Assembly: GCA_964036195.1 (NCBI GenBank)
Contig: OZ038456.1
Coordinates: 1,426,001-1,490,000 of the forward strand
DNA: 64,000 nt
Origin: Sphaerolaimus hirsutus
Taxonomy: Eukaryota > Nematoda > Chromadorea > Monhysterida > Sphaerolaimidae
Direction: 5' to 3'
Shown one piece after another: positions 1 to 64,000 of this stretch. Made by a program: the position numbers and the translations under genes. The notes under the pieces were generated by a model. The model worked only from the letters and a program-made list of their open reading frames with translations, did not search any database and was not told the origin of the DNA. The first letter of the stretch is position 1. The number at the start of each line of letters is the position of its first letter.

Positions 1-227
1 TGAAAATTGGCAGAATGGAGCAAAGTTTAGCGATTTTGAGCAAATTTAGAGATTTCACTCTCATTTGCATAATACACGCTTGTGAATGTCACAATGTGAC
101 AGTTAAATTACCGCTTGTGACACCAAAAATTCCGCTTGTAACATTCACAAGCGTACAAGCACTTACGCCGCCTATGCTGTATGGGTATCCCAAAATAGTG
201 GTCCTAACTAACTCGTAAGGTCCTAAC

Positions 228-543
228 TAGTGATGTAAAAGCGCCATGGCGCTTGGCGCCAACTTGCTGTGGCGCCATTGGCGCTAGCGCCAGAGCAAAA
301 AGCGCCATGGCGCTTGGCGCTATGGTGCTGTGGCGCCATTGGCGCTTGGCGCCGTGACCACGAAAAGCGCCATGATGCTTTTGGCGCTTGTCGCCATTTT
401 TGTCTAGCGCTTGGCGCTAGCGCCAATGCATAAATCGTCATGGCGCTTGGCGCCATTTTTCTCTGGCGCCATTGGCGCTTGGCGCTAAGAGTAGGAAAAA
501 AGCCATGGCGCTTTTGGCGCTTGGCGCCAAAGTCCTGGCACTG
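228..543. mobile_element. hAT-like MITE, GGCGCC/GCGCTT hexamer family
   Basis: The left tip TAGTGATGTAAAAGCGCC is followed by dense irregular GGCGCC, GCGCTT and AGCGCC words on both strands. The 8-bp duplication GTCCTAAC stands at 220-227 and 544-551; a third GTCCTAAC lies at 201-208. The right tip has decayed. The duplication length and TAGnGnTG tip are hAT-like. Confidence 0.75.
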
Positions 544-553
544 GTCCTAACTT

Positions 554-765
554 AAAAAAGCTGTTGATGTTGCCAGTGCCACACACACACTATTGTAGTG
601 GGAAAATATTGCAAACTGACAAATCTGTCTGAAATACATTCGAGCTTACCAGAAATGCTCATTTCCGATCTCCATCAACAGTAGTTGACAGACTCCTCAT
701 TCTGGTCAACTCAAATGCATTCATCAGTTGACAAAATTTCAGCCGTGAACTAGTGTCCCTAAAAT
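554..765. mobile_element. MITE remnant, ACACACACTA tip family
   Basis: The left tip (GTGCCACACACACACTATTG) and an interior with GTTGACA and GTCAACT words resemble the other ACACACACTAG-tipped elements near 15622, 39890, 41126, 43680, 46405 and 50398. The right end near AGTGTCCCTAAA is diverged and no duplication is clear. Confidence 0.45.
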
Positions 766-800
766 CTGAATATAGAACCAAAGTATTCCCACCCACTTAG

Positions 801-927
801 AATCCCACTGAATCGATGGGCAGAGGTGGACGAGGTGGTCAACTCGGTGCTGTGGCTGCTCGCCGACACTTCCGGCATGACCACCGGTGTATCGCTGCCA
901 GTGGATGGGGGTGCGACTATTTCGTGA
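801..927 (+). CDS. DCXR: Last exon of a short-chain dehydrogenase/reductase, L-xylulose reductase (DCXR) type
   Basis: A 127-nt terminal exon follows a CTTAG acceptor at 796-800. It contributes one base to a split codon, then 41 codons and TGA at 925-927. The peptide runs [13 protein letters not shown], then [13 protein letters not shown], then [11 protein letters not shown]. This matches the C-terminal signature of classical SDR enzymes of the DCXR/carbonyl reductase 2 branch: the IPL..(F/W)AEV..VV helix, the L.LL.D.SGMTTG segment and the closing LPV.GG. The family reduces L-xylulose and other dicarbonyls with NADPH; the visible part is the substrate-loop and tetramer-interface end, not the Rossmann nucleotide site or the YxxxK catalytic pair. 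Those upstream exons are not visible in 1-800, which is repeat, so the gene is partial at the left edge or its exons lie beyond it. SDR assignment is firm; DCXR over a close paralogue is likely but not certain. Confidence 0.8.
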
Positions 928-1174
928 TTTTTGCACTTTTTTTCTGGCGTGGTTTTGCGGTGGTGGGAATTCATCAATCGTTTTTTTTGTATTTGTATCC
1001 TGTTGTTTTTATTGTAGGCGCTGATTTTCTAGGAAAAGTATAAATACCTCCGAGTTTCAGGGTATTAAAAATTCTGTAACTATATGAATATTATATAATT
1101 TATATATGAGTATATCAACTATATATAAATATTGTTCAGTATAGGTATGTACATGTAGAATAGAATATTATAAT

Positions 1175-1648
1175 ATACCGTATTACCTCCAATATAAGGC
1201 ATCCCTCTAATATAAGGTACCCTCTAATATAAGGTATAACTTTTGGCTATTTTGAACGCGACAAAATAAATATAAGGTACCCTCTAATATAAGGCATACC
1301 TCTAATATAAGGCACAGCTGGCTGCGTGCCAACACGCGCAAAATCATAAAAACGGTCGCCAAACATGGCGGAAAATGATAAAAATTATGCCGAAGGGCAC
1401 TGCGATAACTCTTCGTCGACTTCTGCCATTTTGTAGTGATACTGTACCACCTATTTCATACATTCCAATTTGAAAAAATGAATTGTATCGTTGTTCACTG
1501 TTGGTAAAATTCCTTTCAAATCTGGTAAAAATAATTGAAGGTACCCTCTAATATAAGGTACCCTCTAATATAAGGCATAACTTTTGGCTCAAAAAATCTG
1601 ACGAAAACAATATAAGGTATACCTTATATTAGAGGTAATACGGTATGC
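1175..1648. mobile_element. MITE with TATAAGG words, CCGTATTACCTC tips
   Basis: The element is flanked by TA, with left end CCGTATTACCTCCAATATAA and an inverted right end ending in GAGGTAATACGG. The interior repeats CTCTAATATAAGGTACC in direct and inverted order. A second copy lies near 5505-5912. The TA duplication suggests a Tc1/mariner-like or TA-targeting non-autonomous element. Confidence 0.7.
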
Positions 1649-4648
1649 AATAATACATTCGGTATAGACTGAAGAAACAGCCGCAATTTTGTGCAACATC
1701 AAAAAAAATGAGAAATACCTTTCTCGAACCCACCAAGGGAACCAAATCCTTTTCATGAAACAAAACTGCTGAAGAAAAAAATTCAGCACCACCTAAGACC
1801 GGGCCGTGTTAAAGTTTGAGATTCACTTGAAAAATGTCAAATGTCACTTAAAATCGACTCGATGTGAATGTCTAGTGGCGACATGCATTTCGAGTGGTCA
1901 TAACATTTGTAACTGGCAGCGGCACTTTTTCAACTATGGAATCGCTGCCGGACTGAATCCTTTTATCTCTGCCCACTAACACTTATAACCCGATTACCAT
2001 TAATTTCTGAATGATTGAAGGGACAACGTTGTTGTTAAAACATACCTACCTAAACTTAGGTACTTCTACTTAAAAAGTATGTGTACTCAGACACTAAGAA
2101 TACTTTTATGTTCTCTCCCAAAAGTATTTTGATTTAGATTTGTTTGGTAAAAATTTCAAAATTTCGTCAAATTCTGAAGGAAAAATTCGAAAATTCGTAA
2201 AAATTGTGAAAATTTAATACCTGATTTAAAAAATTGGTATTCATCTAGGGATTTCTCCCATGACCTCGATTTCTCGTCTGCTGGAAAAAAATCGACTTTA
2301 AAGATTATTGACAGTGGAAAGTATAAGCGTAAATACCTAAATGCCAGGCTATACTACAATTTCTTTCGAAAAAATGCATTAAAAAAGAACCATTATATTC
2401 GAACAAATACGGTATCATCTTAATTCAACGCCAAGCGTAGCGTCCGAATCGGCGATTTTGTTGCGGCTGACGGCAAACTTTTTTCCCCGTGAAGTATGCG
2501 ACACCATTGACAAGTGGCCAGACGTGACAATTCACAATTGACTGGAGTCTGGCCCGCCGCGCACTTTGTCAAATAGGGTTGGATTTTTGTGGAAGGGATC
2601 GGTTCCGGTTTGGGGCATTTCCGGACCCGGTAAAATGTAAAATGTCATGCAAACTGTAAAAGGTCATGTGAAGTTTTTGCCATTTTCCATGTGCCAATCC
2701 CAGACACGACCTTAAAGTGTAAACGTAAAGTTAAGTGTGAAATGCCATGCAAAGTGTCAATTGTCATGACAAATGTCAAGTAAAGTGTTAATTGTCATGC
2801 AAAGTTCAGTAATAAAGTGTTTTTTGTTCTTTTTGACATTTTACATGACATTTGACACTTTACTTTACACTTTACAGGGTCTGGAACTGCCCGCAGGGCA
2901 TTTTACGTGACTTGACACTTTGCATGACATTTGACATTTTAAAGGGTCTTGTAGTGGCACTTGATGTTGTTTTCCCTCCAAGTTTTATGTGGCACTTTAC
3001 CGCTAAATTGCTCTTTTTGTTTTCGGAAGTTTTCAACCAATTCGCAAGATTATAGTTGTTTTTTTAGATCATTTCCCAATAGGTCGTTTAAACCGAACAT
3101 TTCTTTTCACAATTGAGTGAATTGAAAGACCCGTGAACAATGATTCGATTTCACAAGTAAAGATTTACACATTTTTCCCAACACTAGCGTGCATTCTTCT
3201 TGAGACAATTCCGATTTACGCATGACCATTTATATAAAATGCGCCTGCGATAACTAATGATGTGATTATTTCCACTCTGCATGAACCTGAAATTGTTTTT
3301 TTTCATCCATAGATTTTCATCGATATCGTCTCGATGATCGATCGGCTACTCGCCTTTGTTCGCGAAAGTTCAAGGAATTTATCATGATTTAACATTGCGG
3401 TTTTCATTTTCGGTCTGGAGGAAAGTAATTTGCGTGCGTTTTTATTTCCCTTCGTGAACACCGTAAACTCTTGTATAGCGATGAGTGTTAAAATAAACTA
3501 GCATGCTTGAATTTCACGCAGCTAATGCCCAGTAAACATGTAAAAAAAACGTTCAGATGTTTGGATACAACCCCCCCCCATTATGGAATGTGTACGTCTC
3601 ATGCTAATTTTATTAAACTGATATTATTCATTTAGTACACGGAGTTGTGAAAAATTGGTGAACATATATGTTTTTAAGCCGAAATGTAGATTGGAACACC
3701 GCCTCATATTTAAAAAAGGTATTGCCGAAACACCCAAAAAGTCTCGGGGAAAATACACATCTACCTACCTACAAAGCTACCATATTTCTTCTAATAGAAG
3801 AGCGCCGTTCTATTATTTCGACAACTTTTTACCTGCCGTTCTGTTGGAGGTGCCGTTCTATTTGAGGTATTCCGTTTATTAGAAGAAATACGGTATTTAT
3901 GTGTTTACGGTACTTTTACATCCTTAAACTTTTTTTATGTGTTACCTCATTGTGTATTTTATTGTATTGAGTTATGGTTATTCGAAATATTTATATATCA
4001 CCCCAAAACGGATATATTTGAGACGAATATAAATATGACGCAGTAGCTTCTAAGAACTTGCCATGTTTCAGTGAAATGCAATAGCTCGATAATTCGCGCT
4101 AATTACTCGCAACCAGTTTTATTGTCGTTTTCACTTTGCGAGCAAATTTGTCGTGTCCACGCCGCAGCTATCCAAGCATCTATTGTTATTGCGCTTGCTG
4201 TAAATTGGGCATGGTAAATAAGAGAATTCCTTCCAGTGTCAGACGCGTTTCGCCGTTAACGCGCCATTTTTTGATTGTGTTTTTTTGTATACTCGGCGAA
4301 CATGATACTCTGCCCTCGCACTGATTTATGTCTCGTGTTGGAAGCGTGCCAATGATGATTAAAACATGCGTTTCCGTAAAAAGATGAAAAAATTCATAGA
4401 TGTGAATATGTTAACTACATAATATGTTTAAGGCCAACCGGAGTATAGTAGCGTTGTTTTTAGTGTTGTGTTCTAGTGTGTGAAAATGTATCTGTAAATG
4501 CTGTGATATTTGTTTTGTTGGACTTTTCTAAACCTGGTTTTAAGTCTGATTTTTGGCTGAATTGATGGATTATACATAGCCAGAATGTATCAGGATCTAA
4601 TGAGTAAAAAATAGTTTTCTTACATTTTAAATATAACTGCCATAATAC

Positions 4649-5496
4649 CAGAGTTGGAAAAACGTATTTACGTTTACCCGAAATACCCGGTTATTCGGGT
4701 ATTTATACTTACGTTTACGTTTACGTTTTCCAAAAATACCATTACGTTTTGTTACGTTTTCCTGGCACAATTACCCAGGTACCAGAGAAAACGTAAAAAT
4801 CCAGCTACATGAAACCACGCGTCTGTGAAACGTGCTGTATTACCGCAGTCACATATTGATTTTGTGTAAATAGTTATACAAGTGGACGTAAATAATGCCA
4901 ATTATGTTGTGTAATAGTCTTTTTGACAGTGGAAATATTGCAAATAAATGTAATCAATCAATTGCAAATGTAATCAATGGGTCAATTTTGGAATATGAAC
5001 AGTGTGAAGGAATGTGTTACCTATAAATACAAAGCAGAAAAATGGAATGTGTGTATGTATTCGTATTGTGGATTATACAATCATTCACTGTTTTGTTTCA
5101 TTCATATCCTGCTGAAGTTTTGCAGTAATGTAATTTTTGATGAAGAAGTGTGCTTATCCATGAGTTTGCCAAACCGCGAGGCCATCAGCACCAACATTCG
5201 TAAACAAATAGACAAAAATTTAAGTAAGATTTGATGTTTGCTATGAAACGTATGTGAAAAATGTGGATGGAAATGATGTAGGTACCTATACATTGTTGAA
5301 AATGGCACAACAATAGTCTTTTCAGAAGCTCTGCTCATATGGGGCACTTCTTGAAATTTTTACGTTTACGTTTTTTTTACGTATTCCTTGGTATTTTAAA
5401 AATATCTTACGTTTTAGTATTTATACTTTAGATTTGGAAAAGGTATTTACGTTTACGTTTACGTTTTCCAAAAATACCAGTATTTGAACAACTCTG
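4649..5496. mobile_element. hAT-like MITE, ACGTTT hexamer family
   Basis: Inverted tips CAGAGTTGG and CAACTCTG are bounded by perfect 8-bp duplications CATAATAC (4641-4648 and 5497-5504). Both ends carry stacked ACGTTT/ACGTAA hexamers with interspersed CCGGGTATTT; the centre is unique AT-rich DNA. The copy at 37701-38654 is the same family in the opposite orientation. Confidence 0.85.
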
Positions 5497-5504
5497 CATA
5501 ATAC

Positions 5505-5912
5505 CTCCAGTACAAGGTACCCTCTAATATAAGGTAAATATAACTTTTGGCTTTTTTGAATATGATGAAATAAATATAAGGCATACCTCCAATACAAGGT
5601 ATACCTCTTATATAAGGCACAGCTGGCATGCCAATACCATAAAATCATAAAAAACATTGCCTAACATGGCAGACTACAATGAAAATGGTGCTGAAGCGTT
5701 CCCAGACATTTCTATGTCAACTTGTATTGCACCTGGTTCACCATTTGCTACATTCCAGTTTGATAAAATGAACTGCATTGTTGTTAACTGTTGGTGTTGG
5801 TTAAATGTTTGCAAAATCTGGTGAAAATAACTGAAGGCACCCTGTAATATAAGGGATAGGGATTGTCAGTAAAAAGTTGATGAAAAGAATTAAGGTATAC
5901 CATATACTGGAG
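5505..5912. mobile_element. MITE with TATAAGG words, copy 2
   Basis: This is the same layout as 1175-1648: ATACCTCCAGTACAAGGTAC at the left, repeated CTCTAATATAAGG words, and an inverted ATACTGGAGGTAT end. It abuts the right duplication of the preceding hAT-like element, so the two insertions are adjacent. Confidence 0.6.
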
Positions 5913-6277
5913 GTATGATGATGTCAGTCAAGCAGGGAAATTGATGAATGTGCAGCATAAAATGTGTGTTAAACCTAGAGCTAAGTGAGGTATACTAACG
6001 CATTTTTGGCACATTAATGGTAAAACGCAGCTTACAGTTCACATGCACGTTGAAAGTTTGTCAAAAACAGTTGATACTCAAAAAAGCCTGGAATTGCGTT
6101 TCTGTGTTTCCTCGCTTTGTCAACGAAACTGTTTTGGACAACATATTAGTGTGCTATTTTTAGGAACAAAATTGATGACAGCGTTTCAGGGATTGGCTGT
6201 ATTTCCTCTGTTGGCTGATTTGCTTGATTTGCGATAATTTTGCAAGTTTTTTCACGTATTTCGACACGAGTTACTTC

Positions 6278-7062
6278 CAGAGTTGTGAAAGTGTATTTAC
6301 ACTTACCCAAAATACCCGGGTAAATGGGTATTTATATTTACACTTACACTTACACTTTCATAAAATACCCATACACGTTTTTACACTTTCCTGGTTAAAA
6401 TACCCAGGTACAGAAAGTGTATTTTTTTCTTTCAGATGACCCTGTCTTATGCTTTTGAGAAAGCATAAAACTGGTTCATGTACAAAAAATAACTGCACAG
6501 TGCACATATGCAGTTATGCATTGAATGTAGAAAATATGGCAAATGTGCAAACTAGCACTATCTCTGACCTTTGAACAGTACTCATGGTATTCTACAGTTT
6601 CATCATACTTTTGTAAAAAGGACAAGATCAATTGAAATTCACCAGCTGGACACAAAGTCGACTGGCTTTTGTATTGATATTTGCTGCATGTACATTCTTG
6701 CATTGAAACAGTGTGTATCACATTGCTTAATAAGTAAAATATCAACACTGAAAAAGTGCCATTATTAGGCAACTTCATACCACTCAATTTGTTACAGTCT
6801 GAAATGTTTCATAATTGGCAGTAAAATGTGAAATAATGAATAAAAATTATAGGTAAATTGATCTAAAGGTGAAAACAGTGGTGTTTTCTAATGCTCAATA
6901 GTGGGAGCTCTTTCTAAAAAAATTTTTTACACATACACTTTTTACACTTTCCTGTGTATTTTTAAAAAACCTTACACTTTTGGTATCCATACTTAAAAGT
7001 TGGAAAGTGTATTTACACTTACACTTACACTTTCCAAAAATACCAGTATTTTAACAACTCTG
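6278..7062. mobile_element. hAT-like MITE, ACACTT hexamer subfamily
   Basis: Tips CAGAGTTGTG and AACAACTCTG are flanked by GTTACTTC (6270-6277) and GTTATTTC (7063-7070), an 8-bp duplication with one change. The layout is the same as the ACGTTT family, but the hexamer is ACACTT/AAGTGT throughout. The copy at 19655-20435 is nearly identical in inverse orientation. Confidence 0.85.
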
Positions 7063-7109
7063 GTTATTTCCGCATCCAACAGACCTCAGATTTTTCACGC
7101 AAAATTCTT

Positions 7110-8516
7110 GGCTATTTACACAGGTCCCGGCCGGGGACCGGGACCTGGCAAAAAATAATTTTTTTGAAAAGTGAATAATTGGCGTGTATGGGTTGTTTGC
7201 ATGTTAATTAGGTGAATTATCACCAAATTAGCATGCACAAAATTTTTGCGAGACGGGTACATGTGCTGATACAAATTTTTTTTGGGGGGTGTATACCGTA
7301 TTTCCTCGAAATACCCCCCGGGGGGTGATTGTTTCATAGTGGTCCCGAGAGGGGGGGGGTTAAACGAGGGGGGGGGGGGTATTTCGAGGGGGGGGGTTAT
7401 TGTTTCACAAGAAAATTTTTGAAAACCAAGTACGAATTTGTCGTCTGAAACGTACGCAGACGTCGAAAAATGCAACAAAAACTGCCATTTATAAGGTTCT
7501 GTAGACTAATATTAGTATGTAGATGGTATGTACACTGTTCTAACGTGACACCGACATTGTTTTAACGTGTGTTCTGCAGTACACAGAACACAAACTACAG
7601 TAATTGTCATGTACGTTCCCTTTACACTCAATTTGGGGGGGGGGTATTTCGAGGGGGGGGGTGATTGTTTCATAGTGGTCCCGAGAGGGGGGGGTCAAAC
7701 GAGGGGGGGGTATTTCGAGGGGGGGGGTATTTCGAGGAAATACGGTAATTTTTTTTGATTTGTCTCAAATTTGGCAGGTGTGTACTCCTTCGTTTAGTGA
7801 GTACGCATGCCACATTTCAGCTCAGCGCGGTTACCGGTTGTTTTTTTATTCATACTTCAATTTTTTTCGATCACTGTATTTTTGTACAGTGATCGAAATC
7901 CTGCTGGGGACCGGTCCCCGGCAACGTCGAAATGGCCCCGACCAGGGTCAAATGTCCCCGGTGAGAATTTTTTTTCAGTAAACAAAGAATTTTGGTCCCC
8001 GACTGGGGACGTTTGTCCCCGGCAGGGGACTAAAAATTTGTCCCCTGTCGGGGACGAACGTCCCTGGTCGGGGACCAAAATTCTTTGTTTACTGAAGAAA
8101 AAAAATTTCTCACCGGGGACGTTTGACCCCGGTCAGGGCCATTTTGACATTGCCGGGGACCGGACCCCGGCAGGATTTCGATCACTATACGAAAATACAA
8201 TCATCGAAAAAAATTGAAGTATGAATAAAAAATCAACCGGTATTCGCGCTGAGCTGAAATTTGGCATGCGTACTCACTAAACGAAGAAGTACACACATGC
8301 CAAATTTGAGACAAATCGCGAAAAAATTTATACACCCCCCAAAAAAATTTGCATCAGCGCATGTAACCGTCTTGCAAAAATTTTGTGCATGCTAATTTGG
8401 TGATAATTCACCTAATTAACATGCAAACAACTCATAAACGCCAATTATTCACTTTTCAAAAAAATTATTTCTTGCCGGGTCCCGGTCCCCGGCCGGGACC
8501 TGTGTAAATAGCCAAA
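7110..8516. mobile_element. Foldback element with GGGGAC words and very long terminal inverted repeats
   Basis: The left arm starts GCTATTTACACAGGTCCCGG and the right arm ends with its inverse, followed by CAAAATTC. The arms stay complementary for roughly 190 bp or more. A second palindrome around 7870-8210 is packed with GGGGAC/GTCCCC words. A TA-flanked CCGTATTTCC MITE (7296-7745) is inserted in the left arm only. Confidence 0.75.
7296..7745. mobile_element. TA-flanked MITE, CCGTATTTCC tips with G runs
   Basis: Ends CCGTATTTCCTCGAAATACC and its inverse are flanked by TA on both sides. Subterminal G runs of 8-12 alternate with TATTTCGAGG words. The AT-rich centre (TAAGGTTCTGTAGACTAATA) is shared with copies at 10905-11175 and 24341-24788. 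Confidence 0.8.
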
Positions 8517-9047
8517 ATTCTTTTAAAGGTGCGATTACGGTTAAATCTATTTTAGGTGCAATTACATGGCTAAGTTATTTTAAGGTTTTTTCTTTAAGCT
8601 TATTCCAGACAAGTTACAAAAGTAACGATAAGTAAGTAAATAAGAAAAAGGCGTGTGTCAAGTAAATTAATCAATAAAAATACATTTCATTCAGGTAAAG
8701 TTCAATTGTCACATAACTTGCCACTTGACCTGCTGCTATGCTACAACTGGCCACTGCTACAGACCCTAGAAGAATACAGTATTTCTTCTAATAGAAAAGC
8801 GCCGTTCTATTTTTTCGTCAATTTTTACCCGCCGTTCTATTGGAGGTGCTGTTCTATTGGAGATGCCATTCTATTGGAGAGTGCCGTTCTATTGTTTTTG
8901 TGATTTAAAAAATGCTCCAAAACCGGTCGTTCTATTGGAGATGCACTTATATTGGGGGTATATTTATATTTATTAGAAGAAATGCGCTATGTGTAGACCT
9001 CAACAACAACAACAAAAACACTCAATTTTTATGAACTTACTTGTAAT

Positions 9048-9610
9048 TAGGGTGTCAACAAAAACTTTTTGGCGGAAAACGGAAACGGAAACGGAAAAAA
9101 TTTTGCACATGCCGGAAAACGGAAACGGAAACGGAAAAATTTTTGCACTTGCCGGAAAACGGAAAACGGAAAAATGGAAGGCCGGAAAACGGAAACGGAA
9201 ATGGAAAAATTTGCTGAAATTATGCCGGAAACGGAAAAAAATTGCTGAAATTTTGCCGGAAACAGAAAAAAATTTGCAGAATTTTATCCTGAATTAAAAA
9301 AAATTGCAGAAATCTCACTAGAAATAGGAAAAATTCACTATATTGAGAACCTGTATGCATTTTTACCAGTTTGGCTGAAACAGAAAACAGAAAATTGAGC
9401 TGGAAAGTGGAAAAAAGTTGGAAAACAGACAATTGAACCGGAAAACGGAAAAAGGCGGAAAAACTGAAAAAAATTGCCGGAAAACGGAAAATGAGCCGGA
9501 AAAACGGAAACGGAAACGGAAAAAAAATTTAGCAGCCGGAAAACGGAAACGGAAACGGAAAAAAATTGCCTGCGGAAAGCGGAAACGGAAAACGGAAAGT
9601 TGACACCCTA
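9048..9610. mobile_element. hAT-like MITE filled with GGAAAC repeats
   Basis: Perfect 12-bp inverted tips TAGGGTGTCAAC and GTTGACACCCTA are bounded by perfect 8-bp duplications CTTGTAAT (9040-9047 and 9611-9618). The interior is dominated by CGGAAACGGAAA words with the hexamer in the same orientation at both ends. The embedded word AAACGG equals the known subterminal binding motif of maize Ac transposase; that match may be coincidental. Confidence 0.85.
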
Positions 9611-9689
9611 CTTGTAATGAACTTACTTGTCCCGGTAAGCTTTCCTTGGCAAATTATCACTGGCAAATTACAAATTATCAAAACGTACA

Positions 9690-10098
9690 TACCTAAAATT
9701 TAAGGAACTTTTACTCGATTAATACGCATACTCGAGATACATTCATGTTTCCTCCTTTCCTCCATGGAAAAAGTTCCTGTGCTGATCTTACGTATACTTT
9801 TTGAAAGTACTTGAGTACACAAAACGTATATCAGATAGGCTTTCATACAGGCCTTTTCGAGGCATATAGATGAAAATATGCAAAGAGGTATGAAAATTAG
9901 CGTTTTCAATGAAAATTGAGGCAAAGTTTATCAAAAAATACTCACTGTTACGGTTTTTATTAAAAAGTACGTTTACGCACGAGTAAAAGTAAAAATTTTA
10001 CTTAACGTTTTTTGTACTCAGGGGTGTGTAAAAATAAACACTTTATATTTACGTATACATACTTTGAAAAAGTGCAGTACTTTTAACAACTCTGCACT
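9690..10098. mobile_element. Diverged ACGTTT-family hAT-like MITE
   Basis: The right end reads AACAACTCTGC and the interior has GTACGTTTACG and ACGTATAC words. The left tip is not clean and no duplication was found, so the boundary is approximate. Confidence 0.5.
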
Positions 10099-10598
10099 TT
10101 ACGTGGTTTGCCGAAATAATTTAAACACTTTCGGTGCGCTTTAAGGCTTCAAAAGTTATTTGCAAATTTGCTAATTTGATTTATGGCCGATCGCATAATC
10201 ATTTTCTATTTTTGGCAAGTAAATAGCGGCGCGGCGATGTAAAAGTCTCGCAGACAATCTTCAAGATGATTTTCACATACCGTATTTTCTCGAAATACCC
10301 CCAGGGGGTTTGTTTTTTCAGAGTGGAAATTTTGAGAGGGGGCGGGGGGGGGTATTTCGAGGGGGTGGCTTATTCTAGGGGTGGGGCTTCTTATTTCGTC
10401 AGAAATTTTCGTGAACTTCATAGTAAGGAACGCGCTTTTTCATACCTAAAACCGGTAATCAACATGACAAAATAGGATATATTGGACCTATAAACGTACA
10501 TCGCTATACAAACTGTGTATGTATATGTGGCGTATATATAGGTAGTGTCTATAAAATATATGCAAACTAGCAGCAATAAGTACATCATGTACATTGTA

Positions 10599-10798
10599 NN
10601 NNNNNNNNNNNNNNNNNNNNNNNNNNNNNNNNNNNNNNNNNNNNNNNNNNNNNNNNNNNNNNNNNNNNNNNNNNNNNNNNNNNNNNNNNNNNNNNNNNNN
10701 NNNNNNNNNNNNNNNNNNNNNNNNNNNNNNNNNNNNNNNNNNNNNNNNNNNNNNNNNNNNNNNNNNNNNNNNNNNNNNNNNNNNNNNNNNNNNNNNNN
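10599..10798. other. Assembly gap, 200 N
   Basis: The gap is exactly 200 unresolved bases, a conventional scaffold-gap length. It lies between a CCGTATTTCC-type MITE remnant (about 10280-10400) and another MITE from about 10905. Confidence 0.99.
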
Positions 10799-12099
10799 TT
10801 GGATAAATTCCAGCTTATATACGCCGGCTGAATGGCCCACTGATCGGTCCAGGACGATCCAATGGCGACAATCCTGAAACGGCACGAACTTTCCCGACAG
10901 ACCAATATAAGGTTCTGTAGACTAATATTAGTATGTAGATGGTATGTACACTGTTCTAACGTGATTCCGACATTGTTTTAACGTGTGTTTCTGCACTACG
11001 CAGAACACAAACTGCCATATTTGTGATGTACGTTCTCTTTTACCACTCAATTTGGAGGGGGGTATTTCGAGGGGGGGGGGGTGATTGTTTCATAGTGGTC
11101 TCGAGAGGGGGGGGGGGGTCAAACGAGGGGGGGGGTATTCGAGGGGGGGGGGTATTTCGAGGGAAGGAATACGGTATATTTGGTTCAAATTGTAATCTAT
11201 GTTTTTGCGCATGTCTGTTGGTATTTAGATACTTTTTACGCATGTAAATAGGAAGTTTTGAATTATCCACAATTTTATGGATGGCCCTGTAGTCCATAAG
11301 CAAAATCCTCACGTAAAACACTTACCGTATTTCCTCGAATTACCCCCGGGGGTTTATTTTTTCAGAGTGAAATTTTGAGAGAAAAACGTGAAAAATGCAA
11401 CAATAACCACCATTTATAAGTTTTTACAGCCTTAATATAAGGATGTAGATGGTATAAACGATGTTCTAACGTAACACCAGTGAGTGTTTCGAACGTCTGT
11501 TATGCATTTCCTGGACCACAAATTCATAGTGCCCATTTTGAGGGGGGTATTTCGAGAAATACGGTAATTGGGTACATACCTCATACATACGGTAACATAC
11601 AAATTTATTTACACCCGTGTCTACTTAAATAATTCCCCTGGAGAATGATTTTTTCCGTCAAACTTTTTGAGGGGATTATTTTTCATCAAAATTTTCAAGC
11701 ATGTTTCTGTCAATTCATTCACAAAATTCACAAGATTGACAAAATAACAAGCCATTTTGTTCAAAATTGGACATTAGAGTATGGACATCAGTAAATTTAG
11801 CATATGCCTTATGTTCATATTCATCGGCATCAGCAAGGGAGGGGGGGGATTATTCAAGCGGGCTGAATTATTCGAATAGGTAAATGCCGTATGTATTTTA
11901 CGTAAACCTAAACGAACAATGGCTCAATAAGAAGTCTACGGGACAAAAATTGAAAGATTCAGTCAATCCAAAAAATTCGCTCATTATCCGCAATTTGCAA
12001 ATCTACAGGCACAATTAAAATACGCAGCGCTTTCCGAACAAGGAACTATTTTCCATGACATGCGCCGTTTTTAATAGCGTCACAAACTTGAATAATTTC

Positions 12100-12127
12100 A
12101 GCCGCGAAAAAAAAAGTTTTATCGAAA
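12100..12127 (+). promoter_or_regulatory. Possible trans-splice acceptor and short 5' leader of the IL-17-like gene
   Basis: AATAATTTCAG ends at 12101 and an ATG follows 26 nt later. A matching arrangement (ATTCTTCCAG ending at 23990, ATG at 24028) precedes the BTB gene. An acceptor just upstream of a start codon can mark spliced-leader addition or simply a 5'-UTR intron; sequence alone does not decide. Confidence 0.3.
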
Positions 12128-15100
12128 ATGGAGCCGCAGCCATCTACCTCCCGTGAAATCGTTCCCGCGCCCGATAAAATACAGTGCAATGTCGAATATA
12201 AATCCAGAAGATTATCGCAAAATTATGAACGAAATCACATTTGGCGGCGAGCACATGAAATCAGAGGGAATTCATGGAAACAGACATTGACTATGTGCTT
12301 GAGCACTATTTTAAGTGTGACATTTCAATGCGCAGCTGCCAGTGATATGAAAGCCATGCACAGGCACAGGTTTGACAATTTTTTCAATTAATCTACCATA
12401 TTTCCTCGAATTAACCCCCCCCCAGAAACCCCCTCCCCCTCGAAATACCCCGCCTCCTCTAACTACCCCCCTCGGTTACTTAAAAACATATTCTTTATTG
12501 TGACTTGCACAAAAATTTCTGACGAATTAATACCCCCCCTCGTTTAACCGCCACAGAATTTGAACTATGAAAAAAAACCCAGGGGGTATTTCGAGGAAAT
12601 ACGGTAGTCTATTGAATTTGATTAAAAGTGTCTGGGCTGGGGAAAGTGTACACGACCAGGAAGTTTCGAAATGTGGGAAAATGATACCCTCCTCCGAGAT
12701 ACATCCTTCCGAAATGAGTGTAAAGAGAGTTAAATGCTTATAAATATATTAATTGTTCAAAACATCATCGCTTACAACCTGTCATAACCATAGCATAATA
12801 ACATGTCTGTTATTGTTAGATTTTTCTACGTCTGACTACCTATGTTTTGAACAATTAATAAAAATGGAATTTCATAAAAATTCTGACAAAATAGCACCCC
12901 CACAAGATTAAGGTTTTTAAAGATCAGGATTAAATTTTACTGTTGAGTAAAATACATGTTCCCTGGAGTTTTGAGGATTTTTCCCTTAATTTTCACTAAT
13001 CATCACTAATTTTCAACCTTTTTGCTCATTTTTCACCTGCAAATTCACTAGTTCATGTAATTTTCTGTCTTATTTAAGATATTGTGTCTGTGCCTTTGCC
13101 GACACGTGTGCTTAAATACCCTTTTTGCTATTTTCCCCAACTTTAAGCAAGTAATTTTTTCTCTGAAATACGTTTTTCTGCACACGGGTACTTTCAAAAA
13201 GTATACGTAAAACGTACTTTAGCAAGGTAAGCAAGTACAGGTACTTGTTTCGGTGGGAACATAAACATATCTACTCAGTACCCAAGTACCTAATAGTGAT
13301 GGAATGGCGCCATGGCGCTGGCGCCATTTAAAGGCGCCAAAGGGCGCCGCGCCCTGGCGCCATTGCGCTAGGCACCCTTTTTCCTGGCACTTTTCCATCA
13401 CTAGTACCTACACGTATTTTCCGAGTAAACGTAAATACGCTTCAACAACCATCTCAGACATTCCCAGCAACGAAACCCCGACCACCAGCTGCCATTCACC
13501 GACCATTTAACCTGCTCAGAACCAGACGACCTGTCAGACCAAATTTATGACCTGGTACAACACTCTGCCAACCACAATGGAAGACATCCAGCAATTGGAA
13601 AAGAAATCCATAAACTCGTCTGAAAGTGGGGAGGGTGGACAGTGGTCAGTTTACTGCGCGTCGGAGCCGAGCAGGGGGGTTAACGCGCTGGCGAATGATA
13701 GGGCGCTGTGCCCCTGGCAGTGGGTGTGAGTGGGGGGGGGGGCATTTTGGACAATTTTGAGGGGGTTTAGTTTGGTAAATACTGTACGTGCTCGAATAAG
13801 ACCCCAGGGGAGTTATTATTTCGTCAGAAGTTTTTTAGGGGAGTTATTCAAGGGGGGTGTTATTCGAGGGGGTAGTTGATTTTCCCTCACCTCGACAACA
13901 GGGGGGGAGTTATTCGAGGGGGTATTATTCGAGGGGAACTTATCCGAAAAAATACGGTACTAGCTGAAGGGCACGAGAAAAATGACGTCATGATGATGTG
14001 GGAAATGTCATAACTTTGGCACCAGTTGCGAATTGTACCGACGCACTTTTATGTTTCATTTCAAAACACTTTAGACTGTCTACCGTATTTCCTCGAAATA
14101 CCACCTGGGGGTCATTGTTTCAGAGTAAGAATTTTGAGGGGGGTTAACGAGGGGGTATTTCGAAGGGTGGGGGCTTATATTTCGTCATAAATTTTTTGAA
14201 ATTTCAGTACTAAATTGTCGTCTGTAACGTACGCAGACGTAGAAAAATGCAACAATAACCACTATATATAAGAGTCTATTGACGTTCTCTGTACACTCAA
14301 TTTGGGGGGGGGGTATTTCGAGGGGGGTGGCTAATACATTCATAGTGGCCATTTTGAGGGGGGTATTTCGAGAAAATACGGTATTGGCAGGTTTAGTGAT
14401 CTTTTTGTGTCGATTGTGTGCGGATTGTATATACCTAATTTCTGAAATCTATTTCTATTACAACTCTCTAACACCATTCTCAGTGTGAACCGGGACGAAA
14501 ATCGAAGGCCAAAATTGATATCAGAAGCTCGTTGCCTTTGCGACCGGCCGCGGCCGTCCGGTTCAGTCGATGCTTTATGCCAGCCCATTTTTCGGTCAGT
14601 TTTCCATTCGATTCCTTTCATTTTTCGCCAAGAAAAATCGTGAAAATAAATTTGAAAATTAGGAAAAGTAGTGATGGAATGGCGCCATGGCATTGGCGCC
14701 ATTTGAGGGCGCCAAAGAGCAAAGCGTCATGGCATGGCGCCATTTGCGCTTTGCGCCATTTTTTCTGGCGTTTTTCATTCGCTAGCCCATTGCCATCGGT
14801 CGCCAGCGCCAGTTCCATCACATGACACCACCAATCCCATAACTACCCACTGACTAGTGATGGAAAAGCGCCATGGCCTGGCGCTGGGGCGCTAGCGCCA
14901 AAGCAAAAAGCGCCACGGTGCTGTATTACTTTGACGCCATTGACGCTTGGCGCTAATTTTGCGTGGCGCCAATAACAAAACGCCTGGCGCTGGCGCTGGC
15001 GCGCTAGCGCCAAAGCAAAAAGCGCCATGGCGCTTTTGGCGCTTGGCGCCATATTGCTCTGGCTCACTGGTGCTTGGCGCTGGCGTTCGAAAAAGCGCCA

Positions 15101-15342
15101 GGGCACTTTTGGCGCTTGGCGCCAAAGTACTGGCGCTTTTTCCATCACTACCACTGCCCACTGCCAACAGCCACCACCCTGACAGGTCTACAGCGATCCT
15201 GTACCGGGCTGGCTGCTCGCCAGCAACCGGCCAGTGGCAGTACGAGCGCGGCAGACTGCCCATTGCTGTGGGCTGCCACGCAGTTGCCAGCATGAGACGG
15301 ACTGCGGACAGCGTCGCTGCGCATCTGAGAAGCAGGGCCTAG
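12128..15342 (+). CDS. IL17: Interleukin-17-like secreted cytokine, five putative coding segments
   Basis: Segments are 12128-12369, 13458-about 13602 or 13617, 13643-13725, 14484-14594 and 15186-15342 (TAG). The last three are linked by GTGAGT and GTCAGT donors, AG acceptors and matching phases. They spell the IL-17 core: RALCPWQWVV, NRDENRRPKLISEARCLC, LCQPIFRSTAILYRAGC, then QWQYERGRLPIAVGC. This follows the family pattern CPW, D..R.P..L.EA.C.C, VL.R.GC and (A/V)VGC. The usual GCxC end is GCHA here, losing one canonical cysteine. The hydrophobic run TMCLSTILSVTFQCAAA in the first segment could be a signal sequence. Between segments two and three the frame must move by +1; a 40-nt GA-AG or 25-nt GT-AG intron would do it, and a sequencing error is the alternative. 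Family call strong; N-terminal half tentative. Confidence 0.75.
13294..13403. mobile_element. hAT-like MITE, GGCGCC family
   Basis: Tips TAGTGATGGAA and TTTTCCATCACTA are flanked by GTACCTAA (13286-13293) and GTACCTAC (13404-13411). It is inserted in a diverged ACGTTT-family element (about 13158-13450) whose right end CTTCAACAAC abuts the acceptor of the second IL-17 segment. Confidence 0.8.
14083..14381. mobile_element. TA-flanked MITE, CCGTATTTCC tips, in IL-17 intron
   Basis: CCGTATTTCCTCGAAATACC at the left and its inverse at the right are flanked by TA. It lies in the intron between 13725 and 14484, which also holds a related CTCGAATAAGACCCC element at about 13775-13960. Confidence 0.75.
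14855..15150. mobile_element. hAT-like MITE, GGCGCC/GCGCTT family, in IL-17 intron
   Basis: Tips TAGTGATGGAAAAGCGCC and GGCGCTTTTTCCATCACTA are bounded by CCACTGAC (14847-14854) and CCACTGCC (15151-15158). A related element occupies about 14669-14824 just upstream. Together they account for most of the intron before the last IL-17 exon. Confidence 0.85.
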
Positions 15343-15386
15343 GCTCTGTGGACAACTGGGTGTCTACTGGCTGCCGTGTCTATTCA

Positions 15387-15530
15387 GGACCCTGTAAAGT
15401 GTCAAGTGTCATGTCAAGTGTCAAGAGTCATGGAAAATGCCCTGGAAAATTGTTTGCCTGGAATACACTTGACTTTAGACACTTTGCATGACATTTGATT
15501 TTTACAGGGTCTGGGACTGCCCCCTGGTAG
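15387..15530. mobile_element. MITE, CAGACCCTGTAAA tip family
   Basis: AGGACCCTGTAAAGTGTCAA at the left and TTTACAGGGTCTGGGACTGC at the right are imperfect inverted repeats. The interior has AAGTGTCA/TGACATTT words. It lies just downstream of the IL-17 stop codon. The same family forms an entire intron at 31484. Confidence 0.7.
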
Positions 15531-15621
15531 CCATGTCAATTCAGATTTTAGTTAATGCGTCGGCTCGGCGTTACAATTTGCAAACGCACATGCTGCACTG
15601 TGAAAAAGGAGTTAACATATT

Positions 15622-15872
15622 GTGCCTACACACACTAGTTTTCACCGTGACTTCGTCTGAAAACTGAAATTTTTTCAAATACAAATTAATGAACACGGTT
15701 GAATGATTTTATTTAATTTTAATTGGAATTTAAATTAATGAAAGTTAAATTTTAATTTTTTTTAAACTAAAACACATATAGCATACAAAAAGAGTATGCT
15801 GGATGTGGCCATGTGGCCATTTCAGTTTTCACATCAGTCACGGTGAAAACTAGTGTGTGTAGGGCCAATGGT
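15622..15872. mobile_element. MITE, ACACACACTAGTTTTCACC tip
   Basis: Inverted ends read CCTACACACACTAGTTTTCA and its complement near GAAAACTAGTGTGTGTAGG, around an AT-rich centre. A close copy lies at about 39890-40140. Tip motif CACACTAG is shared with elements whose inner ends differ (GTTGACA or GTTTACTGCC types). Confidence 0.7.
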
Positions 15873-16244
15873 ACATCGTCATTTGGTACATTATTTTAAC
15901 ATCATCTAAAATCTGAAAGGAGACCGGCCGGCCCGGGCCCAGTAGACACCCAATTTCATTGTCAACTAGTGTGTGTTGGCCACTTTGCTCTATATAATGG
16001 CTTGATTCAGTTGAACTTGCGGCTATTTAAAGTTCTGTCATGTAAAATTTAATTTCCTGTGGATTGTTTGTGGGAGAATGACTGAACTGAACAGAAAGTT
16101 TACGTCACTGTAAGTTGTCATTTCTGTGAGGAGCCAGTAAAGTTGTCCATTGTGTTTGGAGATAAGCGAAAAAAATTAGTAATTTATTTTCGTTAAATAC
16201 TTTCTAAAATTGCATAGGTACCTTTTTTACATACTCACTAACAG

Positions 16245-16690
16245 GACCATAAAGCGGGAATTAGAGCTCAGCGTCGATTCGACGTGAAATGATGACGTGA
16301 AATTAATTACACGAGTGTGGATCATGCTACGGGTCTACAATTTTCTAAGGATAATATATGAATCAATACCTTAATCGTGTCCAATACTGAGTGTTATCAG
16401 CCACAACTAGAGCGAATTGAAAAATTCAATTTTTATCATTTCACGTCATCATCATTTCACGTCACAGTGTCAGGGAACAACTTGACATTTCACGTCAGAC
16501 TGCTGCTTGCAATAGTCTGACGTGAAATGTCAAGTTGTTCCCTGACACTGTGACGTGAAATGATGATGACGTGAAATGATAAAAATTGAATTGCATGATC
16601 CACACTCGTGTAATTAATTTCACGACGTCATTTCACGTCGTCATTTCACGTCGAATAGACGCTGAGCTCTAATTCCGGCCTAACAAATTA
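16245..16690. mobile_element. Palindromic element with ACGTGAAATGATG repeats
   Basis: The ends GCGGGAATTAGAGCTCAGCG and CGCTGAGCTCTAATTCCGGC are inverted. The two arms repeat ACGTGAAATGATGACGTGAA and meet in a tight hairpin around 16480-16520. No ORF of interest is visible inside. Confidence 0.65.
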
Positions 16691-17583
16691 GGTGCATTAA
16701 GATTTATTTATTTTCAGCCATTCTCTCACCCACAATTTTATGATAAGTTTATTTTACTCGGTACAAATTGGCAGCAACTTTTACTTAACAGTAACTCTTT
16801 CTGATGTTTGGTTTGTTTTGAATAATGCGTACTTATACTCGACGGACCGCACGCTATGCATTTTTGTGAAGGAAACACTCCATCATGACGTCATCGTTGA
16901 TAAATAAAAATTGTTCAACAAAAAAGAAAGAAAGACGTTTCAGGAAAAACATTCGTTGCTTGCAGGTGACTCCGCCTTTTTTGAATATTTTTCTTTTTAG
17001 TGTGTAGTGCGTACATAAGTATCCCGCTCGCGCGTAGTCGACCAAGACATAAGTAATTTAGGACGCATACATTGCGGTCCGCCGAGTATACCTGAATATT
17101 TACGTATGTAAATATGTATTTATACTCTTCTATTCTACTCTAATCTATAGTCTGATGAATTTCAACTAAACTTTAGCCCGAAATATTAGGTAGTTTGCTT
17201 GAAACTTTTAATTCCAGCATGGAAGTTCACAACAAAATAAATACAATGAACTTTTCTAGATACTCACGGCAGCAGTTACATCGCTAGTATTTACGTTATA
17301 ATAATTGATTTATAGGTCTGCGTCCATTTTATTACTTTTTTAATGTGCCGTTTGGTAAACATACATATTTTGGTATTGACTCGAATACCCCCCCCCCAAA
17401 CCCATCTTTGCACTTCTCTGTGCTTTCTTATAGATTTTAGTGGATATATATTGACAGCCTATCGGAGTAAGGATGGGATATTCGAGGGGGGGTATTCAGG
17501 GGGGTTGTTCGAAGTCGTATATTATGGTCAAGTTTATTTCATGAAATTACACATTTTCTTCCTATTTTCATCTTTGTGCTGAG

Positions 17584-20500
17584 AATTTAAATTTTATAAA
17601 TATTGCTATCGCATTCACAAGAGCAGAACTTCGGTCTCCAATGGCCTTTGGCTATTTCTCTTTTTATAATTGCGCATTATTATCATCGATAATGGCATTT
17701 TATAACAGATTGGAAGTTTTGTGACTTTCCGCAGGTTGAATTGTTCATTGCCAAATTTATAATTTCCAATATTGATCAGCACTACCCGCGTGTGTGCAAT
17801 AAATGCAAATTTCTAGAGTTGTTTGTTGACAACGTTCCCGAAGCGAAACAAACTGTAAATATGAATAAACGTGCAAATGATTTAACCGTAAAATTCAATA
17901 ATAAATATTTGGATACCAGATGGAAACGGCTTACGTACCCTATCCCCCCATGGACTTCTTACCCCCTGGGTTGATATAGCCCTCGAGGACTACATCAGCC
18001 CAATGACTACTTCGACCCGACTTTTATAAATTGGGATGATGTAGTCCTCCATACAAAATATATAATTACACTTTTGGGGCATCTGTTGGGCCATGGGAAT
18101 GTGTTTGATATTTCCTTTTATTTATTGCGATGCAAGAACACTGCTTGCATCAGATCAAAAATATTTATTGACGCGTGGATAATATTGGCGTGCCACGCGT
18201 CAATAAATATTTTTGATCTGATGCAAGCAGTGTTCTTGCATCACAATTAGTGATGGAATGGCGCCATGGCGCTAGCGCCCTAAAATGGTATCGTACGTTA
18301 CACCTCTATAAATGCTTCTGTAATGATATACAGACTGAAATATGGGATTTTTTTGTTGGCGCCATTTTGGCGCCTGGCACCATTGTTTCTGGCGCTCTTT
18401 GGCGCCCGGCGCCATTTTTTCAGATGGCGCCGTGGCGTCATAGGCGCCTGGCGTCATTTTCTCTGGCGCCCTGTGGCGCCCGGCGCCAATTTTTGGAATG
18501 GCGCCATGGCGCCATTGGCGCCATTTTTCCTGGCGCTTTTCCATTACTAATCACTATAAATAAGAGGAAATATCAAACACATTCCCATCAACAGATGCCG
18601 GGTCAACAATAGGTCAATGGGTAAATTAAAAGCAAGGCCGGGCCGCGTGCCGCGGGTCAATGTAACGCAAGGCCGCGTGCCGCGGGTCACTGTAACACAC
18701 ACAGTAGGTAATATATGTATAATGGGTTGATATAGTCCTCATACAAAAAGGGCTGTCGGCCGATATAGTCCTCGAGGACTATATCATCCCCCGGGGTAAG
18801 AAGTCCATCGGGGGATAAATCCCGGTAATCGATGGAAACCACAGACAGAACAAATAGAAAAAATATGGCGCGTGCGTGCAGATGATAGCTGTCCGTCCAA
18901 TGTACATTTGTCCACAGTTGTTCAAACGTATTTACGTTTATTCGATAAATACGTATACTCGAGTACTGCGTAAATACGTTTACGTTTCCTCCCGATAAAA
19001 ATACCGGCATTTTTTACGCACTTACTCGCGTACTTCTTGAGAGTACGCGAGTGCCGTAAACGTATTTAGACGGGACATAAGGTGACATTTTGACTGACAG
19101 AGAGAGACAAAAATAGGACATTTTCCTAACAAATAATCGGGAGAGAAAGACACGACTTTGATTTATTCTAGAATAAAAATTTACAAAATTTCAGACTTCT
19201 ACTTTTTATGTGAGAAAAGATACTAACTTTCACGTCTTCTGTCAGGAAAAATACTCATTTTAACGTATTCTGTGAGAAAAATACTCAGTTTTCCCAGAAA
19301 AAAAAGTATTTTACTCACGTTTTACGCAGTGTAAAACAAAAAAGTTTTTACTTTACGTTTTCTGTACTCAGTGGTGAGTAAAAAATAAATACTTTACGTT
19401 TACTTTCAAAAAAGTTGAGTACCTTTAACAACTTGCATTTGTCCAGCCGCTGAGACACTCGCTTCAGATGGGCATGGAGTTGATTTGTGACGGAAGTTGC
19501 TCACTGTTCCCATGGGGGATCTTCAATTGCATGGCACGGCGGCAAAATTTGCTGATGTTCGGGGACAAACGTATATTCTGTCAAGTGACATATTTCAGAG
19601 AATGTCTCAAAGCAACTGTGCAACTTGACAGGTGAAGGCACGGAGGGTCTAAAGCAGAGTTGTTAAAATACTGGTATTTTTGGTAAGTGTAAGTGTAAAT
19701 ACACTTTCCAACTTTTAATTATGGATACCAAAAGTGTAAGGTATTTTTTTAATACCCAGGAAAGTGTAAAAAAAGTGTAAGTGTAAAAAAAATTTTTAGA
19801 ACGAGCTCCCACTATTGAGCATTAGAAAATACCACTGTTTTCACCTTTAGATCAATTTACCTATAATTTTTATTCATTATTTCACATTTTACTGCCAATT
19901 ATGAAACATTTCAGACTGTAACAAATTGAGTGGTATGAAGTTGCCTAATAATGGCACTTTTTCAGTGTTGATATTTTACTTATTAAGCAATGTGATACAC
20001 ACTGTTTAAATGCAAGAATGTACATGCAGCAAATATCAATACAAAAGCCAGTCGACTTTGTATCCAGCTGGTGAATTTCAATTGATCTTGTCCTTTTTAC
20101 AAAAGTATGATGAAACTGTAGAATACCATGAGTACTGTTCAAAGGTCAGAGATAGTGCTAGTTTGCACATTTGCCATATTTTCTACATTCAATGCATAAC
20201 TGGATATGTGCACTGTGCAGTTATTTTTTGTACATGAACCAGTTTTATGCTTTCTCAAAAGCATAAGACAGGGTCATCTGAAAGAAAAAAATACACTTTC
20301 TGTACCCGGGTATTTTGCCCAGGAAAGTGTCAAAAAGTGTATGGGTATTTTATGAAAGTGTAAGTGTAAGTGTAAATATAAATACCCATTTACCCGGGTA
20401 TTTTGGGTAAGTGTGAATACACTGTCATAACTCTGGTCTAAAGTGCCCAATTTTTTAAAAGTAAACGTAAATGTACCTAGGTATTTACTTGTATATAATG

Positions 20501-21656
20501 AATCATTATTTAATATTAAACCCTGAAAACTAAGTATATATACCTACACGAAAAGTGGCCAAGTTTTATGCCCCTGTTGATTTTTCTGAAATATTTTTTT
20601 TTGCGCTCGTGCTCGCGTACTTTCAAAAAGTCAATATGCACGGAGATACTTATTTGGAGGAAACGTAAATGTATTTACAGAGTACTCGAAATGTATATTT
20701 TTCGAGTAAATGTAAATATGGTTTAACAACTGTGTGATCAGTGTTTGCATTTAACAAGGTAAGCAGTATACAAGAGCCTTTGGACTTACGAATGGATACT
20801 TATGGCCCAAATAGTTATGTCCCAGTTTTGGGGACATATTCCACATTGTTTTGGGGACAGTTAGGGCATGAATGAGAACAAATGAGGGAATAACCCTAAC
20901 TGTCCGGAATATGTCCCCAAAAGTGGGACATAACTTTTTGGGCCATAAGTATCCATTTGTAAGTCCAAAGGCACTTGTACACTGCTAAGGTACGATATCG
21001 GCCCCTGCAGTGCACTGTGTGTGCAAAATGCCATTTGCAAATTTGTCACCAATGCAACTGCGGTTAGATAGACTCGATTGCATGCAGATTTTGTTACCCG
21101 CTTGACTGCAGAGATGGCACGCAGACATAAAAATATTGAATTTTTCATTTTTTTACCATGACCAGGAATTTCTGGTCGAAAATGCATGTGTAATGCCAGT
21201 CAAAATATTATTGAATCAATCATAGAGTCGATCAACTTCATCAGTGTACCAGTTGATTGAACATAGATTGAACTTATTGTAAGTTTAATCAAAAGTGTAG
21301 TAGTTGATGACTGAAATGTGTCAACAGCTTCCAAAGCATGAAGTTCAAATCAGATCAAATCTCGAGGAGTAATACGGCACGTGAAAAGGCTGGACACGTT
21401 TTTCAGTGGTCTAGAAACAAATAATTCGGATACAGCAGTTTTTTGATAAATCGATCTCCATATACCTATACCAATAAAAATTGGGTAATTCGAAAAAGTA
21501 AAGACTATTTTTTAACAACTTGGAAATTCGAAAACACTTTTTTTTTTAAACTTACTCAAAGTGTTTGCCATCGCTAATGCGCGCCGCAGTGACTCCGATT
21601 GTGTGCTGAGACTTTTTGTGTCGACCATATCCAACAATTCCCATTCCACAAGTTAG
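17584..21656 (+). CDS. Unknown protein, five linked exons, 5' end not found
   Basis: Exons 17584-17694, 17735-17887, 18845-18871, 19447-19631 and 21590-21656 join in frame to 180 residues and TAG. Acceptors are good (CTTTGTGCTGAG, CTTTCCGCAG, TTTGTCCAG, GCGCCGCAG); the first intron would be a 40-nt GC-AG intron and the third exon is only 27 nt. Landmarks are RVCNKCKFLELF, MGMELICDGSCSLFPWGIFNC, a CQVTYFREC segment and the C-terminus DCVLRLFVSTISNNSHSTS. No family is recognised. Introns two and three reduce to 45 and 44 nt when their transposons (17931-18831 and 18915-19435) are removed. That supports the boundaries and suggests MITEs enlarged tiny introns. Upstream exons must exist, since the first visible exon has no convincing start. 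The alternative is a gene broken by insertions. Confidence 0.5.
17931..18831. mobile_element. Inverted-repeat element with 9-bp duplication, containing a nested GGCGCC MITE
   Basis: GATGGAAAC stands on both sides (about 17922-17930 and 18832-18840). The ends CCATGGACTTCTTACCCC and GGGGTAAGAAGTCCATCG are inverted, with GTCCTCGAGGACTA words inside. A GGCGCC hAT-like MITE is nested at 18248-18549 with its own ATCACAAT/ATCACTAT duplication. A 9-bp duplication suggests a Mutator-like origin. Confidence 0.7.
18248..18549. mobile_element. hAT-like MITE, GGCGCC family, nested
   Basis: Tips TAGTGATGGAATGGCGCC and GCGCTTTTCCATTACTA are flanked by ATCACAAT and ATCACTAT. It sits inside the 17931-18831 element, so it is the younger insertion. 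Confidence 0.8.
18915..19435. mobile_element. ACGTTT-family hAT-like MITE in an intron
   Basis: Tips CAGTTGTTCAAACG and CTTTAACAACTTG surround GTATTTACG and ACGTTTAC words. CATTTGTCCA flanks both sides, 8-10 bp depending on where the tip is placed. The right-hand duplicate supplies the TTTGTCCAG acceptor of the exon at 19447. Confidence 0.7.
19655..20435. mobile_element. hAT-like MITE, ACACTT subfamily, inverse copy of 6278-7062
   Basis: Tips CAGAGTTGTT and ATAACTCTG are bounded by perfect GTCTAAAG duplications (19647-19654 and 20436-20443). The central region is nearly identical to 6278-7062 on the other strand, with only scattered differences, implying recent activity. Confidence 0.88.
20757..20995. 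mobile_element. Small MITE, AGCCTTTGGACTTAC inverted ends
   Basis: ACAAGAGCCTTTGGACTTAC at the left and GTAAGTCCAAAGGCACTTGT at the right are inverted, as are the inner TATGTCCC and GGGACATA words. Flanking AAGGTA-like bases (AAGGTAAG and TAAGGTAC) may be a degraded duplication. Confidence 0.55.
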
Positions 21657-22111
21657 CGTGATATAACGTCAATCGTCGATTGATTCCCCCCCTCCCCTTT
21701 AAATGGTTCCCCTTAGAACCAGGAAAAAATGTCTGATTAAGGAAAGTTGAGGAAAAATTATTCCTCTGAAAATGACACTTTAGTTTAAATTTCATCAAAA
21801 AACGTGTGTTTGTTTGTCCCAGTTGAAAAATCTGGACGTCCGAAATTTTACATGTTAAAAAAGGTCCACGCCCTCGAAAACCACGCCCATGATAAACTGC
21901 AACCTTTGTAAAAGTGAAAGTAAATAGGTACTGCTGTATTTACTGATTTATGTAATCAGTAGTTGACTGAACTTACGTTCAATCTACTACTACACCTACC
22001 ACAATTCAGACAAATGCAGTGAAACAATAGAACGTTGTTTCTGTGGTGTGAACCTAGAACTTCCAGAAATGATGCAAACGCAATTATACCACTTTCCAAT
22101 GCACTCGGCAG

Positions 22112-22586
22112 CATAGTTGTTAAAACGTATTTACTTTTACTCAATAAATACGTATACCCGAGTACTGCGTAAATACGTTTACGTTTCCTCCCAAAAAGGT
22201 TCCTGTACTCGCTTTTACATATACTTTTTGACAGTACCCGAGTACAGAAAACGTATTTCAGATTTATATCAATGTTTTGCTGTCATAGAAAGGAAACATG
22301 GAGTAAATATGCTAAAAATCTGGGAAAATGGTCCAAAATGGGTATACCTATAAGCACACACCAAATTGCTTTAAAAATAGCAGAAAATTTGTGAAAATTG
22401 GAGATTTTGAGCAAAAATTGGGGTGGTATTTCTCAAAAATACTCAAAAGCGGCAAAAGTACGTTTACTCACGTTTACTCATGAGTAACAGTAAAAAATGA
22501 CTTTACGTTTTCTGTACTCAGGGGGTGAGTAAAAAATAAATACTTTACATTTATGTATATAGTGAAAAAAATTTATAACAACTCTG
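22112..22586. mobile_element. hAT-like MITE, ACGTTT family
   Basis: Tips CATAGTTGTTAAAACG and ATAACAACTCTG are bounded by perfect 8-bp duplications CTCGGCAG (22104-22111 and 22587-22594). The interior has TACGTTTAC words and an AT-rich centre. Confidence 0.8.
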
Positions 22587-23212
22587 CTCGGCAGCTGACC
22601 TTATTTACAAGACCACTAAACATTTATGCACATCATTTCAACTTATTGGCGCCGTGCCGTGGGGCCATTTTTCATTTATGTGCTTGTCGGCGTGTCAAGC
22701 TGCCAGCTGTTTTACTGTAGTTTTATGTATTTTACCAGTGATGGGGTCGCGCCATGGCGCTGGCGCTGGCGCCATTTTTTGTACTGCCTTTGGCGTTAGC
22801 GGATAATTTTGGATCGGTGCCAATCAGATGTGTTGAGTTCTTACAGTATTACGTTCCAGCAGGCTGCACTCGGAACAATTCAGCAGGGTCCAGCAAGTAG
22901 CAAAGTAAAGAGTAAAGTTAAGAATAAGTTTAAAGCTAAAGAGTAAAGGTTAAATACCTAGTAAATTTAAAATAGTGTAAAATGATGAATGGAAAGTTAA
23001 GTGTAAATAGTTATGTTTGGAGTAAATTGAAGAGTAAAGTACTTTGCCACTTGCGGAACTGGCCCCAGTTCATGCGGTAAATATGTGCATTTGCTACTGA
23101 TTGGGTGAATTCGTGTGAGGTTAAACAGCCGCCCAGCTCTGTGGAGACAAATGATCAGTTGTATAGCACTTCACTCACCGAAACTTAAAGGGGTGAAGGG
23201 CAAGGAAAATTC

Positions 23213-23434
23213 AAGGCACATCACAAAACACACTTCTGGTGCCAGTTCCGCAAATTGAGAAGTAAAATGGCAAATGCGAAGTGAATTGAGAAGAAAATTG
23301 GCAAAAGTGATGTGAAATGGCAAGTAAATTGCCAAAAGCGAAGTAAAAAAAGAAAAAGAAAATTCCCTTCGCTTTTGCCAATTTCCTTCTCAATGCACTT
23401 CTTACTTCTCAATTTGCACTGGAACTGGCCCCTC
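23213..23434. mobile_element. MITE, GCCAGTTCCGCAA tip family
   Basis: GGTGCCAGTTCCGCAAATTG at the left and a matching inverted TTGCACTGGAACTGGCCCC end enclose AAGTAAAATGGCAAATGCG-type words. Relatives lie at about 22890-23065, 30097-30312, 42755-43107 and 52443-52817, each with different inner words. Confidence 0.65.
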
Positions 23435-23465
23435 GACGTTTTCTCCTTGGCGCAAATTTAGCATA

Positions 23466-23880
23466 AGGCCGCGTTTACACGATTTTTTTGTGACGACTCA
23501 ACATCACTAAAAAGTTCAGTAAGTTGAGTAAAAAGGTGCCATATTCATGGGAAAAAATGGTTAACTGTATATTCGACCTAGGTGAATACGCATGTCAAAT
23601 TGCAGAATCGTGCTTTTAGCTTAGACCTACCTATATACGTTTGAAACAATTTTGCTGTTGTCGCTGGCTGTCGGAAGACTGTCCGACAACGGCAATTTTT
23701 TTTCAAACGTCTATAAGTCTAAGCTATAAACACGATTCTGCAATTTGACATGTATATTCGCCTAGGTTGAATGTACAATTGACCACTTTTTCTCATGAAT
23801 TTGGAACTTTTTTTACTCAATTTATTGAACTTTTTAGTGATGTTGAGTCGTCACAAAAAATCCGTGTAAACGCAGCCTAA
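23466..23880. mobile_element. Inverted-repeat element, GGCCGCGTTTACACG ends
   Basis: GGCCGCGTTTACACGATTTT and its inverse (ending CGTGTAAACGCAGCC) begin arms of over 100 bp. The centre is a second palindrome with CCGACAACGGCAA. It is nested in a larger GGCGCC-tipped element whose ends lie near 22733 and 23920. Confidence 0.7.
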
Positions 23881-24027
23881 CAATTTAGCGCCATATTTCC
23901 TGGCGCCATTCCAACACTAGTCAGTAAATCCCAACCCAACCAGCCTGGAAGCGTCGATAAGAAATTGCAACACTTTCAAAATTCTTCCAGAAAGGTTCAA
24001 ATTCAAATTCAAATCTAAAAAACAGCT

Positions 24028-27000
24028 ATGGAACGGTCCGGCAGTACAAAACAGTCTGCGGCTAGTCGATTACTAAGCAAATTTCGTTCATTGTCGCCTA
24101 CGAGGTCGCCCGCTTCAAGCAGAAAAAGTCAACCTACGTCTGCGTCGACTAAAAGAAAGGTGCTCTCCATCTGTGGAGATTTTAATTTTGGAACTTTGAA
24201 GGGGGATTTTGGAGCCATATACCGTATTTGCTTGAATAGTTCCCCCCCCTTGAATAATTCCCCCCCTCGAATAATCCCCCTGTAAGATGGGCGAGGAAAT
24301 AATTATTCCCCCCCCTTGAATAATCCCCCTGAAGAGATTACCGTATTTCCTCGAAATACCCCCCCTCGAAATACCCCCCCCCCTCGTTTGACCCCCCCCC
24401 TCTCAAGACCACTATGAAACAATCACCCCCCCCCCTCGAAATACCCCCCCCCAAATTGAGTGTAAAGAGAACGTACATCACAAATATGGCAGTTTGTGTT
24501 CTGCGTAGTGCAGAACACACGTTAAAACAATGTCGGAATCACGTTAGAACAGTGTACATACGATCTACATACTAATATTAGTCTACAGAACCTTATAAAT
24601 GGCGGTTTTTGTTGCATTTTTCGACGTCTGCGTACGTTTCAGACGACAATTTCGTACTTGGTTTTCAAAAAATTTCTTGTGAAATAATAACCCCCCCCTC
24701 GAGATACCCCCCCTCGTTTGACCCCCCCCCCCCTCTCGGGACCACTATGAAACAATCACCCCCCGGGGGGTATTTCGAGGAAATACGGTATATACATTTG
24801 TTGTGCCCAATTTGAACAAAAATGGCACATTGTATGTATGTATGTATGTATGCTTGAAAACTTTGACGAAATAATAATTCCCCCCTTGAATAATCCCCCC
24901 CTCGAATAATCCCCCCCTCAAAAAAGTCTGACGAAATAATAATCCCCCAGGGGGATTTTTCAAGCAAATACGGTAATACACGATGGAGCAAATTATTGCG
25001 TTTTTGAGGTAGTTGTGAATAGGTTAAGGTCCTTAGCTAATTTTGTCACTAATTGCAGTGTTTCTTGGGACAATTCAGATAGCATGTCAAGTGACAAGTG
25101 AAAAGTGAATCTGCAATCGCGTGTCCAAGCAGAAATCAACTTGTAAGTCAGAAGTCAACTAAACTAGAAAATGGCAAAATACCGTATTACCTCGAATTAC
25201 TCCCCCCCAAATGGGCTGGGGAAATAATAAACCCCCATGGGGGTATTTCGAGGTAATACGGTATCCCATTCAACTTCATCATTCAATCGACACTTTTCTT
25301 ATCACGTCTTATCACATAAAACACTTAACCTAAACACTTAACGCACTACAGGTGCGAGACTTCTACAAGTCCGTGGACACCTGCGGTACTTTCAATTGCC
25401 GCGCCACGCTCGTAGTAGAGGGCGCCCGATTCCACGCGTGCAAGCACCAGGATCGTAATTTAATTGACCCGATGAGCTTTTGTCGGGCAGCCCGATTCGT
25501 CGGGCATCGGAAAGTGTGACGCAGATCGGGAGCCGATTCAACTACCGTATTTCCTCGAAATACCACCAGGGGGTTTAATTTTTACTCAGCGCGAAAACAC
25601 CTGGGGGTATTTGAAAGGGGGGGGTAATTCATGGGGGGGGGTGTTATTTCGAGGAAATACGGTAGATGTTGTGTGATAGAAAAGTGACAAAGGAGTTTTA
25701 ACATATCAGCGAGTGAGTATACGTGACATAAATGCATATCACTCTTATTTTGTCACTTGACTTAGCACTCATGCGCCAGTCCCAGACCATGTAAAATGTC
25801 AAGTGTCAAATGCCATGCAAAAATCATGTAAAATACCCTGCAAAAATGCAACCATTTCACAGGGTCTGGGATTGCTCCCATAACAACAACCCATGGCTAA
25901 TACCACTCGCGGAATAACAGTCAAATCACCTCATCAAGTAGGGCACGTAAAATATCCGATATTGAAGAATCGGGTTGCCCGACAAGCAAATCGGGCCAAT
26001 TAAATTTCGTCCCAGCTGGCGCACGCGTCCGACTATTTCAGGCAGCTTTTCGTGGCCGACGCTGAAACCAGGGCCAGCCAGGCTTTACAGGGAGATGCGC
26101 TCGGTCGGTTAATTAGGTATACACCGGAATTTTACATTTTTTTACATTTGGGTGAATTAAAATTAAAAATTATATATTTTTGAAAGGTTCAAACCCAAAA
26201 ATGCCGAAAAAGATTACCGTATTTCCTCGAAATACCCCCCTCAAAATGGGCACTATGAATTTGTGGTCCGGGAAATGCATAACAGACGTTCAAAACACTT
26301 ACTGTGTTACGTTAGAACATCGTTTATACCATCTACATCTTTATATAAGGCTGTAAAAACTTATAAATGGTGATTATTGTTGCATTTTTCACGTTTTTCT
26401 TTCAAAATTTTCACTCTGAAAAAATAAACCCCCGGGGGGTTATTCGAGGAAATACGGTATTTAAATATAACAAAAATACCGGAAAATTCGAAAACTGTTT
26501 CGAGTCAATAATTTTTCTTTAAAAAAACACGATTTCAAGTGTCTCTAGTGGTGGAATAAAAATCAAAAAGCCAAAATTTCAAAATTTCAAAATTTTTTTG
26601 TCATGTCAGTTTCATTACGCGCAGGCAAGCCACGTCGTGTGCTGGGCGATTCCCCTCCACCAGCCAGACTGGGGCACATTGCCAGTTTCAGCGACGACGA
26701 AACCACCACCCACGCGGCACTACGTGAGTACTGCGTACCGTACCGTATTGTACCGTACCGTAACTAGCGTTCAAAAAATCTCTGGGAGATTGATAGAAAA
26801 TTTCGGAAAATGTAAAAAAATCTACCTAGTTCTGCTGGTTTTTCCGGAGAGTTTTTTTATATTTTATTTTATAACTACATATTAAAAATCTCTTATAAAA
26901 AATCTCTTAAAAAGATATGTATTTTTGCTATTTATTTATATTTTCTCGTTGTTTCTCAGAGAGATTCACCATACCCTACTTTTTACCGCAATTTTAGAAA

Positions 27001-30000
27001 TTTCCCATACCGTACCGTGCGCCGCAATTTCCGAACTTTACTATACCATACCTTTTACCGCAAAATGGTCTGGATGGTCTGGATGGAAATGGTCTGGACG
27101 ACATTTTAAGTTGACAAAGACTTTGAAATGACAATTATTTCAATTGAGGCGTCCAATTCTGAAAGTCGACAAGTCCAAAATATGAAAATTTCGAGTTAGG
27201 CCCGGAAACGTTATCTGGGGCTACTTCCGCACATTTTTCATCATTTTCCATAATTTTTTTGATCTCACATGCCCATATGGCATAGTGCCAAATTCGACAT
27301 TTTTGGGGAAAATGCAAAAAAATTTCACAATGCAAATGCAGAAGTCGACAAGTCCACTTACTTTTGGGCTAAAAGTCGACAAGTCCATCCTCCGCATCCT
27401 TTTTTATGGGAAAAAAACGCAAGAAATGTGATAAGTCCACTATGGGCACCGATTTCTAAAAGTCGACAAGTGCATAAATTTCCCATAAGGCAGGACTAAC
27501 GCGGGCGGGAACAAAAATGTTCTCGCGTGCAAGAATTCGACAAGTCCATTTCCCTCCCAAAAACAGTTTTGCTCTGACCTAATGGAATTTTCTAGACACC
27601 CCATTTTTCACATATACGTTGAGATTAGGGGCTGAAAATTTGACACTTTATTGTCAACATATGGAACTTGATGGAAATCATGAGAGAGCCAAATTGGACA
27701 CGCACCACGGGTCTGGAATTGGGTTTGAAGCTTAAAATGCGATTTACTCAAAATCACATTTTGTGGACTTGTCGACTTTTAGATTTAGACGCCTCAATTA
27801 GATTTTCCACAAGTAAACACAATAATTAAAACGCATTTTTCACATTACTCGCAGAATCTTCCAGGGCTGTGTTCGCCCCTGGGGGGGTGCCCCCGAGCGA
27901 GTATGTGATTGTAGTGGGTAAAAGTGAGAAATACTCTCAAAAACAGCAGTTTCAGTGGTTCCTAGAGGCTGTCATACCGAACCCAGTGCTTAGGGACATC
28001 ACAGGTGGGTCGAATTTAGATTTACAAGATAACAAAAAATATCAGGGATTATTTTTATGTGGTAGCAAGCAGATACTGGAGGTTTGTCACTAAAAATACA
28101 GCGAAACCGATGTTGTACTCAGCGGACGTGATACTCTGCACTCTTGTTGATTTATGTTTCATGTTGGAACCATGCCAATGATAATAAAATTGTCCGATTT
28201 TTGCAAAAAAAAATATAAAAAATGTTGTGTATACGTTAAAGTATAACGTTATAGCAACAATAAATTTTTTCAAACTTTGATTTAAAATGCATCCATCGTA
28301 AATCATTGGCACTCTTCCAGTGTGAACCACGTGTGCAAGTTGTAAAGTCACCGCAGTATACTTGCGCACAAAAACAATTGCAAAATACCTTGCAAATAAG
28401 TAGGTATATACTAAAAAAGTTACAGCAGGTTTTTTACAAACATCCGATGCTTATGTCCTTCACCCTTCACGTTTTTTAAATTTTAAAAAATGGTTTAAAA
28501 ACCATCCATATTACCAACCAACACAGACGAAGTTCTGGAGGCTCTAATGCGATTGTCAGTGCGTTTCCGCGCTGAAGGACTTCGCATCCGCTGCACCAAT
28601 TTCATGCGAGATGTGGCCGCCGACCGGCCGCCCATGGTAAGTTGTTCTGTTGCCAGTGTTTTTAGTTTGAGGATATTCCCTTAAAAATTGTTGTTGTTTT
28701 TAAAACAGGTGTTAAAACCCCCCCCCGGTTTTCTTAAAAAGCTCCCAGATATGGTCATGACTCATGAGTAAACATATACACGTAAATTAGACAGGTGACA
28801 GTACTTTGTGATGTTACATACCCTAAATCCTCGAATAAGACCCCAGGGGAGTTTTTTTTCGTCAGAAGTTTTGGACAGGGGAGTGATCAAGGTGGGGAGT
28901 TATTCGAGTGTTATTATGTCCTCGGGATTCATTCAGGATTGACTTAATTCATTGTATTGATGCAGTATATAAGCTCGTGTAATTCAGGTATTTCACTGTC
29001 CAACACAACAAAACATTGTGTATACACTGCATACACATTACGTAAATATCTGCTGTCGCTGCCATGGGCTACTATTCTTTTATAGTTTTGTATTGTATCT
29101 TTTTCATCAGAAGGAGTTATCTAAGAGGGGGAGTTATTCGAGGGGAGTCGTATTCGAGGATTTGCAGTATATACCCTAAATCCTTGAATAAGACCCCAGG
29201 GCAGTTATTTTTTCGTCGGATGTTTTTGAGGGGGACTTATTCAAGGGGGGGGGAGTTATTTGAGGAGGAGTTATTTTTTTCTCAGAAAACTTAGACTCAA
29301 ATCATTGCTGATGCAGTCTGTCCACTCATGTTATTCAGGTATTTAACTGTACACAACAACAAAAAGATGTGTATACACTGCATACACATCATGTATTTAT
29401 CTGCTGTCGCTGCCGTTGGCTAATATTCTTATGTATTTTGTATTGTATTCTTTCATACACATGTGGAGTTATTCAGTAGTGGGGAGTTATTCAAGGGGGG
29501 GGTGTTATTTTTTCCTCACCTCGGCAGCAGGGGGGAGTTATTCAAGGGGAAGAGTTATTCGAGGGGGGTCTTACTCGAGGATTTGCGCTATATAGCCATA
29601 GAATGGCTGTGGAGTCACCATAGCAATATAAGTGGTGATTTCTGTCAAAAATATCCGTTTCATGTCAACTTATTATGTATATCCCCCCAGGTAGTGCTGT
29701 TCTGGCTGGGCTGGTGCGTCAGGTACGACTTCCCCTCCGAGGCGTTCACCGCCTGCATGCACCCCGTGGCCCGCCTGCCACTGGCCGTGTTGGAGGATAA
29801 CCGAAAATTGCTGGGCGAACGGTGTTTCGGCGACTTGTTGGCTGCGAAATTGAGGGCAGCTTATCAGCAGGCTGGTTGGTGGGGGTGGCTACTTTTATCA
29901 ACCAGTTTTTAGTGATTTTTTAGCCTCTTTCTGCCTTCTATACCTTGAAAAAGCGTATATATTTTGCCCCCGTGACCCCCCCCCCCGAAAAAGTTTCAGC

Positions 30001-31714
30001 TATCCCTCCGGGGAGCGATCTATCCAGCCCCCACGAGAGTCAAAATTCTGGAGACCCTGGAATAATTGACTCATTAACTAGATATGATAGATATGGGGCC
30101 AGTACCGCAAATTGAGAAGTAAAATGGCAAATTCGAAGTGCAAGGAGCAGTGAATTGAGAAGGAAATTGGCAATAGCGAAGGGAAATTACCTTTAATTTT
30201 TTTTCATTCGCTTTTGCCAATTTACTTGCCATTTCACTTCTTTTTTGCCAATTTTCTTCTCAATTCACTACGCATTTGCCATTTCACTTCTCAATTTGCA
30301 GAACTGGCACATGAATCAGACTGTCACTGCCCCCCCCCCACCCAAACACACCCCCCCCCCAGTGCTAGTGTACCAATCGATCCACGCATCCGACCACTTC
30401 ACGGTGGAGCTGCGCGAGTGCCCCCGGTGCAAACGAGTGCAACTACCCCCGCTGGCACCCCTGCAGATACACGTGGCCCCCTGCAGAAAGCTGATCGCCT
30501 GCGACCACTGCTTTAGGGGCCTGAGCCAGTGCATTTGCGACCCCAATTTGCAGTATCAGGTGGGAGAGATACCGTATTTACTCGAAATACCCCCAGGGGG
30601 GTTATTTTTTCAGAGTGCAAATTTTGAGGGGACTTAAGGGGCGGGACTTATTTTGGGGGGGGGGTATTATTTCCCCAGAAATTTTCGAGACAGATCGTAG
30701 TAAAGATGGGTCAAAAATTCCAATGTTTAGTTCCAATAATTGCAAAAATTTGTCGAATTGAAAATTGGGGATCCAGGATTAGAGAAAACGCTGTTATCAA
30801 ATAAAATTTCAAATAAAAATTCAGAAATTCGTCAATTTTTCCAGGACAGGAAACGACAAAATGCAGTGTTAGACACGCGAAAAAAAACGAATCTATTAAT
30901 TGCGTGCAAGGTGCGAAAGTGATCGTCAGTATACTCCAGTCACTTTACACCCTGCACGCGTGGTTCCCGCTGGAAACGTGCCAACGATTTTTTATCACAT
31001 GCTATTTTCATAAAAAGTTGAAAAAAGTCATCGCTGTTATAACGCCATACGTTAACTCATTCACAACAATGATTTTCTTCATCTTTTATGCAAAAATCGC
31101 ATGCTTAATTATCGTTGGCACGCTTCCAATGTGAGACATAAATCAGTGCGAGGGCAGAGTATCATGTCCGCCGAGTATATTAGCAAAGCAGTAAAAAACT
31201 CATTTTCAAATCATTGGAGAATAAAATCCAGACGGCCTAGAACTTAAAACATTCAAAAATTCAAAGCAATCGCAGAACATTCAAATGATTCATACGAAAA
31301 ATAAAAGACTGCAACGGTTTTCTATACAAAATCCACAAAAATCAAAAATTTCCAAAAAATAAAATAAAAACCACAGGCAGTGTACCATTGTAAACACGGC
31401 GCGCGCGTGCTAGGCGACCGCACCATGGACTGTTTCTGTCAAACCTACGAACTGGCAGCCAAGCAGACGAACTGCGACGGCAGGTGCCACTCACAGACCC
31501 TGTAAAATGTCATTCATAGTGTCAAAAGTCATGTAAAATGCCCTGCAAAATGGCAACTGATTTGCCATTTTGCAGGGCATTTTACATGACTTTTGACACT
31601 TAGCATGACATTTGACATTTTACAGGGTCTGGGAGTGCTCCCAGGGCTTACGACTTCAGGAACGGGGACGCGATCGCCGTGCCCAGGGCGCCCATCGCCA
31701 GTTATGAAATGTGA
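24028..31714 (+). CDS. BTB/POZ-domain protein with cysteine-rich C-terminus, ten exons, 416 residues
   Basis: Exons: 24028-24159, 25352-25450, 26016-26103, 26610-26723, 27855-28004, 28527-28636, 29691-29874, 30363-30559, 31377-31483 and 31645-31714 (TGA). They sum to 1251 nt, all phases agreeing. A Ser/Arg-rich start (about 1-44) leads into a BTB fold: TLVVEGARFHACKHQ, LAHASDYFRQLF, then after a Ser/Pro/Thr insert FQWFLEAVIPNPVLRDIT and DEVLEALMRLSVRF. A helical, BACK-like stretch follows (LFWLGWCVRYDFPSEAF). The C-terminal third pairs cysteines (CPRCKR, CDHC, CICD, CKHG, CFCQ), suggesting zinc binding. BTB proteins usually dimerise and often act as cullin-3 adaptors or transcription cofactors; which applies is unknown. 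Donors are GT except after 25450, where only GA-AG keeps frame. Introns 2 and 9 coincide with transposons. Confidence 0.75.
24222..24975. mobile_element. CCGTATTTGCTTGAATAG-tipped element with a nested CCGTATTTCC MITE, BTB intron 1
   Basis: The outer tips CCGTATTTGCTTGAATAG and CAAGCAAATACGG are flanked by TA. C-run words GAATAATTCCCCCC fill its ends. A CCGTATTTCC MITE lies inside at 24341-24788, also TA-flanked. A relative of the outer element is at 44929-45241. Confidence 0.75.
25451..26015 (+). mobile_element. Transposon that coincides with BTB intron 2, GA-AG ends
   Basis: The ends CGTAATTTAATTGACCCGAT and the inverse of GGGCCAATTAAATTTCG are inverted repeats, continuing into GTCGGGCAGCCCGATT. 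CAG flanks both sides (25448-25450 and 26013-26015). Coding sequence stops at CAG/GATCG and resumes after CCCAG in the same frame. The BTB motif FHACKHQ-LAHASDYF is intact only if exactly this block is removed. An in-frame TAA at 26001 rules out an earlier acceptor. Two MITEs are nested inside (25543-25665 and about 25775-25890). A fragment of the same family lies near 35130-35180. Confidence 0.7.
26217..26457. mobile_element. TA-flanked CCGTATTTCC MITE in BTB intron 3
   Basis: Short copy with CCGTATTTCCTCGAAATACC and a TTATTCGAGGAAATACGG end, flanked by TA. Its centre (GTTACGTTAGAACATCG) is shared with the copy at about 11326-11563. Confidence 0.75.
27143..27795. mobile_element. MITE with repeated AGTCGACAAGTCCA words, BTB intron 4
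   Basis: Inverted ends begin TTGAGGCGTC and end GACGCCTCAA. AAAGTCGACAAGTCCA recurs several times across the body. A second full copy is at about 54423-54705 and a left-end fragment at about 42545-42760. Confidence 0.7.
28095..28370. mobile_element. MITE, ACTCGGCGGACATGATACTC family
   Basis: ACTCAGCGGACGTGATACTC at the left is followed by a TTATGTTTCATGTTGGAACC segment, with the inverse at the right. Relatives lie at about 4130-4360, 30910-31180 and 41705-41957; the ACTCGGCG tip and CTTCCAACATGAGACATAAA word identify them. Confidence 0.6.
30097..30312. mobile_element. MITE, GGGGCCAGTACCGCAA family, BTB intron 7
   Basis: GGGGCCAGTACCGCAAATTG and an inverted CAATTTGCAGAACTGGC end enclose AAGTAAAATGGCAAATTCG words. 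It fills about half of the intron before the exon at 30363. Confidence 0.65.
31484..31644 (+). mobile_element. MITE that is exactly BTB intron 9 (candidate introner)
   Basis: The 161-nt intron consists of one CAGACCCTGTAAA-family MITE plus one CAG. Its tips GTGCCACTCACAGACCC and GGGTCTGGGAGTGCTCC are imperfect 17-bp inverted repeats; CAG flanks both sides. The first bases of the element are the GT donor and the duplicated CAG supplies the AG acceptor. Exons on either side join in frame (NCDGR-AYDFRNGD). This is the geometry described for introners, where a DNA transposon carries one splice site and gains the other from its duplication. Confidence 0.75.
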
Positions 31715-33002
31715 TTTACAGTTTTACAGTTTTACGCCAGTTTTACACTTGAATTTACCCTTTAAATTTATTTCACCATTTATTTAATTGGTTGCGTTTC
31801 GGGGGGGGGGCGTACCCTGTAAAGTGTCATGTGAAGTGTAAGATGTCTTGTAATTTCGGCCGGTGCACAACAGCTGTTTTTCAGTATTTTTGTTTTATTC
31901 ACATTGGAAAATGGTAAGTTGGGAACTAGTTACAAATTTGTAAGAAAATTTAACCAGACACTCTAGATCAGGGGCACTATTACAGGGTGGGGGAGAGGGG
32001 GGGTCGTTGTGGGGTATTCCAATTTTCCAGGATATTTGTCGAGTCAGAATATTTTGACACACTTGACATTTAACATCAATGAGCAATATTGTTAGAACGC
32101 ATACATACTCTCACTATTTATTTCCAATTAATGTAAATATCTACCGTATTACCTCGAATTAACCCACCCCTCGAAATACCCCCCCCCTAAAATTCGGCTG
32201 AGGAAATAATAACCCCGCCCTCTAAATACCCCCCTCCCTAAAACTGAGTGTAAAGAGAACGTACATGACAAATACCGCAGTTTGTCATCTGCACAATGCA
32301 GAACACACGTGTAAACTGATGATTGAGTGACGTGAGGGGCAGGGTTTGTGTGTATATATACAGTTATGTACGCCTATAAACACATATACATCTATGTGAT
32401 TGTTTGATTTTTCTACGTCTGAGTATGGGTAATCTCCGAAAATTTCTGGCGAAATGATAGACCCCCCTCGAATTATCCCCCCTCAAATTTTGCTGGTGAA
32501 ATAATAAACCCCCTGGGGGTATTTCGAGGTAATACGGTAAATACATTATCACAAGAATATAAAGCAATGTTCAAATATGTATATAAATAATTCATGACTG
32601 AAATCATTTGTACCCGAGAGGTTTTATTTGATGTTATGGTAAATATTTTGCTGTTGTGCTCATATGAAATGCATCATTGAAGGCAGCACCATTGGCAGCC
32701 GAAACACTATTTGACACTTGTGTTGACACAAGTTGACTATGTCAACTGGACATGTCAACTCAGCTTCACGGCTTCACGTGTCGCGGGCGAACTCCAAATA
32801 CATGTCGAAAAGCAATGTTGAAAAATGAATATTACGGTGCACAAGTGCATTGGAAGACCGCTCTGTGACACGTGAAGCCAAAATCGACAATCGACTCGAG
32901 TCGACACACATTTGCTATCTATCCTGGAAACCCCTGCCTCCCATCTCCGCTTTTGGAACGACGATCCATTCAAAAATTCATAGTATTTATACATTTTTAT
33001 GG

Positions 33003-33008
33003 TTTATT
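33003..33008 (-). terminator. Poly(A) signal AATAAA of the minus-strand 341-residue gene
   Basis: The minus strand reads AATAAA here, about 113 nt downstream of the TAA at 33121-33123. This is a normal 3'-UTR distance and supports that stop codon as the real end. Confidence 0.5.
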
Positions 33009-33120
33009 TCACAACATATGCACATAAATAGGACGAACTCGCAGAATATATATACCTACCTATGTATGTAAAATTTCATATGTATTTACAAACGTATAAA
33101 TGGATCACTTAATTTCTCAA

Positions 33121-36100
33121 TTAATTATGAAACGACCATTTGTCCATGATGCGATCAAAGTAGTGCTTTTCAAACTCCTCGTTATATCTGCAAAAGTAAC
33201 GAGAATGGTGATCCAAAAAAATGCATCAACACATTACTATGTAGTTACCGTATTTCTTCTAATAGAACGGCATACCCCCAATAGAACGGCAGGTAAAAAT
33301 TATGTTGGGGTGTGCCAAAACATGAAAATAGATGAAAAATGGGTGGCAAAAACGTTCAAAGCATTCAAATAGAGATTTTATCGCAAATTTATGTTCTGAT
33401 ATACCGTATTTCCTCGAAATACCCCCCCCCCCTCGGAATACCCCCCCCTCGAAATACCCCCCCTCAAAATGGACACTATGAACTTATAAACCCCCCCCCT
33501 CGAAATACCCCCCCCCCAATTTAGTGTATAGAGAACGTAAATGACAAAGGCTGCGGTTTGTCATCTGGGTAATGCAAAACACACGTTAAAAACGATGACT
33601 CTGTTATGTGAGAACAGTGATTATACGTCTACACACTTATACAAGTCTTTAGAGTCTTATAAATGGCGATTTTTGTTGCATTTTCGACGTCTGCGTACGT
33701 TTCAGACGACAATTTAGTACTTGGTTTTCAAAAAATTTCTGGCGAAATAATAAACCCCCCCTCAAAATTCTCACTCTGAAACAATAAACCCCCCGGGGGT
33801 ATTTCGAGGAAATACGGTAAAAATATTGCTGAAACCTCATTTAAAAATAAGGCTATGTTCAAATGAAGAACGTATGAAAAATTTGGTGAGAAAAATAGAA
33901 CGGCAGCCTCCAATCGAACGGCACCTTCAATAGAACGGCAGGTAAAATAGAACGGCGCTCTTCTATTAGAAGAAATACGGTACTTGACTTTTTCACGTCG
34001 CTTGTCCACTTTTTCATGTCACCTTATAAACGACATACCTATTCAAAGCGACTTGAAACTTGGCTGGGTCGACTGTATTATCTCTCACAAAAAGCCAGAA
34101 TAACTTGTCAACTTGTCTCGGGGTCACTTCCGTTTTCGTTCTGCCCATCACGCCCAGCCGCCGCGCCATTTTATCCAAATTCTCTGGCGCATCCATGGCG
34201 CTGGCGCCAAAGGACTCGCTGAAAATATAGTGATTGACAAGGGGGTGCACCGATACGCACATCTGCCCGATACGCACATTTGCCCGTTTTTTTCACTTGA
34301 CACTTTTCCAAGTGATTTTCAGATATGAGTAAAGTGAAAAAAAGTTGCGCAATGACATTAGTGAACTTTTTTCACTTCACTCATATCTGAAAATCACTTG
34401 AAAATGTGTCAAGTGAAAAAAACAGTGAAAAAAGCCATTTTTCACTGTTTTTCACTATCGGGCAGATGTGCGTATCAGGCCTGCCCCATTGACAATACCT
34501 GCCTGGACATATTTACACGTTGAAATTATGCCAACATTTACGATAAATTGAAGAATGATAACGACGTGAACATTTGCGAATAATCAAAATTAGCAACAAA
34601 AACTCCTGAAAATGGTCACGGTTAGATAAATGGATAAGCGGTAAGAACTTCGGGGGGGGGGGGTCAAACGGGATTGACTATTTGCACAGCGATTCAGCAA
34701 CGTTATGACATGTAGTGCCAACAGCGAAACAACGTGTTGACAAGGCCTTGTCAACACGTTGTTTCGCTGTTGTCTCGATGTGTCATAATGTTGTTTCAAT
34801 GCTGGGTTTGTGCGCGTCACAATTAAAGCATGCATTAACATGCTGTGGGACGATGTTGTCCCAACGCTGACAATTTTGTCAGAACGTTGTTTTCAAGTTG
34901 GTGGAAATGTTGTAACCACGTTGGCACTACATGTCATAACGGTGGTGAATCGCTGTGTTGGCGTCGGGATCGGGATTGGGGTTTCGGAACTGGAGATCGG
35001 AATCCCGTTTGAACCCTAGGGGGGGGGGGCGTTGTGCAAACCACTTATGTATCAACTCTATCAAGACATCAAAAATATGTATCTGCAAAGCTTGCGCGAA
35101 CTAAATAGCAGCCCGCCATTAGAAAATGGAAAGCAAAAATCGGGTTGCCCGAAAAACGTGTCGGGCAAATTGAATCTCGCACCTGAACTCACAACAGAAA
35201 CTGATCAATGGTAGTAGTCTTTTGAAGGGTGGCAACAGTCTTGACGAAGTAAAACCACTTGAGCAAATCCACACCCTCCAAAACCGGTTTTCCACCGATA
35301 GCGGGGTTGCATTTCGGCTCCATACTCACTATGTACAGGGATTTGGTGCAGAAACCCGCCTGAAGTTGCAGCGTATTTATGTGAAAATTGCGGAAACCAA
35401 TTTGCAGAATAAAATGACGTATATCCTCGAATAAGACCCCAGGGGAGTTATTATTTCGTCAGAAGTTTTGGAGGGGGGAGTTATTCCTCGGGGGAGTGTT
35501 GGGCAGAAGTGTGTTATTCAAGGGGATGAGTTTTTTTCCTCGGAAGATTCACTCTATTCATTGTGTGAATGCATTGCATCAACTCATCAAATCCAGGTAT
35601 TTAACAGTTAAACAACAACCAAAACAAGGTATTCATGCAAAAATTTGTGTCCATCGGCATCTACCTAAATCATTCAAATACACATTGTGAATACATATAC
35701 CAAATACCCAGAGGGGGAGTTATTCAAGGGGAGTTATTTTTCCTCACCTGACCGACAGGGGCGAGTTATTCAAGGGTGGATGTTATTCAAGGGGTAGGTC
35801 TTATTCAAGGTATATGGTATCTTTTTTCCAAAAAAACTCACTTTTCTCAGGTGCGCTTTGAATGGCTGGTGAAAACTTTTCGCTTTTGTGCTGAAGCTGC
35901 GTATAATGGGGATAATTAGCGTTAAAAGCGGAATTTGAAACAAAAATCGAATGTCACAAATAGGGTTCAAACGGGACCGCGGTCCGGAGAAAAGTCGAGA
36001 CTGAGGCGGTCCCGGTCCCGACATTTGAAAAAAGCTAGTCCCGGTCCCGACATTAGAAAATTTCTGGTCCCGGTCCCGGTCCCGGTCCGAAAATCTGGTC

Positions 36101-39100
36101 CCGTTTTAACTCTAGTCACAAAGTAAAACGTCAAAGGCACCCACCACTCAATGGGAACACTGCCACGAATTTTCGAGTGAAAAAGCGCCCTAAATGCTCT
36201 CGCCCAAACTAGCGACACTTTATTCGAAAGGCTTCGGACCACCTCAGCGAGCACTTTGCGTCGGCCAGCGATTGTAAGTGCGGTTCTGCAATGGATTGGT
36301 TTTATTGTCGAAATAGTTTTTTCTTACGCCATTGTGAAGCAATTGGGCATGAAACATAATAATAATAATGATATGGCATAATAATAATAATATCGATAAA
36401 AATCCTTTCAAAAAAAGCTTGAATTGCAACGGAAACAAAACTCGCAACCTAGATCACGGGACCTACACAATCACTATAGAAAAGTGCCATTTCTGGTATC
36501 TCCATGTATGGCCCGAAAAGGAGGAAAGTAGCCGCCGACCCCCTTCCCCAACCCAAATCCACGTTCTTGATTAACAGGCGTGAAAGGAGCTGAGATGTCC
36601 AGAGGGTCTGATGTCCAGGGGTCATTCACCCGGGGGTGTGTCGGTGCACAAGTAGCAAAAGTAGTAGAAGGGCGCCATGGTGCGACGTACACCTCTGATC
36701 ACCCACACGTAGACACTTCGAAAATTTTGATAACAGGATGTGCCGCGGGCGAACTGTAGCTTGACGGCCAACTTCGGCACATACAAAAGTAAGCCCCAAC
36801 ATTTGTTTAAAGGTATATATAGGCGACCGCCTGTGAAATCCCCTGTGGGCCGAGTAAACGGCCCACAGGGGATTTCACAGGGGGTCGCCTATATGAACTT
36901 TTTAACAAATGTTGGGGTTTACTTTTGTATGCGCCGAAGTCGGCCATCGAGCTACAGTTCGCCTGGAGCACATTACTTTATAAAATTTTTCAAGGTGTCT
37001 ACGTGTGGGTGATCAGAGGTGTACTTTGGCGCCCTCAAATAGCGCCATTCCATCACTAATCATGTGTGTATTTGATGTTTTTGGAGGGGGGTCGCAGGGG
37101 TTCAATATATGGGATTTTTAAAGCTTTAGAAGGAAAAAAGGGAGAAAAATAGCTAGATACATATGTAGAAAGCTGGATCGTTTGGGCGGTAACCCAACCC
37201 CCTCTAACCCCCATACTGAACCCCCGCAGTGCCCATGAAAACCCAGTGCTCAATTATGGGTGCCGTACCTAAGCACCAGGTTTTACATTGGCACCGGACA
37301 TTGCTACTTGTGCACCGGGTTTACTTGTGCACTGGTCCTGCGCCATTCACCCAATCACCCCCCCCCCACTCACACAGCGGACACCAAAACCACCAGTCTC
37401 ACATTGCCCCAGTGCCACATGCTGTGCACATCGTTCACGCCAGCCCAATAGGACAACAAATCGTGCACCAAATTTTGGGTGCTAGTGCGTTCTAAAGCGA
37501 TTGGACTGAGACAGGCGACCACCGTGCAGGGGGGTTCCGGTTTCGCTGAGATTGAAAAATGTGAATTTTTGGCGAAGTGTTAGGGTGGGATTAGTTTGGG
37601 CAGGTTTCAGGGTTTGATCGATTTTAGGGTTTCGATGTCGTAGGGCTCTGATATTTATTAACTGATTTTTGAGAAAAAGTGTATTGAATTTTGAAAAAGG
37701 CAGAGTTGTACAAATACTGGTATTTTGAGAAAACGTAAACGTAAACGTAAATACCTTTTCCAAATCAAAAGTATAAATACTAAAACGTAAGGTATTTTTA
37801 AAATACCAAGGAATACGTAAAAAAGCGTAAACGTAAAAATGTTATATGTGGCGTATTTGCCACTGTGCTTTGAAAAATACCATTTTTTCACCTTTGGATG
37901 GGTCAATCGCCGATTTCCATGATATCTTCATGTTTCACTACATGCTCACCATAATCAACAACATGAGTGAGACAACTATTATTTTTATTAATTATCAACT
38001 GATTGTTTTAGCAAATTTCACAAGCCCATGGCTAAATGGTCACTCTACAGCCACCTATGTAAGGGGAACAGACAGTAATTTCAGTGCATTGAAACTTTTA
38101 AAACTGTTTTAGTTTATTTTGGAAAAACACTCCATCAAATATACTGTGAAATCTGCCACACCTATCTGAAGAGGGTACCTGGAATTGTGTTGAATTTTGA
38201 ATCATAAATATGAGCTTTCTTTCACTATTTTGTTCATAATTTGTTGTCAGTTTATTACAAAATACAGTTACCTATATTCTCTGTGCAGCATTGACTATTG
38301 TCGGTAGACAAATGGTGACTATGTGTCGGAGTTTATAAAATGTTTCAGTTATTGTTTGTAATCATCCTAATCGCTGCACTAAAGTGATCGGCACTTTATT
38401 CTGATGGTTTTAAGTGCTTGACAATCAAAATCTGTAGAGAATTCATGGAAATACGCAGTGCCGTCTGAGGGCGCGGCCACTAAGAAACGACGAAATATCA
38501 GAATTTTTACGTTTTCCCTAGTACCTGGGTGTTTTGGTCAGAAAAACGTAACAAAACGTAATGGTATTTTTGGAAAACGTAAACGTAAACGTAAATATAA
38601 ATACCCGAATAACCGGGTATTTCGGGAAAACGTAAATACGTTTTTCCAACTCTGGAAAAAGGTCATAAATTTACCAACAAATCAGATTTTTATACTAGTG
38701 AAAAAACATTTGATATTTGATTCACTAGGTGCTTTGTCCAACAAACCTGCGCAGGCTCGAAATAAATAACAACGTGAACTTTACCCAGTTTCGATTTTTC
38801 CTTCTAAATTTTAACGATCAGTAACCGATTCGTGTCAACGAAATTCAACCGACTTTTGGTTATTTATGTGAGTTCCACTTTTCTATGACATAGAGCATAG
38901 TTTACTTTATATCGTCATGACACAATTTTCATTCTTTCAGTTAAATGCGGTGCTTTTAATTTTGTGTTATTTGGTTGACATCCAGTTGACACGAATTTGC
39001 GATGTCAACTAGCGTGCGTCAGCCCATAGTCGCGAAAATGAGTCTGTGCCTCAGTGCACGTAAACTCCCAGTGCATGTAGACTCCCAGTGCATGTAGGTC

Positions 39101-42100
39101 TACTCCCAGTGCACGTAAACACTCAGTACACGTAAACTCCCAGTGCATGTAGACTCCCAGTGCACGTAAACTGCCAGTGCACGCAAACTCCCAGTGCATG
39201 TGTGCACTCTGTTCGCTGTGCGGTGCGGCCGCAACTTTGCCACCCCCCATGGCAATTTGGTATTTGAAATTACATTTTGCCATTTTTCTAACACTAGTTC
39301 AGAATGTCCGACTAGTCTTTGCATTTGTAATTTTTTTGAATTTATATGCAAATCAAAATTTGTGGTTTTCATTTTCATACAAAAATATTTACAAATGCGT
39401 GCATGCACGGGGGCAGCAAAGTTGCGACCGCGCCGCACAGCGAACGGAGTGCACACATGCACTGGGAGTTTGCGTGCACTGGGAGTTTACGTGCACTGGG
39501 AGTTTACGTGCACTGGGAGTCTACATGCACTGGGAGCTTACGTGCACTGGGAGTCTACATGCACTGGGAGTTTACGTGCACTGACAGTTTCAGCCGCGAA
39601 AATCATCAAAAACACAGCAACAGACCCGCCCCATCCGCAATCAATCGCAACGGTTTTCTGTCGATTCTCCGCAACAAATCGTCCCCAAAAGGGTCATCCC
39701 GTCTGCGCCAATTGTGAAAAGCGGTCACAAAATCAAAATTGTGAGTCGACACGATTTTGCGCGATTTGTCCAGATCTTGGAGACTCTGTGGAAATGTACG
39801 ATAAATATATTGGGGTATATTGTGAGAGGGCTTTAGTATTTATTGGGCAGCCGCATTGATTGGGTAGCCCAAAGCATGCTTTTATGTTCTATTGGCCCTA
39901 CACACACTAGTTTTCACCGTGACATGTGTGAAAACTGAAATGGCCACATGGCGACATTCAGCCTGCTCTTTTTGTATGCTATAGGTGTTTTAGTTTTAAA
40001 ATTTTCAAATTGTAACTTTTATTAAATTAAATTCAGATTTAATTTTAATTAAATCATTCAACCGGGTTCATTGATTTGCATTTTAAAAAATTTCAGTTTT
40101 CCCACGAAGTCACGGTGAAAACTAGAGTGTGTAGGCACAATATAACCCATTACTCGATTTCTTTTTATCATTTTTTTCGAATTTGAGTGTTATTACAGCA
40201 AATATTTAAGATCACTCCCGGGGGTATTTTTTCCTCAGAATTTTTTGAGGGGGACTTATTCGAGGGGGGAGTCATTTTTTCGTCAGAATATGTTGGAAAT
40301 TTTTTCCAATTGATTTGTATGAACAGGGTCAATAAAGTTCATCAATCAATTTAATTGAAGCTGCGTTTTCACTGTCACCTGTGCCGACAATTTTTTTTTG
40401 TTTGAATTAATGTCATTAAAATTGAATATTTGTCGTGTCGGAAACCTATATCTCGATCAACCTTTTTGTTTCAGGACAGTGTTGAGGGACAAATCTACAA
40501 AACCCCTGCAGTGATGCTTAAACACAACTTAGGTGTATATATTTACCGTATTTCCTCGAAATACCCCCCCTCAAAATGGGCACTATGAATTTATTAACAC
40601 CCCCCCCCCCCCCAAATTCAGTTTATACAGAACGTAGATGACAAAAGCTGCGTTCTGTGATTCGGGAAATGCGGAAAACAGATTAAAACAATGACTATGT
40701 TATGTTAGAACAGGGTTTATACTGTCTATGTACTTATATAAGTCTATATAGTCTTATAAATGGCGGTTTTTGTTGCATTTTTCGACGTCTGTGTACGTTA
40801 CAGACAACGATTTACTACTGGGATTTCAAAAAATTCCCGGCGATATAATAAACCCCCCTCGAAATTTCCACTCTGAAAAAATAAACCCCCCGGGGGGTAA
40901 TTCGAAGAAATACGGTACTTAAAGTAAAGAGTAAAATAAACTTTAGCACACAAATATTTTCATTTTCAAGGCATAATAAACCAGCCAACGTTCTGACACG
41001 TTCAGTTTGCGAAATGTGTCGAGGAAATTTCATCATTGGAACGCTAATAATCGCGGCCAATTTACGTGGGACAGAGCTAAACAGAAAGCAATTTAGCCCT
41101 TTGTGCATATTTAGCGATCCATTGGCCCTGCGCACACTAGTTTTCACACGAAATTTCGAAAACTCATAAATGAGCTTTGAACGTGTTTGAGTTTTCCACA
41201 ATGAGTCATTTTCAACCTTCGTCAACTGTAGTTGACGGCCACCTCATTGTAGAAAACTCAAATGCGTTCTAAGCTGATTTGTGAGTTTTCGAAATTTCGT
41301 GTGAAAACTGGTGTGCGCAGGCATAATGGTAACCAGCTAACTAATGATGGGGTGGCCTATGAATTCCAGACATTTTAAAGTTAAAGTAGCAGAATATCAG
41401 AACATGTGCTATAATGGCGCTGCGCACACTAGTTTACTGCCAGTTTTTGGTAAACTCATAAATCGGCTTTGAACGCATTTGAGTTTACCAGAATGAGGCG
41501 TCTGTCAACTGCAGTTGACGGGGATTCAAAATAATTTAGTCTGGTAAACTCAAATACGTTCAAAGCTGATTGATGAGTTTATCTGGCAGTAAACTAAAGC
41601 AATAAGTAGAGTGTTATAGGTAAACTCGTAAGTGATGTGCGAATTCACAAAGAAAAGCATTTATTTATGTGAAATATCCTATAACCCGGTAATAACATGT
41701 CCCCAGGTAAACTCCGGTTACTTTACACCCTGCACGTGTGGTTCCCGCTGGAAGTGTGCCAACATGGTTAACATGTGCGAGTTTCATAAAAAGATGACAA
41801 AATTGATTGTTGTTATAATGTTATTCATTAACATATCACATCGATTATTTATTTTTCCTCTTTTTACGGAAGTCGCCATGTTAATAATCATTGGCACGCT
41901 TCCAACATGAGACATAAATCAGTGCGAGGGCAGAGTATCATGTACGCCGAGTATAGTTTCCTAACGCTTTCTGTGTACTTATCTGTGAGCGAACTTAGGA
42001 ACGTGTCAGCTATTTTATCCAGGCATAAATATATTGCATTTTGAAGTGAAATTGAGATTTGGCGGTCAGTGCGCTGCGCCCGTAAAATCTTCAACGCGGA

Positions 42101-42133
42101 TAAACACTTATGTTCTCTGGTTTTGGTCACCAT
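33121..42133 (-). CDS. Unknown 341-residue protein, seven exons, start to stop (listed 5' to 3' on the minus strand)
   Basis: Exons on the minus strand: 42133-41966 (ATG after an in-frame TGA), 39785-39626, 37491-37374, 36285-36120, 35359-35193, 34218-34039 and 33187-33121 (TAA). They total 1026 nt, exactly 342 codons, with all six junction phases agreeing and GT-AG sites throughout. Landmarks: ISISLQNAIYLCLDKIADTF, HNFDFVTAFHNWRRRDDPF, LVHDLLSYWAGVNDVHSMWH, RAFRALFHSKIRG, PAIGGKPVLEGVDLLKWFYF, EVTPRQVDKLFWLFVRD and the end RYNEEFEKHYFDRIMDKW. It appears helical and hydrophobic-rich without a clear signal peptide; I recognise no family. AATAAA lies 113 nt past the stop. It converges on the BTB gene. 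A hAT-like MITE with an 8-bp duplication sits directly on the donor at 36119. Confidence 0.7.
33246..33984. mobile_element. AATAGAACGGC-word MITE containing a nested CCGTATTTCC MITE
   Basis: The outer tips CCGTATTTCTTCTAATAGAA and TTCTATTAGAAGAAATACGG are flanked by TA. AATAGAACGGCAGG words line both ends. A CCGTATTTCC element (33404-33817) is nested. Simpler copies lie at about 3775-3895 and 8765-8990. Confidence 0.75.
34620..35030. repeat. Remnants including a truncated GATCCC hAT end and a GTTGTTTCGC palindrome
   Basis: TTGTCAACACGTTGTTTCGC and its inverse surround 34745. At 34965-35020, GGGATCGGGATTGG followed by ATCCCGTTTGAACCCTA is the right end of the GATCCC hAT-like family (compare 53673-54250). 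Confidence 0.5.
35961..36114. mobile_element. hAT-like MITE, GGGACC family, at a splice donor
   Basis: Tips TAGGGTTCAAACGGGA and TCCCGTTTTAACTCTA are bounded by perfect GTCACAAA duplications (35953-35960 and 36115-36122). On the minus strand the duplicate reads TTTGTGAC and contains the donor of the exon ending at 36120, so the intron begins five bases before the transposon. Confidence 0.85.
36664..37056. mobile_element. Long hairpin element with GGCGCC tips
   Basis: The block from GGCGCCATGGTGCGACGTAC to its inverse near GGTGTACTTTGGCGCC is a near-complete inverted repeat with arms of about 170 bp. The arms meet at GGCCCACAGGGGATTTCACA around 36845-36880. The right tip CGCCATTCCATCACTA is the GGCGCC hAT tip. 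Confidence 0.7.
37701..38654. mobile_element. hAT-like MITE, ACGTTT family, inverse copy of 4649-5496
   Basis: Tips CAGAGTTGTAC and CCAACTCTG are bounded by perfect GAAAAAGG duplications (37693-37700 and 38655-38662). ACGTAAACGTAAACG words line both ends. It lies in intron 2 of the minus-strand 341-residue gene. Confidence 0.85.
39025..39594. repeat. Foldback element built of inverted arrays of an 18-bp unit
   Basis: The left arm carries about seven copies of a unit like ACTCCCAGTGCACGTAA and the right arm about eight inverted copies (TTTACGTGCACTGGGAGT). Between them are a further inverted pair (GCACTCTGTTCGCTGTGCGG) and an AT-rich loop. CGCGAAAAT near 39030 and again near 39596 could be a 9-bp duplication. 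Confidence 0.75.
39890..40140. mobile_element. MITE, ACACACACTAGTTTTCACC tip, copy 2
   Basis: GGCCCTACACACACTAGTTT at the left and GAAAACTAGAGTGTGTAGG at the right are inverted. The interior matches 15622-15872 in reverse orientation. Confidence 0.7.
40475..41169 (+). CDS. Weak two-exon candidate inside an intron of the minus-strand gene
   Basis: A segment at 40475-40532 follows a strong CTTTTTGTTTCAG acceptor and ends TTAG/GTGTAT. A second runs from 41006 and can read to a TAA at 41167. Phases agree (1 to 2 nt) and give DSVEGQIYKTPAVMLKHNL then CEMCRGNFIIGTLIIAA. Against it: no start codon or other exons found, a MITE begins at about 41126, and the opposite strand of the second segment is also open. 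No family recognised. Confidence 0.25.
40546..40915. mobile_element. TA-flanked CCGTATTTCC MITE
   Basis: CCGTATTTCCTCGAAATACC at the left and a GAAGAAATACGG end are TA-flanked. Its centre (CAGAACGTAGATGACAAAAG) is shared with copies at 33404-33817 and 63077-63507. Confidence 0.75.
41126..41626. mobile_element. Two tandem MITEs, GCGCACACTAGTTT tips
   Basis: The first (about 41126-41326) has CTGCGCACACTAGTTTTCAC tips; the second (about 41412-41600) has CTGCGCACACTAGTTTACTG tips. Inner words differ (GAAAACTCA against GTAAACTCA), although both carry GTCAACTGTAGTTGAC-type centres. Confidence 0.65.
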
Positions 42134-43679
42134 TCATAACTATTTATCTGTCTATAATCATATCAGAAAGTCGTGTGAAAAAGTCTACCTATAATCAAGA
42201 CCATAATTATCTGTAGGACAAATTTAATCCTGCCCCATTATCACCCCCAATTAACCCCCCCCCCAAGATTTCCAGGTCCATTGACTGCAAAAAACACCCC
42301 CCCCCAACTGCACGAAAACACAAACATGCGTGCACGCAGTTCGGGGGGGGGGGGTGCAGCCATTGGTCACGCGAAGCGACGTGACATGCGCCGCCAGCAC
42401 CTAAAGTAATGCATGAGCTTTTGCCCGCCGCGACGCACTGTCCACCGGTTTACTGAGTGTGACAAGACTTGTGACGGGTGCTCTGTTGTCTAGACGTTTT
42501 TTTGTGTAACTGTTGCGTGTGTGACGAAAAAAAAACGGAAAATAGTTGAGGCGTCTAAATACTTCTAAAAGTCGACAAGTCCAAAATATGAAAATTTCGA
42601 GATAGGCCCGGAAACGTCATCTGGGGCTACTTCCGCACATTTTTTATCATTTTCCATAAAATTTTTGACCTCACATGCCCATATGGCAAAGTGCCAAATT
42701 TGACATTTTTAGTGAAAAATGCAAAAATTTCGGGCAAGAAATCGACAAGAGTAAAGTTAAATGATAAATGATGAGTTAAGAGACAAGAGTAAAGTTAAAT
42801 GACAAATGATTAGTTAAGAGATAAGAGTAAAGTTCAGAGTAAAGCAAGTGTATCCAAAAAATTTTTCTCGTATCCAAATCTTATGTTTTTGTATCCAAAT
42901 CTTATGTCGAAAAATAGGATTTGGATATGAAAAAAAGGTTAGGATACACTTGCTTGACTCTTAACTTCACTCTTATCTTTAACTTATCATTTGTCATTTA
43001 ACTTTACTCTTGTCTCTTAACTCATCATTTAACTTTACTGTTAACGTGCCATTGGTCATTTTACTCAACTTTTAACTCTTAACTTTTCCACTTGCGGAAC
43101 TGGCCCCTGCTCTCCCGAGGTCTCCATGGGCAACTGGTTCGCTCAGTTGAATATCTAGGCAGAGCAAATTCTGAGTATTTTTGCCACAAATTTAACTCAA
43201 AATCATTCATGTGGTCCAGGGGTAGGAAAGGGGGGTTCGGAGAGGGGGTTACCTCCCCCCCCCCAAACCGCCCAGCTATCTATCTATCTCAGGGGCAAAA
43301 TTTTGGGCTACTATCCTCTAACCGCCCCCCCCCCCAAATCGGCCAGCTATCTACCTATCTGGGGCAATTTTTGAGAAACACGACCCCAATTTTCGCTCAA
43401 AACTGCGATTTTTCATAACTTTTTTATAGATTTTCACCTCCGAAATCACTAGTTCATGTGTCTAACTGCCTATTTTCAGCTATTTTTGGTAGTATATGTG
43501 ATTATATACCCATTTTTCATTTACTTTTAGCGATTTTTCTCCCTTTTCTTCCTTCTATGCCTATAAATATATTGATTGATTTTACCGTGAAATAACAGAT
43601 TTACGTATTTTTCACGCTTTCACTCTCAACATCCGATTGTTTGCCTCGTTCAATTATTCTAACTGTACATGTATTAATA

Positions 43680-43842
43680 GTCCCACACACGCTAGTTGAC
43701 ATCGACACCAAATGTCAACTGGTTCCATTCCTAATTCAAAGGTTGCGTTTGAACGTCATTTGTTCACTTCTCAGCAAGCTTTGAATCGGGATCGGCACCA
43801 GTTGAGATTTGGTGTCGATGTCACCTAGCGTGTGTGGGGCCT
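43680..43842. mobile_element. MITE, CACACACGCTAGTTGACATC tip
   Basis: CCCACACACGCTAGTTGACA and the inverse TCACCTAGCGTGTGTGGGG define a short element of about 160 bp. Relatives with the same tip are at about 46405-46643 and 50398-50626. Confidence 0.7.
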
Positions 43843-43890
43843 ATATACCAACTTTTGCATCATTTTCAATTACAATTATATCCACAAAAG

Positions 43891-44027
43891 CAGAGATTTA
43901 CCACAAACAGGGCGGAGGTACAAATTCAAGTAGACTCTGCTACACCCGTTTTTAACAAACCAATTGTTGTCACAAAGTCAGAAATACCTATAAGCATTTC
44001 ACCGCCACAACTCACGTTAGCTACCAT
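43891..44027 (+). CDS. Weak single-exon candidate
   Basis: After CCACAAAAG the plus frame reads RFTTNRAEVQIQVDSATP, then PIVVTKSEIPISISPPQLT. Residue content looks coding and the frame is open well past it. No confident donor, partner exon or family was found. Confidence 0.25.
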
Positions 44028-45534
44028 GTCATTGTTCACTGTATTGCAAGTCATTAGCTCTATTGTAACTGGGACTATGTGCCCCCTTGTAGATAAAATT
44101 ACCACGTACCACATTACTTTGATGATAAAAAACACATTAACTATTTTGTGCCTGCTTGAGTACATGATAGAAAACATGATGCAGTAAATACATACTGGCT
44201 GCATGCATGCACCAACTGAACTCCACTCTTATTGTTTTAGATATTTACATGCATAAATACCCAGTGACTAAGAAAAAGCTTTGTTTTTGTTACATGCTGC
44301 AAACATTTTGCTTGGGAAGCTTCCTTTGGGTTAAATAAGATCTGTATTTTTCATGATGGTTAACATTTATTTGGATTTTTTTTTCAACATTATGTAGGGG
44401 AAACAACATAATAAATATATGATATTTGTCTGATTATTTTGTTGGTAGATATTTGAAAAGACTTTAATTAATACACGCCAAATATACACCCTGATGGACA
44501 TGCATGTAAATTTCAGTAAAACTAATTCAAACTAATCTAGAGTTTTAAAACTAATTCATTTATTGCCTGTGTGACAACCATAAAAAGCAGTCACTAGTGT
44601 GTAGATAATCAAATAATGTTAAAATGTATTTAGTACATTGAACAGTGGCTTAGTAAACCGTGTTGGAACATGCAAATATCTACACATCTAGTTGATGATC
44701 ATTATCAGAAAAATTTAGTTTGTTCCCTCACCCACATTTCACTAAGATCAGGGGAGTAGCCAGGCCAGGCCCCCCCCTTCTTCCTGGGTCAGAGATGAAA
44801 GATCATACTTTTATTGAGGATATTGTAGGCAGTCTGCAAAAATTTTGCGCATTTCCTCTCTACACAAGTATGTTATTCATATATTTATGTATATGTTTTA
44901 GGATTAAAAACACCACTGCAAATATACCGTATTTGCTTGAATAGTTCCCCCCCGTGAATAATCCCCCCCCTCGAATAATCCCCCCATGTAAGACGAGTGA
45001 GGAAATAATAATTCCCCCCTCGAATAATCCCCCCCTCTAAAGATCTGATTAATTTGTTCTACCTAATTTTAATAAAAATGGCATGTTTTTGTGTTTATAA
45101 GGCATGTTTCGAGAAATGAGTTGATGGAAACATGCTTGAACATTTTGACGAAATAATAATTCCCCCTTGAATAGTTCCCCCCCTCAAAAATGTCTGACGA
45201 AATAATAATCCCCCAGGGGGATTATTCAAGCAAATATGGTACTTAACGCGGTGCCCAGTAGGTAGATTTCAGCCCATTTTACCCCCCCCCCTGCCGGAAA
45301 ATCCTGGCTACCTCTCTGACTGAAATACAATTCATCAAAGTGTAGAACAGGAGTGAACTAATATAGGGTACACAAACAAGTGCACGCAGTATGTGCCATT
45401 ATATGAGCATTTCAGCGTGAGCAAGCCTACCCAACCCAAGGCACAATTTGCAGGCATCAAAGAAATGGCACAGAGAACAAAGAGGTTTTATTTCAATATC
45501 CCTCCCCCTGAAGGCTGTAGCTTGCATCACATGC

Positions 45535-45952
45535 AGGGACGTATCCAGGATTTTTGAGCGGGGGGGCTGCTTGTTTACGGAGGCCGACGAGCGGGGGAGG
45601 CTCAGCCCCCCCCCCTAATATTTTACGTACAGAGTGGCGGAATGGCGCCATGGCGCTGGCGCCACTATTAGGCGCTACGCCATTTCGCCATTGGCGTTGG
45701 CGCCAGCGCCATGGAACGCTGTAAATGTATGTAAATATACGTACAAATACAATTGAGTATGTTTATAAGGATTTCGGCAACAGGGAGCAAATCTATTGAT
45801 AATACATCACGTCTGGTGAAAAATGCGCGCTCGCGCGCAAATTTTTTCTACGCTGACGTTGAAAAAGTGGCATTTTTCGGCCACTTTCTGGTCTCACGCC
45901 GGGAAGGGGGGGGCTGCAGCCCCCCCCCCCGCCCCCCCCTGGATACGGCCCT
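45535..45952. mobile_element. Element with GGACGTATCCAGGATTTTTG ends and poly-G/C blocks
   Basis: CAGGGACGTATCCAGGATTT at the left and CTGGATACGGCCCTG at the right are inverted, each followed by a G or C run and GGCTCAGCCCCC-like sequence. A small GGCGCC element is nested at about 45634-45712. A relative is at 56033-56338. Confidence 0.65.
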
Positions 45953-46675
45953 GATCACATGTACACCGTGGAGTATTGGGAAAGCTCAGTGCAATTTTGT
46001 TGAGTGTGACACATGTGACAGAAAATATTTGTCATACCATTTGAAGGGAACAGATTTTTATGAATTTAGGTTTGGTTGAAAATAAAATTTCTTTCTTTTT
46101 GATGTTGAACCACCCTGTTATTTACGATAGTGTCACAGATCACCACACTCAAACACTTTAGTTTAAGCGTTCTCTAGCGGAAATATTGTGACTTGCAAAG
46201 CGTAACATTACTAAATTTACTAGTCGGCTATATCGAGGCTTGTAAAATTAAATCACACAATGGCAAAATTTCATTTGCTGACCACTAAACACCACAGTAT
46301 AACCAGATTCCTTTTCAAATGGAGTAGTAAATATTTATACATGCCCTTGTAGGCACTAGGCTGCCATCCCAGCAGTGAGCAGATAAAGTGCACATTTCCG
46401 ACACACACACACTAGTTGACATAAAAATTAGTGTCAACTAAATTTTTGTAATTTGTGATTTCAACTTTCCTATGTGATAGAGCATAGGTAGTCAATTTTA
46501 TATCGTGACATTCAATTATCATTGTTTCTGTTTTCAATTTTCATCGTTTCTGTTAAGTCTGATGCTTTAATTTTTTGTGTTATTTATTTAGTTGACATTA
46601 AGTTGACATTTATATGCAATGTCAACTAGTGTGTGTGTTGGCCCAGATGGAATGATGGTATTCTCAGCATTGTAC

Positions 46676-49600
46676 TAGGGATGGAAAAAAAACGTTTTTT
46701 TCAATGACCCTGTTTTGAAAAAAACAACAACGGTTTTTTAAATAAAAAAAAGGTTGTTTTTTTAAATTAAAACGGGTTTTTTCAAAAGCTCCAGATATGG
46801 TTATGAGTCAACATATACAGGTACATTAGACAACTGGCAGTACTTTGTGATGTTATATATAGCCACAGAATGGCTGTGGAGCCATGGGATAGCATTATAA
46901 GTTGTGATTTATGTCAAAAATATCCGTTTTATGTTGACTTCTTACATATATCGCCTTTTGTCGAATGTTCGTGACTTCAAGTGAAGTTGGGCATGGAAAA
47001 GTAGTTAAATAAGGTTATAAGAGCAGGCAAATACATTGGCAGTGATGTATCACACTGTGCAGCTATATGGGGGCACATTGGCTTGATATTATATACTACA
47101 CTAACATATCACGGCTTATTATGACACAATAGCATGAACAAATGGACGGTTTCACACTAAAAATGCCTCAAAACCAATGAAAACAACCACCAATGGAAAT
47201 GGGCATGTGAAATTACGCGCTTGTGTGAGCAAAAGTGGGTGTCCAAAAATTGTAAAATTTCAAAAATTTTAAGCGTAAATGTCTATGTAGTACACTTAAT
47301 GAATTTATGTAGAGGGTTGTTTACACTTCCGAGCTTACAATAATTTAAACATTTCAGTTCTACTTCGACGTTGGTTTTGGGCGATTCGGTGATCGAACGT
47401 GGCGTTGACGTTTTCGGCTACGTCGCTGCGCTACGTCGGCAACGTGGCAACGTGCATTTCCGTTTTTCCGGTGCCCCATTGTGTTATGTGTGTTTTTTTT
47501 TTGGCCAAGGAAAGGATTGGAGGTATTGAGGATCTGACACAAAGTTGACGCTGTGATGTAAATAGTTGTTTTTATTTGTTTAGAATTTTTTTTTTAATTA
47601 GGTAGTTTTTTTTAAGAAAGTGAGACAAGTGAATTGGCAACAATTTTAATTGTGACAGTTTAACTTAAAAGTATTTTTTCTAGTTCTACTAGCGGTTTAG
47701 ATTGCATAACAAAGTTTCAGTTATTTTCTCTAAGTAAAAAGAGTGACGCTGCAGTTACGTGTCGTAGTGCGTGAATGGTCAGTGATAACTGAGGGCACAT
47801 AGGTTGAATTTTGACTAACTTTCGCTGCAATTTTTGAAGTGCAGGCCGTGGCTATTTGATCTAGTATGTACTGTGCATTCCTGCATTTCCGAATTGGGAA
47901 ACAAAAGTTAATTTACAAGCGATTTTACAAAGGTACACTGATTATAGAGGTGCGATGATGATTGGTGTTGAAAATGAGAGGTAATTAAAAGAATCGAGTC
48001 TAACTCGACAGGCATGATCGCATGTCTAAATGCCTACTCCCTTGGCTTGTTGTGAGAACAGCCCAGTCCGCCGATCTCATCGAAACAAGCACCCATACAG
48101 TGACAAGTGTACTTATTTTTGAGTGAATTGAGCAGTTCGGTATTTTCGGGGTGTGGTTTTTGCACAGTGCGTATGGGATCAGAAAGCCGTGGCTGACTAA
48201 TTAACATTCTGGTAGCAGAGTGAGTGGTGTAGCAGCGAGAGTGGTCATTTTCGTGATAAGTGCTTTCGGTAGTTAATGGCTGTTGCGTTTCGGCATGTGG
48301 CAGTGGATTCACTTGAGTTTGTTTTTTAGTTTTTAAACTTCAAAAAGTCATGCAATCTAAACATGCATTTAAGCTACAAAGATTGAAATTTATAAACTTT
48401 CAAGTTGCCAATCATTTGCGTTCGTATTTCTATTAAGCGTTATACCGACTTCATATTCATTTTAACTTTAGGTTTGGTAGGGAATAGGTAAAACTCGAGT
48501 ATGTTAATTTTTATTTGATTTTATGTTTGCAACTTCGCTATTTTTTTATCTACCTAATCCTAGATTGATTTTTTTTTGTATTTCCCTTTCCCCTAGAAGA
48601 CTGATAACTTGACATTTGGATATTTAGGAATTTATGCAAATTTCGTGGTTGATCTTTATTATACAAAGAGATGAAATAATAAGCCACTTGTTTTTCCTGT
48701 TTTTTCCCCGAATATTTTGATAAGTGTAAAGGTGATCTGATTTGAGTGTGTATTTATTTTATCACCCCGGTGGAATTTCCGTTAAGCGTCTTTAAAACGG
48801 TACCGTAATTCATTTTTTTCTTGACAGTCAGTGTGAAAGTTAATTTCGTTCGCCTTACTGGTATCCTAATCTTATCATGGATTATCCCACTTACGACATT
48901 TTTTCGTTGTGCATTAATAATACGTGTGCTTCTTACGCTTTGGATATCAACGTCATTTTCGTTTATTATACACTCTTTTTGCTGATGGGATTACTGTTCG
49001 CGTGCTTATTTGTTTCGTTAATTGCCGTGTGTTTCCCCGTTCGTGGAGGTGGTTTTGGGATTTCGGTAGAGTTCGCTGAGTAAAATTTGAATCGCCCGCC
49101 ATTTTTTTCGCGCTAAAACAAGTTTTTATAGTATCTCGTGTGTTTTTCCTGTTCTTTTTATTCTTGTCGCATTCGTTCATTTTCTCATTTTTTCTATTTT
49201 TATCCTCGCTCTTGTTCCCAACCCGATTTTTGGATTTTTGGCGCGTGAATTCTTTGTGTTTTTGTGTAGTTGATCGACGTATCCTGTAAACTGACGCCGT
49301 GAATAATTTTAGGTATACCCGTTTTAAAATTCCGTGTGTCTGTAAAATCGTTTGTAAGCATGCTTCTCGTGGTATGTGGAAGTGTTGTCTGGACTTGGCT
49401 TATGTTGTTGCGTATAAAAGCGTACCGTAATTTAGAGTAGGGGTCGATTCAGTCGAAATTGCTTCGGTTTTATTTCTTGGAGTTTTTTCGAAGGTTTTGT
49501 GCCGCTGGTTAGAAACTCGCTCTCAGTGTGTTCCCTGTGTTCTAATTGAATGTGTGAATTCTGAGTCTAAAAATCGCCTAAAATAAAATCTCTTCTAAAA

Positions 49601-50033
49601 ACTTCGGACCCCTTGGTGTAAATTAGACATTCAACTAATTGCTGGTGCGTTGATAAAAACGCCATTCGCTAAAAAGCTAACTTAATTGACGTAGCGTACA
49701 CCTGTGATATTCACTTCGGTGAATTCACCATTGTGCGTTGCGAATTCAATCGGTAGTCGCTTTTCCGTTGCCTTACTTTGTCGCTCATCCAACGAGTAGG
49801 TGTGAGATCGGTAAAACTTGGCAGTTTGCCATAGTGGAATTTGGTTGAGTAAAAAGTAGCCGGTGAAAATTCATGACACTTGCGCACAAAAAAATTGCAA
49901 AATACTTAGTACTAAGCAAAGTGCTTAGTGCTTAGTAATGCAAAGTGCTTAGTACTAAAAAATTTTCTGCTGTTTTTTAATTAAAAAAACGTTTTTTTTT
50001 TTAACGGTTTAAAAAAGACACCGGCCATCCCTA
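46676..50033. mobile_element. hAT-like MITE (AAAACG family) split by a probable solo LTR
   Basis: Tips TAGGGATGG and CCATCCCTA are bounded by perfect CATTGTAC duplications (46668-46675 and 50034-50041). The ends match the short elements at 54776-55455 and 57916-58441. The 3.36-kb length is due to a 2.65-kb insertion at 47224-49878. Confidence 0.8.
47224..49878 (+). mobile_element. Probable solo LTR of an LTR retrotransposon
   Basis: The insert starts TGTGAGC, ends ATGACA and is flanked by CTTG on both sides, giving TG...CA ends with a 4-bp duplication. Comparison with empty copies at 54776 and 57916 shows that this block interrupts the word GCGCGCTTGCGCGC. Near its 3' part are TATAAAA (49413-49419) and, 165 bp on, AATAAA (49582-49587), the spacing expected of promoter and R-region poly(A) signal. 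No gag or pol is present. A 68-codon frame at 48877-49083 encodes one transmembrane segment (FVYYTLFLLMGLLFACLFVS); its significance is unknown. Confidence 0.55.
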
Positions 50034-50899
50034 CATTGTACAACAATAGATTGCGAAAATATCATGCAAAAGTTGGTAGCGCAGCTAAATTGGCGCGAAA
50101 GTTCACCCCAATCATGAAATTGTAGATAAGATTAGACAGTTCCTAAATGTTTTCATATTTTTTTGTGTCTCGCAATATGCAGGTAAAAAAATGTAATCGA
50201 AAAGGTGCACTTTTGCCAGCTAAGGAAGTGTGATGCAGTCAAAAACTATACTATAATTTTTGGATTACTAACCTAACCGTAAATCATGCAAAATAGTAAC
50301 CAGTGAAGCTGAAAACACATACATCCACTTTTCTTAGCTAATTCAATGCTCATATTTACCACATTGTCTGCGATATTTTTCTACGTGCCACTGCAATGGG
50401 CCCCCACACACTGGATGTCAACTGAATTCGTGTCAACTAAATGTCAACTGAATTTAAGTGATACTGTAATTTTAACTTATCTATCTGATAGAGCGTAGTG
50501 AATTTTACATCATGACACTTCATTTTCATTGTTCCTGTTAAGTGTGATGCTTTTTACACACTTCTTGTTTTACTCAATTGACACCGAGTTGACGCGAATT
50601 TGCAATGTCAACTAGTGTGTGGGCCCAATGAACAAAACGTAAACAAGAAAGTGCGAATGGAATTACGCTATTTATTTAGCAATCGAATTATACTCGATAG
50701 GGATTGCCAGATATTTTTATGTCTCTTTTTCAGAAACAGTCATCGTATTTCCTTTTTTTATTGCAGCCAAACTTTTCAGTACTGATTCACAATGATTTCA
50801 TGTATTTTACGATTTTTTGGCTGCAATATACCAGTTTACACTGGTTTATTGTTTTCACCTGTTTTGCGGTACTTTTGGAGTCAATGGTTCGACTTCTGC

Positions 50900-53640
50900 A
50901 TACTAGCGCGTAATTATAATCCATAATTATTTTTCTAAGCTTGTGTAAAGACTAGAAGGAATCCTAGAAGTATTTATTGAACTTTGTAATACAAGTGTAT
51001 ACCAAAATATGTCACTTCAATGTTCAGAATTCTCAGAATAAAAAAAATGTAATGCTGCAAGTTGTGGATTCAATCCACATTACTTTTTTTGAGCATTTTT
51101 ATATAGCTATAGAGGACATCACAAGGTCACAAGACTTATCTCTATAGCTGTATCTGTTGACGCTTTTGGCCCAACTATATTGAGGCCAGTTGAATCAACA
51201 ATGGTGTCATAAAATTTCTTTTACCCCCAAAAAGCAACACTAAAAAAGTGAAACACATAGATTTTTTCTAACTTCAAGTTACTGCAATTGCAGTGGTGAT
51301 GCCTCATATTTACAGGGCAAAATAAGTCTGGCATCTTCATACTTATGCAAAGACAAAAGTATGAGCCTTTGGGTAAACATCTATTCATGCCCTGGCCAAG
51401 CAAAGTGTGTGGGCAATTTCAGTCCAACCCCACTTGAAGCATGCGCTCAATCAAAGCTGATCTCATGCACACAGGAGCACCAAATGGCACATGCACATAA
51501 CATGGTGTAACGTGCATGGTTATATAGCCTTGGCACGGTTTGATTGCAATCCACACATTTCAATTTTAAATGGAACTAGGTGATTGCTTCAGACAGCTCC
51601 CACTTCCCCCAGCTCATATTTATTAGTTGTTCATGTGTCAGTAAGCTTGACATTTAGCATGTTTATGTATAGAGGAATACTTTTACAATGTGTTTACGCA
51701 TGCTGAACATTTAGTACAAATTTCCTTTATGCTTCAGTTACAACAACCAAGCATAAACATCCTTGTGTAGAAATATGAACAATTTATATTTTTCACTAAT
51801 AAAATAATCTTGTTTCCTCAGTTTCATTGGTTTCAATGCACCCCATGTCCATGCAAAATTAGATCAATTACTGGTATAGAAAAATGATAAAATAATTTTT
51901 TCATTTAAACGACACAAAGCATTCAACTGGCAGCCATTGTTCATGTTTTGTTTCCAGTAGCACACAAGTACCATGGCAGTACCTGGCTCCGCATGGTGAC
52001 AATAATTTTTAAAAGCCTTATTTTTCTAGCATGCAAGCAGAAGCTCCATGACTTTTTCAGCATGAATGAACATGTGCGCGTGTTTCTTTGAACTGAATTA
52101 ATCAATTGTTAAAGATATTCACAGAGGAAATATTGAATATTTTTATAGAAATAATTTATGTATCCAGAATTTGTTATCATGTATTTATGAAGGAATAAAT
52201 TCCCACAAGCATAGACATTTCACAGATCACTGCAGTAAAATTAGCCCATTCCCCCAACCATTTATTTGAGATAAAATCCTCATTCTGTGTGTTATCTCAT
52301 GCATCAAGCTGCAAATCAAGTTTGCATTTACATAAAAGAGCCCAGTAGCTGAATGGGATCTAACAGTGGAACTGTGCATGTCATGCCATATGTCTGCAAA
52401 TGCATGTGATCCCCCTGGTGCAATTATGGTCCCATCATGACCAGGGGCCAGTTCCGCAAGTGGTAGAGTGAAAAGGAAAACTTTGCTCTTCACTCTACTG
52501 TTTACTCTGCTCATTACTCTTTACTCTACTCTATACTTTTCCACTTGTGGAACCAGCACCGAGGGTCAGTCCCAAAGTGTCAACTGTGTATCCAAATCTT
52601 TTGTTTTGTATCCAAATCATATTTTTTGTATCCAAACATAATGTTTGATCATAAGATTTAAATACAAAACATAAGATTTGGATACACAGTTGACACTTTG
52701 GGACTTGCCCCTGGTGCTGGTTCCACAAGTGGAAAAGTAAAGAGTAGGGTAAAAAGAAAAGAGTAGAGTGAAGAGGAAAGTTTTCCTTTTTACTCTGACA
52801 CTTGCGGAACTGGCCCCAGTACAACTGCAGTATTATGTAATGCCTGGAACACTGATATTTGCAATGCCAATGATATCACATCTTTAGAAAAGTCATGCAA
52901 ACTGTTACATCCATTTCTGCAGTAGAAATCCATGGCTTTTTCCTAAACTCAAAAAATTATATTGAAAAAGCTGCAATATTTATCATTGCCGATTACATAA
53001 GATAAGAACGTCAATCGCTCATCCAACTAAACGTGACATCAATTATTCAGAGATCATGCAATGCATGCTTCATAAATTGGATTTTAAATTATTAAAAGAA
53101 ATTCAGAAGCCATGGCTTCACACATTACCTTAAATATCACCAGCGGCTTCAACTCATCTGACAAATAGGCACATGCATAAATATGATTAATTCCTCAACT
53201 GAAATAAATTGCATGTTTCTTACAGCAATGAACTGCAAAATTGATCTCACCCTGCCTGTAGGTAAAAATGCATGCAGACATATTTACATATCTACTCTAG
53301 CCCCCATTTCACTGTTTATATCATAACCTACAATCTACATGTGCATATGCATTTTGCCTGCAGCAGTGAATCCCACAGAAAGCTCCATGCAAGTTAAGGT
53401 TGTTATAAAAATATATTTCAGGGGTCTTGTAGATTTGGACCATGTGATAAATAGCTGAATTTTGGAGAGGGGTTAAATAAATAGATAGGCTTTTGCAAGG
53501 GGTTGAATACATAAAATATTAAAAATCACTGGGTGAAAACAGCCTAAAATCAAAATAAATATAAATGAATACATAAACTTCAAACTGTATTTAGTAAATA
53601 GTTGATTGAAATGACAAAAAAATAGTTCAATCAACTACTA
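50900..53640. other. Mostly single-copy AT-rich DNA without recognisable genes
   Basis: This is the longest stretch with few obvious repeats. The exception is a GGGGCCAGTTCCGCA-tipped compound element at about 52443-52817 that contains inverted TATCCAAATCTTATGTTTTG words. I see no exon pair with consistent phase. Confidence 0.4.
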
Positions 53641-53672
53641 CAAATTGGCTCAAAAAATGAATAAGGTACAAG

Positions 53673-54250
53673 TAGGGTTCAAACGGGATCCCGATCCCGA
53701 TCCCGAATCCCGTGAAATTCCGGGATTTAGCAGTCACGATCCCGATCCCGATCCCGAAACCCCAATCCCGATCCCGAAATCCAAAAATACCAATCCCGAT
53801 CCCGATCCCGATCCCGTAAACTTTCAAATCCCGATCCCGATCCCGAGAATCTCCCAAGTCCGGGATCCCGATCCCGGAAAAAATAGTGAAAATTATAAAC
53901 AGTGAAAAGATGACATTTTTGCGTGCAAAAATGTGAACGCAAACCCCCAGCGTCCATTTTATATCACTTTTCTGGCATCCAACAGTGTTTTGAGACCTTG
54001 ATGAACAACTGTGAATGCCAGAACAGTGACAAAAATCTCTATCCCTAGACCCCAATCCCGATCCCGAAAAAATGCCAATCCCGATCCCGATCCCGATCCC
54101 GTGACCCCAATCCCGGCCAATCCCGATCCCGATCCCGAAATCTCAAAATACCAATCCCGATCCCGATCCCGAAACCCCAATCCCGATCCCGAAATCTCAA
54201 AAAGTGAATCCCGATCCCGATCCCGAAAAGTCAATCCCGTTTGAACCCTA
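53673..54250. mobile_element. hAT-like MITE filled with GATCCC repeats
   Basis: Perfect 16-bp inverted tips (TAGGGTTCAAACGGGA) are bounded by perfect GGTACAAG duplications (53665-53672 and 54251-54258). CCGATCCCGATCCCGATCCC arrays occupy both flanks, in the same orientation, around a 150-bp unique centre. Confidence 0.88.
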
Positions 54251-54775
54251 GGTACAAGTACTGATTTTTCAAGGGCAACATCAGCAAAAACTCATAAAAT
54301 TAGCAAATGGCTAAAAATTGTGGCAAAATCGCTTAACAATTTCCCCACACATCATATAAATGACTGGGTTATTAGGGGGTGGGTTCAGAACCAAGCAGCC
54401 TAAATTTTCACCAGAAAATATATGAGACGTCCAATTCTAAAAGTCGACAAGTCCATTTTCCTACCCAAAACAGTTTTGCTCCGACCGAATGGAATTTTAT
54501 GGACACCCCTATTTTTCACATAACGTTGAGAGCAGGGGCTTAAAATTTGATACTTTATTGTCAACATATGGAACTTAATGGAAAACATGAGAGAACCAAA
54601 TTGGACACGCACCACAGGCCTCGAATTGGGTCTGAAACTTAAAATGCGATTTTTTCAAAATCGCATTTTGTGGACTTGTCGACTTTTAGAATTAGACGCC
54701 TCATATAGATTTTTAGCGTAGAGTATGGGATAGATAGCTAAATGGCATGTTAAGAACCCCCACCTCGCTCACAAC

Positions 54776-55455
54776 TAGGGTTGGAAAAAAACGTTTTTTT
54801 TAACTCGATGTTTTTTTTTAAACAACGTTGTTTTTTTTAAATAAAAAACGTTTTTTTTTAAAGCTCCCAGATATGACCTTGTGTCAACATATATAGGTAT
54901 ATCAGACAGTGGCAGTACTCTGTGATGTTATATATGACCATATAATGTCTGTGGAGCCATGGGATAGCATTATAAGTGGTGATTTGTGTCAAAAATATCC
55001 ATTTTTTGTCGACATATCGTTCGTATATCGCCTTATAGTCGAATGTTCGTGACTTCAGGTAAAGTTTGGCACGGAATAGTGATCAAACAAGGTTATAAAA
55101 CGAGGTTGTTACTTTGGGAGTGAAGTTACACACTGTGGAGGTACATGGAAGCACATTACCTCAATATTATATACTACAGCAACATATGACGGCTTTTTTA
55201 CCCATGGTAACACATAGAAATGGATGCTTTGATACTAAAAATGCCACAAAATCAATTAAAACAACCACCAATGTCAATTTGTGTGTGAAATTGCGCGCTT
55301 GCGCGCAAAAATTTTGCAAAATACCTAGTGCTTAGTACTAAAAATTTCGGTCAATGTTTTTTTTATAAAAAAAATATTTCGGACGTCATGTTTCTTCTTT
55401 TTTTTAGACGTTTTTTAAATAAAAAACGTTTAAAAAAAAACATCGGCCAACCCTA
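54776..55455. mobile_element. hAT-like MITE, AAAACGTTTT family
   Basis: Tips TAGGGTTGG and CCAACCCTA are bounded by perfect CTCACAAC duplications (54768-54775 and 55456-55463). AAAAACGTTTTTT words lie under each tip. The centre contains AGCTCCCAGATATGACC and GCGCGCTTGCGCGC, shared by all copies. Confidence 0.88.
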
Positions 55456-55608
55456 CTCACAACCTCCACAAGGCCTCTCAATACATTTTATGCAATATCA
55501 TTGCACTGCGCCGCGCCATTTTGCATGATAACTGCTGACTTAATAAATTAAAATCCCAAGAAAATATTGCACACGACGCAGATCTATTTGCTCAGAGCCA
55601 AGTAGTGT

Positions 55609-55808
55609 NNNNNNNNNNNNNNNNNNNNNNNNNNNNNNNNNNNNNNNNNNNNNNNNNNNNNNNNNNNNNNNNNNNNNNNNNNNNNNNNNNNNNNNNNNNN
55701 NNNNNNNNNNNNNNNNNNNNNNNNNNNNNNNNNNNNNNNNNNNNNNNNNNNNNNNNNNNNNNNNNNNNNNNNNNNNNNNNNNNNNNNNNNNNNNNNNNNN
55801 NNNNNNNN
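55609..55808. other. Assembly gap, 200 N
   Basis: The gap is exactly 200 unresolved bases between AT-rich DNA and a right-hand part of an ACGTTT-family element (about 55865-56010). Confidence 0.99.
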
Positions 55809-56014
55809 TTATGCATGCGGTGTTGAAAATATTTCAAATAAATAGCAGTTTTTCTATTTTGCATACGCTTTTTACGTTTTCCCTAGTACCCGGTATTTTA
55901 GTCAGGAAAACGTAACAAAACGTAATGGTATTTTTGAAAATCGTAAACGTAAATGTAAGTATATATACCCGAATAACCGGGTATTTCGGGTAACGTAAAT
56001 ACGTTTTCAATACA

Positions 56015-56340
56015 ATGACATCGATACAATCAGGGACGTATCCAGGATTTTTGAGCGGGGGGGGGCTGCTTGTTTACGGAGGCCATACAATGACATCGAT
56101 ACAATCAGGGACGTATCCAGGATTTTTGAGCGGGGGGGGGCTGCTTGTTTACGGAGGCCGGCGAGGGGGGGGGGCTCAGCCCCCCCCCCCCTAAAATTTT
56201 AGCTACATAGAGGCGGAATGGCGCCATTCCGTCACTATGTAGCTAAAATTTTAGGGGGGGGGGGGGCTGAGCCCCCCCCCCTCGCCGGCCTCCGTAAACA
56301 AGCAGCCCCCCCGCTCAAAAATCCTGGATACGTCCCTGGT
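56015..56340. repeat. Tandem duplication and giant hairpin in a GGACGTATCCAGG element
   Basis: A unit of about 72 bp (ACAATGACATCGATACAATC plus the element tip) is repeated twice at about 56015-56160. The rest is a near-perfect hairpin centred on GGCGGAATGGCGCCATTCCG (about 56213-56235) with poly-G and poly-C strands facing each other. Confidence 0.7.
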
Positions 56341-56483
56341 AGCGCCATTATGATTATGTGATATTTAAATTGCTGGTAAACCTGAAACAAATCTTTAGAA
56401 GCAACCGCAAAAACCCACAGCCAATGACCAACTAAATGGAAAAAGTTTTGATTGTGTAAATGTCAACTTAGAGATTAAATGAA

Positions 56484-57155
56484 ACAACGGTTGGAGAAAA
56501 AAAAACGTTTTTCAACGCCATGTTTGTTTTTTTAACACGTTCTTTTATTTTAAACGTTTTTTAAACGTTTTTTTTAAAGCTCCCAGATATGCCCTAGGTC
56601 AATATATATAAATAGGTATTTATATCAGAACACAAGTGACAATACTCCGTGATGTTATATATGACCATATAATGGCTGTGGAGCCATGGGATAGCATTAT
56701 AAGTGGTTATTTGTGTCAAAAATGTCCATTTTTTGTCGACATGTTCGTATATCGCCTTATAGTCGAATGTTCATGACTTCAAGTGAAGTTTGGCACGGAA
56801 TAGTGATCAAACAAGGTTATAAAAGGAGGTTGTTACTTTGGGAGTGATGTTACACACTGTGGGGGTACATGGAAGCATATTACCTGAATATTATATACTA
56901 CAGCAACATATGACAGCTTTTTTACCAATGGTAGCACATAGAAATGGATGTTTTAATACTAAAAATGCCATAAAACCAATGAAACAACCACCAATGTCAA
57001 TTTGTGTGAAATTGCGCGCTTGCGCGCAAAAATTTTGCAAAATACCTGGTGCTTAGTACTAAAGAATTTTTAACGTTTCGGACCTCGTGTTCATAAAAAA
57101 ACAACGTTTTTTTTAAAAATAAAACGTTTTAAAAAACATCGGGCAACCCTCAATC
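56484..57155. mobile_element. hAT-like MITE, AAAACG family, diverged copy
   Basis: The same central words as 54776-55455 (GCTCCCAGATATGCC, GGAGCCATGGGATAGC) and AAAACG-rich ends are present. Tips read GGTTGGAG and GGGCAACCCTC. No clean duplication was found, so this may be the oldest copy. Confidence 0.7.
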
Positions 57156-57266
57156 TAACTGTAAAAAAGGTAAACGTCAACTCAAAAAGTCAACTAACAG
57201 GAGACACAATTCCCCGCCCTCCCACAAAAATCAGTCAAAAAATCTCCTCAAACAACCCCATTACAG

Positions 57267-60093
57267 GCGACCGGCCATTATCAGACATGGTCGTTTTCGA
57301 ACGGGTCAATTACAAGCCACAAGGACATTCCCAATCAATTCCCAACGCTAGTCCTCAAAATGGGCTGCACCACAATTCTCCCCCACAGGACAATTTGAGA
57401 CATTACACAGCTGTGGGTAGCAGAAATAGGGGGACACAGCCTAATGGGGCTGGGAGAAGTGTGATAGATTTTTGTGTGATTTTAAATGGAATTTTGATCA
57501 TTTTTGGATTGTGGCTCAATTGTGGCTACGATTGGGTAGGATTGTGATGGTGGCTATTTTATGTTTTATGGTAAGAATGAAGTACTTTTTCACAGATTTT
57601 GTCATTGAGGGGGTCAGATGAGGTTTGATAGTGATATACTGGACCCCTGGACATGTGCTCATATTGAGTTCAGCTTAACTATTACTTATTCCCATCGTAT
57701 CACGTATGTGCATATAAAATACACAAATACTTATTTAAAAATTATGCTTTTAAATTATTTTGATGTTAAGGCAACACTGATGACACAGAAAACTCATCTT
57801 AAGCACACAAACTCACTGAACTATTTGTTTGACACAAAAACTGAAGGAATTTGATTCAAGGCATACTATGCAATTTCCCAACTGAAAATATGATCTGGTC
57901 TTGCATAACTCCTACTAGGGTTGGAAAAAAAACGTTTTTTTAACTCGATGTTTTTTTTATAAAAAAACGTTTTTTTTTATAAAAAACGTTTTTTTTAAAA
58001 GCTCCCAGATATGACCTTGTGTCAACATATATAGGTATATCAGACAGTGACAATACTCTAGGTATGTATAGGTATGTCAACATATATAGGTTGTTACTTT
58101 GGGAGTGATATGTTACACACTGGAGGTACATGGAAGCACATTACCTCAATATTATATACTACAGCAACATATTACAGCTTATAACCCATGGTAGCAGATA
58201 GAAATGGATACTTTGATACTAAAAATGCCACAAAACCAATGAAAACAACCACCAATGTCAATTTGTGTGTGAAATTGCGCGCTTGCGCGTGAAATTTTTG
58301 CAAAATACCTAGTGCTTAGTACTAAAAATTTCGGCCGATGTTTGTTTGTTTTTTAAACATTTCGGACGTCATGTTTTTTTAAATAAAAAAAACGTTTTTT
58401 TTTAAATAAAAAACGTTTTAAAAAAACATCGGCCAACCCTAACTCCTACCCCGGTCGACCGACATTCACAAAAAAACATAGAAATTGACTTCTCACTGAA
58501 AAATAATGACTTCTCGGGCTACCCCCATTTACCCGTCAAAAAAACATCCCCCAAACCAACCACATTTAACTTGTCAAGTCTGCTCGAATCATCATCAGTT
58601 GCAATGATGGCACGAGCGCCGCTGCGCACTAGCGTTCGTAAAAAACGCTCACTAGCGTTGGGAACGATGACTGGACGTCGCAAAGCGCCCATCGATGTGA
58701 GAGTGTCGATTAGAAGAGCTGAAATGTTTGCGGGGGTTATTTTATAGAAACCATTGAAAAAACCGGCTGGTTTCAAATAGATAAATCGGACATTTTTAAA
58801 GAAATTATCAATTATGGAAAAGTAGGAGTCCAAATTCAAAATAACGCGGTTACCCGCGTGCCGGGCACCCTACGCCCTAAACAATTGAATCCGGAACCAG
58901 TTATTGCCGTGTCTAGGGTTGGAAAAAATCAATTTTTTAAATTAAAATCAGATTTTTTAAATCGTCCAATGTGTTTTAAAAAAACGGTTTCGATGCCTGT
59001 TTTTTTAAGACGGTTTAAAAAACACCGGCAATCTCTAGCCTTTGCCTGCAAAAAATTGCAAAATAGCTAGTGCAAGTATGCCTAGTGCACGTCTACCATA
59101 AATTTTGTCGTTTTATTTTTTTTAAATTATGATCAATTTCCACCCTGTGATTTTAAAATCAGATTTTAAAAAATCAGTTTAAAAAATCAACTGCCAACAC
59201 TCGCCGCGTCCATGTAAATATACCCCAAACCAAAACCATCCTCGACAAACCCCAACCCCCAAAACAAAACCCACCGTCAGCATTCCCATCCCAATGCAGA
59301 GGCACTTTTTTCGCAGCGCCGCCGTGGGTACGCCTGCTCGTAGTGGGAAGGTCCCCCGGTTCGAGTAATTCCACATTTTCGTCCCCGGGGGTTGGCACCC
59401 ACATTTCTGATATGTAGGTGTCTGTGGGGGGGGAGGGGGGGGGTTAATTGGGGGTTCAGTTTGGGTACTGGGGGTTTTTGAACGTTTTTTTACTTGGTTT
59501 TCTGAAATAGTGGGGTTCTGTAGTGATGCTGCTTCAAAATTGGTGATTAATCGATTTATCAGACGCCGCGACAACATTAACCATCGTAAACATGAAACTT
59601 TATCACTTGACGAAATGCCCTAAAAAGCATCGGCCGGGGGCACTCCTGTAATCCGTAAGGTGTCAAGTGTCAAATGTTATTGTCAAATGTAAAATGCCAA
59701 TTAAAAAGAAAATACTTTATTATTGAGAATTAGATGGACATTTCCGAGACTTATGTTATTTCTGCACACCATCAAAATATATTTGACAATTTTCTTCACT
59801 TTATAGCTGAAATTCACGCAGCACAAATATTCCACATTAATTACTTATCCTTTGACACTTTGCACGGCAATTGACAAATTTGTTTCACATTTGACACTTG
59901 ACAGGGTGCGGGGCTGGCACCATGCCCGCCTGCGACGTCAAATAATCCAAAAAATCCGACATCAAAAGAACACCGACCCAAATCCACAGCGTCATGTGAC
60001 TCTAAATGGTCTGTCCTGGCAGCCATGTACTTTGACTCGTCCCACGCAGCCGTGCGCCATGTGTGCGTTCGAGAAAAAACGCTGCAATGTTAA
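57267..60093 (+). CDS. Tentative four-exon gene for a basic, disordered protein
   Basis: Segments 57267-57416, 58482-58725, 59281-59350 and 59905-60093 (TAA) join in consistent phase to 216 residues. Support is the acceptors CCCATTACAG, AAACATAG, CCACCGTCAG and CACTTGACAG and readable composition: DRPLSDMVVFERVNYKPQG, SGYPHLPVKKTSPKPTTF, RTSVRKKRSLALGTMTGRRK, PIPMQRHFFRSAAVGTPARS and KEHRPKSTASCDSKWSVLAA. No domain is recognised; charge and Ser/Pro content suggest a nuclear or chromatin-associated protein, but that is only composition. hAT-like elements sit in introns 1 and 2. The last acceptor would lie inside a CAGACCCTGTAAA-family MITE. The start is missing. In the first segment the frame also runs on to a TGA at 57545. 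Confidence 0.4.
57916..58441. mobile_element. hAT-like MITE, AAAACG family
   Basis: Tips TAGGGTTGG and CCAACCCTA are bounded by perfect ACTCCTAC duplications (57908-57915 and 58442-58449). The interior is a shortened version of 54776-55455. Confidence 0.88.
58914..59202. mobile_element. hAT-like MITE, short, AAATCAG-word relative of the AAAACG family
   Basis: Left tip TAGGGTTGG and right tip CCAACACTC are bounded by GCCGTGTC (58906-58913) and GCCGCGTC (59203-59210). Words TTTTTTAAAT and AAAATCAGATTTT replace the usual AAAACG. Confidence 0.7.
59625..59925. mobile_element. MITE, CAGACCCTGTAAA tip family
   Basis: GGGGGCACTCCTGTAATCCG at the left and CTTGACAGGGTGCGGGGCTGG at the right, with GTCAAGTGTCAAATG words, mark a diverged copy of the family that forms intron 9 of the BTB gene. 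Confidence 0.55.
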
Positions 60094-60189
60094 AAATGTG
60101 GGTTGTTTTCTTTACTTTTTGTGTGTGATTGTGTACAGCCAGTTATGGTGTGCGATAACTTCCATGACTTTATAGCTATACTGCAGCGA

Positions 60190-60370
60190 CATTACACCTT
60201 AGAACGAAATCTACCATATCCCATCTGAATTAAAGAACAAACATAAATGGTTTTTCATCATAGTTATCAAATCGCTTTGATAAATATAATGGAAAAAAAA
60301 TTTGTTTGTTCTTTTATTCAGATGGGATATGGCAGATTTCATTGTAAGGTGTAATGTCACTGGTGTATAC
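60190..60370. mobile_element. Short palindromic MITE, CATATCCCATCTGAAT arms
   Basis: ACACCTTAGAACGAAATCTA and the inverse TAGATTTC-like arm near GCAGATTTCATTGTAAGGTG enclose CCCATCTGAATTAAAGAACA and its inverse, with a loop near 60260. Confidence 0.5.
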
Positions 60371-61166
60371 ATTGGGCACAGTTTTCAACTGCGATACAGT
60401 AGTAGCATTGTTTTTAATTGCAGACGAAACGACGGCACGAAGGAAATTGTTTGGCACACTTCCAATTGCCCAGAAAACGGCTAAAAACGAACCAAAACAA
60501 TCCCACCCATGCAATACCATGATATGTTGAGATTCTCTTGGGTAAATAAATGTTTCGTTCGGGCGAGACGGCCCAATGCCATACGGAACGCGGATCAGGA
60601 CCTTCCTACACTTTTATTTTTTTTTAAATTCGCATAAAAAGTGGATACACGCTGCACATAATCATCTTCGTTTACCTCTCACCGATCACATTCTTTTGCT
60701 TTTGTCCCTCATATGCCCAACTTATTTGGTATGTATTCGCTTTATAGGTATACCTATGTAGAATTAGCCGACTATGGGTAAACGGGATCCGGAGTACGGA
60801 TCGGAAATGCCTCGTATGACAGATTGGCAGCCGGCCAAAAATTGTTTCGAAATCGTTATAAGCAGGAAAAAAAAACAAGCGAAGTAAGGTAAAAACAGAT
60901 CAAAACCGTTTCACAACTATTTTACCGTTAATTTTTTTATTTAGAACGTAATAGTAGCATCAAAAAATCTATTGGGAGAATTTTCAAGCGACAATATGCA
61001 AAGCCAACACTTATAGATACAAGACAGTGTTTAATAAGGTAAACTAAACATATGATTTTAAGTGAAATACCTAGGTATAAATATGTCAAAATCATCAAAA
61101 TATCACAATGTGAAAAGATGATCATTATTATATCCACAATTATTTCTATTCTAAAACAGCATTACA

Positions 61167-63721
61167 TCAGTTGCCAAATGCGCGAAATGGTCCGGAATGA
61201 AATGGCTGCTCGCAGAAACTTGGCGGTTCTGGTGGGGGATCATCTGAAATGGGTGAGGGTGAATTAATATATGGAACTGATTCATATGGAACTGATTCAT
61301 ATGGAACAGTCACAGCAAAAACAGCGCCGGTGATCTGCCGTGATATGCGGTGAAGTGGCTTCACGAGTTACTTCAACGCACTTCACGGGTGCCAAAGCAC
61401 TTCCAAACGCTTCACGAAATTTCTCGTGAAGCCACTTCACAGATGGCCAGGCACTTCAAAAATTTGTTGTGCATTCGTGAAGCGGTGTGATGTGCAAAAA
61501 CATATAATGCATTTCTGCAGTGAAGGCACTTCACGAAATACAAAACGCTTCCCTGAAATGGGCGGCGTTTGTGAAGTGCCTTCACGAATGGCATACGTGA
61601 AGCGCTCGTGAAGTGCTTTCCAACGGTGATCAGGCTTGATCAGGCTCTGAAGTGTGATCACGAGAGGCACTTCCAACCGCTTCAGTGCACTTCACGAGCG
61701 TTTTATTTGCTGTGAGTTGATCCTGAAAATGGTTCATCATCAAAATCCAAGGGTTAATTATTTTGTTCATATTGGGTCAGTTTGCCATCATTGTCAGATA
61801 TGCTATAAAATGTGTTGAATGAAAAAATTTCATCTTACAAATAAATATGTTAACATTTCAAGACATTGTTGTCTGTGTAAGGCCACAACATGAAGTTTGT
61901 TGCTGTTAATATAGCAGCAGGTATTCCATGAAAAACCATCACCCAACACCTTCACTTGCCACCAAATCATCCAAAACTGAAAATACTGAAAAAACACCAC
62001 AAATACTCACAAATACTCACTATAAAACAATTCAGGAATCCTCTCACAGTCAAATTGCTTAGCTCCCACGCCAGGCAATGGAACCCCCTGACCACTCTGT
62101 CCAAAATGAGGGGGTGGCAAGGGGGGTCTCCTTTGGGGGCCACTGCCATTTGGTGGAATTGGGGCAGCATTGTCAGGGCTAGGGAAGGGTGTTTGGTGGT
62201 GATTGTGGTTGTGGTTGTTTGGACCAAAGTGCGCATTTGGTCTGCTATTTGGGGGTGCTCCATTGGGACCTGTGGAGTGGAGAAATTATTGTGTGAGAAA
62301 TTATTGTTGTGAAGAAAATATGTGCAGATAACTTAAATGATATCTGTGGCTGTTCCAGTTACAAGCTGGTGTAGGTACTTCCAATAAAAAAATTTACCCA
62401 AGAATTTACACTTTCCTTCAATAGATGTGTAAATACCTACATAAGAATGGCAAAAGTCAACAACAAACAACATCACCTGCATTGCCATGAAAATGTCCTT
62501 CATCTGGTGAGTGAAAGTGCTGCCCCTCAAAATCCCCTTGAAATTCATGATCAGGTTCAAATTCACCACTGCCTCGACCAGGTGCAGGTGGATGTCCCTG
62601 CCTTCCATGAAAATCTGCCTCCCCACTGCCCTGTCGTAGAAAACCACCCCCAGGACCCTGATTTGACCTGAATTCTTCATTTTGTCTTTTGCCCCTTTTG
62701 TACAGAAACGTGTGGGGAGCCTGGCGTCTGGGCCTTGAATGTCTTTCATATGAATCAGCACCAAAATTGTCATTGTCATTTGTGTCAGGAACAAATAATG
62801 CTGGAGGCGGTGCAGATTGGAAGAGAGTCTGGTGGGTATTGAGGTATTTAGCTATGTTGTGTGTATACTATTTATATTTACATGAATACCTACCATACTA
62901 CCTCCAATTGTAGGTATACCTACAATTGATTTCATCACTTTTTCCTGCACATACTGTGTCTGTTATTGGAGTTATACCACTTTTTTGAGTGATGTCTATT
63001 ATTTATTTCATCACATTCAAATATGCCAAAATGCGCATTTTATTGGTTTGGCAAAAAGTTTTAGGCATACATTTTACCGTATTTCCTCGATATACCCCCC
63101 TCCCTTGAAATACCCCCCTCAAAATGGACACTATGAGTTTATAACCCCCCCCCTCGAAATACCCCTCCCCCAAATATAGTGTATAGAGAACGTAAATGAC
63201 AAAAGCTACTGTTTGTGATCTGGGAAACACAGCACACACGTTAAAAACAATGAATGTCTATGTGTGAACAGGGTTTACACCGTCTACGTACTTATATAAG
63301 TCTATACAGTCTTATACATAGCGGTTTTTGTTGCATTTTTGACAATTTTGTACGTTACAAACAACAATTTTGTACTGGGATTTCAAAAAATTTCTGGCGA
63401 AATAATAACCCCCCCCCCTCGAAATACCCCCCTCGTTTAACCCCCCCCCCCTCAAAAGTCTCACTCTGCAAAAAATAAACCCCTGGGGGTATTTCGAGGG
63501 AATACGGTATGTACCTTTCTCTTTTCTGGGATATTTGGGTCTCTGTGGTCTACAGCCCTGGCTCTTTGGAGACCAAACTGTTGCTCTTTTTCATCACTTT
63601 CCTTCAACTGTCTTTCAACAGCCAAATGTGCCACACCATGGCAGTTTTCCAGTGCCTGCCTTAAATGGGAAATCTGCTTTTGACCTATTGGAGAGGCCCT
63701 TTGTTTGCACCTGCAGTGTGC
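61167..63721 (-). CDS. Gly/Pro/His/Arg-rich disordered protein, four 3' exons, 5' end outside the window
   Basis: Minus-strand exons are 63721-63515, 62828-62477, 62269-62021 and 61243-61167 (TGA): 885 nt, 294 residues plus stop. Phases agree, and donors are AAG/GTACAT, CAG/GTGATG and ATA/GTGAGT. The visible start is a Lys/Gln/Glu-rich helical stretch (AVERQLKESDEKEQQFGLQR) after CRCKQRASP. It is followed by acidic and RG/HG-rich sequence (VPDTNDNDNFGADSYERHSR, GGGFLRQGSGEADFHGRQGH), an Asn/His run (NAHFGPNNHNHNHHQTPF), a Pro/Gly region and the C-terminus PPPEPPSFCEQPF. Such composition is usual in RNA-binding or mRNA-processing proteins, but no domain confirms it. Upstream exons lie beyond 63721, probably beyond the window. 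One intron begins with a CCGTATTTCC MITE three bases after the donor. Confidence 0.65.
61325..61705. mobile_element. Element filled with CTTCACGA words
   Basis: GTGAAGTGGCTTCACGAGTT at the left and GCACTTCACGAGCG at the right, with over fifteen CTTCAC/GTGAAG words between, resemble the hexamer-filled hAT-like MITEs. The tips are unclear. Just upstream, CATATGGAACTGATT is repeated in tandem at about 61270-61310. Confidence 0.5.
63077..63507. mobile_element. TA-flanked CCGTATTTCC MITE at an intron start
   Basis: CCGTATTTCCTCGATATACC and GAGGGAATACGG are flanked by TA. It occupies the part of the intron next to the donor of the exon ending at 63515 on the minus strand. Confidence 0.75.
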
Positions 63722-64000
63722 CTGAAAATTGTGCATGTCAGATTGGGGAATTATTCAAGGAGAGGAATAAATATTTTGTCATAATTTTCCACACTGTTTC
63801 TATCAAAACATCCTACAAAATATATTTTATTCACAAAATAACCTACCATTTTTATTCAATTTAAACAAAAGAAATTGATCATATGCCTTAAGTGGGAATT
63901 ATTGAAGGGTTTTTTTCCCACTTGTCTAGCAGGGGGAATTATTCCAAGGGGGAATAATTCAAGTGAATGAATTATTCAAGTAAATACGGTATATACAGGT

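Follow-up and report, generated by a model that had tools for sequence, protein, structure and literature searches.

MITE-type Introners, in the available part of their description (PMC9860276), span whole elements with TIRs and TSDs and usually leave the mRNA length unchanged; the same text reports varied splice-site recruitment, GA donors reaching 40% in certain families, and copepods among the hosts. In the copepod Eurytemora affinis, GA/GG donors amount to 10-12%, always after AG and in recently gained introns, and many additional canonical introns have been gained; no transposon origin was proposed (PMC5714493). NuwaI, of the PHIS (Harbinger-like) superfamily, is described in the accessible portion of PMC4482050 as a group reported from animals alone, with a CWG duplication and TIRs that usually start with GGG, mobilised by a PHIS transposase with a Myb/SANT partner.

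The locus compared here lies in a window of 64,000 nucleotides, the whole stretch of DNA that was analysed, which is part of a 348-Mb, 762-contig assembly. Block 31484-31644 of the window is composed of a 158-bp hairpin MITE, which we call family-1, and one CAG target copy. Judging from the sequence, the block is probably an introner (rough probability 0.8), that is, a non-autonomous DNA transposon inserted at a CAG in a BTB coding exon and removed from the transcript as an intron. The features around it are as follows.

30363..30559, plus strand: predicted exon with weak zf_C2H2_10 similarity (E 0.0033, below the Pfam cut-off)
31377..31483, plus strand: predicted upstream coding exon of the BTB gene, ..AVYHCKHGARVLGDRTMDCFCQTYELAAKQTNCDG plus AG (boundaries and phase by inspection)
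31481..31483, plus strand: left target copy CAG, the end of the upstream exon (from the sequence and the CWG flanks in family-1)
31484..31641, plus strand: family-1 MITE, 158 bp, near-perfect hairpin, with 5' tip GTGCCACTCACAGACCCTGTAAA and 3' tip (reverse complement) GGAGCACTCCCAGACCCTGTAAA
31484..31485, plus strand: putative GT donor from the family-1 tip, CAG/GTGCCA (from the sequence and the genome-wide tip pattern CWGGTGCCANTCCCAGACCCTGTAAA)
31503..31505, plus strand: TAA in the MITE tip; with the block retained, the protein would end ..GRCHSQTL
31624..31625, plus strand: alternative AG (TTTTACAG) within the MITE, with the frame shifted by 19 nt when the same donor is used
31634..31635, plus strand: alternative in-frame AG in the right tip, GGGAG/TG, adding 3 residues
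31642..31644, plus strand: right target copy CAG, which would supply the AG acceptor (from the sequence)
31645..31714, plus strand: predicted last coding exon, AYDFRNGDAIAVPRAPIASYEM, stop TGA (from GC and codon-position score, without homology support)

The coincidence of both intron ends with the MITE tip and a flanking CAG, which had been pointed out in a sequence-only reading of the window, is present as described, with the GT donor and the CAG acceptor at exactly these places. Read as an intron in phase 2, the block takes the form CAG/GTGCCA...GTGCTCC CAG/GGC, and across the predicted junction at 31483/31645 the residues ..NCDG would be joined to R and then to AYDFRNGDAIAVPRAPIASYEM. The exons do join in frame, as that reading also stated; since none of the three frames meets a stop within 60 bases of the junction on either side, frame continuity is weak evidence by itself. 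Of the related copies that it listed, two are clear, namely 15387 (best blastn piece 7.8e-22) and 25775 (7.3e-16), whereas the one at 59625 is badly diverged, its best pieces reaching 0.008 to 0.03. A CAG on both sides is also the pattern of any consensus intron; at this block it is meaningful only because non-genic family-1 copies stop at the same base, with CWG outside. The inverted arms are 96% complementary between 31488-31512 and 31613-31637 and 93% complementary between 31501-31556 and 31562-31617, and the RNA of 31464-31664 folds at -116.5 kcal/mol (z = -16.8), with none of 200 shuffles folding equally well.

Family-1 is abundant. Its tip core CAGACCCTGTAAA occurs 10 times in the window at up to two mismatches, a count reached by 0 of 100 shuffles, and at up to one mismatch it was found 33,557 times genome-wide (16,878 + 16,679), against 486 (229 + 257) for the reversed control; we infer an element number near 16,000. 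GT-type ends with a CWG flank (CWGGTGCCANTCCCAGACCCTGTAAA, at most one mismatch) number 6,987 in the genome, against 0 in the reversed control. Among 53 distinct ends from the first 30 genome matches, internal repeats included, the three bases outside the ten-base tip follow CWG (C in 41, A or T in 42 and G in 41), while the first tip base is G in 41 and the second is T in 24, G in 24 and A in 5. The two ends of an element are asymmetric, one starting GTGCCA and the other GGGGCA. From 50 loci and the window we obtained 61 end pairs, a few of which share an end; identical 3-bp flanks were present in 27 of them (15 CTG, 11 CAG and 1 CAT), and the 34 pairs without identical flanks include some mispaired internal repeats. 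Exactly one GT end is found in 22 of the 27, and with the GT placed first the target is CTG in 13 and CAG in 9; since the target is CWG, many insertions duplicate CTG and not CAG. The joined flanks have a GC content of 0.506, as compared to 0.418 for controls, and the openness of ±45 bases over the joined flanks did not discriminate (50/61 elements and 8836/10873 control positions). Many copies lie outside exons, so family-1 is a MITE family of which only a part would act as introners. Further copies in the window are listed here.

2612..2960, plus strand: compound or nested family-1 copies
15376..15523, plus strand: non-genic family-1 copy, right end CTG-flanked, left tip decayed
31811..31995, plus strand: old, diverged family-1-like copy

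CACTA elements carry the terminus CACTA or CACTG at the very end, with a 3-bp TSD outside it. The CACTC in its tip suggested that family-1 belongs to this group (CMC). This was rejected, as both the conserved tip and the duplication are more distal than CACTC; GTGC/GGAG, 4 bases in length, separates the CACT motif from the duplication. A lone match of the tip pattern among viral contigs (L001, by its look a phage contig) was dismissed as a chance match, and two further viral scans gave no match. The genome yields at least 163 matches to DDE_Tnp_4, and the sole transposase fragment inspected (L056) bears no family-1 tip. Many of the DDE_Tnp_4 transposases are near-identical, and most of the matches include some 190 additional bases containing 3-5 TGA; in the inspected fragment, the added stretch looks like two short ordinary introns.

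Some other features of the window were observed in passing. A very common repeat with ends ACCGTATTTCCTCGAAATACCCCC is found, for example, at 25546-25671, 33410-33824 and 30570-30660, and one of these repeats sits some 10 bases within the predicted intron that starts at 30560, counted from its donor. Positions 763-927 look like the last exon of a gene related to short-chain dehydrogenases (adh_short_C2 at 1e-5, marginally below the Pfam cut-off), and a 75-bp unit forms two perfect tandem copies at 56010-56159. The stretches 241-529, 14870-15190 and 18357-18522 consist of dense repeats rich in GGCGCC; these leave frames open on either strand and could readily pass for exons.

The behaviour of the family in other genes was approached by joining the flanks of two-ended family-1 copies, viewing the frames on both strands and testing the frames picked by eye. 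Copies of family-1 are placed exactly within conserved exons: with the flanks joined and a single target copy kept, proteins that match known families across the junction are regained at six events in four genes (DDX47 twice, OSCP1 twice, PRIM2 and SLC35E1). In the DDX47-like gene (L049, minus strand), two elements lie about 40 codons apart; the joined frame matches Pfam DEAD at 8.1e-23, the joined protein aligns with human DDX47 (PDB 3ber) at 6.6e-40, with 100 residues gap-free over both sites, and further exons are 47-82% identical to a working version of the human DDX47 sequence. The OSCP1-like gene also bears two elements, and its joined frames match at 3.4e-19 and 4.4e-17; across each site, residues and profile positions are equal in number. 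The joined flanks of the SLC35E1-like gene match Pfam TPT at 8e-10 over residues 3-80, with the site at residue 40, and further exons were recovered by tblastn with a working version of the human sequence as the query. In the PRIM2-like case, the joined frame matches Pfam at 6e-13 and the site is without a gap in the one PDB alignment shown; two near-identical loci about 100 kb apart (L041 4923-5099 and L043 4919-5095) share the insertion and were counted as one event, their right tips reading GGGAG in one and GGGAA in the other.

In all six tool-supported events, the element is oriented with its GT end towards the 5' side of the coding strand (two-sided p 0.031), and the same holds for 9/9 when weaker cases are included (BTB, a kinase glycine loop and SMYD-like, the last two by eye; p 0.0039), both p-values being optimistic because the cases were first spotted by eye. 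Among the distinct frames picked by eye, 5/17 GT-first and 0/9 GG-first frames match Pfam over the site; of the 17, two belong to elements whose ends both read GT. A GG-first frame, L054 2659, gives a weak Oscp1 match (0.013) that does not cover its junction. The kinase-like case (L028), recognised by eye, received no Pfam or PDB confirmation, and the SMYD-like case (L044), recognised in the same way, received none from Pfam. The other introns of these genes, as determined by fit, are four GT..AG and one best fitted as GC..AG in DDX47, one GT..AG in OSCP1 and two GT..AG in SLC35E1. A 1.06-kb piece of a CCT gene chosen regardless of MITE content (L055; PF00118 match, CCT5-like by eye) has three introns, all GT..AG, and none of the three is a MITE.

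Similar putative introns are thus found at unrelated positions, in the six events in four genes and in the BTB gene, as is the criterion for introners, and in family-1 the similarity extends up to the predicted splice boundaries, with TIR and TSD, which is another. That family-1 copies are spliced is what we infer from these joins. The earlier proposal that the tip gives the GT and the duplicated target the CAG holds in the BTB gene and at OSCP1 site 1, as well as in another two genes judged by eye, and the broader idea of a DNA transposon family that makes introns on insertion gains support from copies in conserved exons of four other genes, where joined flanks restore the proteins.

The BTB gene contains a second putative whole-MITE intron, formed by an element of another family, family-2.

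25352..25450, plus strand: BTB exon, ..VVEGARFHACKHQ (joined-exon Pfam BTB match)
25448..25450, plus strand: left CAG beside the family-2 element, donor side CAG/GATCGT
25451..26012, plus strand: family-2 element, the second whole-MITE intron of the BTB gene (predicted), tips GATCGTAATTTAATTG and GGACGAAATTTAATTG
25773..25878, plus strand: family-1 copy nested in the family-2 element, target duplication CAT
26013..26015, plus strand: right CAG, acceptor of the predicted GA..AG intron
26016..26116, plus strand: BTB exon, LAHASDYFRQLF..GRLI(R) (joined-exon Pfam BTB match)
35135..35182, minus strand: family-2 relative, single end, minus-strand flank CAG followed by GTGCGAG

The predicted intron 25451-26015 has the exact ends GA..AG and lies between the two CAGs. 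Its flanking exons match Pfam BTB at 5.8e-7 when joined, while neither matches Pfam singly, and the joined exons align without a gap to the Miz-1 BTB domain over the junction. The nearest in-frame alternatives are GC..AG, which would lose five residues, and GT..AG, which would lose or add at least 13.

At the family-1 sites, exact removal would leave GT..AG where the target is CAG (BTB, OSCP1 site 1 and SMYD-like; the kinase-like site has AAG/CAG) and GT..TG where the right copy is CTG (both DDX47 sites, OSCP1 site 2, PRIM2 and SLC35E1). Four of the five CTG-type events leave gap-free proteins, although exact removal there gives GT..TG. The left copy is CCG at DDX47 site 1 and CGG in PRIM2, with CTG as the right copy in both; the tested proteins were built with the left target copy for DDX47 and with the right one for PRIM2. 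We tentatively propose, at slightly less than even odds, that the host removes family-1 introners exactly even at CTG, guided by the hairpin and the GT of the 5' tip, so that GT..TG introns would arise, with GA..AG for family-2, and a transposon family would introduce non-AG introns into genes with GT..AG introns. It is unlikely, though by no means far-fetched, that internal AGs are used at CTG targets and residues added, by GT..GGGAG (+3) or GC..ACAG (+5 or +7). Such in-frame combinations do exist: GGGAG offers GT..AG with three more residues in SLC35E1 and one PRIM2 locus, and GC..ACAG would add seven at both DDX47 sites, in SLC35E1 and in both PRIM2 copies, or five at DDX47 site 2. However, GGGAG is absent from both DDX47 elements, OSCP1 site 2 and the second PRIM2 locus, and five or seven added residues would split the conserved DDX47 stretch RLFALVLAPTREL. 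At OSCP1 site 2, the enumeration of splice choices is empty because no frame is open over 60 bases there. The gap-free alignments appear to speak against added residues at the CTG sites.

For the BTB block itself, we regard it as improbable that an ordinary, unspliced MITE was inserted into the final exon, or the 3' end, of the gene, so that the protein ends ..GRCHSQTL. The TAA at 31503-31505 is indeed in the upstream frame, and the splice sites are weak by inspection: the donor CAG/GTGCCA is poor, no pyrimidine tract precedes the acceptor, and TTTTACAG in the MITE offers a competing AG. The last 22 residues also lack a homologue; a search with the 223-residue C-terminal part of the BTB protein that includes them gave no match, and a protein search of the genome itself with the BTB-gene sequence returned only the three exons of this gene. 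On the other hand, the sequence beyond the block is GC-rich (0.627, equalled or exceeded by 175 of 6394 67-mers in the window) and carries the codon-position signal of the gene, scoring 2.3 bits in the plus-strand frame given by the sequence-only reading versus -2.0 and -11.0 in the others, by a method that identifies the correct frame for 104 of 113 pieces taken from the other exons. One reverse-strand frame scores 1.6 bits, nearly level with the 2.3. GC and codon-position composition support coding sequence beyond the block, with this reverse-strand frame as a counterpoint. Moreover, family members lie mid-exon in conserved genes, with the further DDX47 exons in place, which argues against an unspliced MITE.

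Less probable still is a precise removal at the DNA level, by programmed elimination of the kind that ciliate IESs undergo, or by an RNA mechanism that does not involve the spliceosome. Either would account for the exact removal needed at CTG targets without an AG acceptor (both DDX47 sites, OSCP1 site 2 and PRIM2), but excision at the DNA level does not predict the 5' bias of the GT end (6/6, or 9/9 with the weaker cases), and the genes look animal by inspection, with ordinary GT..AG introns. That a MITE landed in a pre-existing intron that later shrank to the element is most improbable of all: copies do occur within larger introns (25773-25878, and a family-1 end inside DDX47 intron 6), but at the BTB block both splice sites are tip and target duplication to the base, a coincidence that recurs in OSCP1, DDX47, PRIM2 and SLC35E1.

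In the favoured reading of the block as an introner, a PHIS-type transposase would place the MITE into CWG and duplicate this target. The transposon would bring the 5' splice site, and the 3' splice site would be borrowed from the duplicated target: insertion at a CAG with the GT tip upstream would create a GT..AG intron, CAG/GTGCC.../CAG/, whose removal would restore the frame to the base. Transcribed GT-first, the element would present CWG/GTGCC, the hairpin and a second CWG; the hairpin may draw the two intron ends together, and the spliceosome would cut from the tip to the target copy, restoring the codon. A CWG-duplicating transposase and a tip starting with GT would together be a recipe for intron birth, with ready splice sites and an intact frame. 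The finding also suggests that introns with GA/GG donors, like those of the copepod, derive from transposons. If the CTG copies are spliced exactly, a single family would supply natural CAG- and CTG-ended introns that are otherwise similar, making 3' splice-site choice testable.

Introners as such are already known; the new part is possibly the NuwaI-type CWG targets, together with possible non-AG acceptors. Among the top-listed open-access papers, none was found on NuwaI-type or GT..TG introners, subscription papers being mostly outside the scope of this search. Like the MITE-type Introners of Micromonas and Aureococcus, cited in the available part of PMC9860276, family-1 would carry one splice site and take the other from the target duplication; unlike the Introners in that text, it has a 3-bp CWG duplication, asymmetric GT/GG ends and many CTG copies without an AG acceptor. 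As in NuwaI, according to the accessible portion of PMC4482050, family-1 duplicates CWG (26 of the 27 identical flanks, from 61 pairs, are CAG or CTG) and has a G-rich tip, and in both respects it would seem to resemble this group of the PHIS superfamily. The TIRs of NuwaI usually start with GGG, whereas one end of family-1 reads GGGGCA and the other GTGCCA, and that portion of the paper makes no mention of introner behaviour. The family-2 intron, CAG/GA..CAG, parallels the GA/GG introns of Eurytemora affinis (PMC5714493). A hairpin, direct repeats at the borders, a proposed MITE-like origin and, possibly, non-canonical ends are shared with the introner elements of Amoebophrya (PMC7789003) and the nonconventional introns of euglenids (PMC4770533), as far as the available parts of both papers describe them. 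The borders in those two systems are very variable, whereas in family-1 a single transposon family, together with its CWG target, determines the ends; and, compared with the euglenid nonconventional intron as set out there, the BTB block has the hairpin but GT..AG ends, while the CTG copies would be GT..TG.
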